A DNA stretch of 64,000 bases from the NCBI RefSeq assembly GCF_004103695.1, contig NZ_CP035280.1, forward strand, positions 1,054,001 to 1,118,000, written 5' to 3'. The notes under the pieces are model-generated. The model searched no databases, had not been told where the DNA came from, and saw only the letters and a program-made list of their open reading frames with translations. Positions 1 to 64,000 of this stretch are shown one piece after another; the stretch's first letter is position 1; each line of letters starts with the position of its first letter. The position numbers and the translations under genes were made by a program. This DNA is from Clostridium sp. JN-9. GTDB taxonomy: Bacteria > Bacillota > Clostridia > Clostridiales > Clostridiaceae.

Positions 1-1
1 A

Positions 2-67
2 TTAGGATGCAGCAGCGAAGAATTTGAAAAGAGGTGGATGGACTTCTTAGTTAAAAATTACAATTAA
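2..67 (+). CDS. C-terminal end of an unidentified protein (partial)
   Basis: This frame is open from the window edge and ends in TAA after 21 residues rich in Glu, Lys and aromatics (it ends LVKNYN). The other two forward frames hit stops within a few codons, so this is the most likely end of a gene starting upstream of the window. The fragment is too short to assign a family, and chance openness cannot be excluded. Confidence 0.3.
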   Translation, partial: LGCSSEEFEKRWMDFLVKNYN

Positions 68-110
68 AAATAATATTTATTTTGATTTTTTAATTGTTCT
101 TCATGGGAAA

Positions 111-134
111 GGAACGGTTTATGGTAACCGCCCC
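111..134. repeat. Degenerate inverted pair of the GGGACGGTTAA-type repeat
   Basis: GGAACGGTT is followed after three bases by GGTAACCGCCCC, so two diverged repeat units face each other and could form a hairpin just past the 3' end of the DUF1540 gene. It resembles the better-preserved copies near 3.2, 4.7, 8.5 and 50.5-51.1 kb. It may also act as a terminator for either flanking gene. Confidence 0.4.
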
Positions 135-148
135 TGAAAATGCTAAAG

Positions 149-325
149 TTAAGCCCTTGATTCTGGAGTAAATGTTGCACAGTCTGTTTCCTGCGAAGTA
201 TTAGCATTCCTATGTTCAACTTCAATCATTGATGCTGAGCAGTGATCTCCTGACATATAATAGTGACAGGTATTGACAACACATTTAATTCCCTGGTTAG
301 GCTGATTCAATTTTTCTGCTTTCAT
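149..325 (-). CDS. DUF1540-type small cysteine-rich protein
   Basis: A 58-residue protein preceded by a strong AGGAGG site seven bases before ATG. Cysteines lie at residues 15, 20, 29 and 49, in the spacing C-x4-C-x8-C-x19-C, within the pattern IKCVVNTCHYY...GDHCSA...TDCATF that is typical of the DUF1540 family in clostridia and bacilli. The cysteines probably bind a metal. The cellular role of the family is not established. It is a single gene, divergent from the next one, with a degenerate repeat pair directly downstream. Confidence 0.8.
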   Translation of the reverse strand: MKAEKLNQPNQGIKCVVNTCHYYMSGDHCSASMIEVEHRNANTSQETDCATFTPESRA

Positions 326-467
326 TTATATACCCTCCTAAAAATAAAATACTATCTACAAAAGTATTATTGGCAAAACTAACTTTTTTATTCTGGAAAT
401 GAAGGCTGGGAATAAATAATATTTTATTTATGATAGATAATTAAATTAATATTTTGGAGGTGAGATT

Positions 468-701
468 ATGTCAGAGGACAAAGAGAAAAAGGTTCTAGAA
501 AAAACAAGACGAAATTACTCGGAAATTCATACTATATCTGGAAACTTGTTTAAGGTTGATAGACATGAGGGAAAGAAAATCGCGGATGAAAGAAATGTGA
601 AAAATCCACTTGTAGCAGTGTTGATTGTATTAGCGGCCATTGGAGCCACCTGGCTGGTAGCATTTTTAATTTTATCTTTGAGCAAAATGTTAAGCCATTA
701 A
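468..701 (+). CDS. Small single-pass membrane protein, unknown function
   Basis: A 77-residue protein with a charged N-terminal half (about residues 1-45, rich in Lys, Glu and Arg) and one hydrophobic helix at about residues 46-71 (LVAVLIVLAAIGATWLVAFL). A GGAGGTGAG site lies just before ATG. The charged part is probably cytoplasmic. No family is recognised. The next gene in the same direction also encodes a small membrane protein, but the roughly 110-bp gap suggests separate transcription. Confidence 0.7.
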   Translation: MSEDKEKKVLEKTRRNYSEIHTISGNLFKVDRHEGKKIADERNVKNPLVAVLIVLAAIGATWLVAFLILSLSKMLSH

Positions 702-813
702 ATTGTTAATAATATTGAAACTTAATTGTCACTTAGTTGTAACAATAGCATAGTAGAATAAATATTAGTGACAAAAATTACAACCCTAAGGGTGGAAATG
801 GAGAAAAATCATA

Positions 814-1263
814 ATGGCACAAAAGGATAAAAAAACATCTAAGGAATCAAAAAGATTTTCAATATCAATTGTTATGTATGTAGCTGCTGTAATAGTTGCT
901 ATTCTTGGTATTACTGCATTAGTAAACAATATCATATTATTTAAAGGCACTGTGGCTCAATATGTAGCACAGGGATATGAGGCCTCAACGGTCAACAAAC
1001 TATTAATACCATCGCAACTGCTTCCTGGAATATTTGAACCAATTGCAGTATATTGGGGTATTGCACTAGTTTTGGTGGGCGCAGGAATCATTAATAAAAA
1101 AGTTTCAAAATGTTTGGTATTATTAGGTAAAGAAGAAGTTTGCAATAATTCTGCTGAAGAAAATATAATTGAGAAAAATGCCCATGAAGAAAACAATACA
1201 GAAATAAAAGAAACACCTCAGGATGCTGGAACAGTGGATAAAACTGCGGAAACTCAATCATAA
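814..1263 (+). CDS. Two-helix membrane protein with acidic tail, unknown function
   Basis: A 149-residue protein: a Lys/Ser-rich start, a hydrophobic helix at about 19-42 (IVMYVAAVIVAILGITALV), an external stretch, and a second helix at about 74-93. A low-complexity Glu/Asn/Thr-rich tail follows, probably cytoplasmic and disordered. Translation starts after GGAGAAAAATCATA. A hairpin terminator follows directly. No family is recognised. The layout resembles small stress or division-associated membrane proteins, but that is not evidence of function. Confidence 0.65.
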   Translation: MAQKDKKTSKESKRFSISIVMYVAAVIVAILGITALVNNIILFKGTVAQYVAQGYEASTVNKLLIPSQLLPGIFEPIAVYWGIALVLVGAGIINKKVSKCLVLLGKEEVCNNSAEENIIEKNAHEENNTEIKETPQDAGTVDKTAETQS

Positions 1264-1299
1264 ATAATATAATTATTTAGCAATTTTACTATTTTTATT

Positions 1300-1333
1300 A
1301 AGAACTTATCTTCAATAGATATGTTCTTTTTTA
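1300..1333 (+). terminator. Rho-independent terminator
   Basis: AAGAACTTATC pairs with GATATGTTCTT across a seven-base loop, followed by a T-run. It ends the transcript of the preceding membrane-protein gene before the proS promoter. Confidence 0.75.
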
Positions 1334-1409
1334 TTTAAAATATTTTATGCTATACTTTTCATTTAACCACTAGCTTATGTAAAATAAAGGGTATTGTTTC
1401 AATTACCTA

Positions 1410-1438
1410 TTGACAATACTTTTATAATTTTATATTAT
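1410..1438 (+). promoter_or_regulatory. Sigma-A type promoter of the proS T-box leader
   Basis: TTGACA and TATTAT are separated by exactly 17 bp, upstream of the T-box Stem I. This gives a near-consensus vegetative promoter and a leader of roughly 330 nt before proS. Confidence 0.7.
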
Positions 1439-1464
1439 TTTATCAAGAACACAAAATTAATAAA

Positions 1465-1700
1465 TACGTTACTAGGAAGAGGAAAAGTAAATATTATAAT
1501 CTTTTTAAAGAGAAGAAGTCATTGGTGGGAGACTTTTAAAAGAATAATTTTGAACCAGCCTCTGAGTTCTGCACTGAAGTAATAGTAGGCTGCAGCGGGA
1601 GTTTTCCGTTAAAACAATAAGTGAGTATATGAAAGTATACTAACGAGGGTGGTACCACCGATAACTCGGTCCCTATTGGGATCAGGTTTTTTTTATTTTT
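1465..1700 (+). promoter_or_regulatory. Proline-specific T-box riboswitch
   Basis: The T-box core GAGGGTGGTACCACCG (1645-1660) is followed by a terminator hairpin (GGTCCC/GGGATC, 1668-1683) and eight Ts. The Stem I base AGAGG (1478-1482) pairs with CCTCT (1559-1563). Inside it AGTA (1486-1489) faces GAACCAG (1552-1558), the expected loop-E arrangement with specifier codon CCA (proline) at 1555-1557. Uncharged tRNA-Pro should stabilise the antiterminator and turn on proS. Reading frames within this leader are not believed to be genes. Confidence 0.9.
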
Positions 1701-1774
1701 TGTAAAAAAGTTTTAAATTAAGGTAAACAACTCAAACTATAAATATAATGTTTATCTACATTGGAGGAGTAAAT

Positions 1775-3211
1775 ATGGGAAAACAGAAAAAATTTGTGGA
1801 AGAAATAACAGCAATGGATGAAGATTTTGCTAAGTGGTATACTGATATCGTAAAAAAGGCTGAACTTGTTGATTATTCATGTGTCAAAGGGTGTATGATT
1901 ATACGACCTTATGGATATGCAATTTGGGAAAATGCTCAAAAGTACTTGGATGGAAAGTTTAAGGAAATGGGCCATGAAAATGTATATATGCCTATGTTCA
2001 TACCTGAAAGTCTGCTTCAGAAGGAAAAAGATCATGTTGAAGGCTTTGCTCCAGAAGTTGCATGGGTAACTTATGGCGGCGGACAGGAACTTACAGAAAG
2101 ATTATGTGTTCGTCCTACATCAGAAACTTTATTCTGCGATCATTATGCAAAAATAATTCATTCTTATAATGATTTGCCAAAGAAGTATAACCAGTGGTGT
2201 TCTGTAGTAAGATGGGAAAAAACAACAAGACCATTTTTGAGAACAACCGAATTTTTATGGCAGGAAGGCCACACAGCCCATGCAACAGCTGAAGAATCCG
2301 AAAAAGAAACTATAGACATGCTAAATGTTTATGCTGATTTTTTTGAAAATATTTTAGCTATACCAGTTATTAAAGGACAAAAAACAGAAAAGGAAAAGTT
2401 TGCAGGAGCAGCTGCAACTTATACAATTGAAAGCTTGATGCATGATGGAAAAGCACTGCAAAGCGGTACATCTCATAACTTTGGAGATAATTTCTCAAAG
2501 GCTTTTAATATTCAATACACTGATAAAAATGGTAAGCTTCAATATGTATATCAAACCTCATGGGGGATGACAACCAGAATTATAGGTGCCATCATAATGG
2601 TTCATGGTGACGACAGCGGACTTAAGCTTCCACCTAAAATTGCTCCTACACAGGTTATGATAGTGCCTATTGCTCAGCATAAAGAGGGAGTTATTGAAAA
2701 GGCTCAAGAGCTTAAAGAAAGAATTTCAAAGGTAGCCAGGGTTGGCATTGATGTCAGCGATAAAATGCCTGGATGGAAATTCAATGAATATGAAATGAAG
2801 GGTATTCCAATTCGTGTGGAAGTTGGACCAAAGGATATAGAAAAAAATCAGGCAGTACTTGTTAGACGTGATACAAGAGAAAAGATATTTGTCTCTTTTG
2901 ATGAAATTGAAGCCAAAATTACTGAGCTATTAGATGATATTCAAAATTCTATGTATGAAAAAGCAAAACAGCACAGAGATAAAAATACTTACTCGGCAGT
3001 AACCTTAGACGAGTTTAAGAAAATTGCAGAAACCAAACCAGGATTCATAAAAGCTATGTGGTGCGGTGATAAGGCTTGCGAAGATAAGCTTAAAGAGGTT
3101 GCAGGAGTAACTTCAAGATGTATTCCATTTGAACAGGAAAAGCTTTCAGACAAGTGTGTATGCTGCGGAAAAGAAGCAAAGCACATGGTTTACTGGGGAA
3201 AGGCATACTAA
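1775..3211 (+). CDS. proS: Prolyl-tRNA synthetase, archaeal/eukaryal-like short type
   Basis: This 478-residue enzyme charges tRNA-Pro with proline. It is a class II synthetase: motif 2 is in the segment [25 protein letters not shown] and motif 3 in [26 protein letters not shown]. An anticodon-binding domain follows, and the C-terminus is a cysteine-bearing zinc domain (CGDKAC ... CVCCG) ending in KAY, as in the archaeal/eukaryal ProRS type that lacks the bacterial editing insert. The chosen ATG follows GGAGGAG by seven bases; an in-frame ATG nine codons earlier has no such site. The upstream proline T-box independently supports the assignment. Confidence 0.96.
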
Positions 3212-3227
3212 AAGTAGGGGAAAAGTA

Positions 3228-3378
3228 GGGGACGGTTAACCTCTTAGAATTAAAAATCAGGGACGGTTAACAACTAACTAACTTTCAACTTTCAACTTTC
3301 AACTTTTAACTGAAGAATGGCGGTTAACAACTGACTAATTTTTAACTTCCAACTTTTAACTAAGGAATGGTGGTTAAC
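3228..3378 (+). repeat. Cluster of GGGACGGTTAAC repeats upstream of the RAYT gene
   Basis: Two good copies start at 3228 and 3260 (32 bp apart). Two degraded copies (GGCGGTTAAC at 3319, GGTGGTTAAC at 3369) follow, separated by pyrimidine/A-rich CAACTTT runs. Inverted copies lie on the other side of the transposase gene at 4727 and 4759, so the gene is bracketed by the repeat. Confidence 0.8.
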
Positions 3379-3440
3379 AATTTACCAATGTTTTCAAGTA
3401 AGTTGAATAACATCCTTTGTTGAAGTCAATACTATTAGCT

Positions 3441-3543
3441 ATATAATTTCATTTAGTAAATCACTATTTAAGTGAGCAAAAATACTGATGCTTCTACAAT
3501 TTTTTGAGAAGCTTAAATAACTGATTTACTTTGAAATCTATTT
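3441..3543 (+). repeat. 103-bp hairpin element, copy A
   Basis: A 103-bp sequence with 98 of 103 positions identical to the copy at 27082 and clearly related to 23968. AGTAAATCA...TATTTAAG pairs with CTTAAATA...TGATTTACT to form a long stem around a loop of roughly 38 nt that itself holds GCTTCT/AGAAGC. It ends 32 bp before the transposase start codon. Confidence 0.85.
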
Positions 3544-3575
3544 GGTTGAGTTTAACAAAGAATGGGGTGCTTTCA

Positions 3576-4490
3576 TTGCCAAGAACTGAAAGAATAAAAA
3601 TGGAAAATGCAATATATCATGTTATGGTGAGAAGTATAACCGAGGTTCCTTTGTTTAAAAAAGATGATGACAAAGACAAATACTTGAAACAGATGAAGGA
3701 TTATCAAACAATATTTGGATTCAAGGTATATGCTTATTGTATCATGACTAACCATGCACATTTTATAATCGATTCCAATGGGGCAGACATATCAAAAATA
3801 ATGCATGGATTGAATTTTAAATATGCAGTTACTTATAATAGGATTCATGATAGGCATGGACATGTGTTTCAAGATAGATTTAAGAGCAAAATAGTTGATA
3901 CTGATAGATATCTAATTACTTTATCAGCTTATATTCACAATAATCCTTTAAAAATAAAGGGTTATGAAAACTGTCCTGAAAAGTATAAATATTCAAGCTT
4001 AAAAGTGTATTTGGGTCTTAAAAAGGATGAAACAGGTCTTTTAGATGAAGCATATATAATGCAAATGCTAGGTGAAAATGCAAATAATGCAAGAGATAGG
4101 TATTTAAAGTTTGTATATATGTGTGACAAAGAAAAGCTAAAAAGGGAAATGGAATTTGAAGATGAAAAGACTGAGTATAGAAGTCAGAGAAAGGTACTGG
4201 TTAGAAATTTCAGCCCGGAGAAGATAATAGCCTTCATTTGTGAAGAAACAGGAACGGAAAAGCTAATGATGTATATGAAGAACAGCAGAAATAATAAGGA
4301 AGCAAGAGCATTAGCAGTGCTTTTAATGAGAAGCCTCTGTAATTTTAAAATTAAGCATATCTGCCAGATCCTTGGTAATATTACGGAATCTAGAGTTTCG
4401 AAGCTTTGTTCCGTAGGAGTTGAACTTATATCTACGGAGGATAGGTACAAGGATATTGTAAATAAATTTATTCTTCAGCAGGTTTCTTGA
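3576..4490 (+). CDS. REP-associated tyrosine (HUH/Y1) transposase, RAYT-like
   Basis: About 304 residues. The N-terminal Y1 transposase domain starts PRTERI..AIYHVMVR and holds the HUH pair in TNHAHFII and the catalytic Tyr in AYIHNNPLK. The C-terminal half (about residues 205-290, from SPEKIIAFICEE) resembles the helical DnaA-C-like domain often fused to this family. The TTG chosen follows GGGGTG; an in-frame TTG 15 codons earlier lies inside the adjacent hairpin element and has no binding site. RAYTs nick single-stranded DNA at short palindromic repeats. Here one hairpin element and a cluster of GGGACGGTTAA repeats lie upstream and inverted repeats downstream. No flanking insertion-sequence ends are evident. 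Confidence 0.85.
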   Translation: MPRTERIKMENAIYHVMVRSITEVPLFKKDDDKDKYLKQMKDYQTIFGFKVYAYCIMTNHAHFIIDSNGADISKIMHGLNFKYAVTYNRIHDRHGHVFQDRFKSKIVDTDRYLITLSAYIHNNPLKIKGYENCPEKYKYSSLKVYLGLKKDETGLLDEAYIMQMLGENANNARDRYLKFVYMCDKEKLKREMEFEDEKTEYRSQRKVLVRNFSPEKIIAFICEETGTEKLMMYMKNSRNNKEARALAVLLMRSLCNFKIKHICQILGNITESRVSKLCSVGVELISTEDRYKDIVNKFILQQVS

Positions 4491-4655
4491 AAAACTGTTA
4501 ATTAATTTTATAAAAAGTAATACATACCTTTATGATCATTTATTTTTTATACCAAATAAAAGATCTTATTTGTTTGCAATTTATTATATTGTACAAGCCC
4601 AAGAAGCATTATAAAATATCATTATTCAAAAATATGGAAGCTAATAGTTAAAAAT

Positions 4656-4702
4656 AAAATCTGCAAAACAAGTGCTAATTACACTTGTCTTGCAGATTTT
4701 TA
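4656..4702. terminator. Strong hairpin terminator after the RAYT gene
   Basis: AAAATCTGCAA.ACAAGTG pairs with CACTTGT.TTGCAGATTTTT, a stem of about 18 bp ending in a T-run. The complementary A-run on the other side lets it also terminate the converging pseudouridine operon. Confidence 0.85.
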
Positions 4703-4726
4703 ACTGAAAGTATTTAATTTTAAATT

Positions 4727-4770
4727 GTTAACCGTCCCTACTCATTTAATTCTAATCTGTTAACCGTCCC
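4727..4770 (-). repeat. Doublet of GGGACGGTTAAC repeats overlapping the psuG stop
   Basis: Two copies in minus orientation (GTTAACCGTCCC on the plus strand at 4727 and 4759) are 32 bp apart. The second one encodes the last residues of PsuG (GlyArgLeuThr) before the stop codon. Confidence 0.85.
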
Positions 4771-5675
4771 AACTCAACAGCCAACCTGGCGGCTACCTTT
4801 ACGTTACTGTACACAAGCTGTATATTGGAATCCAGGCTGGCTCCACCTGTTATATCTTTTACCTTTGCCAGAAGGAATGGGGTAGTTGCTTTGCCTTTAA
4901 TTCCTTGCTTATCTGCTTCCTTAAGTGCCTGGTCTATGGCTTTATTTATTGTGTCATAGTCCATTTGATATTGCTCTGGAATAGGATTTGCAACAATCAT
5001 CCCGCCGTTTAATCCTAAATCCCATTTCGCTTTAAGTGCTAATGCTAATTCTTTTTCACTATCTACACGGTAATCAACCTTAAATCCGCTTTTTCTTGTA
5101 TAGAAAGCCGGAAGCTCTTCAGTGCCAAATCCAACCACTGGAACGCCCTGAGTCTCAAGATATTCTAAAGTTAATCCAAGATCAAGTATTGACTTTGCTC
5201 CGGCACATACTACAGCTACATTTGTATGTGCAAGCTCCTGAAGATCTGCAGAAATATCAAAAGTCTGCTGAGCTCCTCTGTGTACTCCGCCGATTCCGCC
5301 TGTCCCAAATACTTTTATACCTGCCAAATTGGCAATTATCATAGTTGATGCTACAGTTGTAGCTCCATCTAATTTTTTTGAAATAATAAATGGAATATCT
5401 CTTCTGCTGGTTTTAACAACAGCTGTTCCTTTTTTACCTAAATACTCTATTTCATCTTTAGTAAGACCAACCTTCAATTTACCATTTAGAATGGCTATGG
5501 TAGCTGGAACTGCACCGTTATCTTTAACTATTTTTTCAACATTTAATGCGGTTTCCACATTTTGAGGATATGGCATTCCATGAGATATAATTGTGGATTC
5601 AAGGGCAACTATTGCTTTTCCCTCATTTAAAGCTTTTTTAACTTCTGGGTTAATGTCTAAGTATTTCTCTAGCAT
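4752..5675 (-). CDS. psuG: Pseudouridine-5'-phosphate glycosidase
   Basis: This 307-residue protein of the PsuG/IndA family reversibly splits pseudouridine 5'-phosphate into uracil and ribose 5-phosphate. Family hallmarks are ALESTIISHGMPYPQN near the N-terminus, the glycine-rich FGTGGIGGVHRGA at about 125-140, and CAGAKSILDLGLTLEYLET. The length is normal. The start codon lies just before the end of the upstream kinase gene (7-bp overlap), so the two are co-translated. The extreme C-terminus (GRLTD) is encoded by a copy of the dispersed GGGACGGTTAA repeat, so the native end was probably replaced or extended by repeat insertion. Confidence 0.93.
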   Translation of the reverse strand: MLEKYLDINPEVKKALNEGKAIVALESTIISHGMPYPQNVETALNVEKIVKDNGAVPATIAILNGKLKVGLTKDEIEYLGKKGTAVVKTSRRDIPFIISKKLDGATTVASTMIIANLAGIKVFGTGGIGGVHRGAQQTFDISADLQELAHTNVAVVCAGAKSILDLGLTLEYLETQGVPVVGFGTEELPAFYTRKSGFKVDYRVDSEKELALALKAKWDLGLNGGMIVANPIPEQYQMDYDTINKAIDQALKEADKQGIKGKATTPFLLAKVKDITGGASLDSNIQLVYSNVKVAARLAVELGRLTD

Positions 5676-6766
5676 AATTTTAACTCCTTCATTTTATTAT
5701 TTACATTTTCAATACTCATATTAGGATTAATAGTATTTTCATGTGACAATGCAAGAATGGATGCTGCTATGGCAAATCTTCCTGCATATTCTGTAGAAAA
5801 CTTTTTTAGGTAGCTGTAAACCAGAGCTGCTACAAAAGCGTCCCCTGCACCAGTTGCGTTTACTACCTTTATCTTAGGAGATTTGATTTTTCCATATTCA
5901 CTGCCGTTGTCATAGAAAATTCCATCTTCACCTAATGTAATAAACACATTTTTAACACCTTTATTCAGTAAATATTCTGCAGCCTTCTTTAAATCTTCAT
6001 CCTTATTAATTTTTATTCCTGTTAATATTTCCACTTCCAGCTTATTTGGCTTAATAGTATGAAAATATCCTATGAAATCCTTGACTTTTTGACATTTTGT
6101 GGTAGACACAGTATCAAGAAAAAAATCCACATCTTTAAAGTTTGTTAAAATATATTCAATAACATCTCTGGGAATATTGGTATCAATGACACAAACTGCA
6201 GAATTTTCAATAACCTGTTTTTTTGAAGCAATAAATCTGGGAGTAATTTTATCGAAAATATCCATATGTGCTATGGCTGCCTCCATGTCTCCGGTTTCAT
6301 TAAGAATAGATAAATAAGTAGAAGTGCTTTGCCCATCCATTATTAAGGATTCTTCCATGTTAAGGCCCATATCCCTGGCTTCATCTAATATTTTATTGCC
6401 ATAGATATCATTACCCACAGCACTAATAAGCCTTGTATTTATACCAAGTCTCACAAGATTTTCACCAACATTTCTTCCTACACCGCCTAAGGATATCTTT
6501 ACTTTCCCTGGGTTAGAATCATGAAGGATAAGTTTATTATTGGGGAATCCCTGAATATCTATGTTTGTTCCTCCAACAATACTTACATATTCATCTTCAC
6601 TTGCAACTATATAACCTTTTCCAAGTATACAGCCCTTTTTAAGTAAATTAGTTATATGAACTGCCACAGAAGAACGAGTAATATTTAATTCAGCAGCCAG
6701 CTCCTTTTGCGATATCATAGGCTTTTCTTTTATTAACTGTAAGATTTCTTTTTCTCTTTTTGTCAT
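5669..6766 (-). CDS. psuK: Pseudouridine kinase, PfkB family with N-terminal winged helix
   Basis: A 365-residue protein. Residues 1-55 form a winged helix-turn-helix (MTKREKEILQLIKEKPMISQ, then an ITRSSVAVHITNLLKKG recognition segment). Residues about 60-360 are a PfkB/ribokinase domain with GGTNIDIQG, GGVGRNVGENL and the catalytic motif NATGAGDAFVAALVYS near the C-terminus. It phosphorylates pseudouridine to the substrate of PsuG, whose gene it overlaps. The fused DNA-binding domain suggests it also senses substrate or regulates its own operon. No transporter gene is adjacent. Confidence 0.9.
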   Translation of the reverse strand: MTKREKEILQLIKEKPMISQKELAAELNITRSSVAVHITNLLKKGCILGKGYIVASEDEYVSIVGGTNIDIQGFPNNKLILHDSNPGKVKISLGGVGRNVGENLVRLGINTRLISAVGNDIYGNKILDEARDMGLNMEESLIMDGQSTSTYLSILNETGDMEAAIAHMDIFDKITPRFIASKKQVIENSAVCVIDTNIPRDVIEYILTNFKDVDFFLDTVSTTKCQKVKDFIGYFHTIKPNKLEVEILTGIKINKDEDLKKAAEYLLNKGVKNVFITLGEDGIFYDNGSEYGKIKSPKIKVVNATGAGDAFVAALVYSYLKKFSTEYAGRFAIAASILALSHENTINPNMSIENVNNKMKELKLC

Positions 6767-6882
6767 GGTGTACTCCTTAATATTTGCTTACGTAGTAATC
6801 ATTTGTTTACAATAATATATTATCACTGCTTAAAAATATGTCAATAGTGTTTATAAAACTTATATGAAGCTTGATGAAACTT

Positions 6883-7398
6883 TTAAAATTTATTTATATG
6901 AATTCTGGAAAAATCTAAATTATTCTCACTATAGGGATCTTTTGTTTCACCTTTATAGCCTATGGAAATTATACTTTCTATTCTGTAATTTTCTTTTATA
7001 TTAAGAAGTTCCCTTACATAGTCCTCTGCTGTTTTATCATCATTATGCTTCCTGTTTCTAATTTGAATCCAGCATGAGCCAATCCCCAAGTCCTCAGCTT
7101 CTAACTGCACAATAATAGAAGCTATAGAAGCATCTTCAATCCAGGTATCGCTAATACTTTCATCACCTATAATTACTATTCCAAGAGCTGAATTCTTTAA
7201 AAATAATGCACCAGGTTTACAGTTTGAAATCTTCTCCAGTAATTCCTTATTATCAATAAACATAAACTGCAGATGCTTTAAATTCCTTGAAGATGGCGCT
7301 AAAAGCAGTGCTTTCTTTAAAGATTCAATTTTATCCTCTTCTATACTATGCGCCTGATATTTCCTAATACTTCTTCTTTGTTTTAATAAATCTAACAT
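6883..7398 (-). CDS. Nitroreductase-family FMN oxidoreductase
   Basis: A 171-residue flavoprotein of the nitroreductase fold. The N-terminus MLDLLKQRRSIRKYQ matches the family's RRSIRxY motif, APSSRNLKHLQFMF is the FMN/dimer contact region, and the C-terminal ISIGYKGE matches the usual IGYP-type segment. The ATG chosen sits seven bases after GGAGG; an upstream in-frame ATG would add 17 unlike residues. Substrate unknown; members reduce nitroaromatics, quinones or flavins with NAD(P)H. It is transcribed alone, between the psu operon and a divergent oxidoreductase gene. A second paralogue lies at 36.9 kb. Confidence 0.85.
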   Translation of the reverse strand: MLDLLKQRRSIRKYQAHSIEEDKIESLKKALLLAPSSRNLKHLQFMFIDNKELLEKISNCKPGALFLKNSALGIVIIGDESISDTWIEDASIASIIVQLEAEDLGIGSCWIQIRNRKHNDDKTAEDYVRELLNIKENYRIESIISIGYKGETKDPYSENNLDFSRIHINKF

Positions 7399-7586
7399 TT
7401 TATTTCCTCCAAAATTATAATTTCTAATTCCATTACCATTATAGTACAAAAAAATAAATTGAATGTAATAAATGATATCTGATGGTATAATAAATTTGTA
7501 ATGCCGGAAACATTAGGCTTTATCTTGAAAACTGGATGAAATTCATATTATTTAATATTATTTAAATGGATTGGAGATTTATTATT

Positions 7587-8516
7587 ATGGATAGAAAACT
7601 TAAAATAGGAATAGTTGGACTTGGAAACATTGCACAAAAGGTTTATCTTCCTTTTCTTACTAAAGAGACGGACTGGAATTTAGTGGGGGCATATTCTCCT
7701 ACAGAAAGCAGAAGAAAACAAATATGCAAAGAATATAGAATTAAAGACTTTTCAAATCTAAGTAATTTAATCAGCAGCTGTGACGCTGTTTTTGTTCACA
7801 GTTCAACTGATTCCCATTTTCAAGTAATATCTGAAGCATTAAATATGGAGAAGGATGTTTATGTGGACAAACCTCTGGCTTCAACTGTTGAGCAATCTGA
7901 ACGATTAGTTGATTTAAGTAAAAGAAAAGGCAGAAAGCTTATGGTAGGCTTTAACAGACGATTTGCACCGATGTATATAGAAGCAAAAAAACAAGTTAAC
8001 AATGTGGCTTGGATAAGAGTAGAAAAGCATAGAATAAAATCAAGTTCACAAGTAGATTTCAAATTTACTCTGCTGGATGATTACATTCATTTAGTTGATA
8101 CTGCAAGATGGCTTGGAGAGCCTTCAGGACCCATTGAAGGGCATGTTGAAATTAATGAAAAAAATCAAATGATTTATGCTGAACATAATTATATTTCAGA
8201 GAATAAAAATCGAATCTTCCTTGCAATGCACAGAAGTGCGGGAACAAATCTGGAGCAGCTTGAGATTGTAGGTGAAAATGCAATAGTAAGGGTTAAAAAC
8301 ATGGATACTATGGAAATTGAAAGGGAAGGAAAGGTTATAACAAACAGTTCACCTTCCTGGGAGACAATTATTAAAAGAAGAGGATTTGAAGATGCAATAA
8401 TGCATTTTATAAATTCGGTTATTGGAGACACTGAGCCATCAATCAATGGTGAGGAAGCACTAAAATCGCAGATTCTTGTGAAACAGATCATTGAAAAAAC
8501 AGGGACGGTTAAGTAA
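7587..8516 (+). CDS. Gfo/Idh/MocA-family NAD(P)-dependent oxidoreductase
   Basis: About 309 residues. The N-terminal Rossmann fold carries GIVGLGNIAQKVYLPFL (GxGxxA dinucleotide motif), and VDKPLAS at about residue 92 is the conserved KP motif. The C-terminal half is the substrate-binding domain. The ATG chosen follows GGAG; an ATG seven codons upstream has no binding site. The substrate (sugar, inositol or other polyol) cannot be inferred, and no pathway partners are adjacent. The last four residues (GlyThrValLys) and the stop codon come from the repeat AGGGACGGTTAAG, the second gene in this window whose 3' end is made from that repeat. Confidence 0.88.
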   Translation: MDRKLKIGIVGLGNIAQKVYLPFLTKETDWNLVGAYSPTESRRKQICKEYRIKDFSNLSNLISSCDAVFVHSSTDSHFQVISEALNMEKDVYVDKPLASTVEQSERLVDLSKRKGRKLMVGFNRRFAPMYIEAKKQVNNVAWIRVEKHRIKSSSQVDFKFTLLDDYIHLVDTARWLGEPSGPIEGHVEINEKNQMIYAEHNYISENKNRIFLAMHRSAGTNLEQLEIVGENAIVRVKNMDTMEIEREGKVITNSSPSWETIIKRRGFEDAIMHFINSVIGDTEPSINGEEALKSQILVKQIIEKTGTVK

Positions 8517-8534
8517 AGATTGGGGACGGTTAAC
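8502..8534 (+). repeat. Doublet of GGGACGGTTAA repeats over the oxidoreductase 3' end
   Basis: Copies start at 8502 and 8522. The first lies inside the last codons of the Gfo/Idh gene, the second just past the stop codon. Confidence 0.85.
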
Positions 8535-8657
8535 CTGAAAATAAGGAGTCAACTTCTAAGGGATTAATAAAAATGTAAAAAGAACCACTAATTTTTTCAA
8601 AAAATGATATAATCAAGTTATGGATTATAATCAATAATAAATTGTGGGAGAATACAA

Positions 8658-9074
8658 ATGTATCAGCAGATAATAAAGATTTATCCTTTTTACAAGGATT
8701 CTTGGATAATTGTTAATTCGAAAATTGCAGAAAAACATATTGACAGGTCCTCATTTATATATGGACAAACTGGCATACCAAAGGATATTGCATACTTTTT
8801 TCATGCTGACAATTTAAAACCGGGAGAAAAGATAAAAGTTTATCTTTCATTTAAAGGAAAGTTATATGAAGGCGAAATAACCATGGACATAAATGAAAGA
8901 ATAAAATTGTCATGGTGGAAGGAATTACGAAATGAAATAAATTCCAAACTGGAGTTTTGCTCAAAATATTTCATTGATGATAATTGCGCTACAGATGAAA
9001 TTCAGGACAGACCTTTCATAAGATTTATAAGAATTAGAGAAGATACATATAAAATTGAATTTATAATCAGGTAA
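8658..9074 (+). CDS. Hypothetical protein, 138 residues
   Basis: No family recognised. The start follows GTGGGAGAATACAA, and a TATAAT-like element (GATATAATC) lies about 45 bp upstream. The middle (about residues 40-80, with GIPKDIAYFFHADNLKPGEK and then a VYLSFKGKLYEGEI strand pair) looks like a small beta-rich fold. The C-terminal part is charged and ends in a strand (YKIEFIIR). There are no membrane segments or signal peptide. It is a stand-alone gene with a downstream hairpin. A similar GIPKDI-then-FKGKLYEG pattern occurs in domains attached to some restriction-type proteins, but this is only an impression. Confidence 0.6.
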   Translation: MYQQIIKIYPFYKDSWIIVNSKIAEKHIDRSSFIYGQTGIPKDIAYFFHADNLKPGEKIKVYLSFKGKLYEGEITMDINERIKLSWWKELRNEINSKLEFCSKYFIDDNCATDEIQDRPFIRFIRIREDTYKIEFIIR

Positions 9075-9096
9075 CTATGGTTAGAATAAGCATTTA

Positions 9097-9115
9097 TGGG
9101 GATTAGAAATCCCCA
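9097..9115 (+). terminator. Hairpin after the hypothetical gene
   Basis: TGGGGATT pairs perfectly with AATCCCCA around a three-base loop. The following T-tract is weak, so termination is likely but not certain. Confidence 0.5.
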
Positions 9116-9132
9116 ATGTTTAAAGCTGTTAT

Positions 9133-9366
9133 TTATTTATAACCATTTCGTTTATCAATTGCTTCATCTTTGATTTCTTTTCTCATGGACTCAAGAGAAG
9201 ATTCTCTTCTTTTATTTTTTTCCTTAAGGTTCTTCTTAGCTTTTTCATCATCTGTTTTAGCAATCATTTCATCAGCAAGTTCACAATTTTGAATGGTTTT
9301 ATCAATATTATATTGAATTCTATCCACATTATTTCTTCTATCATCTGGTTTTGGTTTATCACTCAT
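9133..9366 (-). CDS. tlp: Small acid-soluble spore protein, Tlp family
   Basis: A 77-residue, highly charged, Cys-free protein matching Tlp-type SASPs: KPDDRRNNVDRIQ near the start, a central helical stretch rich in Asp/Glu/Lys, and the conserved KNKRRESSLESMRKEIKDEA ending in NGYK. Tlp proteins are made in the forespore and stored in the spore core. AAGGAGATG precedes the ATG closely, and a possible sigma-G promoter lies upstream. It marks the host as a spore former. Confidence 0.88.
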   Translation of the reverse strand: MSDKPKPDDRRNNVDRIQYNIDKTIQNCELADEMIAKTDDEKAKKNLKEKNKRRESSLESMRKEIKDEAIDKRNGYK

Positions 9367-9385
9367 AATTTCATCTCCTTTTTAA

Positions 9386-9415
9386 TTTAATGTGAAAACT
9401 CCATTTTTATTATGC
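9386..9415 (-). promoter_or_regulatory. Candidate sigma-G promoter of tlp
   Basis: On the minus strand GCATA (-35-like) is followed after 18 bp by CATTAAA (-10-like), near the forespore sigma-G pattern GNATR-N17/18-CATNNTA. One -10 position departs from the pattern. The placement before a SASP gene is what makes it credible. Confidence 0.4.
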
Positions 9416-9465
9416 GTAAAATATTATTAATTATAACCATACTATTAGGAAAAATGGGCATAAAT

Positions 9466-9499
9466 AAAAGCTGTGAAATTAATAAAATCTACAGCTTTT
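9466..9499. other. Hairpin in the gap between tlp and the NYN gene
   Basis: AAAAGCTGT pairs with ACAGCTTTT around a 16-base loop, flanked by A/T runs like a bidirectional terminator. No gene obviously ends here (the flanking genes diverge), so its role is unclear. Confidence 0.45.
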
Positions 9500-9617
9500 G
9501 ATAATTAATAATGTTCTTTAAAAATATAAGTTTAAAAAAATTAAAGGTATATTTAATATTTTATAGAATATTAAAGTAAGAATATGCTAAATATATAGAT
9601 AAAGGAGCAGATACGCA

Positions 9618-10364
9618 ATGGAAAAGGATAAGAGAATAGCTGTGCTTATTGATGCAGATAATGTATCAGAAAAATACATAAAATATATCTTAGATGAAAT
9701 TTCAAATCTTGGAACTCCAACTTATAAAAGAATCTATGGTGACTGGACAAGACCACAGCTGGCTCCATGGAAAAATGTATTACTTAATTATTCTATTAGT
9801 CCGATACAGCAGTACAGCTACACAACTGGGAAAAATTCCACTGATGCGGCTTTAATAATTGATGCAATGGATATACTTTATTCACACAATGTGGATGGCT
9901 TTTGTATTGTATCTAGTGATAGTGATTTCACTAAACTGGCAGCACGCCTTAGAGAAGCAGGTATGTATGTTATAGGAATGGGAGAAAAGAAAACACCTAC
10001 TCCTTTTATATCAGCCTGTGAGAAGTTTAAGTATCTTGAGGTATTAGAGTCAATGGCATCTAAAGATGAAACTGAAAACATTAAGGAAGTACATAAACAG
10101 GAAGAGCAGAAAGTCGGCATGACAAGCAAGGATAAATTAATAGAGACAATTAAAACAATTATTACAGAGGTTTCGGATGAAGACGGATGGGCATTTTTAG
10201 GAGAAGTAGGGGGAATATTGAACAAGAGATTCCCTGATTTTGACACTAGAAATTATGGATATAATAAACTTACACCTTTTGTGTCATCATTACATTGTTT
10301 TGAAATCAGGTCAACAAAAACCAGTAACCCAAGCATTAGCCTGAAATATATAAGAAACAGATAA
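9618..10364 (+). CDS. NYN-domain RNase-like protein with C-terminal OST-HTH/LOTUS domain
   Basis: A 248-residue protein. Residues 6-145 form an NYN (PIN-like) domain with acidic positions in VLIDADNVS, the Asp in KNSTDAALIIDAMD, and SSDSDFTKLAARLREAG, which together should bind Mg2+ for nucleolytic activity. Residues about 170-245 (from SKDKLIETIKTIITEV to FVSSLHCFEI) match an OST-HTH/LOTUS RNA-binding domain. The two-domain layout is that of LabA/DUF88-like proteins thought to act on RNA; the target is unknown. AAAGGAG precedes the ATG. It is a single gene with a terminator. Confidence 0.85.
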   Translation: MEKDKRIAVLIDADNVSEKYIKYILDEISNLGTPTYKRIYGDWTRPQLAPWKNVLLNYSISPIQQYSYTTGKNSTDAALIIDAMDILYSHNVDGFCIVSSDSDFTKLAARLREAGMYVIGMGEKKTPTPFISACEKFKYLEVLESMASKDETENIKEVHKQEEQKVGMTSKDKLIETIKTIITEVSDEDGWAFLGEVGGILNKRFPDFDTRNYGYNKLTPFVSSLHCFEIRSTKTSNPSISLKYIRNR

Positions 10365-10379
10365 AAATAATAACATTTA

Positions 10380-10410
10380 AATTCCAATGCTGTAAAATGG
10401 CGTTGGAATT
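10380..10410 (+). terminator. Hairpin terminator after the NYN gene
   Basis: AATTCCAATGC pairs with GCGTTGGAATT (one G-T wobble). Only a short T-rich stretch follows, so strength is moderate. Confidence 0.6.
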
Positions 10411-10553
10411 ATTTGCGTGTTGAAAAATAGTTTAAATAAAGTATATACTGTTAAAAAGTAAACTATTAAAGATTTTATTGAAAATATAAGTCTATTTTTT
10501 CACATATTATCTAAATAATAAGACATATAGCAAACCTGGAAGGAGTTATGTTA

Positions 10554-11555
10554 ATGAGATTTTTTGATACTTCTAGCGATATAGGAATTGATTTAGGAAC
10601 CTCTAATACTTTATTATATGTGAAAGGAAAAGGTATATTACTAAATGAACCATCTGTTGTAGCAGTAAACAGCAGAACCAGAAAAATTTTAGCTATTGGT
10701 TCTGATGCAAAAAGTATGATAGGAAGGACACCTAAAGATGTTACCACAATAAATCCTCTAAAGGGCGGGGTCATTGCCGACTTTGACTTAGCACAGGAAA
10801 TGATTAAAAAGTTTATAGAAAAGGTTAGCGGCAAAGTTGTTTTCAAAAATTCAAGGATTGCAATTTCCCATCCTTCAGGGGTTACAGATGTTGAAAAGAG
10901 AGCAATTGATGCTTCAATAAAACAGGCAGGCACAGGTAAGGTTATGCTTGTAGAGGAACCTGTGGCAGCTGCAATAGGAGCAGGACTTCCTATAAATGAA
11001 CCAGTTGGCAGCATGATTGTGAATATAGGCGGAGGCACTACTGAGGCTGCAGTTATTTCTCTTCAGGGAATTGTTACAAACAAGACTTTGAGAACAGCAG
11101 GAGATGACATTGACAATTCAATTATTGAATATGTAAAAAAGGAATATAACCTTATGATAGGCGAAGTAACAGCTGAAAAAGTAAAAATTGAAATAGGCTC
11201 TGTATTTCCCGAAAATGACCAGGATGAAAAAAACATTGAAATAAAAGGAAGAGATTTAATTACAGGACTCCCAAGGGCGGTTATAATTACTGAAGGAGAA
11301 ATAAGGCAGATCATAAAAGGAGTTGTTACCTTAATAATTAATGCAATTAAAGATACAATTGAACAAACACCTCCTGAATTAGCTGCGGATGTAATGGAAA
11401 GAGGCATAATGCTTTCTGGAGGAGGAGCACTTTTGCGGGGGCTGGACAAGCTTATATATGATGAGCTTCATATGAGTGCTTATATAGCAGAAAACCCAAT
11501 TGAATGTGTTGCCCTTGGTACAGGTAAGTGCTTGGACATGATTGATAAAATTTAA
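10554..11555 (+). CDS. mreB: MreB/Mbl-family actin-like cell-shape protein (variant ATPase site)
   Basis: About 333 residues, actin fold. Phosphate-1 loop DIGIDLGTSNTLLY near the N-terminus, the catalytic-Glu segment VEEPVAAAIGAG, phosphate-2 loop VNIGGGTTEAAVIS, and adenosine motif LSGGGALLRGLDKLI. It should form membrane-bound filaments that guide cell-wall synthesis. Phosphate-2 normally reads VDIGGGTTE; here the Asp (B. subtilis MreB D158) is Asn at residue 157, which may slow ATP hydrolysis. The ATG chosen lies nine bases after AAGGAG; an ATG two codons earlier is too close. It is monocistronic, with no mreC/mreD or spoIIID neighbour, so it is probably an extra paralogue. Confidence 0.9.
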   Translation: MRFFDTSSDIGIDLGTSNTLLYVKGKGILLNEPSVVAVNSRTRKILAIGSDAKSMIGRTPKDVTTINPLKGGVIADFDLAQEMIKKFIEKVSGKVVFKNSRIAISHPSGVTDVEKRAIDASIKQAGTGKVMLVEEPVAAAIGAGLPINEPVGSMIVNIGGGTTEAAVISLQGIVTNKTLRTAGDDIDNSIIEYVKKEYNLMIGEVTAEKVKIEIGSVFPENDQDEKNIEIKGRDLITGLPRAVIITEGEIRQIIKGVVTLIINAIKDTIEQTPPELAADVMERGIMLSGGGALLRGLDKLIYDELHMSAYIAENPIECVALGTGKCLDMIDKI

Positions 11556-11561
11556 ATAGAT

Positions 11562-11595
11562 AAAAACTAATATGGTACATACTATATTAGTTTTT
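11562..11595. terminator. Bidirectional terminator between convergent genes
   Basis: AAAAACTAATAT pairs with ATATTAGTTTTT around a ten-base loop, with A and T runs on both sides. It serves the MreB gene and the convergent membrane-protein gene. Confidence 0.85.
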
Positions 11596-12609
11596 ATTCT
11601 TTAGTGAATTACTATGGGGCCTTACAAAGGTAAATATACCTCCTAAAGCTATCACTGAATAATAAGTTAGAATTCTCCATATAAAAATTGCAGTTATAAT
11701 GGTACCGGATTTAAAAAATAAGTTGTAAATTAAATAAAATCCACCCTCTGCACCTCCTTCTGCACCAGGAAGGGGAATGATTGCCATAAAATTAATTAAA
11801 AAGATTTGAGCAGCAATTAAAGTAAATATATCAGCGGAATTAAAACCAAAGCTTTTGTAAATACAATAAGGTATACTGAAAAAAGCTGCACATTGAAGAA
11901 AAGTGAATATAGATGCATAAGTGCACATTTTTTTATGCTCAGCTATTAAATGAGCATTTTTGTGAAAATTATTAAGCTCAATTTCAATTTTTTCATATGA
12001 CACTTTAGCATTTTTTATAATTTTGATTTTATTAAGCATCTTAAAAATAAACATTAAAATATTTTCAGTTATTTTCTTATTAACTAAAACCATTATTGCA
12101 CATATCATAATAATCACATGAATGAAGAGCCCTGCAATAGAAAAATAAAGAAAATAGTTAACTTTTGAGTTAAAATAATTAAACTTAAATAAAAATGCCA
12201 ACAGCAGAATAATTATGTTTATACTTTGATATATTATAAATTTTATCATTAAAATCGAGCCAGCTGTTCCAATGGGCATTTTATTTTCAGCCATTGCATA
12301 AAGCTGCCCTGCATGGCTTCCAGCTGAAAAAGGTGTAACTGCCCCAAAAAACTGCCCTATGATCTCAAGCTTAATTGAATTACTAAGAAGATTATCTGTT
12401 TTATAAAAGGTTTTAGTTATAATGTAAAGTGAAAGCATTTCAAAGGTTAAATATAAAATCATAAGCATAATGCTTAAAAGCACCCAGAAAGTATTCAATG
12501 ATTTAAGTTCTTTGATCAAAGAATTTGTTCCCTTATTGAAAACAAAAAATGATATAAAAATAATGGCAGATACTACTACTATAATGGAATTTAATATTTT
12601 GTTTTTCAT
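11587..12609 (-). CDS. Flippase-like integral membrane protein (LPG synthase TM / UPF0104 family)
   Basis: About 340 residues with eight or so hydrophobic helices. Conserved segments GQFFGAVTPFSAGSHAGQLYAM and the C-terminal MAIIPLPGAEGGAEGGFYLIY are hallmarks of the membrane domain shared by lysylphosphatidylglycerol synthases and YbhN/AglD proteins. The soluble aminoacyl-transferase half of MprF is absent, so it is not MprF; it may move a lipid or lipid-linked substrate. The ATG chosen follows GGGAG by seven bases. Monocistronic, and its stop codon overlaps the shared terminator. Confidence 0.8.
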   Translation of the reverse strand: MKNKILNSIIVVVSAIIFISFFVFNKGTNSLIKELKSLNTFWVLLSIMLMILYLTFEMLSLYIITKTFYKTDNLLSNSIKLEIIGQFFGAVTPFSAGSHAGQLYAMAENKMPIGTAGSILMIKFIIYQSINIIILLLAFLFKFNYFNSKVNYFLYFSIAGLFIHVIIMICAIMVLVNKKITENILMFIFKMLNKIKIIKNAKVSYEKIEIELNNFHKNAHLIAEHKKMCTYASIFTFLQCAAFFSIPYCIYKSFGFNSADIFTLIAAQIFLINFMAIIPLPGAEGGAEGGFYLIYNLFFKSGTIITAIFIWRILTYYSVIALGGIFTFVRPHSNSLKNKN

Positions 12610-12709
12610 CGTATTTACTCCCATGCAATTTTATTGTAATGTTTAGTTTCTGTAAATTGTTTATTATATATTCTAAAAATGGGTTAGAATATATTCAGAG
12701 GTGATTTTT

Positions 12710-14116
12710 ATGAGTCTAAATGGTTACTATCTGCTTCCTCATCCTCCTATAATAATTCCAGAGGTTGGACGTGGAGAAGAAGGAAAGATAAAAGATACCA
12801 TCAAAAGCTTTTATGAAATTGGACGAGAAATTGCTGAAAAGGCTCCTGATACCATTGTGGTGGTGACTCCCCATGGTACCATGTTTCAGGATGCAATTGC
12901 ACTGAGTTATGAAAATGAAATCTATGGCGATTTGAGTAACTTTGGAGTTACTAATGTTTCTATGAAGCTGACTGTGAACAAGGGACTTACAAGTAAAATT
13001 TATGAGACTGCATATGAGAAAGGTATATCTGCAGTTATGGTGACAAATCAGCTATTAAGCAGATATAATACTTCTGATTTTTTAGATCATGGAGCTATGG
13101 TTCCATTGTATTTTATAAACAAGTTCTACAGTAAATATAAAATTGTGCACATTACATATGCTCCTTTAAGTGATATTGATTTGTATAAGTTTGGTATGTG
13201 TATAAGAAAGGCAGCAGATGATTTAAAAGTAAATGCAGTTATTATAGCCAGCGGAGATCTGTCTCATAAATTAAAGGATGATGGACCTTATGGATATAGC
13301 CCATTTGGTGAGAAGTTTGATAAGGAATTCCTTGCACATTTAAAAGAAGGAAATGTTGAGAAAGTATTCAGTATGGATAAAGAACTTATATGTAACGCAG
13401 GACAGTGCGGCAGACCTTCTGCTGAAGTTTTACTTGGGACTTTGGACGGGAAAAAATTTAAAGGTGATCTGCTTAGCTATGAGGGAACCTTTAGAGTGGG
13501 CTATGGTGTAATGAGATTCAATGTTATATCTGAAGATAGCTCAAAGGTTGAAAAATTAGAATTATTGAGATTACAGGATTATGAAAAAAGAGTAAGGAGC
13601 GGCGGCCCTTATGTGAGACTGGCAAGAGAAAGCCTTACAACTTATTTAAACACAGGCCATGTTATGAAAACTATTCCAGACTATGTAACAGATGATATGA
13701 AAAATACCAGGAGAGGTGTATTTGTATCTTTAAAAAAGCATGGAGATTTAAGAGGATGCATTGGAACTATATTTCCTGCAACAGTTAGTATTGCAGAAGA
13801 AATAATACGCAATGCAGTGGAAGCAGGCATTAATGATCCAAGATTTAATGAGGTTGAAAAAGAAGAGCTTATGGATATTTCATTTTCAGTGGATGTTTTA
13901 ACAGAGCCTGAGCTATGCTCAAAAGATGAATTAAACCCTAAGGAATACGGAGTAATTGTAAAGAGCAAGGGAAAGACTGGATTATTACTTCCTGATTTAG
14001 AGGGAGTAGATACTATAGAGGAGCAGGTATCCATTGCCTTGAAAAAGGCTGGAATAAGACCTTATGATGAGTATTCCACAGAAAGATTTAAAGTAATCAG
14101 ATATAAAGAAGGTTAA
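12710..14116 (+). CDS. Memo-like (AmmeMemoRadiSam B) and AMMECR1 (A) fusion protein
   Basis: About 468 residues with two domains. Residues 1-270 are a Memo/LigB-type domain with metal-ligand-like LPHPPIIIPEVGRGEE, VVTPHGTMFQ, LDHGAMVPLYF and ASGDLSHKL. Residues about 290-465 are an AMMECR1 domain with RRGVFVSLKKHGDLRGCIGT and LRGCIG-type core. These are components A and B of the AmmeMemoRadiSam system, here fused. The radical SAM partner is not in the neighbourhood. The ATG chosen sits after AGAGGTGA. Biochemical function is not established; the B component resembles class III extradiol dioxygenases. Confidence 0.88.
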   Translation: MSLNGYYLLPHPPIIIPEVGRGEEGKIKDTIKSFYEIGREIAEKAPDTIVVVTPHGTMFQDAIALSYENEIYGDLSNFGVTNVSMKLTVNKGLTSKIYETAYEKGISAVMVTNQLLSRYNTSDFLDHGAMVPLYFINKFYSKYKIVHITYAPLSDIDLYKFGMCIRKAADDLKVNAVIIASGDLSHKLKDDGPYGYSPFGEKFDKEFLAHLKEGNVEKVFSMDKELICNAGQCGRPSAEVLLGTLDGKKFKGDLLSYEGTFRVGYGVMRFNVISEDSSKVEKLELLRLQDYEKRVRSGGPYVRLARESLTTYLNTGHVMKTIPDYVTDDMKNTRRGVFVSLKKHGDLRGCIGTIFPATVSIAEEIIRNAVEAGINDPRFNEVEKEELMDISFSVDVLTEPELCSKDELNPKEYGVIVKSKGKTGLLLPDLEGVDTIEEQVSIALKKAGIRPYDEYSTERFKVIRYKEG

Positions 14117-14281
14117 TAATATATAAAAACAGGCAATGTATGATGAATATTTGTTCTATATGTAACCTTTGTTACCCAGGAAATATATAAATGCTATGCA
14201 GTCATATGTGTTATAATATTGGTAAAGTATTGGATATTTCCATTAATAAATAAAATGGTAAACTTAATTTTGGAGGGAGCA

Positions 14282-14746
14282 ATGAACAATTATTTAACTG
14301 AAGAGGATTTAGCAAAGCTTAAACAGGAATTTGAATACAGGAGTACAACTTTAAAAGCTGAAATTGCTAAGGAAAAAATGATAGCTGCATCTTTTGGAGA
14401 TAGAAGTGAGAATGCAGAATATAAGTATGCTAAACAGCGTTATTATGAAAATAACAGAAGAATAGGATACTTAAGGAGAATGATTAATTCTGCAAAAATA
14501 ATAGAAAAGAGCAGTGACAAAGGTATTGTAGACATAGGAATGAAAATAAAAATAGGATTTATAGAAGATGATGAGAATGAGGAAGTACAGCTTGATACAA
14601 CTTTAAACACAGATCCTCTTAAAAATATGGTAAGTATAGAATCTCCTTTAGGTAAGGCAATTTATAAAAAAAGAGTTGGAGACAGGGTGCAGGTGGAATC
14701 CCCTAATGGCAGCTATACTGTACTTATAAAAAAGATAATAAGGTGA
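14282..14746 (+). CDS. GreA/GreB-family transcript cleavage factor
   Basis: About 154 residues. The N-terminal antiparallel coiled coil carries the tip motif FGDRSENAEYKYAKQR, whose Asp and Glu coordinate Mg2+ in the RNA polymerase secondary channel. The DRSENAEYxY form with the following RRIGYLRR is closer to GreB than GreA. The C-terminal FKBP-like domain ends in VESPNGSYTVLIKKI. The ATG chosen is preceded by GGAGGGAGCA; an ATG 21 codons upstream lacks a site. It lies just before the two-component genes in the same direction and may share their transcript. Confidence 0.88.
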   Translation: MNNYLTEEDLAKLKQEFEYRSTTLKAEIAKEKMIAASFGDRSENAEYKYAKQRYYENNRRIGYLRRMINSAKIIEKSSDKGIVDIGMKIKIGFIEDDENEEVQLDTTLNTDPLKNMVSIESPLGKAIYKKRVGDRVQVESPNGSYTVLIKKIIR

Positions 14747-14752
14747 TTAACA

Positions 14753-15481
14753 ATGCAGGATTTAATTAATATAGCTATAGTAGATGATGAAAAAATACAA
14801 ACTGAGCTTTTACAAAAATATGTGCAGAACTGGGCAGCTAAAAATAATATAACTGCAGCTGCTGAAGTGTTTTTTAATGCGGAAAGTTTTGAATTTAAAT
14901 GGAGTATGAATAAAAAATATAACATACTGTTATTAGATATTCAAATGTCAGGACAAAATGGTATGGAGCTGGCAAAGAAAATAAGGCATGAAGACGATAA
15001 TATAAATATTATTTTCATTACTGCCCTAACTGATTATATAGCTGAAGGTTATGATGTTTCTGCAGTAAATTATTTAATTAAACCTGTAAAGGAAAACAAG
15101 CTTAATGAATGTTTAAATAAGGCTTGTTTAAAAATTCCAAAGGAAGAAAAGGCAATTATTATAAATGAAGATGGACAAACTTACAAAATAAAGATAAGTG
15201 ATATAGTTTTTATTGAAGCATTTGCCCATTTTATAGAGATAAATACATTGAATACAAAATACACAACTAGAAAAAATATCAGTATTATGGAAAAGGAATT
15301 GGACAGCAATATGTTTATAAGGTGTCATAGATCCTATATAGTTGGATTAAGGTATGTAAAAAAGATATCAAATGTCCAGTTAGAAATGGATAATGGAAAG
15401 GTAATTCCCATAAGCAGAAGGCAATACGCAAAAACCAATATGGCATTTATAAAATATTTTAGGGGTGACCTTGATGAATAG
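14753..15481 (+). CDS. LytTR-family response regulator
   Basis: A 242-residue protein. Residues 5-120 are a receiver domain with acidic pocket IAIVDDEK, phosphoacceptor Asp in ILLLDIQMSGQNGMEL, and Lys in NYLIKPVKENKL. Residues about 135-240 are a LytTR DNA-binding domain (EAFAHFIEINT, then FIRCHRSYIVGLRYVKKI). It should bind paired direct repeats at target promoters when phosphorylated by the kinase encoded next. It overlaps that gene by a few bases. Probable target: the ABC exporter operon just downstream. Confidence 0.92.
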   Translation: MQDLINIAIVDDEKIQTELLQKYVQNWAAKNNITAAAEVFFNAESFEFKWSMNKKYNILLLDIQMSGQNGMELAKKIRHEDDNINIIFITALTDYIAEGYDVSAVNYLIKPVKENKLNECLNKACLKIPKEEKAIIINEDGQTYKIKISDIVFIEAFAHFIEINTLNTKYTTRKNISIMEKELDSNMFIRCHRSYIVGLRYVKKISNVQLEMDNGKVIPISRRQYAKTNMAFIKYFRGDLDE

Positions 15482-16208
15482 CTTTAGAATGTTTTTTATA
15501 ATTGGTGCTGCTTTAATTTTAATTGTTATTGTAATTTTTACTATTAGATATTTATTCTATTTATTAGTTGATAAACATATTGCAGGTTACCAGAATGATC
15601 TTTTAACGAAACATTACAACGAAACTGAAAACATTTACAAGCAAATGAGAGGCTGGAAACACGATTACCACAATCATATACAAACCATGAAAGCCTATCT
15701 TGAGCTGGGAAAATATGAAGATATGAAATGCTATCTGAATGATTTGGACAAAGATTTGTCCAGTATAGATACAGTTATAAAGACAGGAAATATAATGGTG
15801 GATGCAATTTTAAATACTAAATTGTCTTTGGCCATAAACCAGGGGATAAATATAAAAGCAAAAGCATCTGTGCCAAAGGATCTTCAGATTTCAGATATAG
15901 ATTTATGTGTTATTTTGGGTAATTTAATGGATAATGCCATGGAGGCAGCAATAAAGGCTGAAAATACGGAAGACAGGTTTATAAGAGTATATATTAGAGA
16001 AATGAAGGAGCAATTGTATATTTCTATAACTAATTCTGTAGGTGGACAGGTTAAAAAGGGAGGCATGTCATATTTAAGCACAAAGCTTGGAAAAAACCAT
16101 GGCTTTGGATTAAAAAGAGTAGATAGCATTGTGGGTAAATACAATGGATTTATAAACAGGCAAAGCGAAGAAGGTGTATTTGCAACTGAGATTATGCTTC
16201 CGTTATAG
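15474..16208 (+). CDS. Short sensor histidine kinase, AgrC/GHKL type
   Basis: About 244 residues. One N-terminal membrane helix (about 5-30, MFFIIGAALILIVIVIFTIR), then a DHp-like segment with the likely phosphoacceptor His in WKHDYHNHIQTMKAYLELG, then a GHKL ATPase domain with N-box LCVILGNLMDNAMEAA and glycine motif GFGLKRV. It is much shorter than AgrC, with no multi-helix sensor, so it resembles NatK/YcbA-type kinases that sense through a single helix or an accessory protein. The ATG chosen follows AGGGGTGA. Translationally coupled to the regulator gene upstream. Confidence 0.9.
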   Translation: MNSFRMFFIIGAALILIVIVIFTIRYLFYLLVDKHIAGYQNDLLTKHYNETENIYKQMRGWKHDYHNHIQTMKAYLELGKYEDMKCYLNDLDKDLSSIDTVIKTGNIMVDAILNTKLSLAINQGINIKAKASVPKDLQISDIDLCVILGNLMDNAMEAAIKAENTEDRFIRVYIREMKEQLYISITNSVGGQVKKGGMSYLSTKLGKNHGFGLKRVDSIVGKYNGFINRQSEEGVFATEIMLPL

Positions 16209-16218
16209 AAGAAAAACC

Positions 16219-16259
16219 AGCGCCATTGGTGTTTCATATTTAACCATTGGTGCTTTTTT
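16219..16259 (+). terminator. Terminator between the kinase and the ABC exporter genes
   Basis: AGCGCCATTGGT pairs with ACCATTGGTGCT with one mismatch and one G-T wobble, followed by six Ts. It separates the regulatory pair from the exporter, whose own promoter must lie in the following 45 bp. Confidence 0.75.
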
Positions 16260-16307
16260 CATACAAAAAAAGGCGTATGCTGATATTATATTATTGAGGT
16301 GGTTAAA

Positions 16308-16536
16308 ATGTCAGTGAATTCAAAAGTAAAACCTAAATTTTCAATATTTGAAAATACTGCTTATTTAATAAAAAACATTTGGAAATGGGATAAGAAATTA
16401 TTTTTACTATGCTTTTTGCAAATTATAACCACAGTAATTATACCGCTGCTTGGAATCTATCTTCCAAAAGTTGTTATAGATTCTGTTTCTGCACATGTAT
16501 CAGTTTCAAAACTTATGATAAATGTGGGCATTCTGA
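16308..16536 (+). pseudogene. ABC exporter subunit 1, 5' part (split by IS4-family element)
   Basis: The first 76 codons of an ATP-binding/permease exporter: ATG after GAGGTGG, then a cytoplasmic start and the first membrane helix (FLLCFLQIITTVIIPLLGIYLP). The frame ends shortly inside the insertion sequence. If the element and one copy of the 9-bp target duplication are removed, the frame continues exactly into the 3' part at 18038 (GILIIAIITFNVI). The insertion is therefore recent and has inactivated the subunit unless the intact allele persists in part of the population. Confidence 0.85.
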
Positions 16537-18028
16537 TTAGAGTTTCCCCAAAATTAATATCTTGAATTAAGGTTATCCTACTAATTCTAGTACCTGAGCC
16601 ATAATTAGTTGTTGTGTAGTCTTGGTTTTGGAAACCGGTTTAATAAAATTTTTAATACCAGTATGCGTTTTCTTTAATACTGCATAAATACCATCAGCTA
16701 ATGCATAATAATTAAAATCAGGTATATCATAAATACGCTTAGATATGTTTTGAATGCATATGATTAATGCACTTTCTCCTCTTTTTTCTGAAAGTGTTGC
16801 AGCAAAACCTATAATTAAGGTTAGAAATAAATTCATAGTTCTTATTGAATTTAAACTTCTTACTCTTATATTTTCAAAATCAAACTGCTGTTTTTTAAAT
16901 CTGAAATATTCTTCTATCTTCCAACGTTTAATGTAAACCTTAATTATAGCTAAGGTTAATTTCTTATCATTAGGCTTAATATTGCTGATAAGCATCATAG
17001 GTATTTTGCCAAAGCCTCTTATTACTACAAGTGTAAGAGGCTTATCAGGTATATCTGGCAATGTTATTTGTATAAAGCTAAATTTGCATTTTTTAGCCCT
17101 ACCAGCTTTATTGGTGACTATAGTCGAAAACTTTCCTTTATACTTGTTTGCAAGTTTAAGTATATTCATAACTTTACCATTATGAATAACATTTCTATTG
17201 CCTTTTGCTCGAATAACAAAGTTTTCTTTATTATCTATAAAGTATTCATAAAACTTTCTGCTATCATAACCCCTATCAAGAGCTTTAATGCCCTTATTAT
17301 TAAAACTTTGTCTAATAAAATTTAATCCTTTAAAAGTTTCTTCATTCTCACTTACAAAGCCTTTTTCAATGTTTGAATACATTTTTGAGTACACAGATAT
17401 AGGCATACTATACTTACTTGTAAGTGCAGCAATTTCAAGACAATTATATCCATTGACATTGGTTTCACCTGTGCTGCCATCACGTACCTTGCCCATAGCT
17501 TCTAAAACTTTACTATTACGTTTTGTGATTTCAGAACCATCAACGCAAAATACTGTATTGTCATTAATGTATGGTTTTATTTCAGAAATGTAGTTGTTTA
17601 TTACAACACTTTGTTTATCAAACGTTCTAAGGTTATTAGAAAGTCTTTCAATGGTTTTCTTTAAAGAGATATCCTCTTTAAGAGCTCTTGATATGCCACT
17701 TAAAAGCACAGTCTGGCTTTCTGAAATTCCATAAATCATCTGTGCAATAAATTTATAATTAGGTCTTGATAAATTTATTGAGATTTTTTTTGAAAAAGTT
17801 AATAATTTTCTTTTTATTTGGTACGATAATTTGCTATAATTAATCATGAATAAAACATCTCCATCTGCTATTGATTTTTGTTTTGTCGCAAATTCATTAT
17901 ATCAAAACAATGGACTGTTTTATTCATTTTTTATGCAATTTTATAAATCTGTGGATAGTTTTAAATCTTAAATTTACTTATCCACAGGTTTTATTTAAAT
18001 AGTCTTTTAAAAAAAGGGGAAACTCTAA
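16537..18028. mobile_element. IS4-family insertion sequence, copy 1 (1492 bp)
   Basis: The ends are 13-bp inverted repeats TTAGAGTTTCCCC / GGGGAAACTCTAA. The flanking 9-bp direct repeat GCATTCTGA (16528-16536 and 18029-18037) is the target duplication. One transposase gene is encoded on the minus strand. A second copy of the same 1492-bp length lies at 27613-29104 with an identical transposase. The end opposite the transposase stop holds two inverted TTATCCACA-like (DnaA box) sequences at 17949-17957 and 17979-17987. Confidence 0.95.
16573..17847 (-). CDS. IS4-family DDE transposase, copy 1
   Basis: A 424-residue transposase with catalytic Asp residues in CVDGSEITKR and ALDRGYDSRKF and the C-terminal YREK signature in YIKRWKIEEYFRFKK, which contributes the Glu. 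An N-terminal helical region precedes the catalytic domain. Identical in sequence to the copy at 27.6 kb, which suggests both are young and potentially active. It reads opposite to the ABC gene it interrupts. Confidence 0.95.
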   Translation of the reverse strand: MINYSKLSYQIKRKLLTFSKKISINLSRPNYKFIAQMIYGISESQTVLLSGISRALKEDISLKKTIERLSNNLRTFDKQSVVINNYISEIKPYINDNTVFCVDGSEITKRNSKVLEAMGKVRDGSTGETNVNGYNCLEIAALTSKYSMPISVYSKMYSNIEKGFVSENEETFKGLNFIRQSFNNKGIKALDRGYDSRKFYEYFIDNKENFVIRAKGNRNVIHNGKVMNILKLANKYKGKFSTIVTNKAGRAKKCKFSFIQITLPDIPDKPLTLVVIRGFGKIPMMLISNIKPNDKKLTLAIIKVYIKRWKIEEYFRFKKQQFDFENIRVRSLNSIRTMNLFLTLIIGFAATLSEKRGESALIICIQNISKRIYDIPDFNYYALADGIYAVLKKTHTGIKNFIKPVSKTKTTQQLIMAQVLELVG

Positions 18029-19644
18029 GCATTCTGATTATTGCTATAATCACTTTTAATGTAATATTGAATGTTTCATCTTCTATAGTAAAGTTTAGAA
18101 AAATTAATTATAGGGTCAGATATTTGGATTTAATAAAAAATAAAATATTGGATACAGATTTTGAAAATATAGACTGCAAAGCTGGCCAGGAAAAAAGGGA
18201 AAAGGCAGATATGGCTGTATCCTCTAATTCATCTGCCACTGAAGCAATAATAGTTTTAGGGGTAGAATTATCCTCAAATATAATAGGATTTATACTATAT
18301 TCAGGTATAATATCCACAATTCATCCAGCAGTAGTAGTATTTATGATCTTATCATCAGTAATAAATTATTTTACAGGAAGGTATATTAGCAATTATGAAT
18401 ATGAAAATAAGGATAATTTAGCTCCTATAGAAAGAAAACTAAAATATATTATAGATAAAACCGGAGACTTCAGCAGTAATAAGGATATCAGGCTTTATCA
18501 TATGTATCCATGGTTTAAAGAAATGTTTAATATTTTTAAAAGAAAAGGCATATATTTTCAGAAAAAAAACATATATCACAGATACTTTGCTAACTTCATT
18601 GATGGGCTTCTCATTTTGCTTAGAGATGGCATAATATACGGTTTTCTTATATATTCAGTTATATATAAAAATATGTCTATAGGTAATTTCGTGCTGTATT
18701 TTGGTGCAGTGGCAGGCTTTTCCACCTGGCTGTCTGGAATTGTAAAAAATTTAAACTCATTGAATTCCATGAGCCTTGATATATGCGATTTAAGAGAATT
18801 CCTGGATATGAAAGATAATATGAATAGAGGAAAAGGAGTAAAGCTTCCGAATTCCTATGAGCTGCCATGTAATATAGAATTAAAAAATCTGTATTATAGA
18901 TATGATGGTGCTGAGGAATATACAATTAAAAATATAAATATTAACATAAAAAAAGGAGAAAAAATAGCATTAGTAGGTGTTAACGGCGCAGGAAAATCTA
19001 CATTGGTAAAGCTTATCTGCGGATTATATACTCCCTCAAAAGGTGAAATATATATAAATGGAAAAATCAGCAGCAGTTATAACAGAGATGAATATTACAC
19101 TTTATTCTCAGTGGTATTTCAAGATATTCATTTGCTGCCAGTTTCTATAGAGAAAAATATTGCATTACAGCCAAAAGAGAATATCCATAAAGATAAAATG
19201 ATTAGAGTTCTTAATATGTCAGGATTCATGAAAAAGATACAATCTTTGCCTCAGGGTATGGAAACACCATTAATTAAATCTATGAATGAAGGCGCAGCAG
19301 AACTGTCAGGAGGAGAGACACAGAAACTAATACTTGCAAGAGCATTATATAAAGATGCTCCAATTATAATATTAGATGAACCCACAGCGGCATTAGATCC
19401 CATAGCTGAAAATGAATTATATGAGAAATACAATGAATTGACAAAAGATCATACCTCTATATTTATATCTCACAGGCTATCATCCACCAGATTTTGTGAC
19501 AGAATACTATTTATTGAAAATGGACAGATAATTGAACAGGGAGATCACCAAAGTCTCATGAAGCTGAATGGTAAATACAAGGAAATGTATGATATGCAAA
19601 GCTACTATTATAAGGACAAAGTTGGAGGTGAGAAATATGCCTAA
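18029..19644 (+). pseudogene. ABC exporter subunit 1, 3' part (permease and ATPase domains)
   Basis: Continuation of the exporter split by the insertion sequence. It carries membrane helices 2-6 and a complete ATPase domain: Walker A VGVNGAGKST, signature LSGGETQK, Walker B IIILDEPTAALDP and switch His ISHRLSS. An internal ATG could give a truncated product beginning FNVILNVSS, but that would lack the first helix. The stop codon overlaps the start of the next exporter gene, so the two subunits were co-translated and probably formed a heterodimer under control of the upstream LytTR pair. Confidence 0.85.
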
Positions 19645-21499
19645 AGTTAATTCAAAGAATAATATAAAGATTTTACAATGCGGGCTGAAGGAAACATTCA
19701 AATTGCAGAAATGGGTTTTACCAGTTACTATAATTGATGCTGTTTTTAAATCCATAGCTCCATTTATAAATATATATATGTCCGCCAGAATTATTGATGA
19801 ATTAATAGGAACTAAGGATGTAAAAAGGCTTATGTTTTTAGTGATAATTACAATTGTACTTAATTTGGCAGTTCATCTTATTTCAACAGCATTAGATCAT
19901 TTAAAAACTATTTTAATGAGTAACCTGGATAAGAATATTGATATGAGACTAAATGAAAAGATAATAAATATGGACTATGAATATGTAGAAAGCTCTGAAG
20001 TTCACAGCCTTCAAACAAAGATAGCTGAGGCTGAAAATACCAATGGAGGAGGGATATATGCTCTCATAATTCAAATGGGAAATTTGGCAAAAGGTTTTGT
20101 TACAGCAATCACATCTATATTATTAGTAATAGGTTTGTTTAAGTCCAATATGTCAGCAGGTGCTTATTCATCATTTATAAATTCCAGACTTTTTTCATTT
20201 GGATTCTTAATTTTAATTTTGATATGCACCATTGTTAATTTGAATTTAAAAACAACACAGGATAAAAAAATTTTTCAAAGTTTTAGTAAAGTCATGGATT
20301 TAAATAGATTTTTTAGATTCTATTATAACGATATTTTGGATTATAACAAAGGTAAGGAAATAAGATTATGTAATCAAAAGGAAATAATAAATCAGGAAAC
20401 AAAAGCATTTAATGATAAGTCAGAAAAGTTATTTAATGATTTAGCCGGCATTGATGCAAAATATTATGCAACTGAATCATTTATAACATCATTGCTTAGC
20501 GGAGCTGTTTACATTTTTGTAGGACTAAAGGCTATTATAGGTGCTATAACTATAGGCAGTATAGCTCAATATGCTGGAAGTATAAATCAATTTATGAATG
20601 GCAGCAAAGAATTTTTAACTTCCATTAACAGTATTATAAATAATAATCAGTATTTGCAATTGTACTTAGATTTTTTAAATATAGGCAGTAAAAAGCACAA
20701 AGGTACAATACCAGTTGAGAAAAGAAATGATGATGAGTATGAAATTGAGTTTAAAAATGTATCCTTTAAATATCCGGGAACAAATGCATATGTTCTAAAA
20801 AATGTATCTATAAAATTAAACATTGAAGAACACCTGGCAATAGTTGGAATGAATGGATCAGGAAAGACCACTTTTATTAAGCTTCTATGCAGATTATATG
20901 ATCCAACAGAAGGTGAAATACTCCTAAATGGTATAAATATAAAAAAATACGATTATGATGAATATATGAATTTATTCTCTATAGTATTTCAGGACTTTAA
21001 GCTGTTTTCATTTTCTCTTGGGCAGAATGTGGCAACGTCTGTGAATTATGATGAAGACCGGGTACAGGCTGCTTTAAATAAGGCTGGTTTAGAAAATAGG
21101 CTAGATATTATGCCAAAAGGAATTCAAACACTATTATATAAAGATTTTGATGAGGACGGTGTGGAGATATCAGGAGGTGAAGCGCAGAAGATAGCACTGG
21201 CCAGAGCATTATACCGAAGTGCGCCCATAATAATACTGGATGAACCAACAGCTGCTTTATATCCTATATCCGAATTTGAGATTTATTCAAGGTTTAACGA
21301 AATAGCAGGGGCAAAAACTGCCTTTTATATATCCCACAGGCTTTCATCCTGCAGATTTTGTGATGAGATAGCCGTATTTCATGAAGGCAGGATAATTCAA
21401 AAGGGAAATCATGATGAATTACTGAGAGATAAGAATGGAAAATATTATGAACTATGGTACTCACAGGCCAAATACTACAACGGAGAAGTGAGTGCATAA
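19637..21499 (+). CDS. ABC exporter subunit 2 (ATP-binding/permease, D-loop variant)
   Basis: About 620 residues: six membrane helices (about 25-330) followed by an ATPase domain with Walker A VGMNGSGKTT, signature ISGGEAQK, Walker B IIILDEPTAAL and switch His ISHRLSS. The D-loop reads ALYPISE instead of ALDPISE, so the conserved Asp is Tyr at about residue 542. The partner has the normal ALDPIAE. The ATG chosen lies after GGAGGTGAG and overlaps the previous stop. The substrate is unknown; linkage to an AgrC-like kinase hints at peptide export or defence. With its partner interrupted it may be orphaned. Confidence 0.88.
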   Translation: MPKVNSKNNIKILQCGLKETFKLQKWVLPVTIIDAVFKSIAPFINIYMSARIIDELIGTKDVKRLMFLVIITIVLNLAVHLISTALDHLKTILMSNLDKNIDMRLNEKIINMDYEYVESSEVHSLQTKIAEAENTNGGGIYALIIQMGNLAKGFVTAITSILLVIGLFKSNMSAGAYSSFINSRLFSFGFLILILICTIVNLNLKTTQDKKIFQSFSKVMDLNRFFRFYYNDILDYNKGKEIRLCNQKEIINQETKAFNDKSEKLFNDLAGIDAKYYATESFITSLLSGAVYIFVGLKAIIGAITIGSIAQYAGSINQFMNGSKEFLTSINSIINNNQYLQLYLDFLNIGSKKHKGTIPVEKRNDDEYEIEFKNVSFKYPGTNAYVLKNVSIKLNIEEHLAIVGMNGSGKTTFIKLLCRLYDPTEGEILLNGINIKKYDYDEYMNLFSIVFQDFKLFSFSLGQNVATSVNYDEDRVQAALNKAGLENRLDIMPKGIQTLLYKDFDEDGVEISGGEAQKIALARALYRSAPIIILDEPTAALYPISEFEIYSRFNEIAGAKTAFYISHRLSSCRFCDEIAVFHEGRIIQKGNHDELLRDKNGKYYELWYSQAKYYNGEVSA

Positions 21500-21508
21500 C
21501 AAAGTAAA

Positions 21509-21554
21509 GATTAATGAAAGTTTTTTGGTTTAATCTGAAAAACTTTTATTAATC
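21509..21554 (+). other. Long imperfect inverted repeat after the exporter genes
   Basis: GATTAATGAAAGTTTTT pairs with AAAAACTTTTATTAATC (17 bp, one wobble) around a 12-base loop. No T-run follows, so it may end transcription weakly or stabilise the mRNA 3' end. Confidence 0.5.
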
Positions 21555-21608
21555 GTTAAAAACATCTATAACAGTATAATATATAAAAAATATTTTAGAG
21601 CTTTTTTT

Positions 21609-22112
21609 TTAATCATTTCTGACCTTTCCCTTATGAAACCTTGCTAGATAAATTCCTGTAATTATTTGTAATAAGATAATAAAAATAGAGATTATATTTG
21701 ATATCACAATATATTTAGCTGGTGAATTTGTCATGTTTCCTGTAACCAGCTGTGATGTCTGAATTGATAATTTTGAACTGCTTATATAAGCAGGAAGTAA
21801 AGAAGATAAATTAATCAATCCTTCTATGGCAATCAACGTGCCCGAAATTAAACATATTTTATTATTTTTTATAATATAATCATTAAAATCTATATTCATC
21901 TTTTTTAAATATGAATTTAATAAAATAATAATTGCTGCAACAACAATGATCCAAAGAGCATTTTTCTGAAAAAATAAGTTTAATGTGCTTATAAATCCAC
22001 CCTGCGGTATGATAAACAGAGTCAGCCTATTAAGAAGCGAAAATAAGCTTGTGAAAATAGTGTACAGTAAAGCAATTCCTATAGCGGTGGTATAACCTTC
22101 ATGTGTTTCCAT
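21609..22112 (-). CDS. Integral membrane protein, unknown function
   Basis: About 167 residues with four predicted membrane helices (near 10-32, 45-65, 80-100 and 130-160). No family recognised. The ATG chosen is seven bases after GGAGGG. The IS66 element ends only 30 bp upstream of this start codon, so the native promoter has been moved about 1.75 kb away. Expression now depends on read-through from, or a promoter in, the element; the element's own terminator faces this gene. It may be silent. Confidence 0.65.
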   Translation of the reverse strand: METHEGYTTAIGIALLYTIFTSLFSLLNRLTLFIIPQGGFISTLNLFFQKNALWIIVVAAIIILLNSYLKKMNIDFNDYIIKNNKICLISGTLIAIEGLINLSSLLPAYISSSKLSIQTSQLVTGNMTNSPAKYIVISNIISIFIILLQIITGIYLARFHKGKVRND

Positions 22113-22171
22113 TAGATATCCCTCCACATTTTATAAATTAATGTAACTATTCAGCTACCCTAAAAAGTATA

Positions 22172-22219
22172 TAAAAAAGCACCTTACTTTCAAATTCTTA
22201 TGCATCTGACAGTAAGGTG
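22172..22219 (-). terminator. Terminator of the IS66 transposase gene
   Basis: On the minus strand CACCTTACT pairs with AGTAAGGTG, followed by C and six Ts. It lies inside the element downstream of the transposase stop. Confidence 0.8.
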
Positions 22220-22278
22220 TTAATATTAATTTTAGGTTCACCAAAAAGAGGTACTTCGTTCCTTTTTAAGCGAAGCTT

Positions 22279-23751
22279 TTACGTCAAAGTTGGATCAAAT
22301 TGATTCACTGTAAATGTTGATTTTATGCAATCCAAGGCATTTTTGCCTTGTTTTCTTACAGTAGATACATATCCACGGATTCTAGTAAAAGCGTTAGCTC
22401 CAGCAGAACTTCTAAAGGTGCCTGAAATCTTTTGCTTAACTTTAGCCATACGTAAATCACGTTCTGCTAAGTTATTATCAAAAGGTATATCAAAGTCATA
22501 CATGAAAGCAAGTATTTGTTCCTTATAGCCATTTAATCTATTGAGTAAATTAAGACTGGCACTTTTCTTTACCTTCTTTTTAGAATATAATTCAATGTTT
22601 TTAGCATAGTCTTCATCAATGCCAGCTTTAAGTATTTTATCATACTTAGATTCAAAATCCTGAATTTTATCTAAAGGTAAAGCATTTTGTTTGTTATTAG
22701 CTAAATCTACTTCTTTTTTTATATCTAACAATAGATTTTTCATTGGCTTTGCCCAATTTTGACCTTGTAATTCAGTTATACCATTCAATTCTCTTAATAT
22801 ATGAGCATTACATAGAGCATGATTGCAGTTAGTATACTTAAAATAAGTTTTAAAACCATCATGGACTGCCGTCCCAGTAAAGTTTGGAAGTATTGTAATA
22901 TCATCAATAGCCTTTTTACCACGCTTTTCATGGCATTCATAATATGTAAGATTTTCATTAGAAGCAACATGAAGCCACTGGCGTTTTTTATCTATATAAA
23001 TACCAGTTTCATCAAAATGAACTGCTCCTGTAGATGAGGTAAGGCTATTTCTAATCCTATTTGTTATAGCTTGTAAATTATCATGACAGTCTTGATTGAA
23101 GGTTACCATACTACCTTGACTTAAATGATGGTTAAATAAATCCTCAATGAGTTCAACAGCACGTTTATACGGAATCAATTGATATTGAGTTAAGTAAACA
23201 GCTATCGCTTTCAGGCGTTCTCCATATTGAACTGTATTCTTTATTTCTTCTGGAAAAGCAGCTGTATTTTTACTTTTACAATGAGGACATATTTTAACTT
23301 CTGCTCTATGCTCTACAATTTTAACTCTTACATCTGGTATATCTATAATTTGACGAACAATATATCTTTCAGGAGGTACATCCTTTAGAGATGCTCCACA
23401 TTCAGTGCAATGTTCTACATTGTGAATTTTAATTTCATCAGGAGTATCATGTAAACACAATGTTATTCCTTCATGACCTTCTTGACCGCCAGGTTTTTTA
23501 CCTGATTTTGTTCTTAAACTTTTAGTCTTTTTTTTAAAGCCATCTGACGATGGAGGTTTACTGCTATTACTACTGTTTTTGTTGACTTGGCTTTCTAATA
23601 ATTTTACACGCTCGTTTAGAGCCTTATTCTCTTTAGAAAGTGTTTCTACTTGAGATTGTAGTTCTTTAATTTGATTTGATAATTCTTTAATAACACCTAT
23701 AATTTGAGATACACCTTGATTGTAAATCTCGATGATTTGGCTTTCACTCAC
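22279..23751 (-). CDS. tnpC: IS66-family transposase (TnpC)
   Basis: A 490-residue protein. The N-terminal coiled coil/leucine zipper (about residues 10-60) is followed by the SSKPPSSDG motif, then a zinc-finger region with CTECGASL and CPHCKSKN. The DDE domain contains AVHFDETGIYIDKKRQWLHV and GTAVHDGFKTYFKY, and the C-terminal NNLAERDLRMAKVKQKISG supplies the Glu. It appears intact. The start is GTG just after AAGGTGG. Confidence 0.93.
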   Translation of the reverse strand: MSESQIIEIYNQGVSQIIGVIKELSNQIKELQSQVETLSKENKALNERVKLLESQVNKNSSNSSKPPSSDGFKKKTKSLRTKSGKKPGGQEGHEGITLCLHDTPDEIKIHNVEHCTECGASLKDVPPERYIVRQIIDIPDVRVKIVEHRAEVKICPHCKSKNTAAFPEEIKNTVQYGERLKAIAVYLTQYQLIPYKRAVELIEDLFNHHLSQGSMVTFNQDCHDNLQAITNRIRNSLTSSTGAVHFDETGIYIDKKRQWLHVASNENLTYYECHEKRGKKAIDDITILPNFTGTAVHDGFKTYFKYTNCNHALCNAHILRELNGITELQGQNWAKPMKNLLLDIKKEVDLANNKQNALPLDKIQDFESKYDKILKAGIDEDYAKNIELYSKKKVKKSASLNLLNRLNGYKEQILAFMYDFDIPFDNNLAERDLRMAKVKQKISGTFRSSAGANAFTRIRGYVSTVRKQGKNALDCIKSTFTVNQFDPTLT

Positions 23752-23967
23752 GATGTGTTACCACCTTATCATTAGTTTTTGCAAGACAGGCTTTATGATA
23801 CCAAAAAATAATGATAAATGGAAGGCTTTTTTTTAATAAATTAATAATAACAGTAAATTTAAATTATTTTAATAGCTGAATAGTTACAAATTAATATGTT
23901 TATACTTATAATACCATAAATGGATGTGCATGTAATACAAGTTTCTTAATATTTGTGATTGCTAACT

Positions 23968-24068
23968 ATATAATTTGATTTAGTAAATCACTTTTTACCA
24001 AGCAAAAATCCCGATGCTTCTACGGTTTTTTGAGAAACTCAAATAGCAGATTTAATTTACATCTATAT
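23968..24068 (+). repeat. 103-bp hairpin element, copy B (diverged)
   Basis: It begins with the same ATATAATTT and keeps AGTAAATCAC, the central GATGCTTCTAC and TTTTTTGAGAA segments, but has diverged in the arms, so the long stem is weakened. It lies outside the IS66 element, between it and the next gene. An old copy compared with those at 3441 and 27082. Confidence 0.75.
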
Positions 24069-24146
24069 TGTTCACAATTATCAGCATAAGTTATTCAAAA
24101 TCTCACAAAATATTATAAGATACAAACAATTGTGAGGTGATATATA

Positions 24147-24647
24147 ATGATAAAGAAAAAATTTTTCATTAAGCCTAAAAGAAAGTGGTTATATTGCTGT
24201 GCTGTAGCTATTGTATTAATGTTAACGTTTGAAGGATTGTTACCTTTTAAAAACGGTATGACTTATGCAGCAGCAGAATTACCAGTATCAAATGAAATTT
24301 TCCTAGGTAAACCTGAAGTTGCAGTACCAGTTGACTTACAGGCAGAGAGAAATGATCAAAAAAGTGTTGATGCTGGGCATTCGCCATGGAAGCTTGATCC
24401 CGTATTTGTATCTCAAGTGTTTATAAGTCTGAAGATTTCACCAAAAGGAATTAAAGGAGACTACCCTATAAAATATGAGGATCTAAAGGTTATAAAAAAC
24501 ACGTCAACAGAGGCAGTAGTAGAGGCATCAGGTAAAGGGACTCCCATCAGAAGGGTTTATTTAAAGAAACTTATAAGAAAAGATGCTAAAGGTATTTGGA
24601 CTGTAATTGGTTATGACCCTGTAAAAGGCGTTAAAAAGATCAACTGA
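24147..24647 (+). CDS. Exported or membrane-anchored protein, unknown function
   Basis: A 166-residue protein. The positively charged start (MIKKKFFIKPKRK) and hydrophobic helix (WLYCCAVAIVLMLTFEGLL) are followed by TYAAAEL, a plausible signal-peptidase site near residue 45. The mature part has no Cys and contains a beta-rich region (KYEDLKVIKNTSTEAVVEASG, VYLKKLIRKDAKGIWTVIGYDP) resembling small secreted domains in clostridia. No family assigned. TTGTGAGGTGATAT precedes ATG. Single gene. Confidence 0.65.
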   Translation: MIKKKFFIKPKRKWLYCCAVAIVLMLTFEGLLPFKNGMTYAAAELPVSNEIFLGKPEVAVPVDLQAERNDQKSVDAGHSPWKLDPVFVSQVFISLKISPKGIKGDYPIKYEDLKVIKNTSTEAVVEASGKGTPIRRVYLKKLIRKDAKGIWTVIGYDPVKGVKKIN

Positions 24648-24807
24648 CAGAAGGTGCAGGGCGGATATGTAAATATTTGTGAAGAATATTCTGCAAAATG
24701 TATCGCTGCAGTCTTATGAATTGGAAGATACTTCCCCTTACCTTAAAATATATGATATAATACCGTTAATCAACTGAGAAATAAATATAAGTTAGGTGGA
24801 GTGCAAA

Positions 24808-25020
24808 ATGGAAAAGAAACAGTATATATGCCCAAAGTGCGGCAATAATGAATATGAATCAGATCAATTTCAGGCAACAGGAGGAAATTTTGCAAAGTTA
24901 TTTGATGTCCAAAATAAAAAATTTATTACTATTACTTGTAAAAGATGTGGATATACAGAATTGTATAAGGCACAGTCTTCAGCTGGGTGGAATGTTTTAG
25001 ATTTTCTTATAGGTAATTAG
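24808..25020 (+). CDS. Small zinc-ribbon protein
   Basis: About 70 residues with two CxxC knuckles, ICPKCGNN and ITCKRCGYTE, which should bind one zinc ion. The intervening segment carries QATGGNFAKLFDVQNKKF, and the end WNVLDFLIGN is conserved-looking. This is the common clostridial 'zinc ribbon domain-containing' family of unknown function, often annotated as a nucleic-acid-binding protein. The ATG chosen follows AGGTGGAG; a GTG four codons earlier overlaps that site. A strong terminator follows. Confidence 0.78.
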   Translation: MEKKQYICPKCGNNEYESDQFQATGGNFAKLFDVQNKKFITITCKRCGYTELYKAQSSAGWNVLDFLIGN

Positions 25021-25025
25021 CCCAC

Positions 25026-25064
25026 ACTCAAAGAATTTTATGATGCAAAATTCTTTGAGTTAAA
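25026..25064 (+). terminator. Terminator after the zinc-ribbon gene
   Basis: ACTCAAAGAATTTT pairs perfectly (14 bp) with AAAATTCTTTGAGT around a seven-base loop. The downstream sequence to about 25215 is pyrimidine/A-rich filler with CTCTTAACTC runs and no gene. Confidence 0.75.
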
Positions 25065-25279
25065 AGTTGTAAGTGGGAAGTTCATAGTTATGGATGATTT
25101 TTCTCCGTTACACTGCGAAAAATCTCTAACTTATATAAATTAGTTTTGTGACGTAAGGGGGAAAATTCACCTTCACTCTCAGCTCTTAACTCTTAAATTT
25201 TCTCTCCTAACTAAAGAAATTGTATTTCAATTAATTACCAACAGTATTAATGTATGATAAATAAATAGGGGGGATAATC

Positions 25280-25741
25280 ATGGATTTGAGATTGAAATTT
25301 AATGAAGATGCAGAAAATTACGATAAGTGGAGGCCGACCTATGTGCCTGAGCTGTTTGATGAAATCATTTCATATTCGGGTATAGATGAAACTAAAAAAA
25401 CTCTTGAGATAGGCATTGGTACTGGACAGGCAACTTTACCCTTTCTTCAGGCAAAATGCAAGGTTACTGCCATTGAACTCATTAAAAAGGATTGCAAAAA
25501 AATAGAAAATACTATAAAAAGTTATGGATTTAAAAACTGTTATTCAAAATTGTTCTTTCAAACCCGAATTTTTACAGCAGATGGTTACATTTCTTTGCTG
25601 AATACATATTCTGACCATAGGGCCATGCCAATAAAGGCTAAAACTGCATTGGAGAATGGAATTGCAGATGCAATAAATAGTTTTGGGGGAATACTTCATG
25701 TTTATGACACTATGGATTTATATTTAGCACAAAAACCATAG
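25280..25741 (+). pseudogene. Class I SAM methyltransferase with internal deletion
   Basis: The start matches clostridial methyltransferases of about 250 residues: KFNEDAENYDKWRPTYVPEL and motif I LEIGIGTGQATLPFL. The end (IFTADGYISLLNTYSDHRAM to YLAQKP) matches their C-terminus. Between them, after VTAIEL at about residue 67, the whole middle of the Rossmann fold (roughly 100 residues, with motifs II-III) is missing in frame. The product would not fold as an active methyltransferase. Start ATG follows GGGGGGATAATC. Confidence 0.75.
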
Positions 25742-25742
25742 T

Positions 25743-25940
25743 AAAGAAATATTTCTTCTTGTTGAAAAAGAAAAATTTAATATGAATAGTGCCTATAAAT
25801 TTGCTGATTTGGAGAAAATTGACGGTATAATTACGGATGATATCAAAGATAATCTGAAAGGATTAACTGTTAATCTAATATTGTTAAATATCCCTTTAAT
25901 GAATTACATAATGAGTATTTTATGGGGGGGAGTTTTTTGA
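25743..25940 (+). pseudogene. Remnant of a DeoR-family regulator C-terminus
   Basis: An open stretch without a start codon reads KEIFLLVEKEKFNMNSAYKF then ADLEKIDGIITDDI. This matches the end of the sugar-phosphate-binding domain of DeoR-type regulators (LLADSSKFG...ADLSEIDYIITD). The N-terminal helix-turn-helix part is gone. It lies directly behind the deleted methyltransferase. Confidence 0.55.
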
Positions 25941-26563
25941 GAACAAGGGTGAAATTTTGGATTGGATTAATCATAGCTTCTTTATTTGTTATTACGATAA
26001 TTATAAGTTATGAAAACTACAAAAAATTTGAGAAAGCAAAATATGTATATAACAGGAATTGCTATTACAGAATTGAAAGTACTGTAATAAAGACAGAACA
26101 AATGATAAATGAATTGCAGAAAATTTGTAAAAGCAGCAATGTTTCTAAAGAGAGTATTTTACGACTTAGGTATCTGGAATCATCTATAGGCAGTGAAGTA
26201 ACATACTTAAATTTAGAAGTAGATGATTACCAATGGAAAATAAATAAAATTAATGGGTTTAGTTACAGTTCTGGCATGAGTGGTATGGTTATAGAAGCTT
26301 ATTTTAATTATATTGAAAAAAACTACAACAATGAAAGCTATATAGATTTAAAAAAGGAAGCTGATTCCTTAAAATATATTCTTCAATATTATGAAGGAAT
26401 AAGAAAAGTAATTTATAATGACTCAAATGACACAAATTTTGAAAAGAAGTTTAAAACAGATATAATTGAAAAAGATAGCTGGATTGAAATAGTTTCAAGA
26501 TTAAATAAATTCGAAACAGATTTTAATTACAAAAACAGAAATAAAATTTTAGTAAATTCATAA
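25937..26563 (+). CDS. Membrane-anchored protein, unknown function
   Basis: About 208 residues with an N-terminal helix (FWIGLIIASLFVITIIISY) and then a hydrophilic, probably external, mostly helical region with two Cys near the start. No family recognised. The TTG chosen follows GGGGGGAG by four bases; an ATG five codons earlier overlaps that site. It overlaps the end of the DeoR remnant, so its position may result from a deletion. Confidence 0.55.
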   Translation: MRTRVKFWIGLIIASLFVITIIISYENYKKFEKAKYVYNRNCYYRIESTVIKTEQMINELQKICKSSNVSKESILRLRYLESSIGSEVTYLNLEVDDYQWKINKINGFSYSSGMSGMVIEAYFNYIEKNYNNESYIDLKKEADSLKYILQYYEGIRKVIYNDSNDTNFEKKFKTDIIEKDSWIEIVSRLNKFETDFNYKNRNKILVNS

Positions 26564-26580
26564 AAGATGGAGATACAATT

Positions 26581-27328
26581 ATGAATAAAGATTTATTAGA
26601 AAAAACATTATTATATGTAAAAGAAAAATTTGAGAATGATTATAGCGGTCATGATTATTATCACAGTGTGAGGGTATATAAATTAGCTGCTTCTATGTGT
26701 AAAAAAGAAAATGTTGATTTGGAGATAGTTCAATTAGCATCTCTATTGCATGATGTTGATGATTATAAATTATTTAACGGAAAAGCAGGTTCATGTACAA
26801 ATGCAGAAGCTTTTTTAAAAGAGAATAAAGTATCAGATGCAAAAATAAAGACTATATGCAGTATAATTTCCTCAATATCATATAAAGGAACTGATACAAA
26901 GATTCCTGAAAGCATAGAAGGGAAAATAGTACAGGATGCAGACAGGCTGGATGCTATTGGAGCCATAGGCATTGCAAGGACATTTGCATATGGGGGCAGT
27001 AGAAACAGAAGTATGCATATACCTGGTGAAAAACCACGTGAAAATATGAATTTTCAGGAATATTCTGCTTCAAATGGTACTATATAATTTCATTTAGTAA
27101 ATCGCTATTTAAGCGAGCAAAAATACTGATGTTTCTACAGTTTTTTGAGAAGCTTAAATAGCTGATTTACTTTGAAATCTATTTAGCATAAATCATTTTT
27201 ATGAAAAACTTCTTAAGCTAAAAGATCTGATGAATACGGAAACAGCTAAAAAAATGGCTGAATCCAGACATAAATATATGGAAGATTTCTTATCGGAATT
27301 TTATAGTGAATGGGATGGAATAAAGTAG
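26581..27328 (+). pseudogene. HD-domain phosphohydrolase interrupted by a 103-bp hairpin element
   Basis: The 5' part encodes an HD hydrolase: HDYYHSVRVYKLA (His), LASLLHDVDDYKLF (HD) and KIVQDADRLDAIGAIGIART (Asp). After NGT the frame enters the element and stops within two codons. Removing exactly 27082-27184 rejoins the sequence as [21 protein letters not shown] and onward to [10 protein letters not shown], the normal family C-terminus. The truncated 168-residue product keeps the metal ligands but loses the last helices. Members hydrolyse phosphate esters of nucleotides or related metabolites; substrate unknown. Confidence 0.85.
27082..27184 (+). repeat. 103-bp hairpin element, copy C, inserted in the HD gene
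   Basis: It differs from copy A at five positions. The stem AGTAAATC.GCTATTTAAG / CTTAAATAGC.GATTTACT has 18 pairs and a single bulge. Insertion is precise (GGTACT/AGCATA) with no target duplication, as with single-strand HUH-type transposition. Confidence 0.9.
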
Positions 27329-27507
27329 TTATATTAGATTATATAAATGATAATCGATATCTTCTTGAAAATAGAGTGCAGTCATTCCAGCATGGAGATT
27401 ATCATATAGGAAACATGGTTATTAATGAGAGCAACCAAATTGGTATAATGACTTTGATTTTTATATTCCAAGCTGGTATATTAAACACTTGTAAAATAAA
27501 TAATTGA
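27325..27507 (+). pseudogene. Remnant of an aminoglycoside phosphotransferase-like gene
   Basis: The frame reads [17 protein letters not shown] then FQHGDYHIGNMVI, the Brenner-type HGDxHxxN catalytic motif of APH/choline-kinase folds, and then shifts frame near IGIM. The shifted frame continues DFDFYIPSWYIKH before a stop. The N-terminal half and the C-terminus are missing. Joined directly behind the HD gene remnant by a deletion. Confidence 0.65.
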
Positions 27508-27612
27508 TTGCAAATAAGTTCAAAGTTTGTAATTTACAAAAGAAATGCTCTATGGCTTATTAGTTAAAGCTGTGAACATGTGAATTAAGGAGGAAAGCCA
27601 ATGTCCACACAA

Positions 27613-29104
27613 TTAGAGTTTCCCCAAAATTAATATCTTGAATTAAGGTTATCCTACTAATTCTAGTACCTGAGCCATAATTAGTTGTTGTGTAGTCTTG
27701 GTTTTGGAAACCGGTTTAATAAAATTTTTAATACCAGTATGCGTTTTCTTTAATACTGCATAAATACCATCAGCTAATGCATAATAATTAAAATCAGGTA
27801 TATCATAAATACGCTTAGATATGTTTTGAATGCATATGATTAATGCACTTTCTCCTCTTTTTTCTGAAAGTGTTGCAGCAAAACCTATAATTAAGGTTAG
27901 AAATAAATTCATAGTTCTTATTGAATTTAAACTTCTTACTCTTATATTTTCAAAATCAAACTGCTGTTTTTTAAATCTGAAATATTCTTCTATCTTCCAA
28001 CGTTTAATGTAAACCTTAATTATAGCTAAGGTTAATTTCTTATCATTAGGCTTAATATTGCTGATAAGCATCATAGGTATTTTGCCAAAGCCTCTTATTA
28101 CTACAAGTGTAAGAGGCTTATCAGGTATATCTGGCAATGTTATTTGTATAAAGCTAAATTTGCATTTTTTAGCCCTACCAGCTTTATTGGTGACTATAGT
28201 CGAAAACTTTCCTTTATACTTGTTTGCAAGTTTAAGTATATTCATAACTTTACCATTATGAATAACATTTCTATTGCCTTTTGCTCGAATAACAAAGTTT
28301 TCTTTATTATCTATAAAGTATTCATAAAACTTTCTGCTATCATAACCCCTATCAAGAGCTTTAATGCCCTTATTATTAAAACTTTGTCTAATAAAATTTA
28401 ATCCTTTAAAAGTTTCTTCATTCTCACTTACAAAGCCTTTTTCAATGTTTGAATACATTTTTGAGTACACAGATATAGGCATACTATACTTACTTGTAAG
28501 TGCAGCAATTTCAAGACAATTATATCCATTGACATTGGTTTCACCTGTGCTGCCATCACGTACCTTGCCCATAGCTTCTAAAACTTTACTATTACGTTTT
28601 GTGATTTCAGAACCATCAACGCAAAATACTGTATTGTCATTAATGTATGGTTTTATTTCAGAAATGTAGTTGTTTATTACAACACTTTGTTTATCAAACG
28701 TTCTAAGGTTATTAGAAAGTCTTTCAATGGTTTTCTTTAAAGAGATATCCTCTTTAAGAGCTCTTGATATGCCACTTAAAAGCACAGTCTGGCTTTCTGA
28801 AATTCCATAAATCATCTGTGCAATAAATTTATAATTAGGTCTTGATAAATTTATTGAGATTTTTTTTGAAAAAGTTAATAATTTTCTTTTTATTTGGTAC
28901 GATAATTTGCTATAATTAATCATGAATAAAACATCTCCATCTGCTATTGATTTTTGTTTTGTCGCAAATTCATTATATCAAAACAATGGACTGTTTTATT
29001 CATTTTTTATGCAATTTTATAAATCTGTGGATAGTTTTAAATCTTAAATTTACTTATCCACAGGTTTTATTTAAATAGTCTTTTAAAAAAAGGGGAAACT
29101 CTAA
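27613..29104. mobile_element. IS4-family insertion sequence, copy 2 (1492 bp)
   Basis: Same ends (TTAGAGTTTCCCC / GGGGAAACTCTAA) and same length as copy 1. It is flanked by the 8-bp duplication CCACACAA (27605-27612 and 29105-29112). It is inserted after the fourth codon of the amj gene. The DnaA-box-like inverted pair near the right end is also present. Confidence 0.95.
27649..28923 (-). CDS. IS4-family DDE transposase, copy 2
   Basis: Identical 424-residue product to copy 1, with the same catalytic Asp-Asp-Glu and YREK motifs. It reads away from the amj coding direction, so it provides no obvious sense promoter for the interrupted gene. Confidence 0.95.
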   Translation of the reverse strand: MINYSKLSYQIKRKLLTFSKKISINLSRPNYKFIAQMIYGISESQTVLLSGISRALKEDISLKKTIERLSNNLRTFDKQSVVINNYISEIKPYINDNTVFCVDGSEITKRNSKVLEAMGKVRDGSTGETNVNGYNCLEIAALTSKYSMPISVYSKMYSNIEKGFVSENEETFKGLNFIRQSFNNKGIKALDRGYDSRKFYEYFIDNKENFVIRAKGNRNVIHNGKVMNILKLANKYKGKFSTIVTNKAGRAKKCKFSFIQITLPDIPDKPLTLVVIRGFGKIPMMLISNIKPNDKKLTLAIIKVYIKRWKIEEYFRFKKQQFDFENIRVRSLNSIRTMNLFLTLIIGFAATLSEKRGESALIICIQNISKRIYDIPDFNYYALADGIYAVLKKTHTGIKNFIKPVSKTKTTQQLIMAQVLELVG

Positions 29105-29904
29105 CCACACAAGTATTGCTGGTTTTAATACTTACAGTTATCATTTATATAATTTCAACACTTTCCTATTCTGTAAGGATTGTTGGGGTAAAAACAGGTA
29201 GAATTGCTGTATCTTCAGCAGTATTCAGCATTTTTGCATTAATATCAAGAACTGCCAATAGTATTCAAGCACCACTATTGTCTAAGAAAATTGAGAGCTC
29301 TATAAGAATAGGAAATGCCGAAAATTTATTATATATATTTAGATGGATTTTATTTTCAACAACAGCAGCAACAATTATTGGGGCATTGCTGATGCCAACA
29401 TTTATAAAAATGTTAGGAAAAGCAGTAGAATCGTTTAGTATTAATCGTTCTATTCCTAAATTATTGTTACATGCCTTTTCGAAATCAGGAATAGAGCAGT
29501 TTAAAATTAGTGTTACAAAGCCTAAAAAAGAAAATTTATTACAGTTAAAAAGCTTAAAGATGATTCCCAAAAAGATTATTTTACTTAATGCATTAGCATC
29601 TTCTGCACTTACTGTTGGTTCTTTGGCATCATTGTATGCAGGCTGCTTAAATCCTGAATTGAGAACCACATGCAGTAATTTATCATCCTTGATAACAGGG
29701 ATGGCAACATTACTTATGGTTATATTCATAGACCCATATGTCTCCATATTAACTGACGATGTCATAAAAGGACAATGTACTGAATTACAGTTTAGCAGAT
29801 GCATAATTTTTATTGTTGGAGGATTAATTGCGGGCACTATTTTAGCTCAGTTCCTGTTAGTTCCGGCAGCTGAAGTGATATCTTTTATAGCTCAAGTAAT
29901 TTAG
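29105..29904 (+). pseudogene. amj: Lipid II flippase Amj, separated from its start codon by IS4-family copy 2
   Basis: Rejoining ATGTCCACACAA (27601-27612, after AAGGAGGAAAGCCA) with the sequence after the element gives an uninterrupted protein of about 269 residues starting MSTQVLLVLILTVIIY. The segment SVRIVGVKTGRIAVSSA and ISRTANSIQAPLLSKKI are typical of Amj/DUF2837 membrane proteins, which can replace MurJ in flipping the cell-wall precursor. All coding helices are present, but start codon and binding site are now 1.5 kb away. A TTG four codons into the 3' part has no good binding site, so expression is probably lost. Confidence 0.82.
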
Positions 29905-29952
29905 ATATATCCTTTACCAAAGCTTGCCTATTATTTTGTTAAGGAGAAAACT

Positions 29953-30471
29953 ATGATTAAAATACAGGGGAACCGAATCTATTTAAGAACTTTCAAAAGA
30001 GAAGAATATCATAGGTATTGGAAATCCTATGTTCCTGACACCATTATGGATCCTGATACTTATGTTTATGATAGGGAAAAAGTGGACAAAAACTATGATT
30101 CTATTACAGAAAAGGAGTTATGGTATCCAAGAGTAGGAATATTTTTACCTGAAGGAACTCCCATTGGCATTTTATCTTTCAAAAGAATAAATTATGAAAA
30201 AAGCCAGTGTGAACTTGGTATTGCACTTGCCAATGATAATTATAAAGGATTTGGATATGGAACTGAAGCCATTGAATTAGCTATAAATTATGTATTTAAT
30301 ACATTGAAACTGAAGAAAATATATGCCGATACAATGGGTTCAAATTTAAAAATGCGGAGAATATTTGATAAATTTGGTTTTGAATTTATTAATAAAGAAG
30401 AACATTTTTATGATATGCATGATAGATGGGAGGATAAATTAAACTATGTACTTATAAATCAGGAGAGGTGA
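29953..30471 (+). CDS. GNAT-family N-acetyltransferase, RimJ/RimL-like
   Basis: A 172-residue acetyl-CoA-dependent transferase. The N-terminal IYLRTFKREEYHRYWKSY fits the RimJ/RimL type, and the CoA-binding segment is NDNYKGFGYGTEAIELAINYVF, followed by KKIYADTMGSNLKMRRIFDKFGFEF. Substrate unknown. GAGAAAACT precedes ATG. The next start codon lies only a few bases beyond the stop, so the following genes are probably cotranscribed. Confidence 0.85.
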   Translation: MIKIQGNRIYLRTFKREEYHRYWKSYVPDTIMDPDTYVYDREKVDKNYDSITEKELWYPRVGIFLPEGTPIGILSFKRINYEKSQCELGIALANDNYKGFGYGTEAIELAINYVFNTLKLKKIYADTMGSNLKMRRIFDKFGFEFINKEEHFYDMHDRWEDKLNYVLINQER

Positions 30472-30475
30472 TGAA

Positions 30476-30580
30476 ATGAAGAGAACATTTGCTGACAGAC
30501 CAAGTTGGAAAAGAGTAATTGATAAAAGATTTAAATTAACATATATTGAGAAAAGTAGTAATTTAGTAATGGAGGAAAGT
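30476..30580 (+). pseudogene. Probable N-terminal remnant of a DUF402 protein
   Basis: A good site (GGAGAGGTGATGAA) precedes ATG. The first 25 residues, MKRTFADRPSWKRVIDKRF and a little more, match the start of DUF402 (nucleoside-phosphatase-like) proteins. The rest of that family is missing: the frame runs straight into the next gene's start region. Either a deletion removed the body of the gene, or the peptide is a short extension of the HAD protein that follows in frame. Confidence 0.4.
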
Positions 30581-31219
30581 ATGTATAACTTTATTATATT
30601 TGATATTGATGGTACACTTATTGATACAGAAATTGCAGTTCTTTCATCACTTCAAAAATTAGTATCTGAGGAACTTAATAAAGACATGAGCTTTGATGAT
30701 TTAAAATTTGCACTAGGCATTCCTGGAGAGGTAACTCTTAATAAACTTGGAATAAGAGATATTTTAGGCTGTAACATAAAATGGAACAGATATTTAAAAG
30801 AATATTTTTATCATGTAAAGGTTTTTGATAATATTCAGGAGACTTTAGACAGGCTAAAGGATAAGAACATTACAATTGGCATAGTTACCTCAAAAACAAA
30901 GGAAGAGTTTAAAAATGATTTCTTACCATTTGGATTAGGCAATTATTTTGATATTGTGGTCTGTGCAGATGACACAGAAAAACACAAGCCTGATGCTGAA
31001 CCAATTTTAAAGTTTATTGAATTGGCATGTGCAGACAAATCAAAGACCATATATATTGGAGATACTAAATATGACATGAAGTGTGCATTTAATGCCGATA
31101 TAGATTTTGCACTGGCTTTATGGGGCGCCAAATCATCCGCGGGAATTGATGCAGACTATATTCTTGAAAGCCCTGAACAAATATTACAGCTTGCAGAGCT
31201 GAAAAAATTAAGAAAATAG
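30581..31219 (+). CDS. HAD-superfamily hydrolase, phosphoglycolate phosphatase-like
   Basis: About 212 residues with motif I FDIDGTLIDTE (nucleophile and acid Asp), motif II GIVTSKTKEE, Lys in EKHKPDAEPI, and motif III YIGDTKYDMKCAFNADIDF. The helical cap between motifs I and II is the subfamily I type seen in Gph/PgmB-like enzymes. Substrate unknown. The ATG chosen follows GGAGGAAAGT; an in-frame ATG 35 codons earlier appears to belong to a DUF402 remnant. Confidence 0.85.
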   Translation: MYNFIIFDIDGTLIDTEIAVLSSLQKLVSEELNKDMSFDDLKFALGIPGEVTLNKLGIRDILGCNIKWNRYLKEYFYHVKVFDNIQETLDRLKDKNITIGIVTSKTKEEFKNDFLPFGLGNYFDIVVCADDTEKHKPDAEPILKFIELACADKSKTIYIGDTKYDMKCAFNADIDFALALWGAKSSAGIDADYILESPEQILQLAELKKLRK

Positions 31220-31243
31220 TATTATAACAAGAAGGGGAATATT

Positions 31244-32122
31244 ATGCATGAAACTCAGGTAAAGGGGATATTGTCTGCTGAAAATGGAATGAATATTTAT
31301 AGGGGTTGTACTCATGGATGCATTTACTGTGATTCAAGAAGCACATGTTATCAGATGCATCATGATTTTGAAGATATTGAGGTAAAGTCCAATGCACCAA
31401 GTGTGTTAGAAGATGCTTTACGCAGGAAAAGAAAGAAATGCATTATAGGTACAGGTGCCATGTGTGATCCATATATTCATCTGGAGGAAAAGCTTATGAA
31501 CACCAGAAAGTGCATTGAGCTTATTTATTCATATGGCTTTGGATTGGCTATATTGACCAAGTCTGCAAGGATTTTAAGGGATTTTGATCTGCTTAAAAAA
31601 ATAAATGAAAGCACAAAATGTGTGGTACAGATGACTCTTACCACATATGATGAAGCCTTGTGTAAAATTATAGAACCCAATGTGAGTACTACAAAACAAC
31701 GGTTTGAAGTTCTTAAGATAATGCGTGATAACGGAATTCCAACTGTAGTCTGGTTGAGCCCTATTCTGCCATTTATCAATGATACAGAGGAAAATATCCG
31801 TGGGATTTTGAATTATTGCATTGAGGCAAAAGTGAAGGGTATAATCTGCTTCGGCATGGGACTTACCTTAAGAGAAGGAAACAGAGAGTATTTTTATAAA
31901 AAGCTGGATGAACATTTTCCTGGAATGAAGGCTCGATATATGGATAGGTATAAATATGCATATGAGATACCAAGCCCTAATAATGAGAGGCTAATGAGTT
32001 TATTCAAAAGCACCTGCAAAGCTCATGGTATAATGTGTGACATTGGGGAATGCTTCAATTATCTCCATAAGTTTGAGGAAAAAAATCATCATGAGCAGCT
32101 AATGATTCCCGGACTTGATTAA
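31244..32122 (+). CDS. SPL-family radical SAM protein
   Basis: A 292-residue radical SAM enzyme. The cluster motif CTHGCIYCDSRS (CxxxCxxC) at about residue 23 binds the 4Fe-4S cluster and SAM. The rest (GTGAMCDPYIHLEEKLMNTR, LTKSARILRDFDLL, VVWLSPILPFINDTEEN) matches the group related to spore photoproduct lyase that is widespread in clostridia, not SplB itself. A Cys-bearing C-terminal part (IMCDIGECFNYL) follows. Substrate not known. Start after AAGGGGAATATT. Confidence 0.85.
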   Translation: MHETQVKGILSAENGMNIYRGCTHGCIYCDSRSTCYQMHHDFEDIEVKSNAPSVLEDALRRKRKKCIIGTGAMCDPYIHLEEKLMNTRKCIELIYSYGFGLAILTKSARILRDFDLLKKINESTKCVVQMTLTTYDEALCKIIEPNVSTTKQRFEVLKIMRDNGIPTVVWLSPILPFINDTEENIRGILNYCIEAKVKGIICFGMGLTLREGNREYFYKKLDEHFPGMKARYMDRYKYAYEIPSPNNERLMSLFKSTCKAHGIMCDIGECFNYLHKFEEKNHHEQLMIPGLD

Positions 32123-32123
32123 T

Positions 32124-32252
32124 AATGGTCAATTAGAATTGCATTTTGATTACCAGCCTGAAATTATTACATTAAGTGGTGGATATATTCAGAATGCTGA
32201 ACCTACCATAAAAAATAATATTATAAATATTTCTCAAGGAGCAATAAAATAG
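32124..32252 (+). pseudogene. Short C-terminal gene remnant, family unknown
   Basis: An open frame of 42 codons with no start reads NGQLELHFDYQPEIITLSGG and continues with an INISQGAIK end before TAG. The alternating hydrophobic pattern suggests beta strands. It sits at the left edge of the IS607-type element and may be the tail of a gene lost by deletion. Confidence 0.3.
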
Positions 32253-32321
32253 TTTATAAATTTATATACAAGCATATTCTTACATGATATAATATAGCCG
32301 CCAAAAAAGGAGTGATTATAT

Positions 32322-32795
32322 TTGAGTAAGAACTATAAGCCTAAAGAATTTGCTGAATTATTAAATGTATCAGTTTTAACACTACAACGATGGGATAACG
32401 CAGGAAAATTAAAAGCATTTAGAACACCAACAAATAGGCGGTTTTATACTTATGAACAGTATAAAGAATTTATGGGTATAACATCTTCTGGAAAAAAAGT
32501 AGTTATATATACAAGAGTTTCAACTTCTAATCAGAAAGATGATTTAAAAAATCAAGTTATATTTCTTAAACAATATGCTAATGCAAAAGGAATTATTGTA
32601 GATGAAGTGATAGAAGATTATGGAAGTGGATTGGATTATAATCGTAAAAAATGGAATAAACTTATTGATGAGTGTATGACATCTGTAATCTCAATACTTC
32701 ATGTTTTTAGCTGTAGAATTTATGGTTTAAGAAAGTATAAAAAAGAGATAAAGGAAGATGAAGAAGTTGAAAAAAGCATACAAAACAGAGATTAA
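32322..32795 (+). pseudogene. tnpA: IS607 serine recombinase TnpA with internal deletion
   Basis: The N-terminal MerR-like helix-turn-helix (KPKEFAELLNVSVLTLQRW) and the catalytic Ser region (VVIYTRVSTSNQKDDLKNQ) are present. After KWNKLIDECM the sequence jumps to SVISILHVFSCRIYGLRKYK, the normal family end. About 60 residues of the resolvase domain that usually lie between are missing in frame. The product of 157 residues instead of about 210 is unlikely to recombine. Start is TTG after AAAGGAGTGAT. Confidence 0.8.
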
Positions 32796-33930
32796 ACCAA
32801 CCAAAGAACAGATAATAAAAATTCGTCGGACAATTGGTGTAAGCAGGTTCATATATAACTTCTATATCGCTCATAATAAAGAAGTTTATGAAAAAGAAAA
32901 GAAATTTGTAAGTGGCATGGATTTTTCAAGGTGGCTTAATAATGAGTATATACCTAATAATCAAGATAAAGTATGGATTAAAAAAGTATCTTCCAAAGCA
33001 GTTAAACAGGCCATTATGAATGGAGAAAAAGCTTTTAAGAAGTTCTTCAAAGGTGAAGCTGGCTTCCCAAAATTCAAGAAAAAGAAAAATCAAGATATTA
33101 AAGCCTACTTTCCTAAAAACAATGAAACAGACTGGACTATTGAAAGGCATAGAATTAAAATACCAACTTTAGGCTGGATTGGGCTCAAAGAATACAGCTA
33201 TATACCAGCTAATGGCAGAATAACAAGTGGAACAGTAAGTCAAAAAGCTGATAGATATTATGTCTCTGTATTAGTTGATGAAGATATAAAGATTAATAAT
33301 AAACGTTGTTCTGAAGGAATAGGGGTGGATTTGGGACTCAAAGATTTTGCAATTTGCAGTAATGGAATAACTAAGAAGAATATTAATAAAACTAAAACAG
33401 TTAAAAAAGCAGAAAAGAAACTAAAACGTGAGCAAAGAAAACTTTCAAGGAAATATGAAAGCTTGAAATTAAGAAATAAGAAAGAGAAAGGAGAAGCTAC
33501 TCGTCAGAATATCCAAAAACAAATAGTCAAGGTACAAAAACTTCATCAAAGACTTACAAATATTAGAACTGATTATATTAATAAAACAGTAAGTGAATTA
33601 ATAAAGCAAAAACCACGCTTTATTACCATAGAAGATTTAAATGTAAGAGGAATGATGAAGAATAGACATTTAGCAAAGGCAGTTGCACAGCAAAAGTTTT
33701 ATGAATTTAGAATTAAACTTATTTCAAAAGCAAAACAAAATAATATAGAAATAAGAATAGTTGATAGATTCTATCCAAGTAGTAAAACCTGCAGTTGCTG
33801 CGGAAAGATTAAGAAAGATTTAAAACTATCAGATAGGGTGTATAAATGTGATAATTGCAATACTTCTATTGATAGAGATTTAAATGCTTCAATCAATTTA
33901 GCTAATGCTAAAGAATATAAGATAGCTTAA
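32758..33930 (+). CDS. tnpB: TnpB RNA-guided nuclease of the IS607-type element
   Basis: A 390-residue protein with N-terminal KKAYKTEIKPTKEQ typical of TnpB. RuvC-I is GVDLGLKDFAICS (Asp), RuvC-II TIEDLNVRGMMKN (Glu) and RuvC-III SIDRDLNASINLA (Asp). A zinc finger CSCCG...CDNC sits between II and III. All catalytic residues are present. TnpB proteins are guided by an omega RNA from the element's right end and cut DNA lacking the element. It overlaps the end of tnpA. With the recombinase broken, it is an immobile guide nuclease or a relic. Confidence 0.93.
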   Translation: MKKLKKAYKTEIKPTKEQIIKIRRTIGVSRFIYNFYIAHNKEVYEKEKKFVSGMDFSRWLNNEYIPNNQDKVWIKKVSSKAVKQAIMNGEKAFKKFFKGEAGFPKFKKKKNQDIKAYFPKNNETDWTIERHRIKIPTLGWIGLKEYSYIPANGRITSGTVSQKADRYYVSVLVDEDIKINNKRCSEGIGVDLGLKDFAICSNGITKKNINKTKTVKKAEKKLKREQRKLSRKYESLKLRNKKEKGEATRQNIQKQIVKVQKLHQRLTNIRTDYINKTVSELIKQKPRFITIEDLNVRGMMKNRHLAKAVAQQKFYEFRIKLISKAKQNNIEIRIVDRFYPSSKTCSCCGKIKKDLKLSDRVYKCDNCNTSIDRDLNASINLANAKEYKIA

Positions 33931-34060
33931 TTAAACAAGCGCTTATATGTGTACCGAAGGCTATTTCGGGAATTTACGCCTGTGGAGTGCTATACAAACT
34001 GTAGTAGCTTAGGCAAGGCAGGGTACAATGAAACAGGAATTATCTCAGTATGGATACATT
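33850..34060 (+). ncRNA. Probable omega RNA (TnpB guide scaffold), extent approximate
   Basis: The stretch from the end of tnpB through the non-coding segment with TACGCCTGTGGAGTG and TAGCTTAGGCAAGGCAG has the position and GC-rich, structured look of TnpB guide scaffolds at IS605/IS607 right ends. The guide would be the sequence just past the element's right end. Position and family knowledge support it; the ends are inferred. Confidence 0.45.
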
Positions 34061-34294
34061 TGACCATATTTTGAGTAGCAGAAGGTACTCAAATATATTT
34101 TATAGATTGTAAATGGAAGGAAGGAACTGTGACATATGTTGTTGTAGTTCAAATAAAGGATCTGTAGCATTAGCGGTTAAAACTGCTGATGCAAAACTCC
34201 CTTTTAAGTCAGCAGCAAAAACTGTTCCTGTTATGTCAGGGTTCATTAGGTATGTTATAATTTAGTAAATATAATATAAGCGGGGGAATTATTA
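34061..34294 (+). other. Gap with gene debris upstream of the pyrophosphatase-like gene
   Basis: One frame reads IYFIDCKWKEGTVTYVVV to a stop; another reads VALAVKTADAKLPFKSAAKT. Neither has a start or a recognisable family. These look like remnants of a deleted gene. The last 40 bp contain the binding site GCGGGGGAATT of the next gene. Confidence 0.3.
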
Positions 34295-34642
34295 ATGGAA
34301 TACAATTTAGAATTCTGGAATGCCCTTGATAATTTTGTGCAGCAGTCGGAGATTGTTATTGATAGGCCTAAAGGATCAGTGCATCCAAATTTTCACGATT
34401 TTTTTTATGAAGTTGATTATGGTTATTTAAAAAATACGAAATCAATGGATGGCGGCGGCATTGATGTGTGGAGAGGAACAGACAAGGAACAAAAAGTGGA
34501 TGCAATAATGTGTACATTGGATTTAAAGAAAAGGGATTCAGAGATCAAAATACTAATTGGATGTACTGAAAAGGAAAAACAAAAAATTTTTCATACTCAT
34601 AATGACAAACCAAATATGAAGGGAATTTTAATTAGGAGATAA
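34295..34642 (+). CDS. Inorganic pyrophosphatase-like protein
   Basis: A 115-residue protein with the segments IVIDRPKGSVHPNF, VDYGYLKNTKSMDGGGIDVW and IKILIGCTEKEKQ, recognisable as the short clostridial relatives of type I inorganic pyrophosphatase. The Asp-rich catalytic motif of true pyrophosphatases is reduced to DGGGIDVW, so PPi hydrolysis is uncertain. Start after GCGGGGGAATTATTA. Length is close to family members of this short type. Confidence 0.7.
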   Translation: MEYNLEFWNALDNFVQQSEIVIDRPKGSVHPNFHDFFYEVDYGYLKNTKSMDGGGIDVWRGTDKEQKVDAIMCTLDLKKRDSEIKILIGCTEKEKQKIFHTHNDKPNMKGILIRR

Positions 34643-34646
34643 CTGT

Positions 34647-34742
34647 TTAGATGCCTCCATAAATGAGGTAGTATTAAATGCAATGCAGGCATTAGGACTT
34701 CCAAAATTTCTAATGGATTTAAAAAAAATTTTAAAAATATAG
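34647..34742 (+). pseudogene. Short C-terminal remnant of an unidentified gene
   Basis: Thirty-one open codons read LDASINEVVLNAMQALGLPK then FLMDLKKILKI and stop. There is no start codon. The leftover is helical in character, and the parent family is not identified. Confidence 0.3.
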
Positions 34743-34763
34743 AAATGATAGGGGGAAATTAAC

Positions 34764-35465
34764 ATGGAGGAAACCATATTGAAAGAGGGCAGGAATTTCT
34801 TGGTTTCATATTTAAAGAATAAAAATATTGACTATGAAACCATACATCCCTGGCGCAATAATTGGGAGTTTATAATATTGCATTCCTTTAGAGTTGAGGG
34901 CTATGTTAAAAAGATATTGGACGGTGAAATGCAATCCTTATCATCCGAGGAAATTTTAACTTTGCGTTTAGCTGCCTTACTTCATGATATAGGGAAAGTT
35001 GATAATAAAGAAGACCATGCAGTAACTGGAAGAAATATTATTAATAATTGGCTTAATAATAATCAGGAAATATTACATGGCATTAAAGAACCGAATAGAT
35101 TATTATATCTAATTGAAAACCATTCAAATAAGGAAGATGATGAATCGGATTATTGTTTGCAGGTATTGAAAGATGCCGACATTTTAGATGAAATAGGAAT
35201 TATGTCAGTATTTATGGCATCAAGCTGGATAGACAGAAGTAATCCATATTTTTTTAATTTGCTTTCTGATAGAATCAATAATTTTGAAATTAGCTTTTGT
35301 GACAAAAAGATTAAGCTGTTAAAAACTGAAACAGCAAAATCAATTTTAAAAGCAAAAAAAAATTTTATAGTATCTTTGGACAAGCAGCTTAAAGATGAAT
35401 TATATGGTACTGAAATGTTTGGTGAAGCTAGTATTGAAGATTATTTTAAAAATGCGGAACAATAA
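34764..35465 (+). CDS. HD-domain phosphohydrolase
   Basis: A 233-residue protein with the metal-binding HD signature: His in LHSFRVEGYVK, HD in AALLHDIGKVD, and a later Asp in LQVLKDADILDEIG; HAVTGRNI and ENHSN add further His. The fold resembles small HD hydrolases acting on nucleotides or cyclic phosphates; substrate unknown. Start after GGGGGAAATTAAC. It is the second HD gene in this region and, unlike the one at 26.6 kb, is intact. Confidence 0.82.
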   Translation: MEETILKEGRNFLVSYLKNKNIDYETIHPWRNNWEFIILHSFRVEGYVKKILDGEMQSLSSEEILTLRLAALLHDIGKVDNKEDHAVTGRNIINNWLNNNQEILHGIKEPNRLLYLIENHSNKEDDESDYCLQVLKDADILDEIGIMSVFMASSWIDRSNPYFFNLLSDRINNFEISFCDKKIKLLKTETAKSILKAKKNFIVSLDKQLKDELYGTEMFGEASIEDYFKNAEQ

Positions 35466-35607
35466 AATATAGATAATCTTTATATAAAATATTAAACAGA
35501 AGCTGTTAAAAAACAGTGGTAATATAAGTTTTCTAAAATATATGATTATATGTAAAGTTGTGGTTTATAATCTATATATAGGTTTCTAAGTTGTGGGGGG
35601 ATAAATT

Positions 35608-36066
35608 ATGGAAATTACATTTAGAAGAGCCTCAGGTAATGATATAGATAAAATATTTAATTTAAATAAAAATCTCATAAAGAAATATGAAACTAACAAA
35701 AATCTTAATTTCCCTAAGATTTTTGCCTGGGTTAGAGAAAAAATAGAAAAAAATATAGAAAGCTATAATTGTATATATCTTGGTGAGATTAAAACAGGTT
35801 ATTACTATCTGCATGATCAGGATGAAAAACTGGAGCTTGATGATTTTTTTGTTTTTAACGAATTTCGGGGAACAGGTATCGGAACAAAAGTCTTAAATTA
35901 TATTTATGCAACTGCAAAAGAAAGGAATAAAGATGTGTTCCTATATGTATTTGCAAAGAATCAAGGAGCTATTAATTTATATTTGAGAAATGGATATAAA
36001 ATCACAAAAAATATTGGTAACAGCAGGTATATAATGACTTTGCCTGTAAAACCACGAGTTGACTAA
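35608..36066 (+). CDS. GNAT-family N-acetyltransferase
   Basis: A 152-residue protein. The start ITFRRASGNDIDKIFNLN is typical of GNAT enzymes. The acetyl-CoA pyrophosphate loop is in FFVFNEFRGTGIGTKVLNYI (R-G-x-G-x-G), and motif B is KNQGAINLYLRNGYKI. Substrate unknown. The site GTGGGGGGATAAATT precedes ATG. It probably shares a transcript with the VanW gene 30 bp downstream. Confidence 0.85.
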   Translation: MEITFRRASGNDIDKIFNLNKNLIKKYETNKNLNFPKIFAWVREKIEKNIESYNCIYLGEIKTGYYYLHDQDEKLELDDFFVFNEFRGTGIGTKVLNYIYATAKERNKDVFLYVFAKNQGAINLYLRNGYKITKNIGNSRYIMTLPVKPRVD

Positions 36067-36095
36067 TGTGAAGATAATAATGGAGGATAGGAAAA

Positions 36096-36761
36096 ATGTT
36101 ATATATGGACAAGAAGCAGATAAACAGGTCTAAAATCAGAATGCTCCTTGGGAAAACATATTATTCGATAAAAAGGCACAGACAATGGTATTTAAGCGGG
36201 AAAGTTTATGCAAAACATATAGTTAAAGAAAAATATCCTTACAGTATTTTTAAACACAGTACTCCTCTCATTAGAAAACTCAAGGATGTGGATATACGTC
36301 TTCAATATAATAAAGTAACAAATCTTAAAATTGCTATAGAAAAAATTAATGGAATAGTAATCAGACCTGGAGAAACTTTTTCTTACTGGAAGCTTATAGG
36401 CAGAACTTCATATAAAAAGGGTTACTTGGATGGACTTACATTATGCCCTGATGGAACTTTCAAGTCATCGGTTGGAGGAGGCCTTTGCCAGCTGTCAAAT
36501 ATGATTTACTGGATAACTTTACATTCACCATTGACTGTAACTGAAAGACACAGGCACAGCCATGATATATTTCCTGATGTTAACAGAACTCAGCCATTTG
36601 GAACTGGGGCTACCTGTTCATATAATTCTTTGGATTTGCAGATATATAATAATACGGGAAATGATTATCAGCTTATAGTTTTTTTAACAGATGAAAACCT
36701 TATTGGAGAGTGGAGAAGTTCAGAACCTTCTATATATATATATGAAGTTTATGAAAAGTAA
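36096..36761 (+). CDS. VanW family protein
   Basis: A 221-residue protein. The VanW core is GIVIRPGETFSYWKLIGRTS, followed by SSVGGGLCQLSNMIYWITLH and FGTGATCSYNSLDLQIYN. VanW domains occur in vancomycin-resistance clusters and many Firmicute surface proteins, but no function is proved. No signal peptide or membrane helix is evident, unlike longer VanW proteins with peptidoglycan-binding parts. Start after GGAGGATAGGAAAA. No van resistance genes are nearby, so glycopeptide resistance should not be inferred. Confidence 0.85.
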   Translation: MLYMDKKQINRSKIRMLLGKTYYSIKRHRQWYLSGKVYAKHIVKEKYPYSIFKHSTPLIRKLKDVDIRLQYNKVTNLKIAIEKINGIVIRPGETFSYWKLIGRTSYKKGYLDGLTLCPDGTFKSSVGGGLCQLSNMIYWITLHSPLTVTERHRHSHDIFPDVNRTQPFGTGATCSYNSLDLQIYNNTGNDYQLIVFLTDENLIGEWRSSEPSIYIYEVYEK

Positions 36762-36892
36762 CAATCCTTCTGTGGGATTAATTGAACATACTACAGACAG
36801 AGAAAATAAATACTAGTAATCGAAGACGATTCAATTAAATTTTATGGTAATATAGAAATTATAAAAGATTAAGATTATGGAGGTTATGAAAA

Positions 36893-37405
36893 ATGAATTC
36901 TATATTTAACAGAAGAAGTATAAGAAAATATAAAGGAAAGCCAATAGAGAAGGAAAAAATAGAAAAGCTGCTTAGAGCTGCTATGCAGGCCCCATCTGCT
37001 GGGAATCAGCAGCCATGGGAGTTTATAGTTATTCAGCAAAAGGATAATTTAAAGAAGCTTTCAAAAATGAGCCCATATGCAAAGCCTATAGAGGGTGCTG
37101 CTGCTGTATTTGTGCTGATGGCTGATGAGAAAAAAATGAAATTTCCTGGTATTTGGCAGCAGGATATGGCAGCGGCAGCAGAAAATATTTTACTTGAGGC
37201 TGTTGAATTAGATCTTGGTGCAGTATGGCTTGGAGTGGCATCAATTAAAGAAAGAGAAGATTATATAAAGGAAATGTTTAATTTAAATGAAAACTTAAAA
37301 CCATTCTGCGTAATCGCACTTGGATATCCAGATGGGCAGGAAAATAAATTTATAGATAGATTTGATGAAAAAAGAATACACTGGGACAAAACAACAGTTA
37401 AGTAA
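36893..37405 (+). CDS. Nitroreductase-family FMN oxidoreductase
   Basis: A 170-residue protein. The N-terminal FNRRSIRKYKGKPIEKEKIE and APSAGNQQPWEFIVIQ are FMN- and dimer-contact motifs. AAAENILLEAVELDLGAVWLG and VIALGYPDGQE are the other family hallmarks. It probably reduces nitro compounds, quinones or flavins with NAD(P)H; substrate unknown. Start after GGAGGTTATGAAA. Closer to the family consensus than the paralogue at 6.9 kb. Confidence 0.9.
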   Translation: MNSIFNRRSIRKYKGKPIEKEKIEKLLRAAMQAPSAGNQQPWEFIVIQQKDNLKKLSKMSPYAKPIEGAAAVFVLMADEKKMKFPGIWQQDMAAAAENILLEAVELDLGAVWLGVASIKEREDYIKEMFNLNENLKPFCVIALGYPDGQENKFIDRFDEKRIHWDKTTVK

Positions 37406-37423
37406 CAGTAAATAAAATGAATA

Positions 37424-37470
37424 AAGAGGGCACGATGTTTATAAAAATAATCATTACGCCCTTTCTATTT
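37424..37470 (+). terminator. Probable terminator after the nitroreductase gene
   Basis: AGGGC pairs with GCCCT and ATG with CAT across a small internal loop, followed by a TTTCTATTT tract. Imperfect but well placed. Confidence 0.45.
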
Positions 37471-37562
37471 GCTATTACTTTGATTGCTGCAAAAGATTTA
37501 TGCATATATATCCTTCTGAAAGATAAACTAACATAGAGTTCATTTTACAGGAGGTAAATTCA

Positions 37563-39476
37563 ATGAGTGAAACTATATTAGAAAAAACAGAAGGCCGTGT
37601 AAGTTATCATGACTCTGTTGAAGAAATGCTTAAAAGAATAAGACAGGATGGAATGTCCAATGTTTTTGACAGATATGCATCTCAGGAAAAAATAAGATGT
37701 AAATTTTGTCTGGAGGGATTAAGCTGCCAGCTGTGTTCTCAGGGTCCCTGCAGAATTAATCTAAAGGGAGAGCAGCAAAAGGGAGTATGCGGTATAGGCC
37801 CAGATGGTATGGCAATGAGAAATATGCTGCTTAGAAATATTATGGGAGCAGGTACATACAGCCACCATGCCTATGAGGCTTTCAGAACATTAAGGTCAAC
37901 AGGGCAGGGAAAAAGTCCTTTTAAAATAAAGGATACTGAAAAACTAAAATGGATGTGCGGCAAAGTTGGTATTAACACAAATCAGGAAATAAATAAAATG
38001 GCTGTGGAGTTAGCTGATTTCTTAGAGGCAGAAATGGGAAAAGACGTGGATGAACCAAGTGTAATGGTAGATGTATTTGCTCCAAGAAAAAGAAAACAGG
38101 TGTGGAAGGACATTGGAATTTATCCCTCAGGAGTAGTTCATGAGGAGCAAAATGCAGTATCAAGCTGCTTAACCAATGTGGATGGAGATTATGTATCTCT
38201 TGCAAAGAAAGCCTTATCATTAGGATTAGCTACAATTTATACAGCTCAGATAGGACTGGAGATGACACAGGATATACTATTTGGAACTCCAGCTCCACAT
38301 GAGGTAAATGTGGATTTGGGAATAATGGACCCTGATTATATAAACATTGTATTTAACGGACATCAGCCATGGCCTGGAGTTGCTACTCTGCAAAAGGCAA
38401 AGGCACCTGAGGTACAGGAAAGAGCAAAGGCAGCAGGCGCAAAAGGACTCAGAATAGTTGGTTCCATTGAAACAGGTCAGGAGCTTCTGCAAAGATTTCC
38501 AATAGATAATGTATTTGTTGGACTTATGGGTAACTGGCTCACCATAGAACCTCTTTTAGCCACAGGAACAGTGGATGTTATGGCAATGGAAGAAAACTGT
38601 TCACCTCCTGATATAGATCAGTATGCTGAAAAGTATCAGGCAACACTAGTTGGAGTAAGCACAATAATAGGATTGCCGGGACTTAGTCATATGTTTCCCT
38701 ATGATCCTGCAAAGGTGAATGAAACTGCTGATAAGCTAATAGATTTAGCCATAGAAAATTTTAAAAAGAGAAAGGATAAGATTGTACCAAAGGTTCCAAA
38801 GATAACACAAAAGGCTATAGCTGGATTTTCTACGGAAGCTGTTTTAGGTGCCCTGGGTAATAAATTAGATCCATTAGTAGATGTAATGGCAGCAGGAAAA
38901 ATTAAAGGAATAGTGGCTCTTGCAAACTGTTCTACACTACGAAACGGGCCTCAGGACTGGAATACAGTAAACCTTGTAAAGCAATTAATTAAAAAGGATA
39001 TTTTAGTTGTGGCTGGAGGCTGCGGCAACCATGCACTGGAGGTTGCAGGGCTATGTAATTTAGATGCAGTAAATATAGCAGGTGCAGGGCTTAAACAGGT
39101 ATGTAATATGTTGAAAATTCCTCCTGTTTTAAGCTTTGGAACATGTACTGATACAGGAAGAATATCCATGCTTGTTACTGAACTTGCTAATCATCTTGAT
39201 GTGGATATTCCTGACCTTCCTATTGCAGTAACTGCACCTGAATGGATGGAGCAGAAAGCAACAATAGATGGCATGTTTGCTGTTGCTTATGGAGCTTATA
39301 CACATTTATCTCCAACTCCATTTATAACAGGTGCCAGCAAGCTTGTAAAACTCCTTACAGAGGATGTGGAAAAACTCACAGGCGGCAAGGTTGCCTTAGG
39401 AGATAACCCTATAGAAGTAGCCAACAACATTGAATCACATATATTGATTAAAAGAAAAGCAATGGGACTAAGCTAA
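37563..39476 (+). CDS. cooS: CO dehydrogenase-like protein (CooS family) with variant active-site cluster
   Basis: A 637-residue protein with the CODH scaffold. Surface clusters: Cys46 and Cys49 (CX2C, rather than the CX7C D-cluster motif), then Cys55, Cys58, Cys63 and Cys76 for the B-cluster. Active-site ligands by alignment from memory to C. hydrogenoformans CODH-II: His267, Cys346, Cys456, Cys487 and Cys528 are kept, but the position of Cys295 (GICCTGNE) reads GSIETGQE, so the ligand is Glu303. CooS-V of that organism also lacks a canonical Cys, holds an Fe-S-O hybrid cluster and does not oxidise CO. No cooC, cooF, acs or hydrogenase genes are adjacent. Start after GGAGGTAAATTCA. CooS family membership is near certain; CO activity is doubtful. 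Confidence 0.93.
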   Translation: MSETILEKTEGRVSYHDSVEEMLKRIRQDGMSNVFDRYASQEKIRCKFCLEGLSCQLCSQGPCRINLKGEQQKGVCGIGPDGMAMRNMLLRNIMGAGTYSHHAYEAFRTLRSTGQGKSPFKIKDTEKLKWMCGKVGINTNQEINKMAVELADFLEAEMGKDVDEPSVMVDVFAPRKRKQVWKDIGIYPSGVVHEEQNAVSSCLTNVDGDYVSLAKKALSLGLATIYTAQIGLEMTQDILFGTPAPHEVNVDLGIMDPDYINIVFNGHQPWPGVATLQKAKAPEVQERAKAAGAKGLRIVGSIETGQELLQRFPIDNVFVGLMGNWLTIEPLLATGTVDVMAMEENCSPPDIDQYAEKYQATLVGVSTIIGLPGLSHMFPYDPAKVNETADKLIDLAIENFKKRKDKIVPKVPKITQKAIAGFSTEAVLGALGNKLDPLVDVMAAGKIKGIVALANCSTLRNGPQDWNTVNLVKQLIKKDILVVAGGCGNHALEVAGLCNLDAVNIAGAGLKQVCNMLKIPPVLSFGTCTDTGRISMLVTELANHLDVDIPDLPIAVTAPEWMEQKATIDGMFAVAYGAYTHLSPTPFITGASKLVKLLTEDVEKLTGGKVALGDNPIEVANNIESHILIKRKAMGLS

Positions 39477-39486
39477 AAATATAATG

Positions 39487-39528
39487 AGGGTACTAAATTA
39501 TTGCACCAAAGCAACAATTTAATACCCC
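39487..39528 (+). terminator. Terminator after the CooS-like gene
   Basis: GGGTACTAAATTATTG pairs with CAACAATTTAATACCC with two weak positions. The next 75 bp are CTCTAAACTCTCAAC-type low-complexity sequence without genes. Confidence 0.6.
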
Positions 39529-39610
39529 CATCAACTCTAAACTCTCAACTATTAGTTCTTACTTCTTACCTCTGAACTGTTAACTGTTAACTCTAAACTT
39601 TTAACTGAAG

Positions 39611-41854
39611 TCATTCCTGTCCTGCCTTTAAAGCTTCCACCATTGAAACTCTGTTGATTTTTCTTCTGCTAAGCAGCTTGGAAAGCTCATAGGTAAGGCA
39701 TATTATTACAAATCCAAATATAGTATAGGCATAATTTATTTTAATTGGCATGGATATTGTCATATCCTTTGTAACTGATTTAAATAATGCATCCAAAGAA
39801 ACAAGAAGAAGAGGAATTCCTAAAATATAACCAAGGATTACTATAAAGGTGGAGCTGTTTAAAATAAGAGAGTAAATTTCCTTTTTCCTATATCCAAGCA
39901 CCTTCATAAGTGAAATGTTTTCCCTGTTTTCCTCAATAGTCAGGGATGTCACCACATATATTACAATAAGTCCGATTAAGAAGGACATAAATGATATGGC
40001 ACCTATAAAGGACTGAAGAGGTGCTGTCATTGTATCAAGGGCCTTTTTCATATCATCTGAAGTTACCACTGTCTGTAACTTTTCTTCTGGAATATTAAGC
40101 TTTTCACTGCTCCATAGGCCCATATAGCTGCCTTTGGGGAAGTTAAGCGTGGAATTAAGCCTATCTAAAGGGACATAAATATACTGTCCAACGTAGGTTT
40201 CAGCAATACCATCTACTTTTAAACTGTATTCTTTTGAATCAAGCTTACTCACCACTGTAACTGTATCATCAGGCTTTAAATTAAGCTTGTCAGCCAGAGG
40301 CCTTGTTACAATTACCTTATCAGAATTTAATGTGTCACCTGATTTATCCTTAAAGGAAATATACTGAGAATTTTCACTTACGCCATATACTGCAAAGGTC
40401 AATTTACTGTTTCCTTTTGCAGATGATGGTATTTCTGAAAAAGCTTCACCCTTATCAGGTTTAGAATGCTGCATGGAATTAAATACATAGGTATAATTAT
40501 ATTTAAATGCATCATTGAAGGAGTCCTTCATTAAATAATCCAGTGAATTCTTTTCAGTAAAGCCCATTAAAAGAAGCATTGTCGCCATTATTACTCCAAG
40601 CAGAAGAAATACGCTTCTTGTAATGCTTCTAAGCTGTTCTCTAACCTTAAACTTAGTATTAAAACTTAATTTATTAAGCTTTAGATGTCTCTCAATAAAG
40701 CTTACCTTATCATTCTTTTTTCCGCCTCGCATAAGCTCCACAGGAGAACTTTTAAGTGATGCATTTATAACGAAATAGCTGCAGGTGATTAAAAATACTA
40801 CTGGAAGAAGAACACTTACTGAAATATAAGTTAAGCTGTAGTCAATGGAGCTAACAGGCATATTAAAATAAGAAATCATAAAATTAATCATAGGTTTTAA
40901 AGTAATAATACCTAAAACAGTTCCAATTATTCCTCCTGAAAGTGATATACACAGCGGATACATCAGATAGTGCTTAAATATCTCCCTTTTCCTATAGCCC
41001 AGGGCATAAAGGGTACCTATAATAACAGATTCTCTTTTAAGCATCCTCCACATAACAATACCTGTTAATATGCATGTAAGAATTAATATCAAAACAGGTA
41101 CAGACGAGCTCATGCTGCCAATGCCTTTAAGCTTTGCAGTTACATAGTTTACCCTAGTATTATCCGTAACATTCAGCCAGTTAAGAACTATTATGTTTTC
41201 ACTTTTTAAATAATCCTTAAGCTGTGACATTCTATAATCTAAATTACTTTTATCTCCATTAAACCTTACAGCATAAGAGCTGTTGCCTTTATTAAGACTG
41301 TTAAAATCATCCCTGCTTAGTACTGCAATGCCAAAGCTCTTGGGGTCATTCATTATATCTGATTCTGATCTAAGTGGATATATATAATTTGGAAGAGAAA
41401 CAAAGCCGCATATTTTGAATTTTTTATTATATATGTGTATACTGTCTCCAATGTTTAATTTATTAGCTTTAGCATAGGCAGGATCAATTAAAATATTATT
41501 CATGCTTAATGGCTTTCCTTCAGTTACAGCTGGTAAATCAACCTTTGAGTTTTCTCTGAATATCCTTAATGTTTTGCCATTTGAAACTGAATAATCAAGT
41601 GATTTTGTTTCCTCCATGCTTATATTGAACTTTGATTCCAAAGCATCTATATTATTGATTTTTTTATCAGCTGTAAAATTTGCATCCTCCTGATTATAAT
41701 TTTTTTCAAAGGAGGCTGTTAAACCTGATAAATTAATTGAAAGTAAATTAAATAATGTAAAAAGAACACAGCTTAAAATAATGAGTACTAAGGAACCAGC
41801 ATATTGAGATTTGCTTTCCTTCATAGTTCTCTTTATTTTCCTGTTTATAACCAT
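39611..41854 (-). CDS. ABC transporter permease, FtsX/MacB-like, duplicated
   Basis: About 747 residues: an N-terminal helix, a large external domain (about 40-250), three helices (about 255-375), a second start helix near 415, another external domain (about 435-620), and three final helices. This is the double FtsX arrangement. The FtsX segments contain the repeated pattern LGYRKREIFKHYL and LGYRKKEIYSLIL. It is paired with the ATPase gene upstream through a TAATG stop-start overlap. Such systems act in lipoprotein or lipid handling, peptide export or resistance; substrate unknown. The TetR gene at the head of the operon suggests induction by a small molecule. Confidence 0.85.
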   Translation of the reverse strand: MVINRKIKRTMKESKSQYAGSLVLIILSCVLFTLFNLLSINLSGLTASFEKNYNQEDANFTADKKINNIDALESKFNISMEETKSLDYSVSNGKTLRIFRENSKVDLPAVTEGKPLSMNNILIDPAYAKANKLNIGDSIHIYNKKFKICGFVSLPNYIYPLRSESDIMNDPKSFGIAVLSRDDFNSLNKGNSSYAVRFNGDKSNLDYRMSQLKDYLKSENIIVLNWLNVTDNTRVNYVTAKLKGIGSMSSSVPVLILILTCILTGIVMWRMLKRESVIIGTLYALGYRKREIFKHYLMYPLCISLSGGIIGTVLGIITLKPMINFMISYFNMPVSSIDYSLTYISVSVLLPVVFLITCSYFVINASLKSSPVELMRGGKKNDKVSFIERHLKLNKLSFNTKFKVREQLRSITRSVFLLLGVIMATMLLLMGFTEKNSLDYLMKDSFNDAFKYNYTYVFNSMQHSKPDKGEAFSEIPSSAKGNSKLTFAVYGVSENSQYISFKDKSGDTLNSDKVIVTRPLADKLNLKPDDTVTVVSKLDSKEYSLKVDGIAETYVGQYIYVPLDRLNSTLNFPKGSYMGLWSSEKLNIPEEKLQTVVTSDDMKKALDTMTAPLQSFIGAISFMSFLIGLIVIYVVTSLTIEENRENISLMKVLGYRKKEIYSLILNSSTFIVILGYILGIPLLLVSLDALFKSVTKDMTISMPIKINYAYTIFGFVIICLTYELSKLLSRRKINRVSMVEALKAGQE

Positions 41855-42552
41855 TACCACTCAATCCTTTCTGCAGGTATAATTGTTTTATTAACAATGC
41901 TTCCTTCAATTTCTCCGCTTTTAACTTTGTATACTTTATTTGCCATGGCGCTTATAGCAGTATTGTGAGTTATCATAAGTATGGTTGTGCCAAATTCCTT
42001 GTTTACTTTCTGTATAAGCTTTAATATTTCTCTGGAGGTTAAAAAATCAAGGGCTCCAGTAGGCTCATCACATAACAGAAGCTTTGGATTCTTAATCATT
42101 GCCCTTGCAATTGATACTCTCTGCTGTTCACCTCCGCTTAATTCCCTTGGGAATCTGTTCTTTTTATCACACATTCCCACAGCTTTTAAAACTTCATCTG
42201 TATTTAGAGGATTCTTGCTTATATTTGAAACTACTTCAATATTTTCACCTACTGTAAGATTAGGTATCAGGTTGTAAAACTGAAAAATAAATCCTATATT
42301 ATCTCTCCTATAATCTGTGAGTTTATTATCATTTAATTTTGTCACAACTATATTGTCAACAATAACCGTCCCGGAATCGCATCTGTCAATTCCTCCAATA
42401 ATATTAAGAAGTGTTGATTTGCCTGATCCTGAAGGCCCAAGTATGACTCCTATTTCTCCTTTTTCAAGACTGATTTCTGCACCCTTTAAAACAGTTGTGG
42501 TGACGTCACCTGTAGTGTAGCTCTTTTTTAAATTTTCTACATTTAAAAACAT
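41854..42552 (-). CDS. ABC transporter ATP-binding protein, MacB/LolD-like
   Basis: A 232-residue ATPase with Walker A LGPSGSGKSTLLN, Q-loop FIFQFYNLIPNLTV, signature LSGGEQQRVSIARA, Walker B LLLCDEPTGALD and switch His MITHN. It belongs to the mechanotransmitter class that pairs with FtsX-like permeases; the permease gene starts at its stop codon. The gene begins four bases after the TetR gene ends, so the three form one operon. Confidence 0.93.
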   Translation of the reverse strand: MFLNVENLKKSYTTGDVTTTVLKGAEISLEKGEIGVILGPSGSGKSTLLNIIGGIDRCDSGTVIVDNIVVTKLNDNKLTDYRRDNIGFIFQFYNLIPNLTVGENIEVVSNISKNPLNTDEVLKAVGMCDKKNRFPRELSGGEQQRVSIARAMIKNPKLLLCDEPTGALDFLTSREILKLIQKVNKEFGTTILMITHNTAISAMANKVYKVKSGEIEGSIVNKTIIPAERIEW

Positions 42553-42555
42553 TTG

Positions 42556-43200
42556 TTAACTCCTCCCCATGCCATTTTTCATTAATTCAATCATGGATTT
42601 AATTTCCTTTTCATATTCATCAAAGGGTTCATCTATTATTTCCTGACCCATGCTTTTTGCTCTGTTTATAATATATTCCTTAAATTTAAAGGATACTCCT
42701 GTAATATAAAGGCAAAGCAGTTTATCGTCTATATCTTCTCTTATATAACCATTTTTCTTACCCTGGTTTATAAAATTAAGTACATATTGGTCAGTAGCTT
42801 TCAAAATATAATCCATGGATTCATCCATTATATTTTTATATCTCCCTAAAAACACCTCCTGAATGAAAATAACTGCTTCTCTTTCTTCTCTCATTTGAAC
42901 AATAATTTCTTTTGAGCTGTCATAAAGATAGTCAAATATATTAATGTTTTTATCAGGTGAGATAATGAATTTATTGTATTTTTTCATAAGCAGATCTATA
43001 CACCACTGTATAGAGTAAAGAAAAAGTTCTTTTTTGTTTTCAAAATACTGATACATACTGCCTTTTGCCACTCCGGCAGTTTTTGAGATATCTCCCATAT
43101 TGCTTTTTTCATAACCAAGGCTTGAAAATTTGCTTATGGCAGCTCTCATAATATTTTCCTGCTTTTCTTCGCCCAGATTTAAAAATGTTTCCTTTGGCAT
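42556..43200 (-). CDS. TetR-family transcriptional regulator
   Basis: About 214 residues. The helix-turn-helix is in FSSLGYEKSNMGDISKTAGV then KGSMYQYFENKKELF; the C-terminal ligand-binding part is family-specific. The ATG chosen follows GAAGGTAATTAAA; an earlier in-frame ATG would place the start inside the operator region. It heads an operon with the ABC ATPase and FtsX permease and probably represses it through three TGAC-N6-GTCA palindromes upstream. Confidence 0.88.
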   Translation of the reverse strand: MPKETFLNLGEEKQENIMRAAISKFSSLGYEKSNMGDISKTAGVAKGSMYQYFENKKELFLYSIQWCIDLLMKKYNKFIISPDKNINIFDYLYDSSKEIIVQMREEREAVIFIQEVFLGRYKNIMDESMDYILKATDQYVLNFINQGKKNGYIREDIDDKLLCLYITGVSFKFKEYIINRAKSMGQEIIDEPFDEYEKEIKSMIELMKNGMGRS

Positions 43201-43227
43201 TTTAATTACCTTCTTTATAATAGTTTG

Positions 43228-43278
43228 TGACCTGCAGGTCATGTGACTTTATAGTCATAGTATATGACTGATGGGTCA
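43228..43278. promoter_or_regulatory. Triple TGAC-N6-GTCA operator of the TetR operon
   Basis: Three 14-bp palindromes, TGACCTGCAGGTCA (43228), TGACTTTATAGTCA (43244) and TGACTGATGGGTCA (43265), lie directly upstream of the TetR gene. Starts are 16 and 21 bp apart. They are the obvious binding sites for the TetR protein. Confidence 0.7.
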
Positions 43279-43312
43279 CAATGTCAATTAAAATTTAAAA
43301 CCACCAGATTTC

Positions 43313-43354
43313 TTGACCAAGGTCAAATACTTTCCTTGCAGGATATATTATAAT
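43313..43354 (+). promoter_or_regulatory. Crp/Fnr-like box and -10 element of the metal ATPase gene
   Basis: The palindrome TTGACCAAGGTCAA (43313-43326) is followed by TATAAT (43349-43354). The centre of the box lies 29.5 bp before the -10, the position of a class II activator site at -41.5. No separate good -35 is seen. The same arrangement recurs before the HMA gene at 45295. Confidence 0.6.
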
Positions 43355-43379
43355 TTAAACAGATAGGGGGTTAATACAC

Positions 43380-45257
43380 ATGAATAGATGGAATCGAAAA
43401 CTAAATCAATTCTTTAAAAAATATAATACAGCCTTTACATTTACAGCAGGTATACTTACAGTGTTAGGATATCTTGCAGAGCACCTAACTGATATGAGAG
43501 CAGCTGCAATTATTTGTTATGTTGCTGCCACAGTATTAGCAGGGCTGCCAATACTCTTTAGGGCAATTACAGGACTTAGGATGAAAGCTATTGGCATTGA
43601 AGTTTTAGTTAGCATTGCAGTATTTGGAGCAATTTTTATAGGAGAGTACAGTGAAGCAGCTATAGTGACATTCCTTTTCCAATTGGGAACATATCTGGAG
43701 CAGCGCACACTGCAGAAAACACGCAGTGCAATTCGAATGCTTACAGAAATGGCACCTGCCACTGCATGGAGATTGGAGAACCAGAAAGCTGTACCAGAGG
43801 AGGTAGATGTAGATGAAGTGGAAGAAGGTGACCTTTTATTTGTGAAAACTGGCGGGAAGGTAGCCGTTGATGGCATCATTGAATTTGGAGAAGGGTATTT
43901 AAATGAGGCAAGCATAAGCGGTGAATCCGTTCCAGCCCATAAGGTTAGCGGAGATCAGGTCTATGCCGGAACTATCCTTGACAGTGGAACATTACAGATG
44001 CGCGCAACCCGTGTGGGTGAGGATACTACTTTTTCGAAAATCATAGCTCTTGTAGAGGAAGCACAGGATGCTAAGTCTCCTGCAGAAAGATTTATTGACA
44101 AGTTTGCTAAATGGTATACTCCAGCAACCGTTGTAGTGGCAGCACTTGTGCTTCTCTTTACCCATAACCTGGATACGGCAATCACCGTTCTTGTACTTGC
44201 CTGCCCGGGGGCATTGGTAATAGGAGCACCTGTAGCAAACGTGGCTGGTATTGGCAGGGGCGCAAGAGACAATGTACTGCTAAAAGGCGGTGATAGTGTG
44301 ACAACTTTTGCAAAGGTGGATACCTTCATATTTGATAAGACAGGAACACTTACCACAGGTTATCCTGATGTGACAAAGTTTTACAGCTACACCAAGGATA
44401 TTCCAAGGGCCTTGAACATGGCGGCCAGTTTAGAAAGCACAAGTGATCATCCTTTGGCAAAGGCAGTTGTGAATTATGTAAAGAAGCAGAATATTACAGT
44501 TGAAGAGGCTGCTTACAGTGAAACATTGAAGGGACTTGGAGTTCGTGCTGACATAAGCGGTAATATGATTATGGCTGGCAGTTCACGGATGATGAGGGAA
44601 CAGGGCATCACTCTAACAGAGAAGCAGCAGGGGGATTTACAGGAGGCAGCAGAAAGTGGAGCATCCACAGTTATGCTTTCTGACAATGGAAAGATTTTAG
44701 CGCTGTTTGCTATTTCTGATAAGATTAAGGACAACGCAGCAGAAACCATTGCAAATCTAAAGCGTCTAGGCATTAAAAAAACAATTATGCTTACGGGAGA
44801 TAACCGAAAGACAGCAGAAGCAGTTGCAGCTAGGATTGGAATAGATGAAGTACAGGCAGAACTTCTGCCGGAAAACAAGCTTTCAGCAATGCAGAAGATA
44901 CAAAAGGAAGGCAGAATAGTTGCATTTGTAGGAGATGGCATTAATGACGGACCGTCCCTTGCCGCAGCCGATATAGGAATTGCCATGGGAGGCGGAACAG
45001 ATGTGGCTGTTGAGACATCAGATGTGGTTCTAATGCGCTCAGACCTTGAGAGCATCCCAGTGGCAGTAAAGCTTGCAAAAAACACAACTAGTGTTCTGCA
45101 CCAGAATATAGTTATTGCCGTGGGTACAGTACTGCTGCTCTTAGTAGGGCTTTTTATGGGATATATCCATATGGCAAGCGGCATGTTCATACATGAAGCA
45201 AGTATCCTGGTTGTGATCCTGAATGCAATGAGGCTTCTTCATAAAACAAAGAAATAG
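43380..45257 (+). CDS. Heavy-metal P1B-type ATPase with CPG motif, lacking N-terminal HMA domain
   Basis: A 625-residue pump. Helices begin directly (about 18-60), so the usual N-terminal metal-binding domain is absent. Actuator loop ISGESVPAHK, phosphorylation motif DKTGTLTTG, ATP-binding GDNRKTAEAV and hinge GDGINDGPSLAAADIG are present. The metal motif in helix 6 is ACPGALV (Cys275-Pro-Gly277) rather than CPC, and helix 8 ends HEASILVVILNAMRLL. The changed ligand set suggests altered metal choice or affinity; the metal is not known. A separate HMA protein is encoded 110 bp downstream. Base composition is noticeably richer in G and C than in neighbours, perhaps from transfer. Confidence 0.92.
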   Translation: MNRWNRKLNQFFKKYNTAFTFTAGILTVLGYLAEHLTDMRAAAIICYVAATVLAGLPILFRAITGLRMKAIGIEVLVSIAVFGAIFIGEYSEAAIVTFLFQLGTYLEQRTLQKTRSAIRMLTEMAPATAWRLENQKAVPEEVDVDEVEEGDLLFVKTGGKVAVDGIIEFGEGYLNEASISGESVPAHKVSGDQVYAGTILDSGTLQMRATRVGEDTTFSKIIALVEEAQDAKSPAERFIDKFAKWYTPATVVVAALVLLFTHNLDTAITVLVLACPGALVIGAPVANVAGIGRGARDNVLLKGGDSVTTFAKVDTFIFDKTGTLTTGYPDVTKFYSYTKDIPRALNMAASLESTSDHPLAKAVVNYVKKQNITVEEAAYSETLKGLGVRADISGNMIMAGSSRMMREQGITLTEKQQGDLQEAAESGASTVMLSDNGKILALFAISDKIKDNAAETIANLKRLGIKKTIMLTGDNRKTAEAVAARIGIDEVQAELLPENKLSAMQKIQKEGRIVAFVGDGINDGPSLAAADIGIAMGGGTDVAVETSDVVLMRSDLESIPVAVKLAKNTTSVLHQNIVIAVGTVLLLLVGLFMGYIHMASGMFIHEASILVVILNAMRLLHKTKK

Positions 45258-45294
45258 CCATGACAAAAGCAGTTTTAAATATAATTACAAAAAG

Positions 45295-45336
45295 TTGATT
45301 AGCGTCAAATATTTTATGAACAATCCATGGTAAAAT
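45295..45336 (+). promoter_or_regulatory. Crp/Fnr-like box and -10 element of the HMA gene
   Basis: The palindrome-like TTGATTAGCGTCAA (45295-45308) is followed by TAAAAT (45331-45336). The spacing is identical, to the base, to that before the ATPase gene, which argues for shared control by one regulator. Confidence 0.6.
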
Positions 45337-45367
45337 TATGATATAAATGAAAAGGAGTGGATTTTAT

Positions 45368-45583
45368 ATGAAAAAATGTACTATGCAGTTGGAAGAATTG
45401 GTTTGTCCTATGTGTGCACAGAAAATCGAGACTGCGCTTAAAAATGCTCCTGGAGTGGATTCTGTGTCTATCTTGTTTAACTCCAGTAAAGCCAAGGTGC
45501 AGTATGATGAGCAGATAACGGAACCTGAAAAACTTGCAGACACTGTCAGAAGCATAGGCTATGAAGTGTTGAAGCTCTCATAA
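45368..45583 (+). CDS. Heavy-metal-associated (HMA) domain protein, likely metallochaperone
   Basis: About 71 residues. The N-terminus MKKCTMQLEELVCPMCAQKIE contains the CxxC metal site in loop 1, and GVDSVSILFNSSKAKVQYDE is the middle strand-helix typical of the ferredoxin-like HMA fold. The loop reads LVCPMC rather than GMTCxxC. It probably hands metal to the ATPase encoded upstream, which lacks its own HMA domain, or scavenges it. The ATG chosen follows AAAGGAG at a good distance; an ATG seven codons earlier overlaps that site. Confidence 0.85.
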   Translation: MKKCTMQLEELVCPMCAQKIETALKNAPGVDSVSILFNSSKAKVQYDEQITEPEKLADTVRSIGYEVLKLS

Positions 45584-45601
45584 TAATTAAAAAAATACTA
45601 T

Positions 45602-45649
45602 AAAAAGGCCGGTCACATAGGTTTTAACCCGGATATGACCAGCCTTTTT
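45602..45649. terminator. Bidirectional terminator
   Basis: AAAAAGGC plus GGTCA pair with TGACC plus GCCTTTTT across a small bulge. It lies between the HMA gene and the convergent AI-2E-type gene. Confidence 0.8.
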
Positions 45650-45661
45650 GCCAGGGGTTAT

Positions 45662-46828
45662 TTAATCACTAGATTTTTCAAGGTGATAATTGTACCATTT
45701 GCTAAGTAATATTTTTAAGGAAGCAGCAGCAGGAACAGCAATAAGCATGCCAATAAGTCCCCCTGCATTTCCACCTATAAGAATGGCAAGCATAGTGAAT
45801 ACCGGATGCAGTCCTACACTGTCACCAACAATTTTAGGTGCTAATAAATTATTATCCACCTGCTGAACTGCAAGCATTCCAATAACTGCCCATATGGCAG
45901 TAATAGGTTGTCCACTTAATAGTGCCATAACTACTGCAAGAACAGTTCCCACCATAGGTCCAATGTATGGTATCATATTACAAATACCTGCAATAATTCC
46001 TATCATAACAGCATAATCTATGCCTATAAAAAACAGCACAATTGCAGACAAAATTCCTACCATGGAAGCCTCCAGTAATTGTCCTCTTATATAATTGCTG
46101 AAGGTATCATCTATAATATTGAATATTTCTTTTAATTTAGCTCCTGTTTTGCTTTCCCTAAATACAAGTGCAAAAATTTTATTCCATAGATTCAAAAAGT
46201 ACTCTGAATCCTGTAATAAATAAATACTTAGTACTAATGATATAAGAAATAAAGCTATGTTGCTTAAAAGAGATACAACTGAACTTGTTAATGACACAAT
46301 ACTTGCAGAAAAATATGTCTGAATATTGCTGATGATTTCAGCTAACTTCTCATTTAAATTTCCAGGTATTGAAATGTTTAAGCTTTTCAATTTATCACTA
46401 ATGGAACTTACGGATAAAGCTGAATTATTTAAATAGTTACTTAGATATCCTGTCATGGCAGATATGGTTACATTATTGGAAAGCTTTCCTCCAATCATAA
46501 TATATATACCACTTAGAATTGCAATAAAAATTGATATTATAAGTGCATACATAATTAAGATCCCTATTGTTCTCCTGGAGGCCGGCTTTTTAAAAATCTT
46601 TCTGGTTTCCAGGAAATTTTCAATAAATCGTACGCCAGGCTTTAATAAATAAGCAATGATAAGAGCAATAATAAGAGGCTTTACAAGGTTTGCAATTGTG
46701 CCTAATGTATTAAATAACAGATTAAATATACTTCCTAAATTATTAAAAACAGATATACCAATATAGGATAAAATTATTGTTGCTGCGGCATATAAGCAGT
46801 ATTTCAATAGTTTTTTATCTAAATTCAT
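45662..46828 (-). CDS. AI-2E family transporter (UPF0118)
   Basis: A 388-residue integral membrane protein with about eight helices. Characteristic are the double N-terminal helix block (IGISVFNNLGSIFN, LVKPLIIALIIAYLLKPGV) and the conserved C-terminal segment GIIAGICNMIPYIGPMVGTV with NNLLAPKIVGDSVGLHPVF. Members have been linked to autoinducer-2 export, Na+/H+ exchange or unknown substrates; the role here is not inferable. Monocistronic, converging on the HMA gene. Confidence 0.88.
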   Translation of the reverse strand: MNLDKKLLKYCLYAAATIILSYIGISVFNNLGSIFNLLFNTLGTIANLVKPLIIALIIAYLLKPGVRFIENFLETRKIFKKPASRRTIGILIMYALIISIFIAILSGIYIMIGGKLSNNVTISAMTGYLSNYLNNSALSVSSISDKLKSLNISIPGNLNEKLAEIISNIQTYFSASIVSLTSSVVSLLSNIALFLISLVLSIYLLQDSEYFLNLWNKIFALVFRESKTGAKLKEIFNIIDDTFSNYIRGQLLEASMVGILSAIVLFFIGIDYAVMIGIIAGICNMIPYIGPMVGTVLAVVMALLSGQPITAIWAVIGMLAVQQVDNNLLAPKIVGDSVGLHPVFTMLAILIGGNAGGLIGMLIAVPAAASLKILLSKWYNYHLEKSSD

Positions 46829-47073
46829 TTTAACCAGCCTTTCTCACTTTACAGAGATTAAATATTTAATTTAATTGCAGTTACTAACTATTATAATAAA
46901 TTAATAAACATCGGTAAAGATTAATAATATGGAAACAGAGATTTAATAGTATCTTAATGTTATTATGTCAAAATTAAAAACAGTTACAGTAATTAAATGA
47001 ATAAATATAGACAGAGTGTAATATTAGAGCTAAAGTGAATATAATCAAATTATTAGATTAGGAGAAATAAATA

Positions 47074-47595
47074 ATGTCTAAAGATGAACATAAAGAAAAT
47101 AAGCTGAAGGTTAAAAGTTTAAATAATAAAGAAATCGCCCACAAAGGTTTTGAACTTGGAATATTGTTAAAATGTATAGATGGAATTTTAGAGATTATAG
47201 GCGGATTCCTGCTGATGTTTTTAAATCCGAACAGATTAAATAAGCTGGTAGTTTTACTAACTCAGCATGAGCTGTCTGAAGATCCCAGGGATAAGATTGC
47301 CAGATACCTGATAAATTTTAGTTCTAAATTTACTGTAAGTACTCAGAATTTTGGAGTTTTTTATCTCATTTCACATGGGCTTATAAAGCTGGTTTTGGTG
47401 TTTTTATTATGGAAGAGAAAGATATGGGCTTATCCAATTACTATTATTTCCTTTGTGTTGTTTATTGTATATCAGCTCTATCGCTATACAATATATCATT
47501 CAATTTTGTTAATAGCACTGTCTGTTTTCGATGCAGTAATGATAGTTCTAACTATCATTGAATATAAGAGAATTAAGGATAAATTTAAAAAATAA
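47074..47595 (+). CDS. DUF2127 membrane protein
   Basis: A 173-residue protein with four predicted helices. HKGFELGILLKCIDGILEII near the start, FGVFYLISHGLIKLVLVFLL in the middle and YPITIISFVLFIVYQLYRY near the end match the DUF2127 family. Function unknown. Start after GGAGAAATAA. It ends in a strong bidirectional terminator. Confidence 0.82.
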   Translation: MSKDEHKENKLKVKSLNNKEIAHKGFELGILLKCIDGILEIIGGFLLMFLNPNRLNKLVVLLTQHELSEDPRDKIARYLINFSSKFTVSTQNFGVFYLISHGLIKLVLVFLLWKRKIWAYPITIISFVLFIVYQLYRYTIYHSILLIALSVFDAVMIVLTIIEYKRIKDKFKK

Positions 47596-47596
47596 A

Positions 47597-47640
47597 AAAA
47601 CAACTCATATGGAATTTTAGAAAACCATATGAGTTGTTTT
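47597..47640. terminator. Bidirectional terminator between DUF2127 and tldE
   Basis: AAAACAACTCATATGG pairs perfectly with CCATATGAGTTGTTTT (16 bp) around a 12-base loop. Confidence 0.92.
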
Positions 47641-47643
47641 ATT

Positions 47644-48951
47644 TTATTTGCCAGCTATAGACACATTGAATATTTTCAATGCTTTTGGTCCTTTGAAATT
47701 ATTTATCTGCTGAACTTCACTGGATAAAATCATATTGCTATGAAAATCCTTCATATTTCCGGATACTGACCCGCCGGTAATAGGCGTTGTACTATTTCCA
47801 TCATGGTACCATCCAAGTCTTATCTCTCCTCCGAAGTCTCCTGTTATAGAATCTATCTGAAAATCTGAAAATGCTGTAAGCTCAACATATTTCTCATTTT
47901 TTAAATCATTATAGCTTTGAGATCCAGGTGAAACCACATAGTTCATAATATTGCCTGTAGGTTCAACACCTAAATAATAGCTGTGCCTTATATCCCCAAT
48001 GTAACTTTTTAAAATTCCATTTTCATATAAGCAGGTTTTCTTAAGCAGAACTCCATCGCTGTCACAGGGAGTGGATAGGGTAGAGCCTTTTAACTCAGGA
48101 TCAAGTACAATGCTGATTTTATCACCAGTTACATTATCTCCCTGAACATTATCTCCCAGCTTTAAGCTTGATGTCCCATTATAAACTGATTCAGCCTTTG
48201 CCTTATCATAATAATAGGATAGAAGAGTTTCTACAGGTGAACCAGTAAATATAACGTCATAATTACCTGAATTAAGGCTGTCATAAGCCTTGGCTCTCTG
48301 CTGGCTTAAATACAGCATTTCATCTGAAGCATTGCTTATTAAGTTTTCATCAAAATCAGAGAATTTAATGTTCTTATATAATTCTATTTCTTCTTTTTCC
48401 TTCCAGTTAGTAACAAATTCAATCATGGCATCATAGCCTTCGAAATATTCATCTACCCCATTTGAGGTTATTATTCTGGTATATGTTTTATTTAAAAAAA
48501 TCTCAGAAGAATTTATCCAGCCCTTTTCCTTGTTATCATTTTTATATAGGGCTCTTGACATGTCACCCATCCAGTGGCATATATCATTTTCTTTAAAGTT
48601 GCTTTGGCAAGGGTATTTCTTTTTAATGTTTTTAACATTAATTTCATAGTATTCATTTTTAATAAAATTACATGCCAGTGCAGCATCTAAAATGGCTGAC
48701 TTAATTTCATCCCTATTCATTGTTGGGTGGATTTTTACCAGAGAAGACCCCTTATATTTTTTGCCATTATCTTCAAAATCTTTGTACACTGTAACTGTAT
48801 AATGAGTAACGTCTTTACCTCTGCTTAAATCAAGGGCTTTTTTAATAAAAAACATTTCGCAGGAGACAGTTCCTGTTTCAATTATTTTATATTGAGAAAT
48901 TTTACATTCCTTAAGCACATCTTCAATAATATTAGAAAAATTGCTGTTCAT
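47644..48951 (-). CDS. TldD/PmbA-family protein, TldE-like subunit
   Basis: A 435-residue partner of TldD in a heterodimeric metalloprotease. It has the family C-terminal fold (GDFGGEIRLGWYHDGNSTTP and SGNMKDFHSNMILSSEVQQI) but no HExxxH zinc motif, which is provided by the TldD subunit, whose stop codon its start overlaps (TAATG). The complex is known to process ribosomally made peptides and to degrade unfolded segments. No peptide precursor gene is recognisable next to it. Confidence 0.85.
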   Translation of the reverse strand: MNSNFSNIIEDVLKECKISQYKIIETGTVSCEMFFIKKALDLSRGKDVTHYTVTVYKDFEDNGKKYKGSSLVKIHPTMNRDEIKSAILDAALACNFIKNEYYEINVKNIKKKYPCQSNFKENDICHWMGDMSRALYKNDNKEKGWINSSEIFLNKTYTRIITSNGVDEYFEGYDAMIEFVTNWKEKEEIELYKNIKFSDFDENLISNASDEMLYLSQQRAKAYDSLNSGNYDVIFTGSPVETLLSYYYDKAKAESVYNGTSSLKLGDNVQGDNVTGDKISIVLDPELKGSTLSTPCDSDGVLLKKTCLYENGILKSYIGDIRHSYYLGVEPTGNIMNYVVSPGSQSYNDLKNEKYVELTAFSDFQIDSITGDFGGEIRLGWYHDGNSTTPITGGSVSGNMKDFHSNMILSSEVQQINNFKGPKALKIFNVSIAGK

Positions 48952-50378
48952 TATCCTAACCTCGCTTTCCCTTTAATGTATGGCCCTCCGCAGGATACCT
49001 TTACGTATTCCTTATAGCCTTTTCCACATGCTCCCGATCCGCTGAGATAAACCTTTTCAGACACCATTGATATAGATTTGAGCAGATCAGGCACATATCC
49101 TGTCATAACTATTGGGGATACATAATTGTCCGTAAGCTTACCGTCTTTTATTTCAATGCCGTACTGCACCATACACTGAATTCCCCAATTTTTAGGATCT
49201 TCCATGCCGCTCATTGGACAGTCAATAAAATATCCATGTTTTATGGAGGCTATCATATCAGAAAGCTTATCTTTTCCTGGTTCAAAGAATGTATTTGTCA
49301 TTCTTGCATAGGCTTTTCTTTCAAAAGACTGTCTTTTTCCATTTCCTGTAGGAGTGGTTTTAAGATAAAGGGAAGACTGTGTATCTGATAAGCCAGCTTT
49401 TAAAATTCCTTTATCAATAATAACCGTATCTGTACCAAGTACGCCCTCGTCATCAAAAAGGTATGAGGAAACTTCCTTTGCAGATTTTGCACCGTCTCTC
49501 ATGGTTACAAGATTTGATGCAATCTGCTTGCCCATGTAATTCACTGCCAATGCTCTGTTTTTAACGAACATATCCATTTCCACACCATGACCAAAGGCTT
49601 CATGTGCAATAATTCCTGAAACATCAGGAGAACAAATTACATCGTACTCTCCAGGTACAATCTGCTTTGCATCCAGCAGCTTTTCTGTGGTATGAACTAA
49701 TTTATCCACTTTTTCTTCCATTGAATCTATAAGCTCAGTACCATAAAGTCCTGAGAAAGGCTGATAACAGTATTTAATATTGTCATCTTTTTTTACTAAG
49801 GTAACTATACCACCTTCACTAAAAATATAGGACTGCATTAAATCCTTTTTATTTGATATAAATATTTTGGAAACATGTACATGCTGATAATTAACTATGC
49901 AGTCAAATAAAACATCAGAAGCTGCAGAAGCCTTATCCTTAACAGCAGTCATTTTTTTTATTATAGCTTCACTGCCTGTGATTTCTGGAATAACCCCAAC
50001 TTCTCCAATATAACTTTCCGTTAATTCTTCTTCATTTATCAGCGGGTAATTATTGATTACATTTGTGTTATTTACCTGTCCAAGCTGTTTTAAAATATTG
50101 CTTTTGATTTTATCTGCAAGCAATTGTATATTTCCCTGCGGGATTTCATTAAATGAAAACTCAGAATAATTAATCCCGTTATAAATTTTAACTACAAACC
50201 CTCTTTCATTCCAAAATGAATCCTGAAAGTTTATTCCTGTTTTTCTTATGGAATAAATTTTACCTGATACATCAGTTCCTAATACGGAAACATATTTAAA
50301 GTCTTTTGATAGAATATCAACTAACTTTTTTATTTCAGGTTTTGTTTCCATTAAAAAATGTGACATGTTTACTTTCAT
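48951..50378 (-). CDS. tldD: TldD metalloprotease subunit
   Basis: A 475-residue protein. The zinc motif HEAFGHGVEMD (HExxxH) lies near residue 260, and SGSGACGKGYKEYVKVSCGG and GKARL at the C-terminus are family features. It forms a protease with the TldE-like protein encoded next. Starts after GGGGGTAAATTC. The operon promoter lies in the 345-bp upstream gap, which also holds a doublet of GGGACGGTTAA repeats. Confidence 0.9.
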   Translation of the reverse strand: MKVNMSHFLMETKPEIKKLVDILSKDFKYVSVLGTDVSGKIYSIRKTGINFQDSFWNERGFVVKIYNGINYSEFSFNEIPQGNIQLLADKIKSNILKQLGQVNNTNVINNYPLINEEELTESYIGEVGVIPEITGSEAIIKKMTAVKDKASAASDVLFDCIVNYQHVHVSKIFISNKKDLMQSYIFSEGGIVTLVKKDDNIKYCYQPFSGLYGTELIDSMEEKVDKLVHTTEKLLDAKQIVPGEYDVICSPDVSGIIAHEAFGHGVEMDMFVKNRALAVNYMGKQIASNLVTMRDGAKSAKEVSSYLFDDEGVLGTDTVIIDKGILKAGLSDTQSSLYLKTTPTGNGKRQSFERKAYARMTNTFFEPGKDKLSDMIASIKHGYFIDCPMSGMEDPKNWGIQCMVQYGIEIKDGKLTDNYVSPIVMTGYVPDLLKSISMVSEKVYLSGSGACGKGYKEYVKVSCGGPYIKGKARLG

Positions 50379-50477
50379 GAATTTACCCCCTCGTCTTTAA
50401 AATAATGTGTATGGTAATATTTTACCATTGTTTTGCCAATATTTCATCCTTTTTTAGGTTTTTTAGGGGATTTTTTA

Positions 50478-50523
50478 GGGGACGGTTAAGCTGAAATTTG
50501 CATTTATTTTGGGGGACGGTTAA
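50478..50523 (+). repeat. Doublet of GGGGACGGTTAA repeats upstream of tldD
   Basis: Copies start at 50478 and 50511, 33 bp apart, preceded by a degenerate TTTTTTAGGGGA run. The rest of the gap between tldD and the small gene is AT-rich, with no gene seen. Confidence 0.85.
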
Positions 50524-50733
50524 TTAGAAGTTTACATTTATGTTGAAATCAGCGGTAAGAAATTTATTGAAAATACTATAATTAACTTTACTTTATTTTT
50601 ATAAGTGATATACTATATATGTTAAATAAAATTAAATTGCATATTATATGATTAAAAATTAACAAATATGTGTCATAATTAATTTATAATCATAATATAA
50701 TATAGTATATATTAAATATGGGGAGTGTATATT

Positions 50734-50916
50734 ATGAAAAACGGTAAAACTGTAATTCCTGAGAAAATATTAAAGGAGTTTGATGGTCTGGTAAAAGAGG
50801 CTGGAGTTTCAAAGCAAGAATTTCTAAGTTATATCTCTAAATTTTATAATATGGACAAAAACAATGATATTGATAAAATTAACAAGGATGCATATTATGA
50901 CAGCTTTATAGCTTAA
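50734..50916 (+). CDS. Small hypothetical protein, 60 residues
   Basis: ATG follows GGGGAGTGTATATT. The product (MKNGKTVIPEKILKEFDGLV and onward) is charged and predicted helical, without Cys, signal or membrane segment. The TVIPEKILKEFDGLVKEAG start hints at a ribbon-helix-helix-like DNA-binding fold, but this is weak. It lies between two groups of dispersed repeats. Confidence 0.5.
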   Translation: MKNGKTVIPEKILKEFDGLVKEAGVSKQEFLSYISKFYNMDKNNDIDKINKDAYYDSFIA

Positions 50917-50926
50917 GCTGATAATA

Positions 50927-50937
50927 GGGACGGTTAA
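50927..50937 (+). repeat. Single GGGACGGTTAA repeat
   Basis: One copy just past the small gene's stop codon, in plus orientation, unpaired. Confidence 0.75.
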
Positions 50938-50989
50938 TTAAAAATTTAAATATTACTTGGGTTAATTTTAGGGGAAATAAATAATATAA

Positions 50990-51029
50990 ACCTGTATATG
51001 ACTACAAAGCCATACACAGGTATTTTTTT
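50990..51029 (+). terminator. Rho-independent terminator
   Basis: ACCTGTATATG pairs with CATACACAGGT (one mismatch) around a ten-base loop, followed by seven Ts. It ends the small-gene transcript. Confidence 0.8.
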
Positions 51030-51038
51030 AGGCTAATA

Positions 51039-51079
51039 GGGGACGGTTAAGCTGAAACTTAAATTTAAGGGACGGTTAA
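51039..51079 (+). repeat. Doublet of GGGGACGGTTAAGCTGAAA repeats
   Basis: Copies at 51039 and 51069, 30 bp apart, share the extended sequence ACGGTTAAGCTGAAACTTAAA. Confidence 0.85.
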
Positions 51080-51195
51080 GCTGAAACTTAAATGTAATAT
51101 GATATTTTAAAGGTATTTTTACATTTATGGAGAATATAAAATAATTATGATTTGGGAATATGGAACATAAATAACTTTATGAAAGGAATATGTAT

Positions 51196-51441
51196 ATGAG
51201 TAATATTAAAGCAATTTTATTTGATTCAGGTCGTACTTTAAATGTACCTTCTACAGGTCACTGGTTTATTACTCCTAATTTTTTCAATATTATAAAGAAA
51301 AGCAAGGCTGTATACAAAAAAGAGCAAATGTATTCAGCTATGGAAAAGGCATGCAGTCATATTAATGAAATATTGTTTGTTAAAACTGAAGAAGAAGTGA
51401 GATATCCTATAATAAGATCTCTAAATGAATTGTTAGTGTAA
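51196..51441 (+). pseudogene. Truncated HAD hydrolase
   Basis: About 81 residues beginning with motif I ILFDSGRTLN (a DxxRT form instead of DxDGT) and the first cap helices (YSAMEKACSHINEILF). The protein stops after SLNELLV, with motifs II and III missing, whereas full family members exceed 200 residues. The second Asp of motif I is Gly-Arg here, so even the remaining part looks decayed. A good binding site (AAAGGA) keeps it translatable. Confidence 0.55.
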
Positions 51442-51460
51442 TAAAATTTTTTCAATAATA

Positions 51461-51498
51461 AGCTGACTACATAACTAGTTATATAGTCAGCTGTTTTT
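51461..51498. terminator. Terminator between the HAD fragment and the NlpC/P60 gene
   Basis: AGCTGACTA pairs with TAGTCAGCT around a 14-base loop and is followed by GTTTTTAT. Confidence 0.8.
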
Positions 51499-51503
51499 AT
51501 TTG

Positions 51504-52643
51504 TTAGTTTACTCTGCGTCCATTAGTAAAATCACCGAATAAAGGTTGAATTCTAACTACATCACCAGTGTGAGGTGCATCTATCATGTTTCCGTTACCA
51601 ACATATATTCCAACATGGTGAGCTGGACTTCCAAAGAATACTAAATCTCCAGGCTGCAAATCACCTCTTGAAACATATTGTCCTACATTTTGCTGAGCTT
51701 CTGATGTTCTTGGCAGACCTACTCCAAAATGAGAGTATACATATTGAACAAAGCCTGAGCAGTCAAAGCCAGAAGGGCTTGTCCCACCCCAAACGTAAGG
51801 AACACCAAGGAAATTTGAGGCATATGCCAGAACTAAATTAGAAGAAACTGAAGATCCTCCTCTTGAAGCTGAAGATCCTGAAGAAACTGGAGATCCTCCT
51901 CTTGAAGCAATTGGTCTGGACACTGAACTTCCAGATTTTGCAGTTGAGGTTTTTAAACTAGGTGCTGAACTTCTTATTTGTTTTATTGAAGCCATACTTG
52001 CAGCTACTGCAGCTTGATCTGCAGCTAACTGAGCACTGTATTTTGTTTCCTGATCCTTTAGCTGTGCTATTAATGCAGTTTCATCTGATTTTTGCTTATT
52101 TAAATCAGCTAATTCCTTCTCATTAGAACCCTTTAAAGAAAGCAGTTTTTCATTTTCTGCATTAAGTGCAGATTTCTTTGAATCAATTGCAGATTTTTTT
52201 GCTTGATAATCATTAATAACATTCTGATCAAAGTTAATTACCTTTGTTATGTTTTCCACCCTTGATAAGAGGTCACTCATATTTTTTGAACCCAGTATGA
52301 TGTCCAAATAACTAGAGGAACCATTTATGTACATTTCCCTCAATCTTTCGCCATAAAGCTTTTGTTCAGCTTTAATATCATCCTCGGCTTTTAGCAAATC
52401 TTTTTCAGACTGTTTAATTTCTGTCTGTGTTTTTGCTATATTCTTTTTATTATCGTCTATTTTAGACATAATTTTTTCAATTTGATTATCCATCATACTA
52501 ATTTTACTTTCAATATTACTTTGCTGAGCCTGAACCTGTTGAATTTTAGCTTTATCCGATGCAGTATCTGCGTGAACAGTTGTAATACCAACGTTGAGAG
52601 TAACAGAAAGTATAATTATGGTTGAAACTAATTTTTTATTCAA
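51504..52643 (-). CDS. Secreted NlpC/P60 peptidoglycan endopeptidase with coiled-coil domain
   Basis: A 379-residue protein. A signal peptide (first 26 residues, ending VHADTA) is followed by a long coiled coil (about 30-235), then a Ser/Gly-rich linker with imperfect SRGGSxVSS repeats (about 245-265). The C-terminal NlpC/P60 domain has catalytic Cys in PSGFDCSGFVQY and His in SPAHHVGIYVGNG. It should cut D-Glu-diamino acid bonds in cell-wall peptides. The coiled coil resembles CwlO/PcsB regulators (controlled by FtsEX in others), which act in growth or division. Monocistronic. Confidence 0.92.
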   Translation of the reverse strand: MNKKLVSTIIILSVTLNVGITTVHADTASDKAKIQQVQAQQSNIESKISMMDNQIEKIMSKIDDNKKNIAKTQTEIKQSEKDLLKAEDDIKAEQKLYGERLREMYINGSSSYLDIILGSKNMSDLLSRVENITKVINFDQNVINDYQAKKSAIDSKKSALNAENEKLLSLKGSNEKELADLNKQKSDETALIAQLKDQETKYSAQLAADQAAVAASMASIKQIRSSAPSLKTSTAKSGSSVSRPIASRGGSPVSSGSSASRGGSSVSSNLVLAYASNFLGVPYVWGGTSPSGFDCSGFVQYVYSHFGVGLPRTSEAQQNVGQYVSRGDLQPGDLVFFGSPAHHVGIYVGNGNMIDAPHTGDVVRIQPLFGDFTNGRRVN

Positions 52644-52913
52644 ATTTTCATCCCCCTTGTATATAAATGTTTATTAATCAGAATTTACCATAAAAGTCCC
52701 AATTAACTTGTTACAAGCATTATAACACAAAGAAACTAAAAAAGTAAAATCTTTAGACAAAAAAATTTCAGAATGCATATGCAGAAGATTTCAAATCATA
52801 AAGGATATCAGATCCATTTGTAGAATATAATAAATAGAAAGCAGGCCTACAGGAATAGGCGGCTAAGGGCCTGTAATTTATTATGAATTTTAGTAACGAA
52901 AGAGAGATAAAAT

Positions 52914-53471
52914 ATGAACTGGATTGAATCAATAAAAAATTATAAAACTTTAAATGAGCAGGAAAAAAAGGATAAAGAAATTATTTTAAAATCTATGGAT
53001 ATGTTTCATGATCTGCTTACAAGGGATAATGAAATAATTCACATGACAAGTTCAGGATTTGTGGTGAATAAAAGCAGAGATAAAGTTTTGATGGTACATC
53101 ATAATATTTACAATACATGGGCTTGGACAGGCGGACATGCGGATGGAGATGAGGATCTGCTGCATGTGGCAATAAAGGAGGTTAAGGAAGAGACAGGAGT
53201 AAAAAATATTTTTGTTGTTAGTGAAAATATCATATCATTGGATATTATACCTGTGCAGGGGCATATAAAAAGAGAAAAGTATGTGGCGCCTCATCTGCAT
53301 ATATCTGCTGCTTATTTAATGGAAGCAGATGAAAATGACACACTTAAGGTTAAACCTGATGAGAACAGCGGAGTTCAGTGGATACCTATGAATGAAATAG
53401 ATAAGTATTCCAATGAACCACACATGAAGAAAATATATAATAAAATAATACGTAAAATCAGGGAGTTATAA
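52914..53471 (+). CDS. Nudix hydrolase
   Basis: A 185-residue protein. The Nudix box GHADGDEDLLHVAIKEVKEE (TGV follows) is close to consensus with Lys in place of Arg. An N-terminal helical extension of about 45 residues precedes it. The enzyme hydrolyses a nucleoside diphosphate linked to another moiety; substrate unknown. The leader contains CAGGCC...GGGCCTG (52844-52876), possibly a small structured RNA. Confidence 0.85.
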   Translation: MNWIESIKNYKTLNEQEKKDKEIILKSMDMFHDLLTRDNEIIHMTSSGFVVNKSRDKVLMVHHNIYNTWAWTGGHADGDEDLLHVAIKEVKEETGVKNIFVVSENIISLDIIPVQGHIKREKYVAPHLHISAAYLMEADENDTLKVKPDENSGVQWIPMNEIDKYSNEPHMKKIYNKIIRKIREL

Positions 53472-53548
53472 AATGAAGATCCACCATTTGATAATCTTTT
53501 AATATCAGGAATCATATTATTTACAAAGTAATAGGGCTTGGAGGCTTA

Positions 53549-53905
53549 ATGAAAATGGATATAACCTTAATTTTAATATTAGCAATTTTTTTGTTTGTTA
53601 TAACTTATTTTGCAGTTAGGCTGGCAATTAGTCCATTGCTGAATAAAAATGAAGACTTAAAATCATATAAACAGGACTCTGGAGACTTAGTAAAACTGCG
53701 GGATATAGGAGTACTTAACCCTGATGAAATAGAGGAAACAATTAAAATATATAGTAATATAAGAATAAAAAAAGAAAATCATGAGCAATATGAGAAATAT
53801 GACAGGATACTTATAGAATTAAAGGAAGCCGGTTATTTTAGTGAAGAAGAATATGGTATAAGATTAGATAAACTAAAAAAACACTATAAAATTATAAATT
53901 TATAA
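53549..53905 (+). CDS. Single-pass membrane protein, unknown function
   Basis: A 118-residue protein. One N-terminal helix (about 4-26, ITLILILAIFLFVITYFAV) is followed by a charged helical region with two similar stretches (LRDIGVLNPDEIEETIKIYS and LKEAGYFSEEEYGIRLDKLK). The second looks like a short C-terminal SHOCT-type domain. No function known. Start after GGAGGCTTA. The phosphodiesterase gene follows closely, so it may be its operon partner. Confidence 0.65.
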   Translation: MKMDITLILILAIFLFVITYFAVRLAISPLLNKNEDLKSYKQDSGDLVKLRDIGVLNPDEIEETIKIYSNIRIKKENHEQYEKYDRILIELKEAGYFSEEEYGIRLDKLKKHYKIINL

Positions 53906-53926
53906 TAAACATAGGAGGAAACAAAA

Positions 53927-54472
53927 GTGAAAATATTTTTTATGTCAGATATACATGGTTCGCTTTATTATACAAAAAAAGCATTAGAAGCTTTTGAAAG
54001 AGAAAGGGCAGATTATATTGGAATTTTAGGTGATGAGCTTTATCATGGCGCAAGAAATCCATTGCCAGAACAGTATAATCCTCAGGAAGTAACAAAGCTT
54101 TTAAATAAATATGCAGATAAAATTATAGCTGTAAGGGGGAATTGTGACAGTGAAATTGATGAAACCGTGCTTAATTTTCCAATGTTAGCAGCTTATTCAA
54201 TAATACTATACAATAACAGACGTTTATTTTTAACTCATGGTCATATATATAGTGAGGATAATATGCCAAAGCTTAAACATGGAGATGTATTTTTATATGG
54301 TCATACTCATGTGTCAAAGGCTGAGAAAAAAGGGGATATATTTGTTGTAAATCCAGGATCAATAACATTCCCAAAGGGTAACGGAATAAATTCTTATGCT
54401 GTTTTAGAAGATGATATTATTAGTATAAAGAAGTTAGACGGAGCAGTAATAAATGAAATTAAATTAGTTTAA
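53927..54472 (+). CDS. yfcE: YfcE-type metallophosphoesterase
   Basis: A 181-residue protein. Metal motifs: SDIHGSL (Asp, His), LGDELYHGARNP (Asp), RGNCDSEID (Asn), LTHGHIY (His) and YGHTHVSKAE (two His), the calcineurin-like phosphodiesterase set of the MJ0936/YfcE family. It hydrolyses phosphodiesters in vitro; its natural substrate is not settled. Start is GTG after AGGAGGAAACAAAA. Confidence 0.88.
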   Translation: MKIFFMSDIHGSLYYTKKALEAFERERADYIGILGDELYHGARNPLPEQYNPQEVTKLLNKYADKIIAVRGNCDSEIDETVLNFPMLAAYSIILYNNRRLFLTHGHIYSEDNMPKLKHGDVFLYGHTHVSKAEKKGDIFVVNPGSITFPKGNGINSYAVLEDDIISIKKLDGAVINEIKLV

Positions 54473-54572
54473 ATATTAGATTTGTGGCGAATAAAAATGG
54501 GGATAACAGTGAAAAAGTTACTATTATAATTTTATATGAGTATATTTAATTTTAAAGACGTGGGGGGCTTTT

Positions 54573-54689
54573 ATGGAAAAAAAGATTAATAAGTTTAAAA
54601 CAGTGCTTATCATTTTAGGAATTTTAGCTGCTGGATTTTTATTATGCTGGGGGCTTATAGCTTTAAAGGTGATTATCATTAATGCATAA
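54573..54689 (+). CDS. Small single-pass membrane peptide, 38 residues
   Basis: ATG follows GGGGGGCTTTT. The product (MEKKINKFKTVLIILGILAA and a further ten hydrophobic residues) is one membrane helix with a short positively charged start and the end KVIIINA. Too small to assign a family. The strong site and typical composition suggest a real small protein. A weak hairpin terminator follows. Confidence 0.5.
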   Translation: MEKKINKFKTVLIILGILAAGFLLCWGLIALKVIIINA

Positions 54690-54718
54690 TAAATGGATAA
54701 TTAACTTTAACTAAAAAG

Positions 54719-54780
54719 AATACTCTTGCTTACAATATTTGATAATAAACTTATTTCAATTATTGCAGGTAAGAGTATTT
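54719..54780 (+). terminator. Hairpin terminator after the small peptide gene
   Basis: AATACTCTT pairs with AAGAGTATT around a long (about 43 nt) loop, followed by TTTG. Moderate support. Confidence 0.4.
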
Positions 54781-54935
54781 GTTTGCATAAAATTATTTAG
54801 TAAAAAACTCAATTTGGATTTAATATTTATTGTAAAATTACCTTTAATTAATATTTTATATTATATGATATAATTGTGATGGAATAAGGTAACTTAACAG
54901 TTTATAAAATATGATAAATAGGGTGGAATGGGTTA

Positions 54936-55721
54936 ATGAAAAAAGCTGTTTTTTTTGATATTGATGGAACATTATTGGACTGTCTTAATGGAATAACAGA
55001 TATTACTCCTGCAGTGAAAAAAGCAATAAGAGAACTGCAGAATGAAGGTAATTATGTTTTTATAGCCAGCGGCAGGCCATATGCTTTTATAAGCAGCGAA
55101 ATATTAAATTTTGGTTTTGACGGATATATTTTTACAAATGGTGCCCAGGTAAGACTTGGAGACAAATTGATATATAAGAAGCCATTTAATAAGAATTTTA
55201 CAAAGGAATTAGTATTAAATTGTGACAAGCTTAATATTCAATACATACTGCAGGGAGAAAAATATTCTTATCTGAATAATGATTTTGAAAGATTATATTC
55301 ATATTATGACAACTACGGTATATCAAGAAGATACTTAACAGGTGACTATGATATTGACAAAGTTGATGTATTTAAAATGGAAATGCTGTATGGCAGTAAA
55401 CAGGCTTTGGATTACTGCTTTTCTAAAGTAAATGAGGATTACAACTACGGCTTGGATTCATCAAACAGTGTATTTGAACTTTATTCAAGAAGAGACTCAA
55501 AAGCATCAGGCATAAAGAAAGTGCTGAAATATTTAAATATCCCTTTGGAAAACAGCTATGCATTTGGAGACGATACAAATGATATAGAAATGCTTGAGGC
55601 AGTAGGATGCGGCATTGCTATGGGAAATGCCAGTGATATGGTTAAAAGCCATGCAGATAAAGTAACAGATGAGGTTCAGAGGGATGGGGTAGCACTGGGT
55701 ATAGAAAGATTTATACTTTAG
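54936..55721 (+). CDS. Cof-type HAD phosphatase
   Basis: A 261-residue protein with motif I FFDIDGTLLDC, motif II VFIASGRPYAF (Ser), Lys in SKASGIKKVLKYL and motif III FGDDTNDIEMLEAVGCGIAM. The type IIB cap lies between motifs II and III. Such enzymes dephosphorylate sugar phosphates, flavin or pyridoxal phosphates; substrate unknown. Start after GGGTGGAATGGGTTA. Confidence 0.9.
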   Translation: MKKAVFFDIDGTLLDCLNGITDITPAVKKAIRELQNEGNYVFIASGRPYAFISSEILNFGFDGYIFTNGAQVRLGDKLIYKKPFNKNFTKELVLNCDKLNIQYILQGEKYSYLNNDFERLYSYYDNYGISRRYLTGDYDIDKVDVFKMEMLYGSKQALDYCFSKVNEDYNYGLDSSNSVFELYSRRDSKASGIKKVLKYLNIPLENSYAFGDDTNDIEMLEAVGCGIAMGNASDMVKSHADKVTDEVQRDGVALGIERFIL

Positions 55722-55743
55722 AGTTGAATGCAATCGAATACTA

Positions 55744-55813
55744 TCGAATGTAACCAGGTAGCACCCGAATATCGTCGAATGTAACCAGGTAGCACCCGAA
55801 TATTGTCAAATGT
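55744..55813. repeat. 31-bp tandem repeat (2.2 copies)
   Basis: TCGAATGTAACCAGGTAGCA begins a 31-bp unit repeated at 55744 and 55775 with one or two changes; a partial third copy starts at 55806. It lies in the gap between the HAD and CotF genes. Confidence 0.8.
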
Positions 55814-55861
55814 ATAATGTGGACAATTGTTGCCTAAAATATCACTAGAGGTGATATTAAT

Positions 55862-56347
55862 ATGAATTTACAACTTAGTCAAAAAGAAAGAATGTTTCTG
55901 GAGGACGCAAAAATCCAAGAGGAGGTTTGTATTGAAAAATACAACAACTATTCAGGCCAGACTCAGGATCCGCAGCTGAAGCAGCTTTTTAACAGACTTT
56001 CAGGTGAAGAACAGCATCACCATGATATTGTTAATCAAATGCTTCAAGGGCAGCAGCCAAATTTAAGTCATGCTGGACTTAATCTTCAAAGTCAGCAGGG
56101 TACTGCTCAGCAGAATACTTCCCAGGGAACTGCCGGCACTCAGCAAGGCAATCAGCGTGATAAAATGCTATGTACAGATTTATTATCCACTGAAAAATAT
56201 GTTTCAGGAACATATGACAGCGATGTCTTTGAATCTGCAAGCCCTGCAGTAAGGCAGGCAATGCAGCATATTCAGCAGGAAGAGCAGAAACATGGCGAAG
56301 AACTGTTTAATTACATGAACAGCCACGGAATGTACAATGTAAAATAA
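55862..56347 (+). CDS. Spore coat protein, CotF family
   Basis: A 161-residue protein. Two ferritin-like helical segments (LSQKERMFLEDAKIQEEVCI at 5-24 with EEQHHHDIVNQML, and LCTDLLSTEKYVSGTYDSDV with QQEEQKHGEELFNYMN) flank a Gln/Ser/Thr-rich linker at about 65-100. This matches Coat_F proteins, made in the mother cell and placed in the spore coat. AGAGGTGATATTAAT precedes ATG, and a strong terminator follows. Confidence 0.87.
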   Translation: MNLQLSQKERMFLEDAKIQEEVCIEKYNNYSGQTQDPQLKQLFNRLSGEEQHHHDIVNQMLQGQQPNLSHAGLNLQSQQGTAQQNTSQGTAGTQQGNQRDKMLCTDLLSTEKYVSGTYDSDVFESASPAVRQAMQHIQQEEQKHGEELFNYMNSHGMYNVK

Positions 56348-56356
56348 TATTTCAGA

Positions 56357-56409
56357 AGAGCCAGGTTCAAGAGCTGGGTTCAGTAGAATGAACCTGGCTC
56401 TATTTTTTT
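56357..56409 (+). terminator. Terminator after the coat-protein gene
   Basis: AGAGCCAGGTTCA pairs perfectly with TGAACCTGGCTCT (13 bp), followed by A and seven Ts. Confidence 0.92.
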
Positions 56410-56496
56410 ATATGGTCAATCAACTAAATACATTATATAGATATTACATGGTAGGTGTGCTATTATATTTATATTAAGAGAAATGGAGTTTCATAA

Positions 56497-57927
56497 ATGG
56501 AGAGTTTAATTCTTAAAAACAGATGGAAAATACTTAGCGTAGTGGTACTGGGAACACTTATGTCAACTTTGGACAGCAGCATTGTAAATGTTGCTCTACC
56601 TGTAATGTCAAAGAATTTGGGAGTGGGGCTTGACAGTATACAGTGGGTTGTTACCAGTTATCTTATAGTTATATCGGCTTTCATTGTTATTTTTGGTAAA
56701 ATAGCAGATAGAATAGGAAAATCCAAAATATTTTTACTTGGATTTATGATATTCGGCACTGGCTCCCTGTTATGTGCACTGTCTAATAGCTTGGAATTTC
56801 TTATTTTTTCAAGAATATTTCAGGCTGTAGGTGCTTCAATGTTTATGGCAACAAATCAGGGCCTTATTGCAGCTGTTTTTCCTCCTAATGAAAGGGGAAG
56901 AGCACTGGGCTTGTCGGGAACCACAGTAGCACTTGGTACTATGCTGGGACCTCCTATAGGCGGATTTATTGTAGAATTTTTTAACTGGCAGTCTATTTTC
57001 CTTATAAACCTACCTATTGTTATAGTTGGTCTTGTCATGGGATTAAGATTGCTGCCTAAAAAAGAGGTTATAGAAAAATCAAAAGGCTTTGATATTAAAG
57101 GATCTTTACTTTTTATTATTTTCATAGTTTCATTATTATGGTCAGTATTAAGCGGAGAAAAAATGGGATGGGCAAATTACCTCATTATAAGCGGATTTAT
57201 TATAAGCATTATAAGTATAATTATTTTTTACTTTACTGAGAAAAAAGCTGAAAATCCAATGCTGGATTTTTCAATGTTTGATAATAAATTGTTTGATATA
57301 AGTCTTTTCTGCGGCTTTATATCATTTTTAGCTATGTTTTCAATGAATATAATTCATCCTTTTTATCTTCAGTATATCATAAAGGCATCACCTGGAATGT
57401 CAGGATTATTAATGATAGTTTCACCAATATGCATAGGAATTGTGGCTCCAATAAGTGGGTATATCTCAGACAAAGTAGGATCTGAAATCATAACAGTGTT
57501 TGGACTTGCTTTTATTGCACTTGGACTTGTCTTAACAGCATTTTTGAATGGACAGTCAAGTTATGGAGATATAATTTTCAGAGTTGCATTAATAGGAATT
57601 GGAAGCGGATTATTTCAATCCCCAAATAATTCTATAGTAATGTCCTGCGTTCCTAAAAATAAGTTGGGGGTTGCTGGAAGTATAAATGCCCTTGTAAGAA
57701 ATATGGGAATGGTTTCAGGTATAGCATTTTCTGTGGTGCTGCTTTATAACAGAATGAGCTATAAAATAGGTTACAAGGTTACAAACTTTGTTGAAGGGCA
57801 GAATCAGGCTTTCCTATATGGAATGAAAGTGGTTTATATTACAGCAGCATTTATATGTGCTATTGGAGTAATAATTACAGTTATGAGAATGTATAAAAGA
57901 AAAGCAAAAAGAAGCGAAGGCATATAA
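56497..57927 (+). CDS. MFS drug transporter, DHA2 (EmrB/QacA-like) family
   Basis: A 476-residue protein with 14 predicted helices. Motif D1-type LDSSIVNVALPVMSKNLG in the first loop, motif A GKIADRIGKSKIFLLG, and motif C-like GTMLGPPIGGFIVEFFNW in helix 5 are typical of proton-driven drug exporters. Substrates unknown. It is monocistronic, and no regulator is adjacent except the TetR gene 0.9 kb further on, which points the other way. Confidence 0.92.
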   Translation: MESLILKNRWKILSVVVLGTLMSTLDSSIVNVALPVMSKNLGVGLDSIQWVVTSYLIVISAFIVIFGKIADRIGKSKIFLLGFMIFGTGSLLCALSNSLEFLIFSRIFQAVGASMFMATNQGLIAAVFPPNERGRALGLSGTTVALGTMLGPPIGGFIVEFFNWQSIFLINLPIVIVGLVMGLRLLPKKEVIEKSKGFDIKGSLLFIIFIVSLLWSVLSGEKMGWANYLIISGFIISIISIIIFYFTEKKAENPMLDFSMFDNKLFDISLFCGFISFLAMFSMNIIHPFYLQYIIKASPGMSGLLMIVSPICIGIVAPISGYISDKVGSEIITVFGLAFIALGLVLTAFLNGQSSYGDIIFRVALIGIGSGLFQSPNNSIVMSCVPKNKLGVAGSINALVRNMGMVSGIAFSVVLLYNRMSYKIGYKVTNFVEGQNQAFLYGMKVVYITAAFICAIGVIITVMRMYKRKAKRSEGI

Positions 57928-57953
57928 ACCTTCACCTCTTTTTTTATAGAAAT

Positions 57954-58745
57954 TTATTTGAATATTTCAATAGCAGTCATAACTGCACCCATAATAGTAA
58001 AACATACACCTACAATCTTTTCCAAAGTTTTTTCGTTAACTTTATTGGCATATCGTGAACCTAAAATTCCTCCTGTAACAGCTCCAATGGATAGGAATAT
58101 ACCAAGTACAATGTTTATATTTCCTCTGGCTGCATAACCTATAGTGGATGAAAGAGCTGTTATAGCCATTATAAGTGTTGAAGTACCAATAGCTTTATGA
58201 AGAGAAAATGCCAATAATATAATTAATGCCAGAAGTACCATAACTCCGCCGCCTGCTCCAAATATACCGCTTAAAATACCTATGCCTAATCCTATAATTA
58301 AGGCAGACACTATTTTCTGCCACTTCTTTTTAAAATTAATTAACTTACTTAGCGAATTTTCATTATCACCTTTTTCTTTATAGCTTTTACGAAACATTGC
58401 TATACCGGCAATAATCAAAACAATTCCAAAGCTTGAAGACAAATTGCTTTCTCCCATTTTACTTGCAATGGAAGCACCTATCTGAGCTCCAATAATAGAA
58501 GTTATTGCTATCCAGATACCTGATTTAAGATCTATGTTGCCATTTTTATAATAAGAATAAGCTACCGTTAAAGAAGCTATAACATCCACAAATAAACTTG
58601 TACCAATTGCAGTGTGGACGCTGGTTTTAAAAAGCATAGTCAAAACAGGTACTATGATCATAACTCCGCTGGCGCCTATAAGACTTGTTATGCCTCCTGT
58701 GACAATACCAATACATATTGCTAATAAATAAAATCCAAAACTCAT
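57954..58745 (-). CDS. TauE/SafE-family (TSUP) membrane transporter
   Basis: A 263-residue protein with about eight helices in two similar halves, each opening with a conserved glycine-rich patch (SLIGASGVMIIVPVL and SGIFGAGGGVMVLLAL). The TSUP family moves sulfite, sulfoacetate or related anions; the substrate here is unknown. It follows the TetR gene by 24 bp in the same direction and is probably its target. Start after AAGGGGATATAT. Confidence 0.85.
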   Translation of the reverse strand: MSFGFYLLAICIGIVTGGITSLIGASGVMIIVPVLTMLFKTSVHTAIGTSLFVDVIASLTVAYSYYKNGNIDLKSGIWIAITSIIGAQIGASIASKMGESNLSSSFGIVLIIAGIAMFRKSYKEKGDNENSLSKLINFKKKWQKIVSALIIGLGIGILSGIFGAGGGVMVLLALIILLAFSLHKAIGTSTLIMAITALSSTIGYAARGNINIVLGIFLSIGAVTGGILGSRYANKVNEKTLEKIVGVCFTIMGAVMTAIEIFK

Positions 58746-58769
58746 AAAAATATATCCCCTTTTGCTATA

Positions 58770-59336
58770 TTATTTAATAGATAATTTCATAAATTCAACT
58801 AAAAAGCTGATATTTTCTTCCTTATCATCTGGATGTAATTCATACATTGTTAATGTGCATGTTACCAATAATTCTGCCAGCCTTGCATCAAGGTTGGAAC
58901 ATTTATTAAGACTTTCTTTCTTATCAAGACAATTAAAGAAATTTGATAATCTTAACATTAAGCTGCTCTTTAAATCCTTAATTTCATCATCTTCCATAAG
59001 TTCGACCTCGGTGGGGTCAATTAGCTCCCTGCCCAAACCGCTTCTTGCTTCAATATCATCATAAAGTATATTTATGAATTTCCTAAGCTTTTCTTCAGGA
59101 GAAGCATTAAGATTTCTAAGGTTATCAAGGTTTTGAAATGTATTCTGCCAGCTTTCCTTAATTATGCTTATATAAAGATGCTTCTTGTTTTCATAGTAGT
59201 TATATAGAGTTCCTACAGCCACACCGGATTTTTTTGATATCATTCTCATGTCCACATATGAATAGCTGTGCTGAATAAATAACTCTGCAGCACAATTCAT
59301 GATAGTTTTTTCTACATCCTTTATTATCTTAGGAAT
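58770..59336 (-). CDS. TetR-family regulator with probable ATT start codon
   Basis: About 188 residues. The helix-turn-helix reads SYVDMRMISKKSGVAVGTLY then NYYENKKHLY. The first canonical ATG (at 59300) would begin inside helix 1 (MNCAAELF) and has no binding site. Upstream, AAGGAGG (59346-59352) sits nine bases before ATT CCT AAG, which continues in frame as IPKIIKDVEKTI and restores a full helix 1. AUU initiation (as in infC) would give the longer protein. It probably controls the TauE/SafE gene downstream in the same operon. Confidence 0.75.
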   Translation of the reverse strand: MPKIIKDVEKTIMNCAAELFIQHSYSYVDMRMISKKSGVAVGTLYNYYENKKHLYISIIKESWQNTFQNLDNLRNLNASPEEKLRKFINILYDDIEARSGLGRELIDPTEVELMEDDEIKDLKSSLMLRLSNFFNCLDKKESLNKCSNLDARLAELLVTCTLTMYELHPDDKEENISFLVEFMKLSIK

Positions 59337-59464
59337 AAAGTTCCACCTCCTTATTATGAACCATTGTTCATTTAGATTACAACATCATTATATGATATTA
59401 TTTTTTATTTGTAAACAAGTAAGCATAAATCATAAATTTATTTAACATTTTATTTATAATTATA

Positions 59465-59522
59465 TTGACTAAAATATCAAGGGTGATATAATTATTCGTA
59501 TGCGAAATAATCTTATACGAAT
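59465..59522 (+). promoter_or_regulatory. Promoter and MarR-type operator of the ABC exporter operon
   Basis: TTGACT (59465-59470) and TATAAT (59487-59492) are 16 bp apart. Immediately downstream, ATTCGTAT and ATACGAAT (59494-59501 and 59515-59522) form an inverted repeat, and an overlapping ATTATTCG/CGAAATAAT pair is centred near 59500. The position over the start site suits repression by the MarR protein encoded first in the operon. Confidence 0.65.
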
Positions 59523-59574
59523 ATTACTTGTCCAAACTAATTTATTATAAAATCTATAAGAGGAGGTAACTAAG

Positions 59575-60015
59575 TTGTATACAGAAAATACAAAGGCTGA
59601 GGTAGCAAGGCTTTTTTTCGAAGTAAATAAAAATTTTAAACACTGCATGCGCAAAAACTTTGGAATCGGCGGGCTGACTATTCCACAAACTTTGGTGGTT
59701 TTTACATTGTTTAAATCTGGTGAGATGAAGATAAGTGAGCTAAGTAAAAAGGTAAATCTGTCAAATAGTACAGTTTCAGGTATAGTGGACAGACTGGAAA
59801 AGCAGGGAATGGTTGAAAGGACAAGAAGTGAGGAGGATAGAAGAACTGTTTTCGTAAGTGTCACAGAAAAGTTTAAAGAAGTACATAAGGGTTTTCACAA
59901 GGAAATAGAAAAAAACTTTGAGGATTCACTTAGTTCAGGTACTCCTGAAGAGCTGGAGAAAGTAATTGAAGGATTAAATATTTTAAAAAGAATATTGAAC
60001 GGCAAAGAGAGGTAG
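59575..60015 (+). CDS. MarR-family transcriptional regulator
   Basis: A 146-residue protein. The winged helix (MKISELSKKVNLSNSTVSGI then VDRLEKQGMVERTRSEEDRR) contains the usual DRR wing. Start is TTG after GGAGGTAACTAAG. It heads an operon with two ABC exporter genes (next start is four bases past its stop) and probably represses them through the palindromes over the promoter; release would follow binding of a toxic ligand. Confidence 0.9.
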   Translation: MYTENTKAEVARLFFEVNKNFKHCMRKNFGIGGLTIPQTLVVFTLFKSGEMKISELSKKVNLSNSTVSGIVDRLEKQGMVERTRSEEDRRTVFVSVTEKFKEVHKGFHKEIEKNFEDSLSSGTPEELEKVIEGLNILKRILNGKER

Positions 60016-60019
60016 TTTT

Positions 60020-61747
60020 ATGTTAAGGCTGTATAAATTTTTAAAGCCCTATACTGCAATGGTTATAGGTGTAGTATTTTTCGTAACTTTACAATCCTTG
60101 GGAGATCTTTATCTTCCAACTTTAATGGCAGATATTATAAATGATGGAGTCATGCAGGGAGATACTAATAAAATTCTCCATATTGGGGGAATAATGCTTT
60201 TAGTAGCTGCAGGTGGAGTTATCTGCTCAATCACAGCAAGTTTCTTATCTGGAAAATCTTCATCAGGACTTGGAGCAATATTAAGAAGTAAAGTATTTAA
60301 AAGAGTTGAGAGCTATTCATTACACGAATTTGATAAACTTGGTACTGCAACTCTTATAACAAGAACAACAAATGATATAACACAGATCCAGACTGTTACA
60401 GTTGTAATAATGCGTCTTATGATAAGTGCGCCCATAATGGCTATTGGCGGCATTATTATGGCCATGAGAAAAGATAAACCTCTTACATTGGTTTTGGCAG
60501 TAGCAATTCCTGTGCTTGCACTAGTTGTAGGAATTATTGCATCAAAAATGATACCTCTTTTTAAGCTTGTCCAGGTAAAAGTTGATAAAATCAATCTGGT
60601 TTTACGTGAAAAGCTTACAGGAATAAGAGTTATCCGTGCTTTTAATACAGTAGATAAAGAAACAAAGAGATTTGATGATGCCAATGTGGATCTTACAAAT
60701 AACTACATTAAGGTTAACAGGATAATGGCATTTATGATGCCATCCATTATGCTTATTATGAATTTTACATCACTTGCAATACTTTGGTTCGGAGGTATAC
60801 GTGTAAGTGAAGGAAGTATGGATTTAGGCGCTCTTTCAGCATTCACTCAGTATGCTATGCAGATAATGATGTCAATGCTTATGATGGCAATGATGTTTAT
60901 TATGGTTCCACGTGCTCAGGCTGCAGCTGTAAGAATTAATGAAGTGCTTGACACTGTACCTGAAATAACAGATGCCAAAGAAACAAAAGATAGTTTTCAT
61001 GTTAAAGGATATGTTGAATTTAAAAATGTTACATTCAGCTATCATGGAGCTGAAGAGCCTGCTATTAAAAATATTTCCTTTTCAGCAAAGCCAGGTGAAG
61101 TAACTGCAATTATAGGAAGTACAGGTGCTGGTAAATCCACTTTGATAAACCTGATTCCAAGATTTTATGATACTGAAAGCGGAAGTATTTTAGTTGACGG
61201 GGTAGACGTGAGAGATATTTCCCAGGAAAATCTTCGAAATAAAATAGGATTTGTACCTCAAAAAGCCATATTGTTCTCTGGAACAGTATCTGAAAACATT
61301 AGATTTGGAAATGATAATGCAACTGATGAAGAAGTGAAACATGCAGCTAAGGTTGCACAGGCTTCTGATTTTATAGATACCATGGAGGGCGGCTATGATC
61401 ACGAAATTGCCCAGGGAGGTACTAATGTATCAGGAGGTCAGAAACAGCGTCTTTCCATAGCACGTGCACTGGCAAGAAAAGCCGAAATATACATTTTCGA
61501 TGACTGCTTTTCAGCCCTTGACTTCAAGACTGATGCTAAACTCAGAGCAGCACTTAATAAGGAAACAAAGGAATCAACTGTAATTATTGTTGCACAAAGA
61601 GTAGGTACAGTTATGAATGCGGATAGAATTATAGTATTAGATGAAGGTTCCATTGTAGGAATGGGAACTCATAAAGAATTATTAGATAAATGTGATGTAT
61701 ACCGTGAAATTGTATCCTCACAGCTTTCAGAGGAGGAATTAGCATGA
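60020..61747 (+). CDS. Heterodimeric ABC multidrug exporter, subunit with degenerate ATPase site
   Basis: A 575-residue protein: six helices (about 10-300) and an ATPase domain with Walker A IGSTGAGKST and intact signature NVSGGQKQR. Walker B reads YIFDDCFSALD (Asp where the catalytic Glu is expected) and the switch reads VAQRV (Gln for His). These changes mark the degenerate half of asymmetric exporters such as TM287/288. The partner gene overlaps its stop codon (ATGA). The transporter probably expels drugs or other hydrophobic compounds and is controlled by the MarR protein. Confidence 0.92.
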   Translation: MLRLYKFLKPYTAMVIGVVFFVTLQSLGDLYLPTLMADIINDGVMQGDTNKILHIGGIMLLVAAGGVICSITASFLSGKSSSGLGAILRSKVFKRVESYSLHEFDKLGTATLITRTTNDITQIQTVTVVIMRLMISAPIMAIGGIIMAMRKDKPLTLVLAVAIPVLALVVGIIASKMIPLFKLVQVKVDKINLVLREKLTGIRVIRAFNTVDKETKRFDDANVDLTNNYIKVNRIMAFMMPSIMLIMNFTSLAILWFGGIRVSEGSMDLGALSAFTQYAMQIMMSMLMMAMMFIMVPRAQAAAVRINEVLDTVPEITDAKETKDSFHVKGYVEFKNVTFSYHGAEEPAIKNISFSAKPGEVTAIIGSTGAGKSTLINLIPRFYDTESGSILVDGVDVRDISQENLRNKIGFVPQKAILFSGTVSENIRFGNDNATDEEVKHAAKVAQASDFIDTMEGGYDHEIAQGGTNVSGGQKQRLSIARALARKAEIYIFDDCFSALDFKTDAKLRAALNKETKESTVIIVAQRVGTVMNADRIIVLDEGSIVGMGTHKELLDKCDVYREIVSSQLSEEELA

Positions 61748-64000
61748 AGGAAAACAGAAGGCATGAAAGACATACAGGAGGGCATAGAGGCGGCCCAATG
61801 GGTATGGGAGCACCAGTAGAAAAAGCAAAGGACTTTAAAGGCAGCTTTAAAAGACTTCTTACCTATTTAAGACCTCATAAAATGAATTTAATAATTGTTT
61901 TCATACTGGCTATTGCAAGTACCACATTTGCCATAGTGGGCCCAAAGGTAGCAGGTAAAGCAATGAATAAACTTCAGGATGCTTATATGGCACGTAAGAT
62001 GGTGTCGGAAATGTCAAAGGGCCAGAATGAAGCTGTAAGTCAGCTTAATAATAAAATGGGAGACGTTCAAAGTGAGGCTGTTGGTAAAATAAATGACAGT
62101 ATGGCTGATGCACAGAAAAAATCCATAGACCAGATTAGCACAAGTATGGGTGATGCTCAGGTTAAAGCCTCAGATGAGATATTAAAGGCAATGGCTGTGC
62201 AGGTTTATCAGGGAGTGGCATCAGGACAAAAGACAGCTGTAGATAAAATAACTGCACAAATGGCTGGAACACAAAAGACCATGCTGTCAGAGGTGCAGCA
62301 GCAGATGCAGCAAATGCAGCAGGCAGCTCAAAGCGGGGCTCCAGTGACAAAGCAGGATCCTAAAACTTTAGAAACTATTCAAAGCTTTATGAATCTTCCA
62401 ATGATAGATGCAACTAATGACAGAGCCACAAGAGTTAGAACTACTCTGCAATTTATTGATATACTTCAGGAAATGCCATCAAATGATAAGATAGATAAAA
62501 ATTCACTTGCTTCATTAAAAGATTTATTAAATCTTCCAATGCTGGACACTGTTAAAAACGGAAATGAAAGAGTAAGTGTAATTAAAAAGTTCATGGATTT
62601 ATCAAAGAAAATGCCTGGAGGCAGCAGTCAGGCACAAAGCTCCATGCAGCTTGATGCAGCAACAATGAATAAGGTATACAATAAAATCGCACAAATGAAT
62701 GATTTTACTGTTAAATCATCAGGCTCAAATGCCAAAGTGGATAAAAATGCAACAGATGCTGTTCAAAAATTATTGAAGCTTCCCATGCTTAATGACATTA
62801 AAGATCCAGTGCAAAAAAGAAATACTTTAGTTCAGCTTGTTGATATATTTAAGAGTATGCCTGATATGTCATCCTCAGGATCCGGAAGTCAAATGAATGC
62901 TTCAGACCTGCAGACTATTAATGATTTACTGGGGCTGCCTGATATAAGCACTATTAAAGATTCAAAGGAAAAAACCGCAGCTGTAAGTAAATTAATTGAT
63001 TTATTCAGCAAAATGCCAAAGACAAACAGCAAAACCACTCAGTCTGGTAATACAATGGATGCAGAGCAGCTTAAAACTGTTAAGGAATTAATTAATCTGC
63101 CTATGTTAAGTACGATTACTGATCAAAGTGAAAAAACAAAGGTTTTAAATCAAATGCTTGATTTATTCAGTAAAATGCCTGATATGGGTACAACCACAAG
63201 TAGTAGTGACTCAAAAAATAAAATGGATACAAAAAGCATAAAAGCTGTACAGCAGTTTATTGCACTTCCAAAATTAGATACACTTACTAATGCTAATGAA
63301 AAAGCAGATGTAGCTGAAAAAATTATGGATTTAGGAAAACAGATGAGCAGCAGCATGAAAAATGCTCCATCAAATCCTAAAAGCGATGTGAAATTTACTG
63401 ATGATCAGATAAATGCAGCAATTACAGCAATTAGGGAAACCAATGGACAATATGATTTCTACTACATTGGAACCATTATATTAATTTTAATGGGCATGTA
63501 TTTAATAAGTTCGCTTTTCAGCTTAATTATGGGCCTAGTGATGTCCGGGGTTTCACAGAACACAGTGAGAGACCTTAGAAGAGAAGTAGATGAAAAGATT
63601 GGAAGACTGCCGCTGAAATATTTTGACAGTCATTCTCACGGGGATATTTTAAGCCGTGTCACTAATGATGTGGATACTATTGCAACTACATTGCAGCAAA
63701 GTTTAACACAGATAATTACATCTGTTATTACAATAATAGGCTACATTATTATGATGCTTACTATAAGCCCTGTTCTCACACTTATAGTAATAGCAACACT
63801 GCCTCTTTATGTTTTTGCTACAGTATTTATAGCAAAGAAGTCGCAAAAATATTTTACTAATCAGCAGAAGGAAATTGGTTTGCTAAGTGGACATGTTGAG
63901 GAAATGTATACTGGTCACAAAATAGTAAAAGCCTTTGGACATGAAAAGGAATCAATAGAAGAGTTTGAAGCTATAAATAGCAGACTTAATAATGCAGGCT
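61744..64000 (+). CDS. Partner ABC exporter subunit with a giant repeat-rich external loop (partial)
   Basis: Runs off the window after 752 codons, still within the membrane domain; no ATPase domain is seen yet. A Gly/His-rich start (RHERHTGGHRGG) and helix 1 (about 47-70) lead into about 500 residues before helix 2 (about 572-600), where exporters normally have a loop of 20-40. The loop has four Met-led 15-residue periods (about 105-163), a Gln-rich coiled coil (about 180-200), and six copies of a 37-38-residue unit with pattern LxNLPML...K...DLFSKMP (residues 208-534). After helix 2 the sequence returns to normal exporter type (LPLKYFDSHSHGDILSRVTN). No stop or frameshift interrupts it. The expected full length exceeds 1,050 residues. 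Confidence 0.9.
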   Translation, partial: MKENRRHERHTGGHRGGPMGMGAPVEKAKDFKGSFKRLLTYLRPHKMNLIIVFILAIASTTFAIVGPKVAGKAMNKLQDAYMARKMVSEMSKGQNEAVSQLNNKMGDVQSEAVGKINDSMADAQKKSIDQISTSMGDAQVKASDEILKAMAVQVYQGVASGQKTAVDKITAQMAGTQKTMLSEVQQQMQQMQQAAQSGAPVTKQDPKTLETIQSFMNLPMIDATNDRATRVRTTLQFIDILQEMPSNDKIDKNSLASLKDLLNLPMLDTVKNGNERVSVIKKFMDLSKKMPGGSSQAQSSMQLDAATMNKVYNKIAQMNDFTVKSSGSNAKVDKNATDAVQKLLKLPMLNDIKDPVQKRNTLVQLVDIFKSMPDMSSSGSGSQMNASDLQTINDLLGLPDISTIKDSKEKTAAVSKLIDLFSKMPKTNSKTTQSGNTMDAEQLKTVKELINLPMLSTITDQSEKTKVLNQMLDLFSKMPDMGTTTSSSDSKNKMDTKSIKAVQQFIALPKLDTLTNANEKADVAEKIMDLGKQMSSSMKNAPSNPKSDVKFTDDQINAAITAIRETNGQYDFYYIGTIILILMGMYLISSLFSLIMGLVMSGVSQNTVRDLRREVDEKIGRLPLKYFDSHSHGDILSRVTNDVDTIATTLQQSLTQIITSVITIIGYIIMMLTISPVLTLIVIATLPLYVFATVFIAKKSQKYFTNQQKEIGLLSGHVEEMYTGHKIVKAFGHEKESIEEFEAINSRLNNAG
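62365..63345 (+). repeat. Six degenerate repeats encoding the exporter's external-loop units
   Basis: Units begin at 62365, 62503, 62752, 62905, 63067 and 63235. Each encodes 37-38 residues ending in KMP or a variant, separated by Ser/Thr/Asn-rich linkers of 8-45 residues. DNA identity is low although the protein pattern is retained, so the repeats are old and selected at protein level. Confidence 0.85.

Follow-up and report, generated by a model that had tools for sequence, protein, structure and literature searches.

The cooS-V gene and the cluster ligands of its product

The window, the 64,000-nt stretch of the Clostridium sp. JN-9 genome that was analysed, carries at 37563..39476 (+) a gene for a 637-aa protein. 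It was assigned as cooS-V (structural group D-1) from the open reading frame, TIGR01702, PF03063 and the solved homologue 7B7Q. The frame opens with an ATG behind a good ribosome-binding site (Shine-Dalgarno GGAGGT, 37550..37555, +). A nitroreductase-family gene lies upstream and a convergent FtsX-type ABC exporter pair with a TetR regulator downstream, and an Rfam search returned no element at cooS-V. Elsewhere in the window, a T-box leader (RF00230, 131.8 bits) was found at 1465-1677. An IS607-type pair and the RNA that follows it occupy 32322-34039, with the serine resolvase TnpA at 32322-32795 and TnpB at 32758-33930. Directly 3' of TnpB lies a RAGATH-18 RNA of Rfam (33979-34039, +, 62 bits), whose position suggests either a guide (omega) RNA for TnpB or the right end of the element.

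In profile searches the protein matched TIGR01702 with 887 bits and PF03063 with 496 bits. The hydroxylamine reductase (Hcp) model TIGR01703 gave a partial match to the C-terminal third at 51.6 bits, below its curated cut-off of 360.8 bits. The best PDB match was CooS-V of C. hydrogenoformans (CooS-V_Ch, 7B7Q) with 867.5 bits, the next CO dehydrogenase (CODH) scoring 417.6 bits; aligned over 624 aa, the window protein and CooS-V_Ch are 60.4% identical.

The first-pass annotation had placed a Glu at the position of an active-site Cys, and the multiple CODH alignment puts it in exactly that column. Glu303 (codon 38469..38471, +; motif VGSIETGQE) aligns with the second Cys of the AcsA-type GMCCTGNE, that is, with the C-cluster ligand Cys295 of CODH-II, and with Glu295 of CooS-V_Ch. 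An alignment offering another Cys for this ligand position had been named as a possible objection; none was found in the CODH alignment. The Cys is kept in the other CODHs, namely the clade C-like (GCTCVGQDL), D-2-like (GHVCEGQQL), AcsA-type (GMCCTGNEV) and clade B-like (GICCSGLSA) proteins, which also deviate at the D-1-defining columns (the C-like, D-2-like and B-like labels were assigned by us from the motifs).

His267, Cys346, Cys456, Cys487 and Cys528, listed earlier as conserved, do correspond to the CooS-V ligands His259, Cys338, Cys449, Cys480 and Cys521, and were present in all 54 sequences compared. Two ligands had been overlooked. The first is Glu563 (codon 39249..39251, +), a second carboxylate ligand equivalent to CooS-V Glu556 and HCP Glu494 (ligand role from PMC9311411). 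The second is the extra D-cluster residue Cys49, the counterpart of CooS-V Cys41. Cys46 and Cys49 belong to a type III D-cluster (C-x2-C-x5-C, here C46-x2-C49-x5-C55) and Cys55, Cys58, Cys63 and Cys76 to the B-cluster, all encoded at 37698..37790 (+) and with cluster roles taken from PMC9311411 and PMC6344411. The D-, B- and hybrid-cluster ligands of CooS-V_Ch thus form a complete set in the window protein. The pattern is not due to chance, since all 15 checked columns are identical in 54 of the 54 Clostridiaceae sequences, the window's included. Glu563 by itself is not diagnostic of a hybrid cluster because the clade C-like and D-2-like proteins share it; the diagnostic change is that from Cys to Glu303.

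Clade membership and predicted chemistry

Placing the protein in a CODH phylogeny had been proposed as a check, and in a 43-row tree it falls within the CooS-V_Ch (D-1) clade with an SH-aLRT of 100%. Structural group D-1 was defined by the features described above, and the identity of its active site with that of HCP was noted at the time (Inoue 2019, PMC6344411). The window protein shows every published feature of the group, including Tyr99, Glu563 and Lys565, and no difference from it was found. It is this D-1 subclade, not one Glu alone, that carries the CooS-V case. In the tree the window copy stands together with the copies of C. cibarium and a C. ragsdalei-type genome, apart from most Clostridiaceae, and the nearest neighbours of these three are Formimonas and a Desulfitobacteriaceae genome (SH-aLRT 92), a placement that suggests horizontal transfer. 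Among other family members, the cooS-V of genome G086 is broken into two overlapping frames by a frameshift or decay, and genome G032 has an additional, incomplete copy, about 350 residues long.

The structure of CooS-V_Ch (PDB 7B7Q/7B7T/7B95/7B97/7B9A; Jeoung 2022, PMC9311411) contains a redox-morphing [4Fe-3S-nO] cluster and no Ni, and the enzyme neither oxidises CO nor reduces CO2 (PMC9311411), as the first-pass annotation had stated. The window protein has the same residues at all of its D-, B- and hybrid-cluster ligand positions, at Asn345 and at both Glu ligands. A true Ni-CODH that tolerates a Glu ligand and retains CO/CO2 interconversion is therefore very improbable, since the homologue with identical ligands has neither Ni nor CO activity. 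Such an enzyme would agree with the CODH fold, with the TIGR01702 score and with the retained acid-base Lys565. Genetics in M. acetivorans, as cited in PMC6344411, also hint at the involvement of an archaeal D-1 protein in CO oxidation. Against it, the five Cys and one His that surround the C-cluster of a catalytic Ni,Fe-CODH are incomplete here, Glu303 standing for Cys295, and of the acid-base His and Lys pair only the Lys is present, Tyr99 replacing the His. The genomic neighbourhood, described below, also argues against it. A C295E variant of CODH-II, cited in PMC6344411 and PMC9311411, no longer contained Ni and showed some newly acquired NH2OH reductase activity.

The gene thus very probably encodes a CooS-V-type (D-1) homodimeric hybrid-cluster oxidoreductase that has lost CO/CO2 interconversion. 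Sequence, clade and solved homologue agree in supporting the earlier view of a CooS-V/hybrid-cluster-like protein distinct from the Ni-CODHs. That view was right but not new, as PMC6344411, PMC9311411 and PMC6006190 already say so; the last describes CA_C2498 of C. acetobutylicum, annotated as a CODH but missing one C-cluster Cys and probably a hybrid-cluster protein, which we liken to the present one by its description. What is said of the hybrid cluster, of missing CO turnover and of reductase chemistry is carried over from CooS-V_Ch. By this analogy, Glu303 together with His267, Cys346, Cys456, Cys487, Cys528 and Glu563 would assemble a redox-morphing [4Fe-3S-nO] cluster in place of the Ni,Fe C-cluster, and the D [2Fe-2S] and B [4Fe-4S] clusters would carry electrons to it. 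Once reduced, the hybrid cluster would open a channel, bind a small oxidised compound containing N or O and reduce it, CO/CO2 interconversion having been lost. We judge the most likely role to be stress-type detoxification or electron-sink reduction.

Genome context and comparison with Hcp

The window is part of a single 3.22-Mb contig of a 99.9% complete genome. As first annotated, cooC, cooF and acs are missing from the neighbourhood of cooS-V; a genome-wide profile search extended this to AcsB (PF03598), which gave no match at all. The genome search found no second CODH, the other PF03063-type match being an hcp only. C. hydrogenoformans, by comparison, has five cooS genes (PMC9311411). No operon partner is conserved, and since any given family of neighbouring genes is found beside it in at most 3 of the 17 genera, cooS-V is an orphan gene.

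CooS-V is carried by 55 of the 188 Clostridiaceae genomes. An auxiliary role has been proposed for clade D (PMC13056359), and the protein might assist an active CODH as a sensor of CO or of the redox state. Other CODHs are indeed enriched among the carriers (31/55 against 38/133; Fisher p = 0.0005, uncorrected for kinship), in agreement with PMC13056359. The remaining 24 carriers, however, spread over 12 genera, have no other CODH above the TIGR01702 cut-off, and four of them are single-contig genomes (G000, the genome analysed here, G106, G108 and G132). AcsB was found in none of these 24, compared with 12 of all 55 carriers. The solitary carriers contradict the literature, according to which genes of this kind are always accompanied by another CODH, and we consider an accessory role unlikely.

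A further reading makes CooS-V a second Hcp, an NO/hydroxylamine detoxifier in the HcpR nitrosative-stress regulon that is redundant with hcp. The active-site residues equal those of HCP (alignment; PMC6344411), and an hcp is present in the same genome. The columns of His267, Cys346, Cys456, Cys487, Cys528 and Glu563 are common to this Hcp and CooS-V, so that the two share largely the same ligand columns; the Glu303 loop is gapped in the same alignment, and the equivalence of this ligand with the HCP Glu was taken from PMC6344411 and PMC9311411. Otherwise the similarity of the two proteins is very remote (local identity of 30% at 23 bits; 537 against 637 aa).

Their upstream regions also differ. 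Upstream of hcp, 93 nt from the start codon, stands a perfect HcpR2 palindrome, GTAACGCTAGTTAC (positions 4522-4535 of locus L086), whereas no HcpR2 site (GTAACnnnnGTTAC) occurs within 2 mismatches in the gap upstream of the window cooS-V, and none in the 54 cooS-V upstreams of the family. Likewise, no HcpR2, FNR/HcpR1, CRP-like, NsrR, Rex, PerR, Fur or CooA operator is enriched upstream of cooS-V. In the window itself, a perfect HcpR2-type palindrome (GTAACCTTTGTTAC) lies at 14162-14175, just 5' of a greA-like gene at 14219-14746, a hint that the NO regulator may control this transcript-cleavage factor.

The biochemistry of the homologue argues in the same direction as the upstream regions. 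NO reduction by CooS-V_Ch was undetectable, NH2OH reduction was very slow (kcat 0.13 s-1, kcat/KM 20 M-1 s-1) and the potentials lie about 300 mV below those of E. coli HCP (PMC9311411). The NH2OH activity looks too low to be physiological, and we regard a second Hcp as doubtful. The first-pass annotation had proposed a redox or nitrogen-species enzyme; the nitrogen part is weaker than was implied, given the NO and NH2OH results and the lack of an HcpR site.

An upstream element and the time of expression

In most Clostridiaceae, a de novo search recovered a two-box motif, ACATAaT-N13/14-GGAAAACTTA, about 40 nt before the cooS-V start, with a score of 780 compared with 454-463 in control sets. 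The window has a weak copy of this promoter-like element, TGCATA-N15-GATAAACTAA, at 37501..37531 (+). As in most relatives, its second box starts 41 nt before the start codon. Its leave-relatives-out score of 8.4 was reached by 7% of 219 control upstreams, by 1.8% at the same position and by 5% of shuffles. The transfer suggested above for the window copy and its two companions (L033 and L034) would fit the weak or different element of these three. No sigma-70 consensus promoter was found on the + strand of the cooS-V upstream gap. In four members of a C. beijerinckii-like group (L068, L069, L070 and L074), a hairpin-containing segment of about 60 bp (ATGAAAGAAAAT...ATTTTCTTTCAT) separates the element from the start codon, which places the element about 103 nt upstream. 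Similar boxes (TACATATTTA...GAGCAAACTTT) precede cooS-V in Desulfosporosinus and some other Clostridia, and in Desulfosporosinus the strict pattern occurs roughly once in each genome, at cooS-V. A two-box regulon was considered and rejected, as the strict patterns recur at cooS-V only and scattered others are about as frequent as in the reversed-pattern control.

A forespore promoter matrix, trained on the sequences upstream of gpr and spoIIR in 30 genomes, ranked the Clostridiaceae cooS-V upstreams above the 219 controls with an AUC of 0.84-0.85. None of 300 column-permuted matrices did as well (best 0.64), the cooS-V upstreams exceeded the control median in 17 of 17 genera, and in genomes outside the training set the AUC was 0.87. 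The genome analysed here encodes exactly two SigB/F/G proteins above the cut-off, consistent with their being sigma-F and sigma-G and with the lack of a sigma-B. These results are no more than suggestive of a forespore-type (sigma-F/sigma-G) promoter for cooS-V in most Clostridiaceae relatives. The protein would then be a forespore-specific redox protein that guards the spore against oxidants during development or germination, much as catalase, rubrerythrin and SodA are made under sigma-G in C. difficile (PMC3789822). This is a question of timing and is compatible with the hybrid-cluster oxidoreductase proposed above.

Several observations make us hold this possibility tentatively, as somewhat improbable. 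The commonest -35-like box starts with ACATA and not with G(T/A)ATA, the strict element stands almost only before cooS-V, unlike the regulon of a sigma factor, and by eye it does not resemble the Desulfosporosinus ssp promoters. The reverse test was weaker, the cooS-V motif giving AUCs of 0.71 on gpr and 0.60 on spoIIR, and the window's own copy is weak. In addition, the C. autoethanogenum orthologue, whose loss (cooS2) had little phenotype, was reported as expressed (PMC4895105). Proteomics of C. tyrobutyricum CTK_C21760 (PMC4916380) was dropped as evidence on timing, the clade of that protein not being established.

The CODH annotation of 37563-39476 is wrong, and the gene belongs to the CooS-V look-alike family, of which it is an ordinary, well-conserved member; the family has already been described. 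What is added here to the known biology is the solitary genome context, the HcpR2 site that hcp has and cooS-V lacks, and the two-box element of cooS-V. Databases misname the protein as a CO dehydrogenase, TIGR01702 still listing it as an equivalog, so no CO oxidation should be assigned to it in metabolic models of the organism. In many Clostridia CooS-V is the sole CODH-family protein besides Hcp and acetyl-CoA synthase is absent, which weakens the view of a CODH accessory. The small effect of cooS2 loss implies a function that is not visible in ordinary growth. Possibly, though we would not favour it as things stand, the CooS-V proteins of Clostridia that form spores are hybrid-cluster reductases, expressed in the forespore and independent of CO metabolism, that serve in oxidant protection of the spore or as an electron sink. 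If true, this would explain the near-absent growth phenotype of the C. autoethanogenum deletion, and the conserved promoter element is a testable lead on when cooS-V is used.
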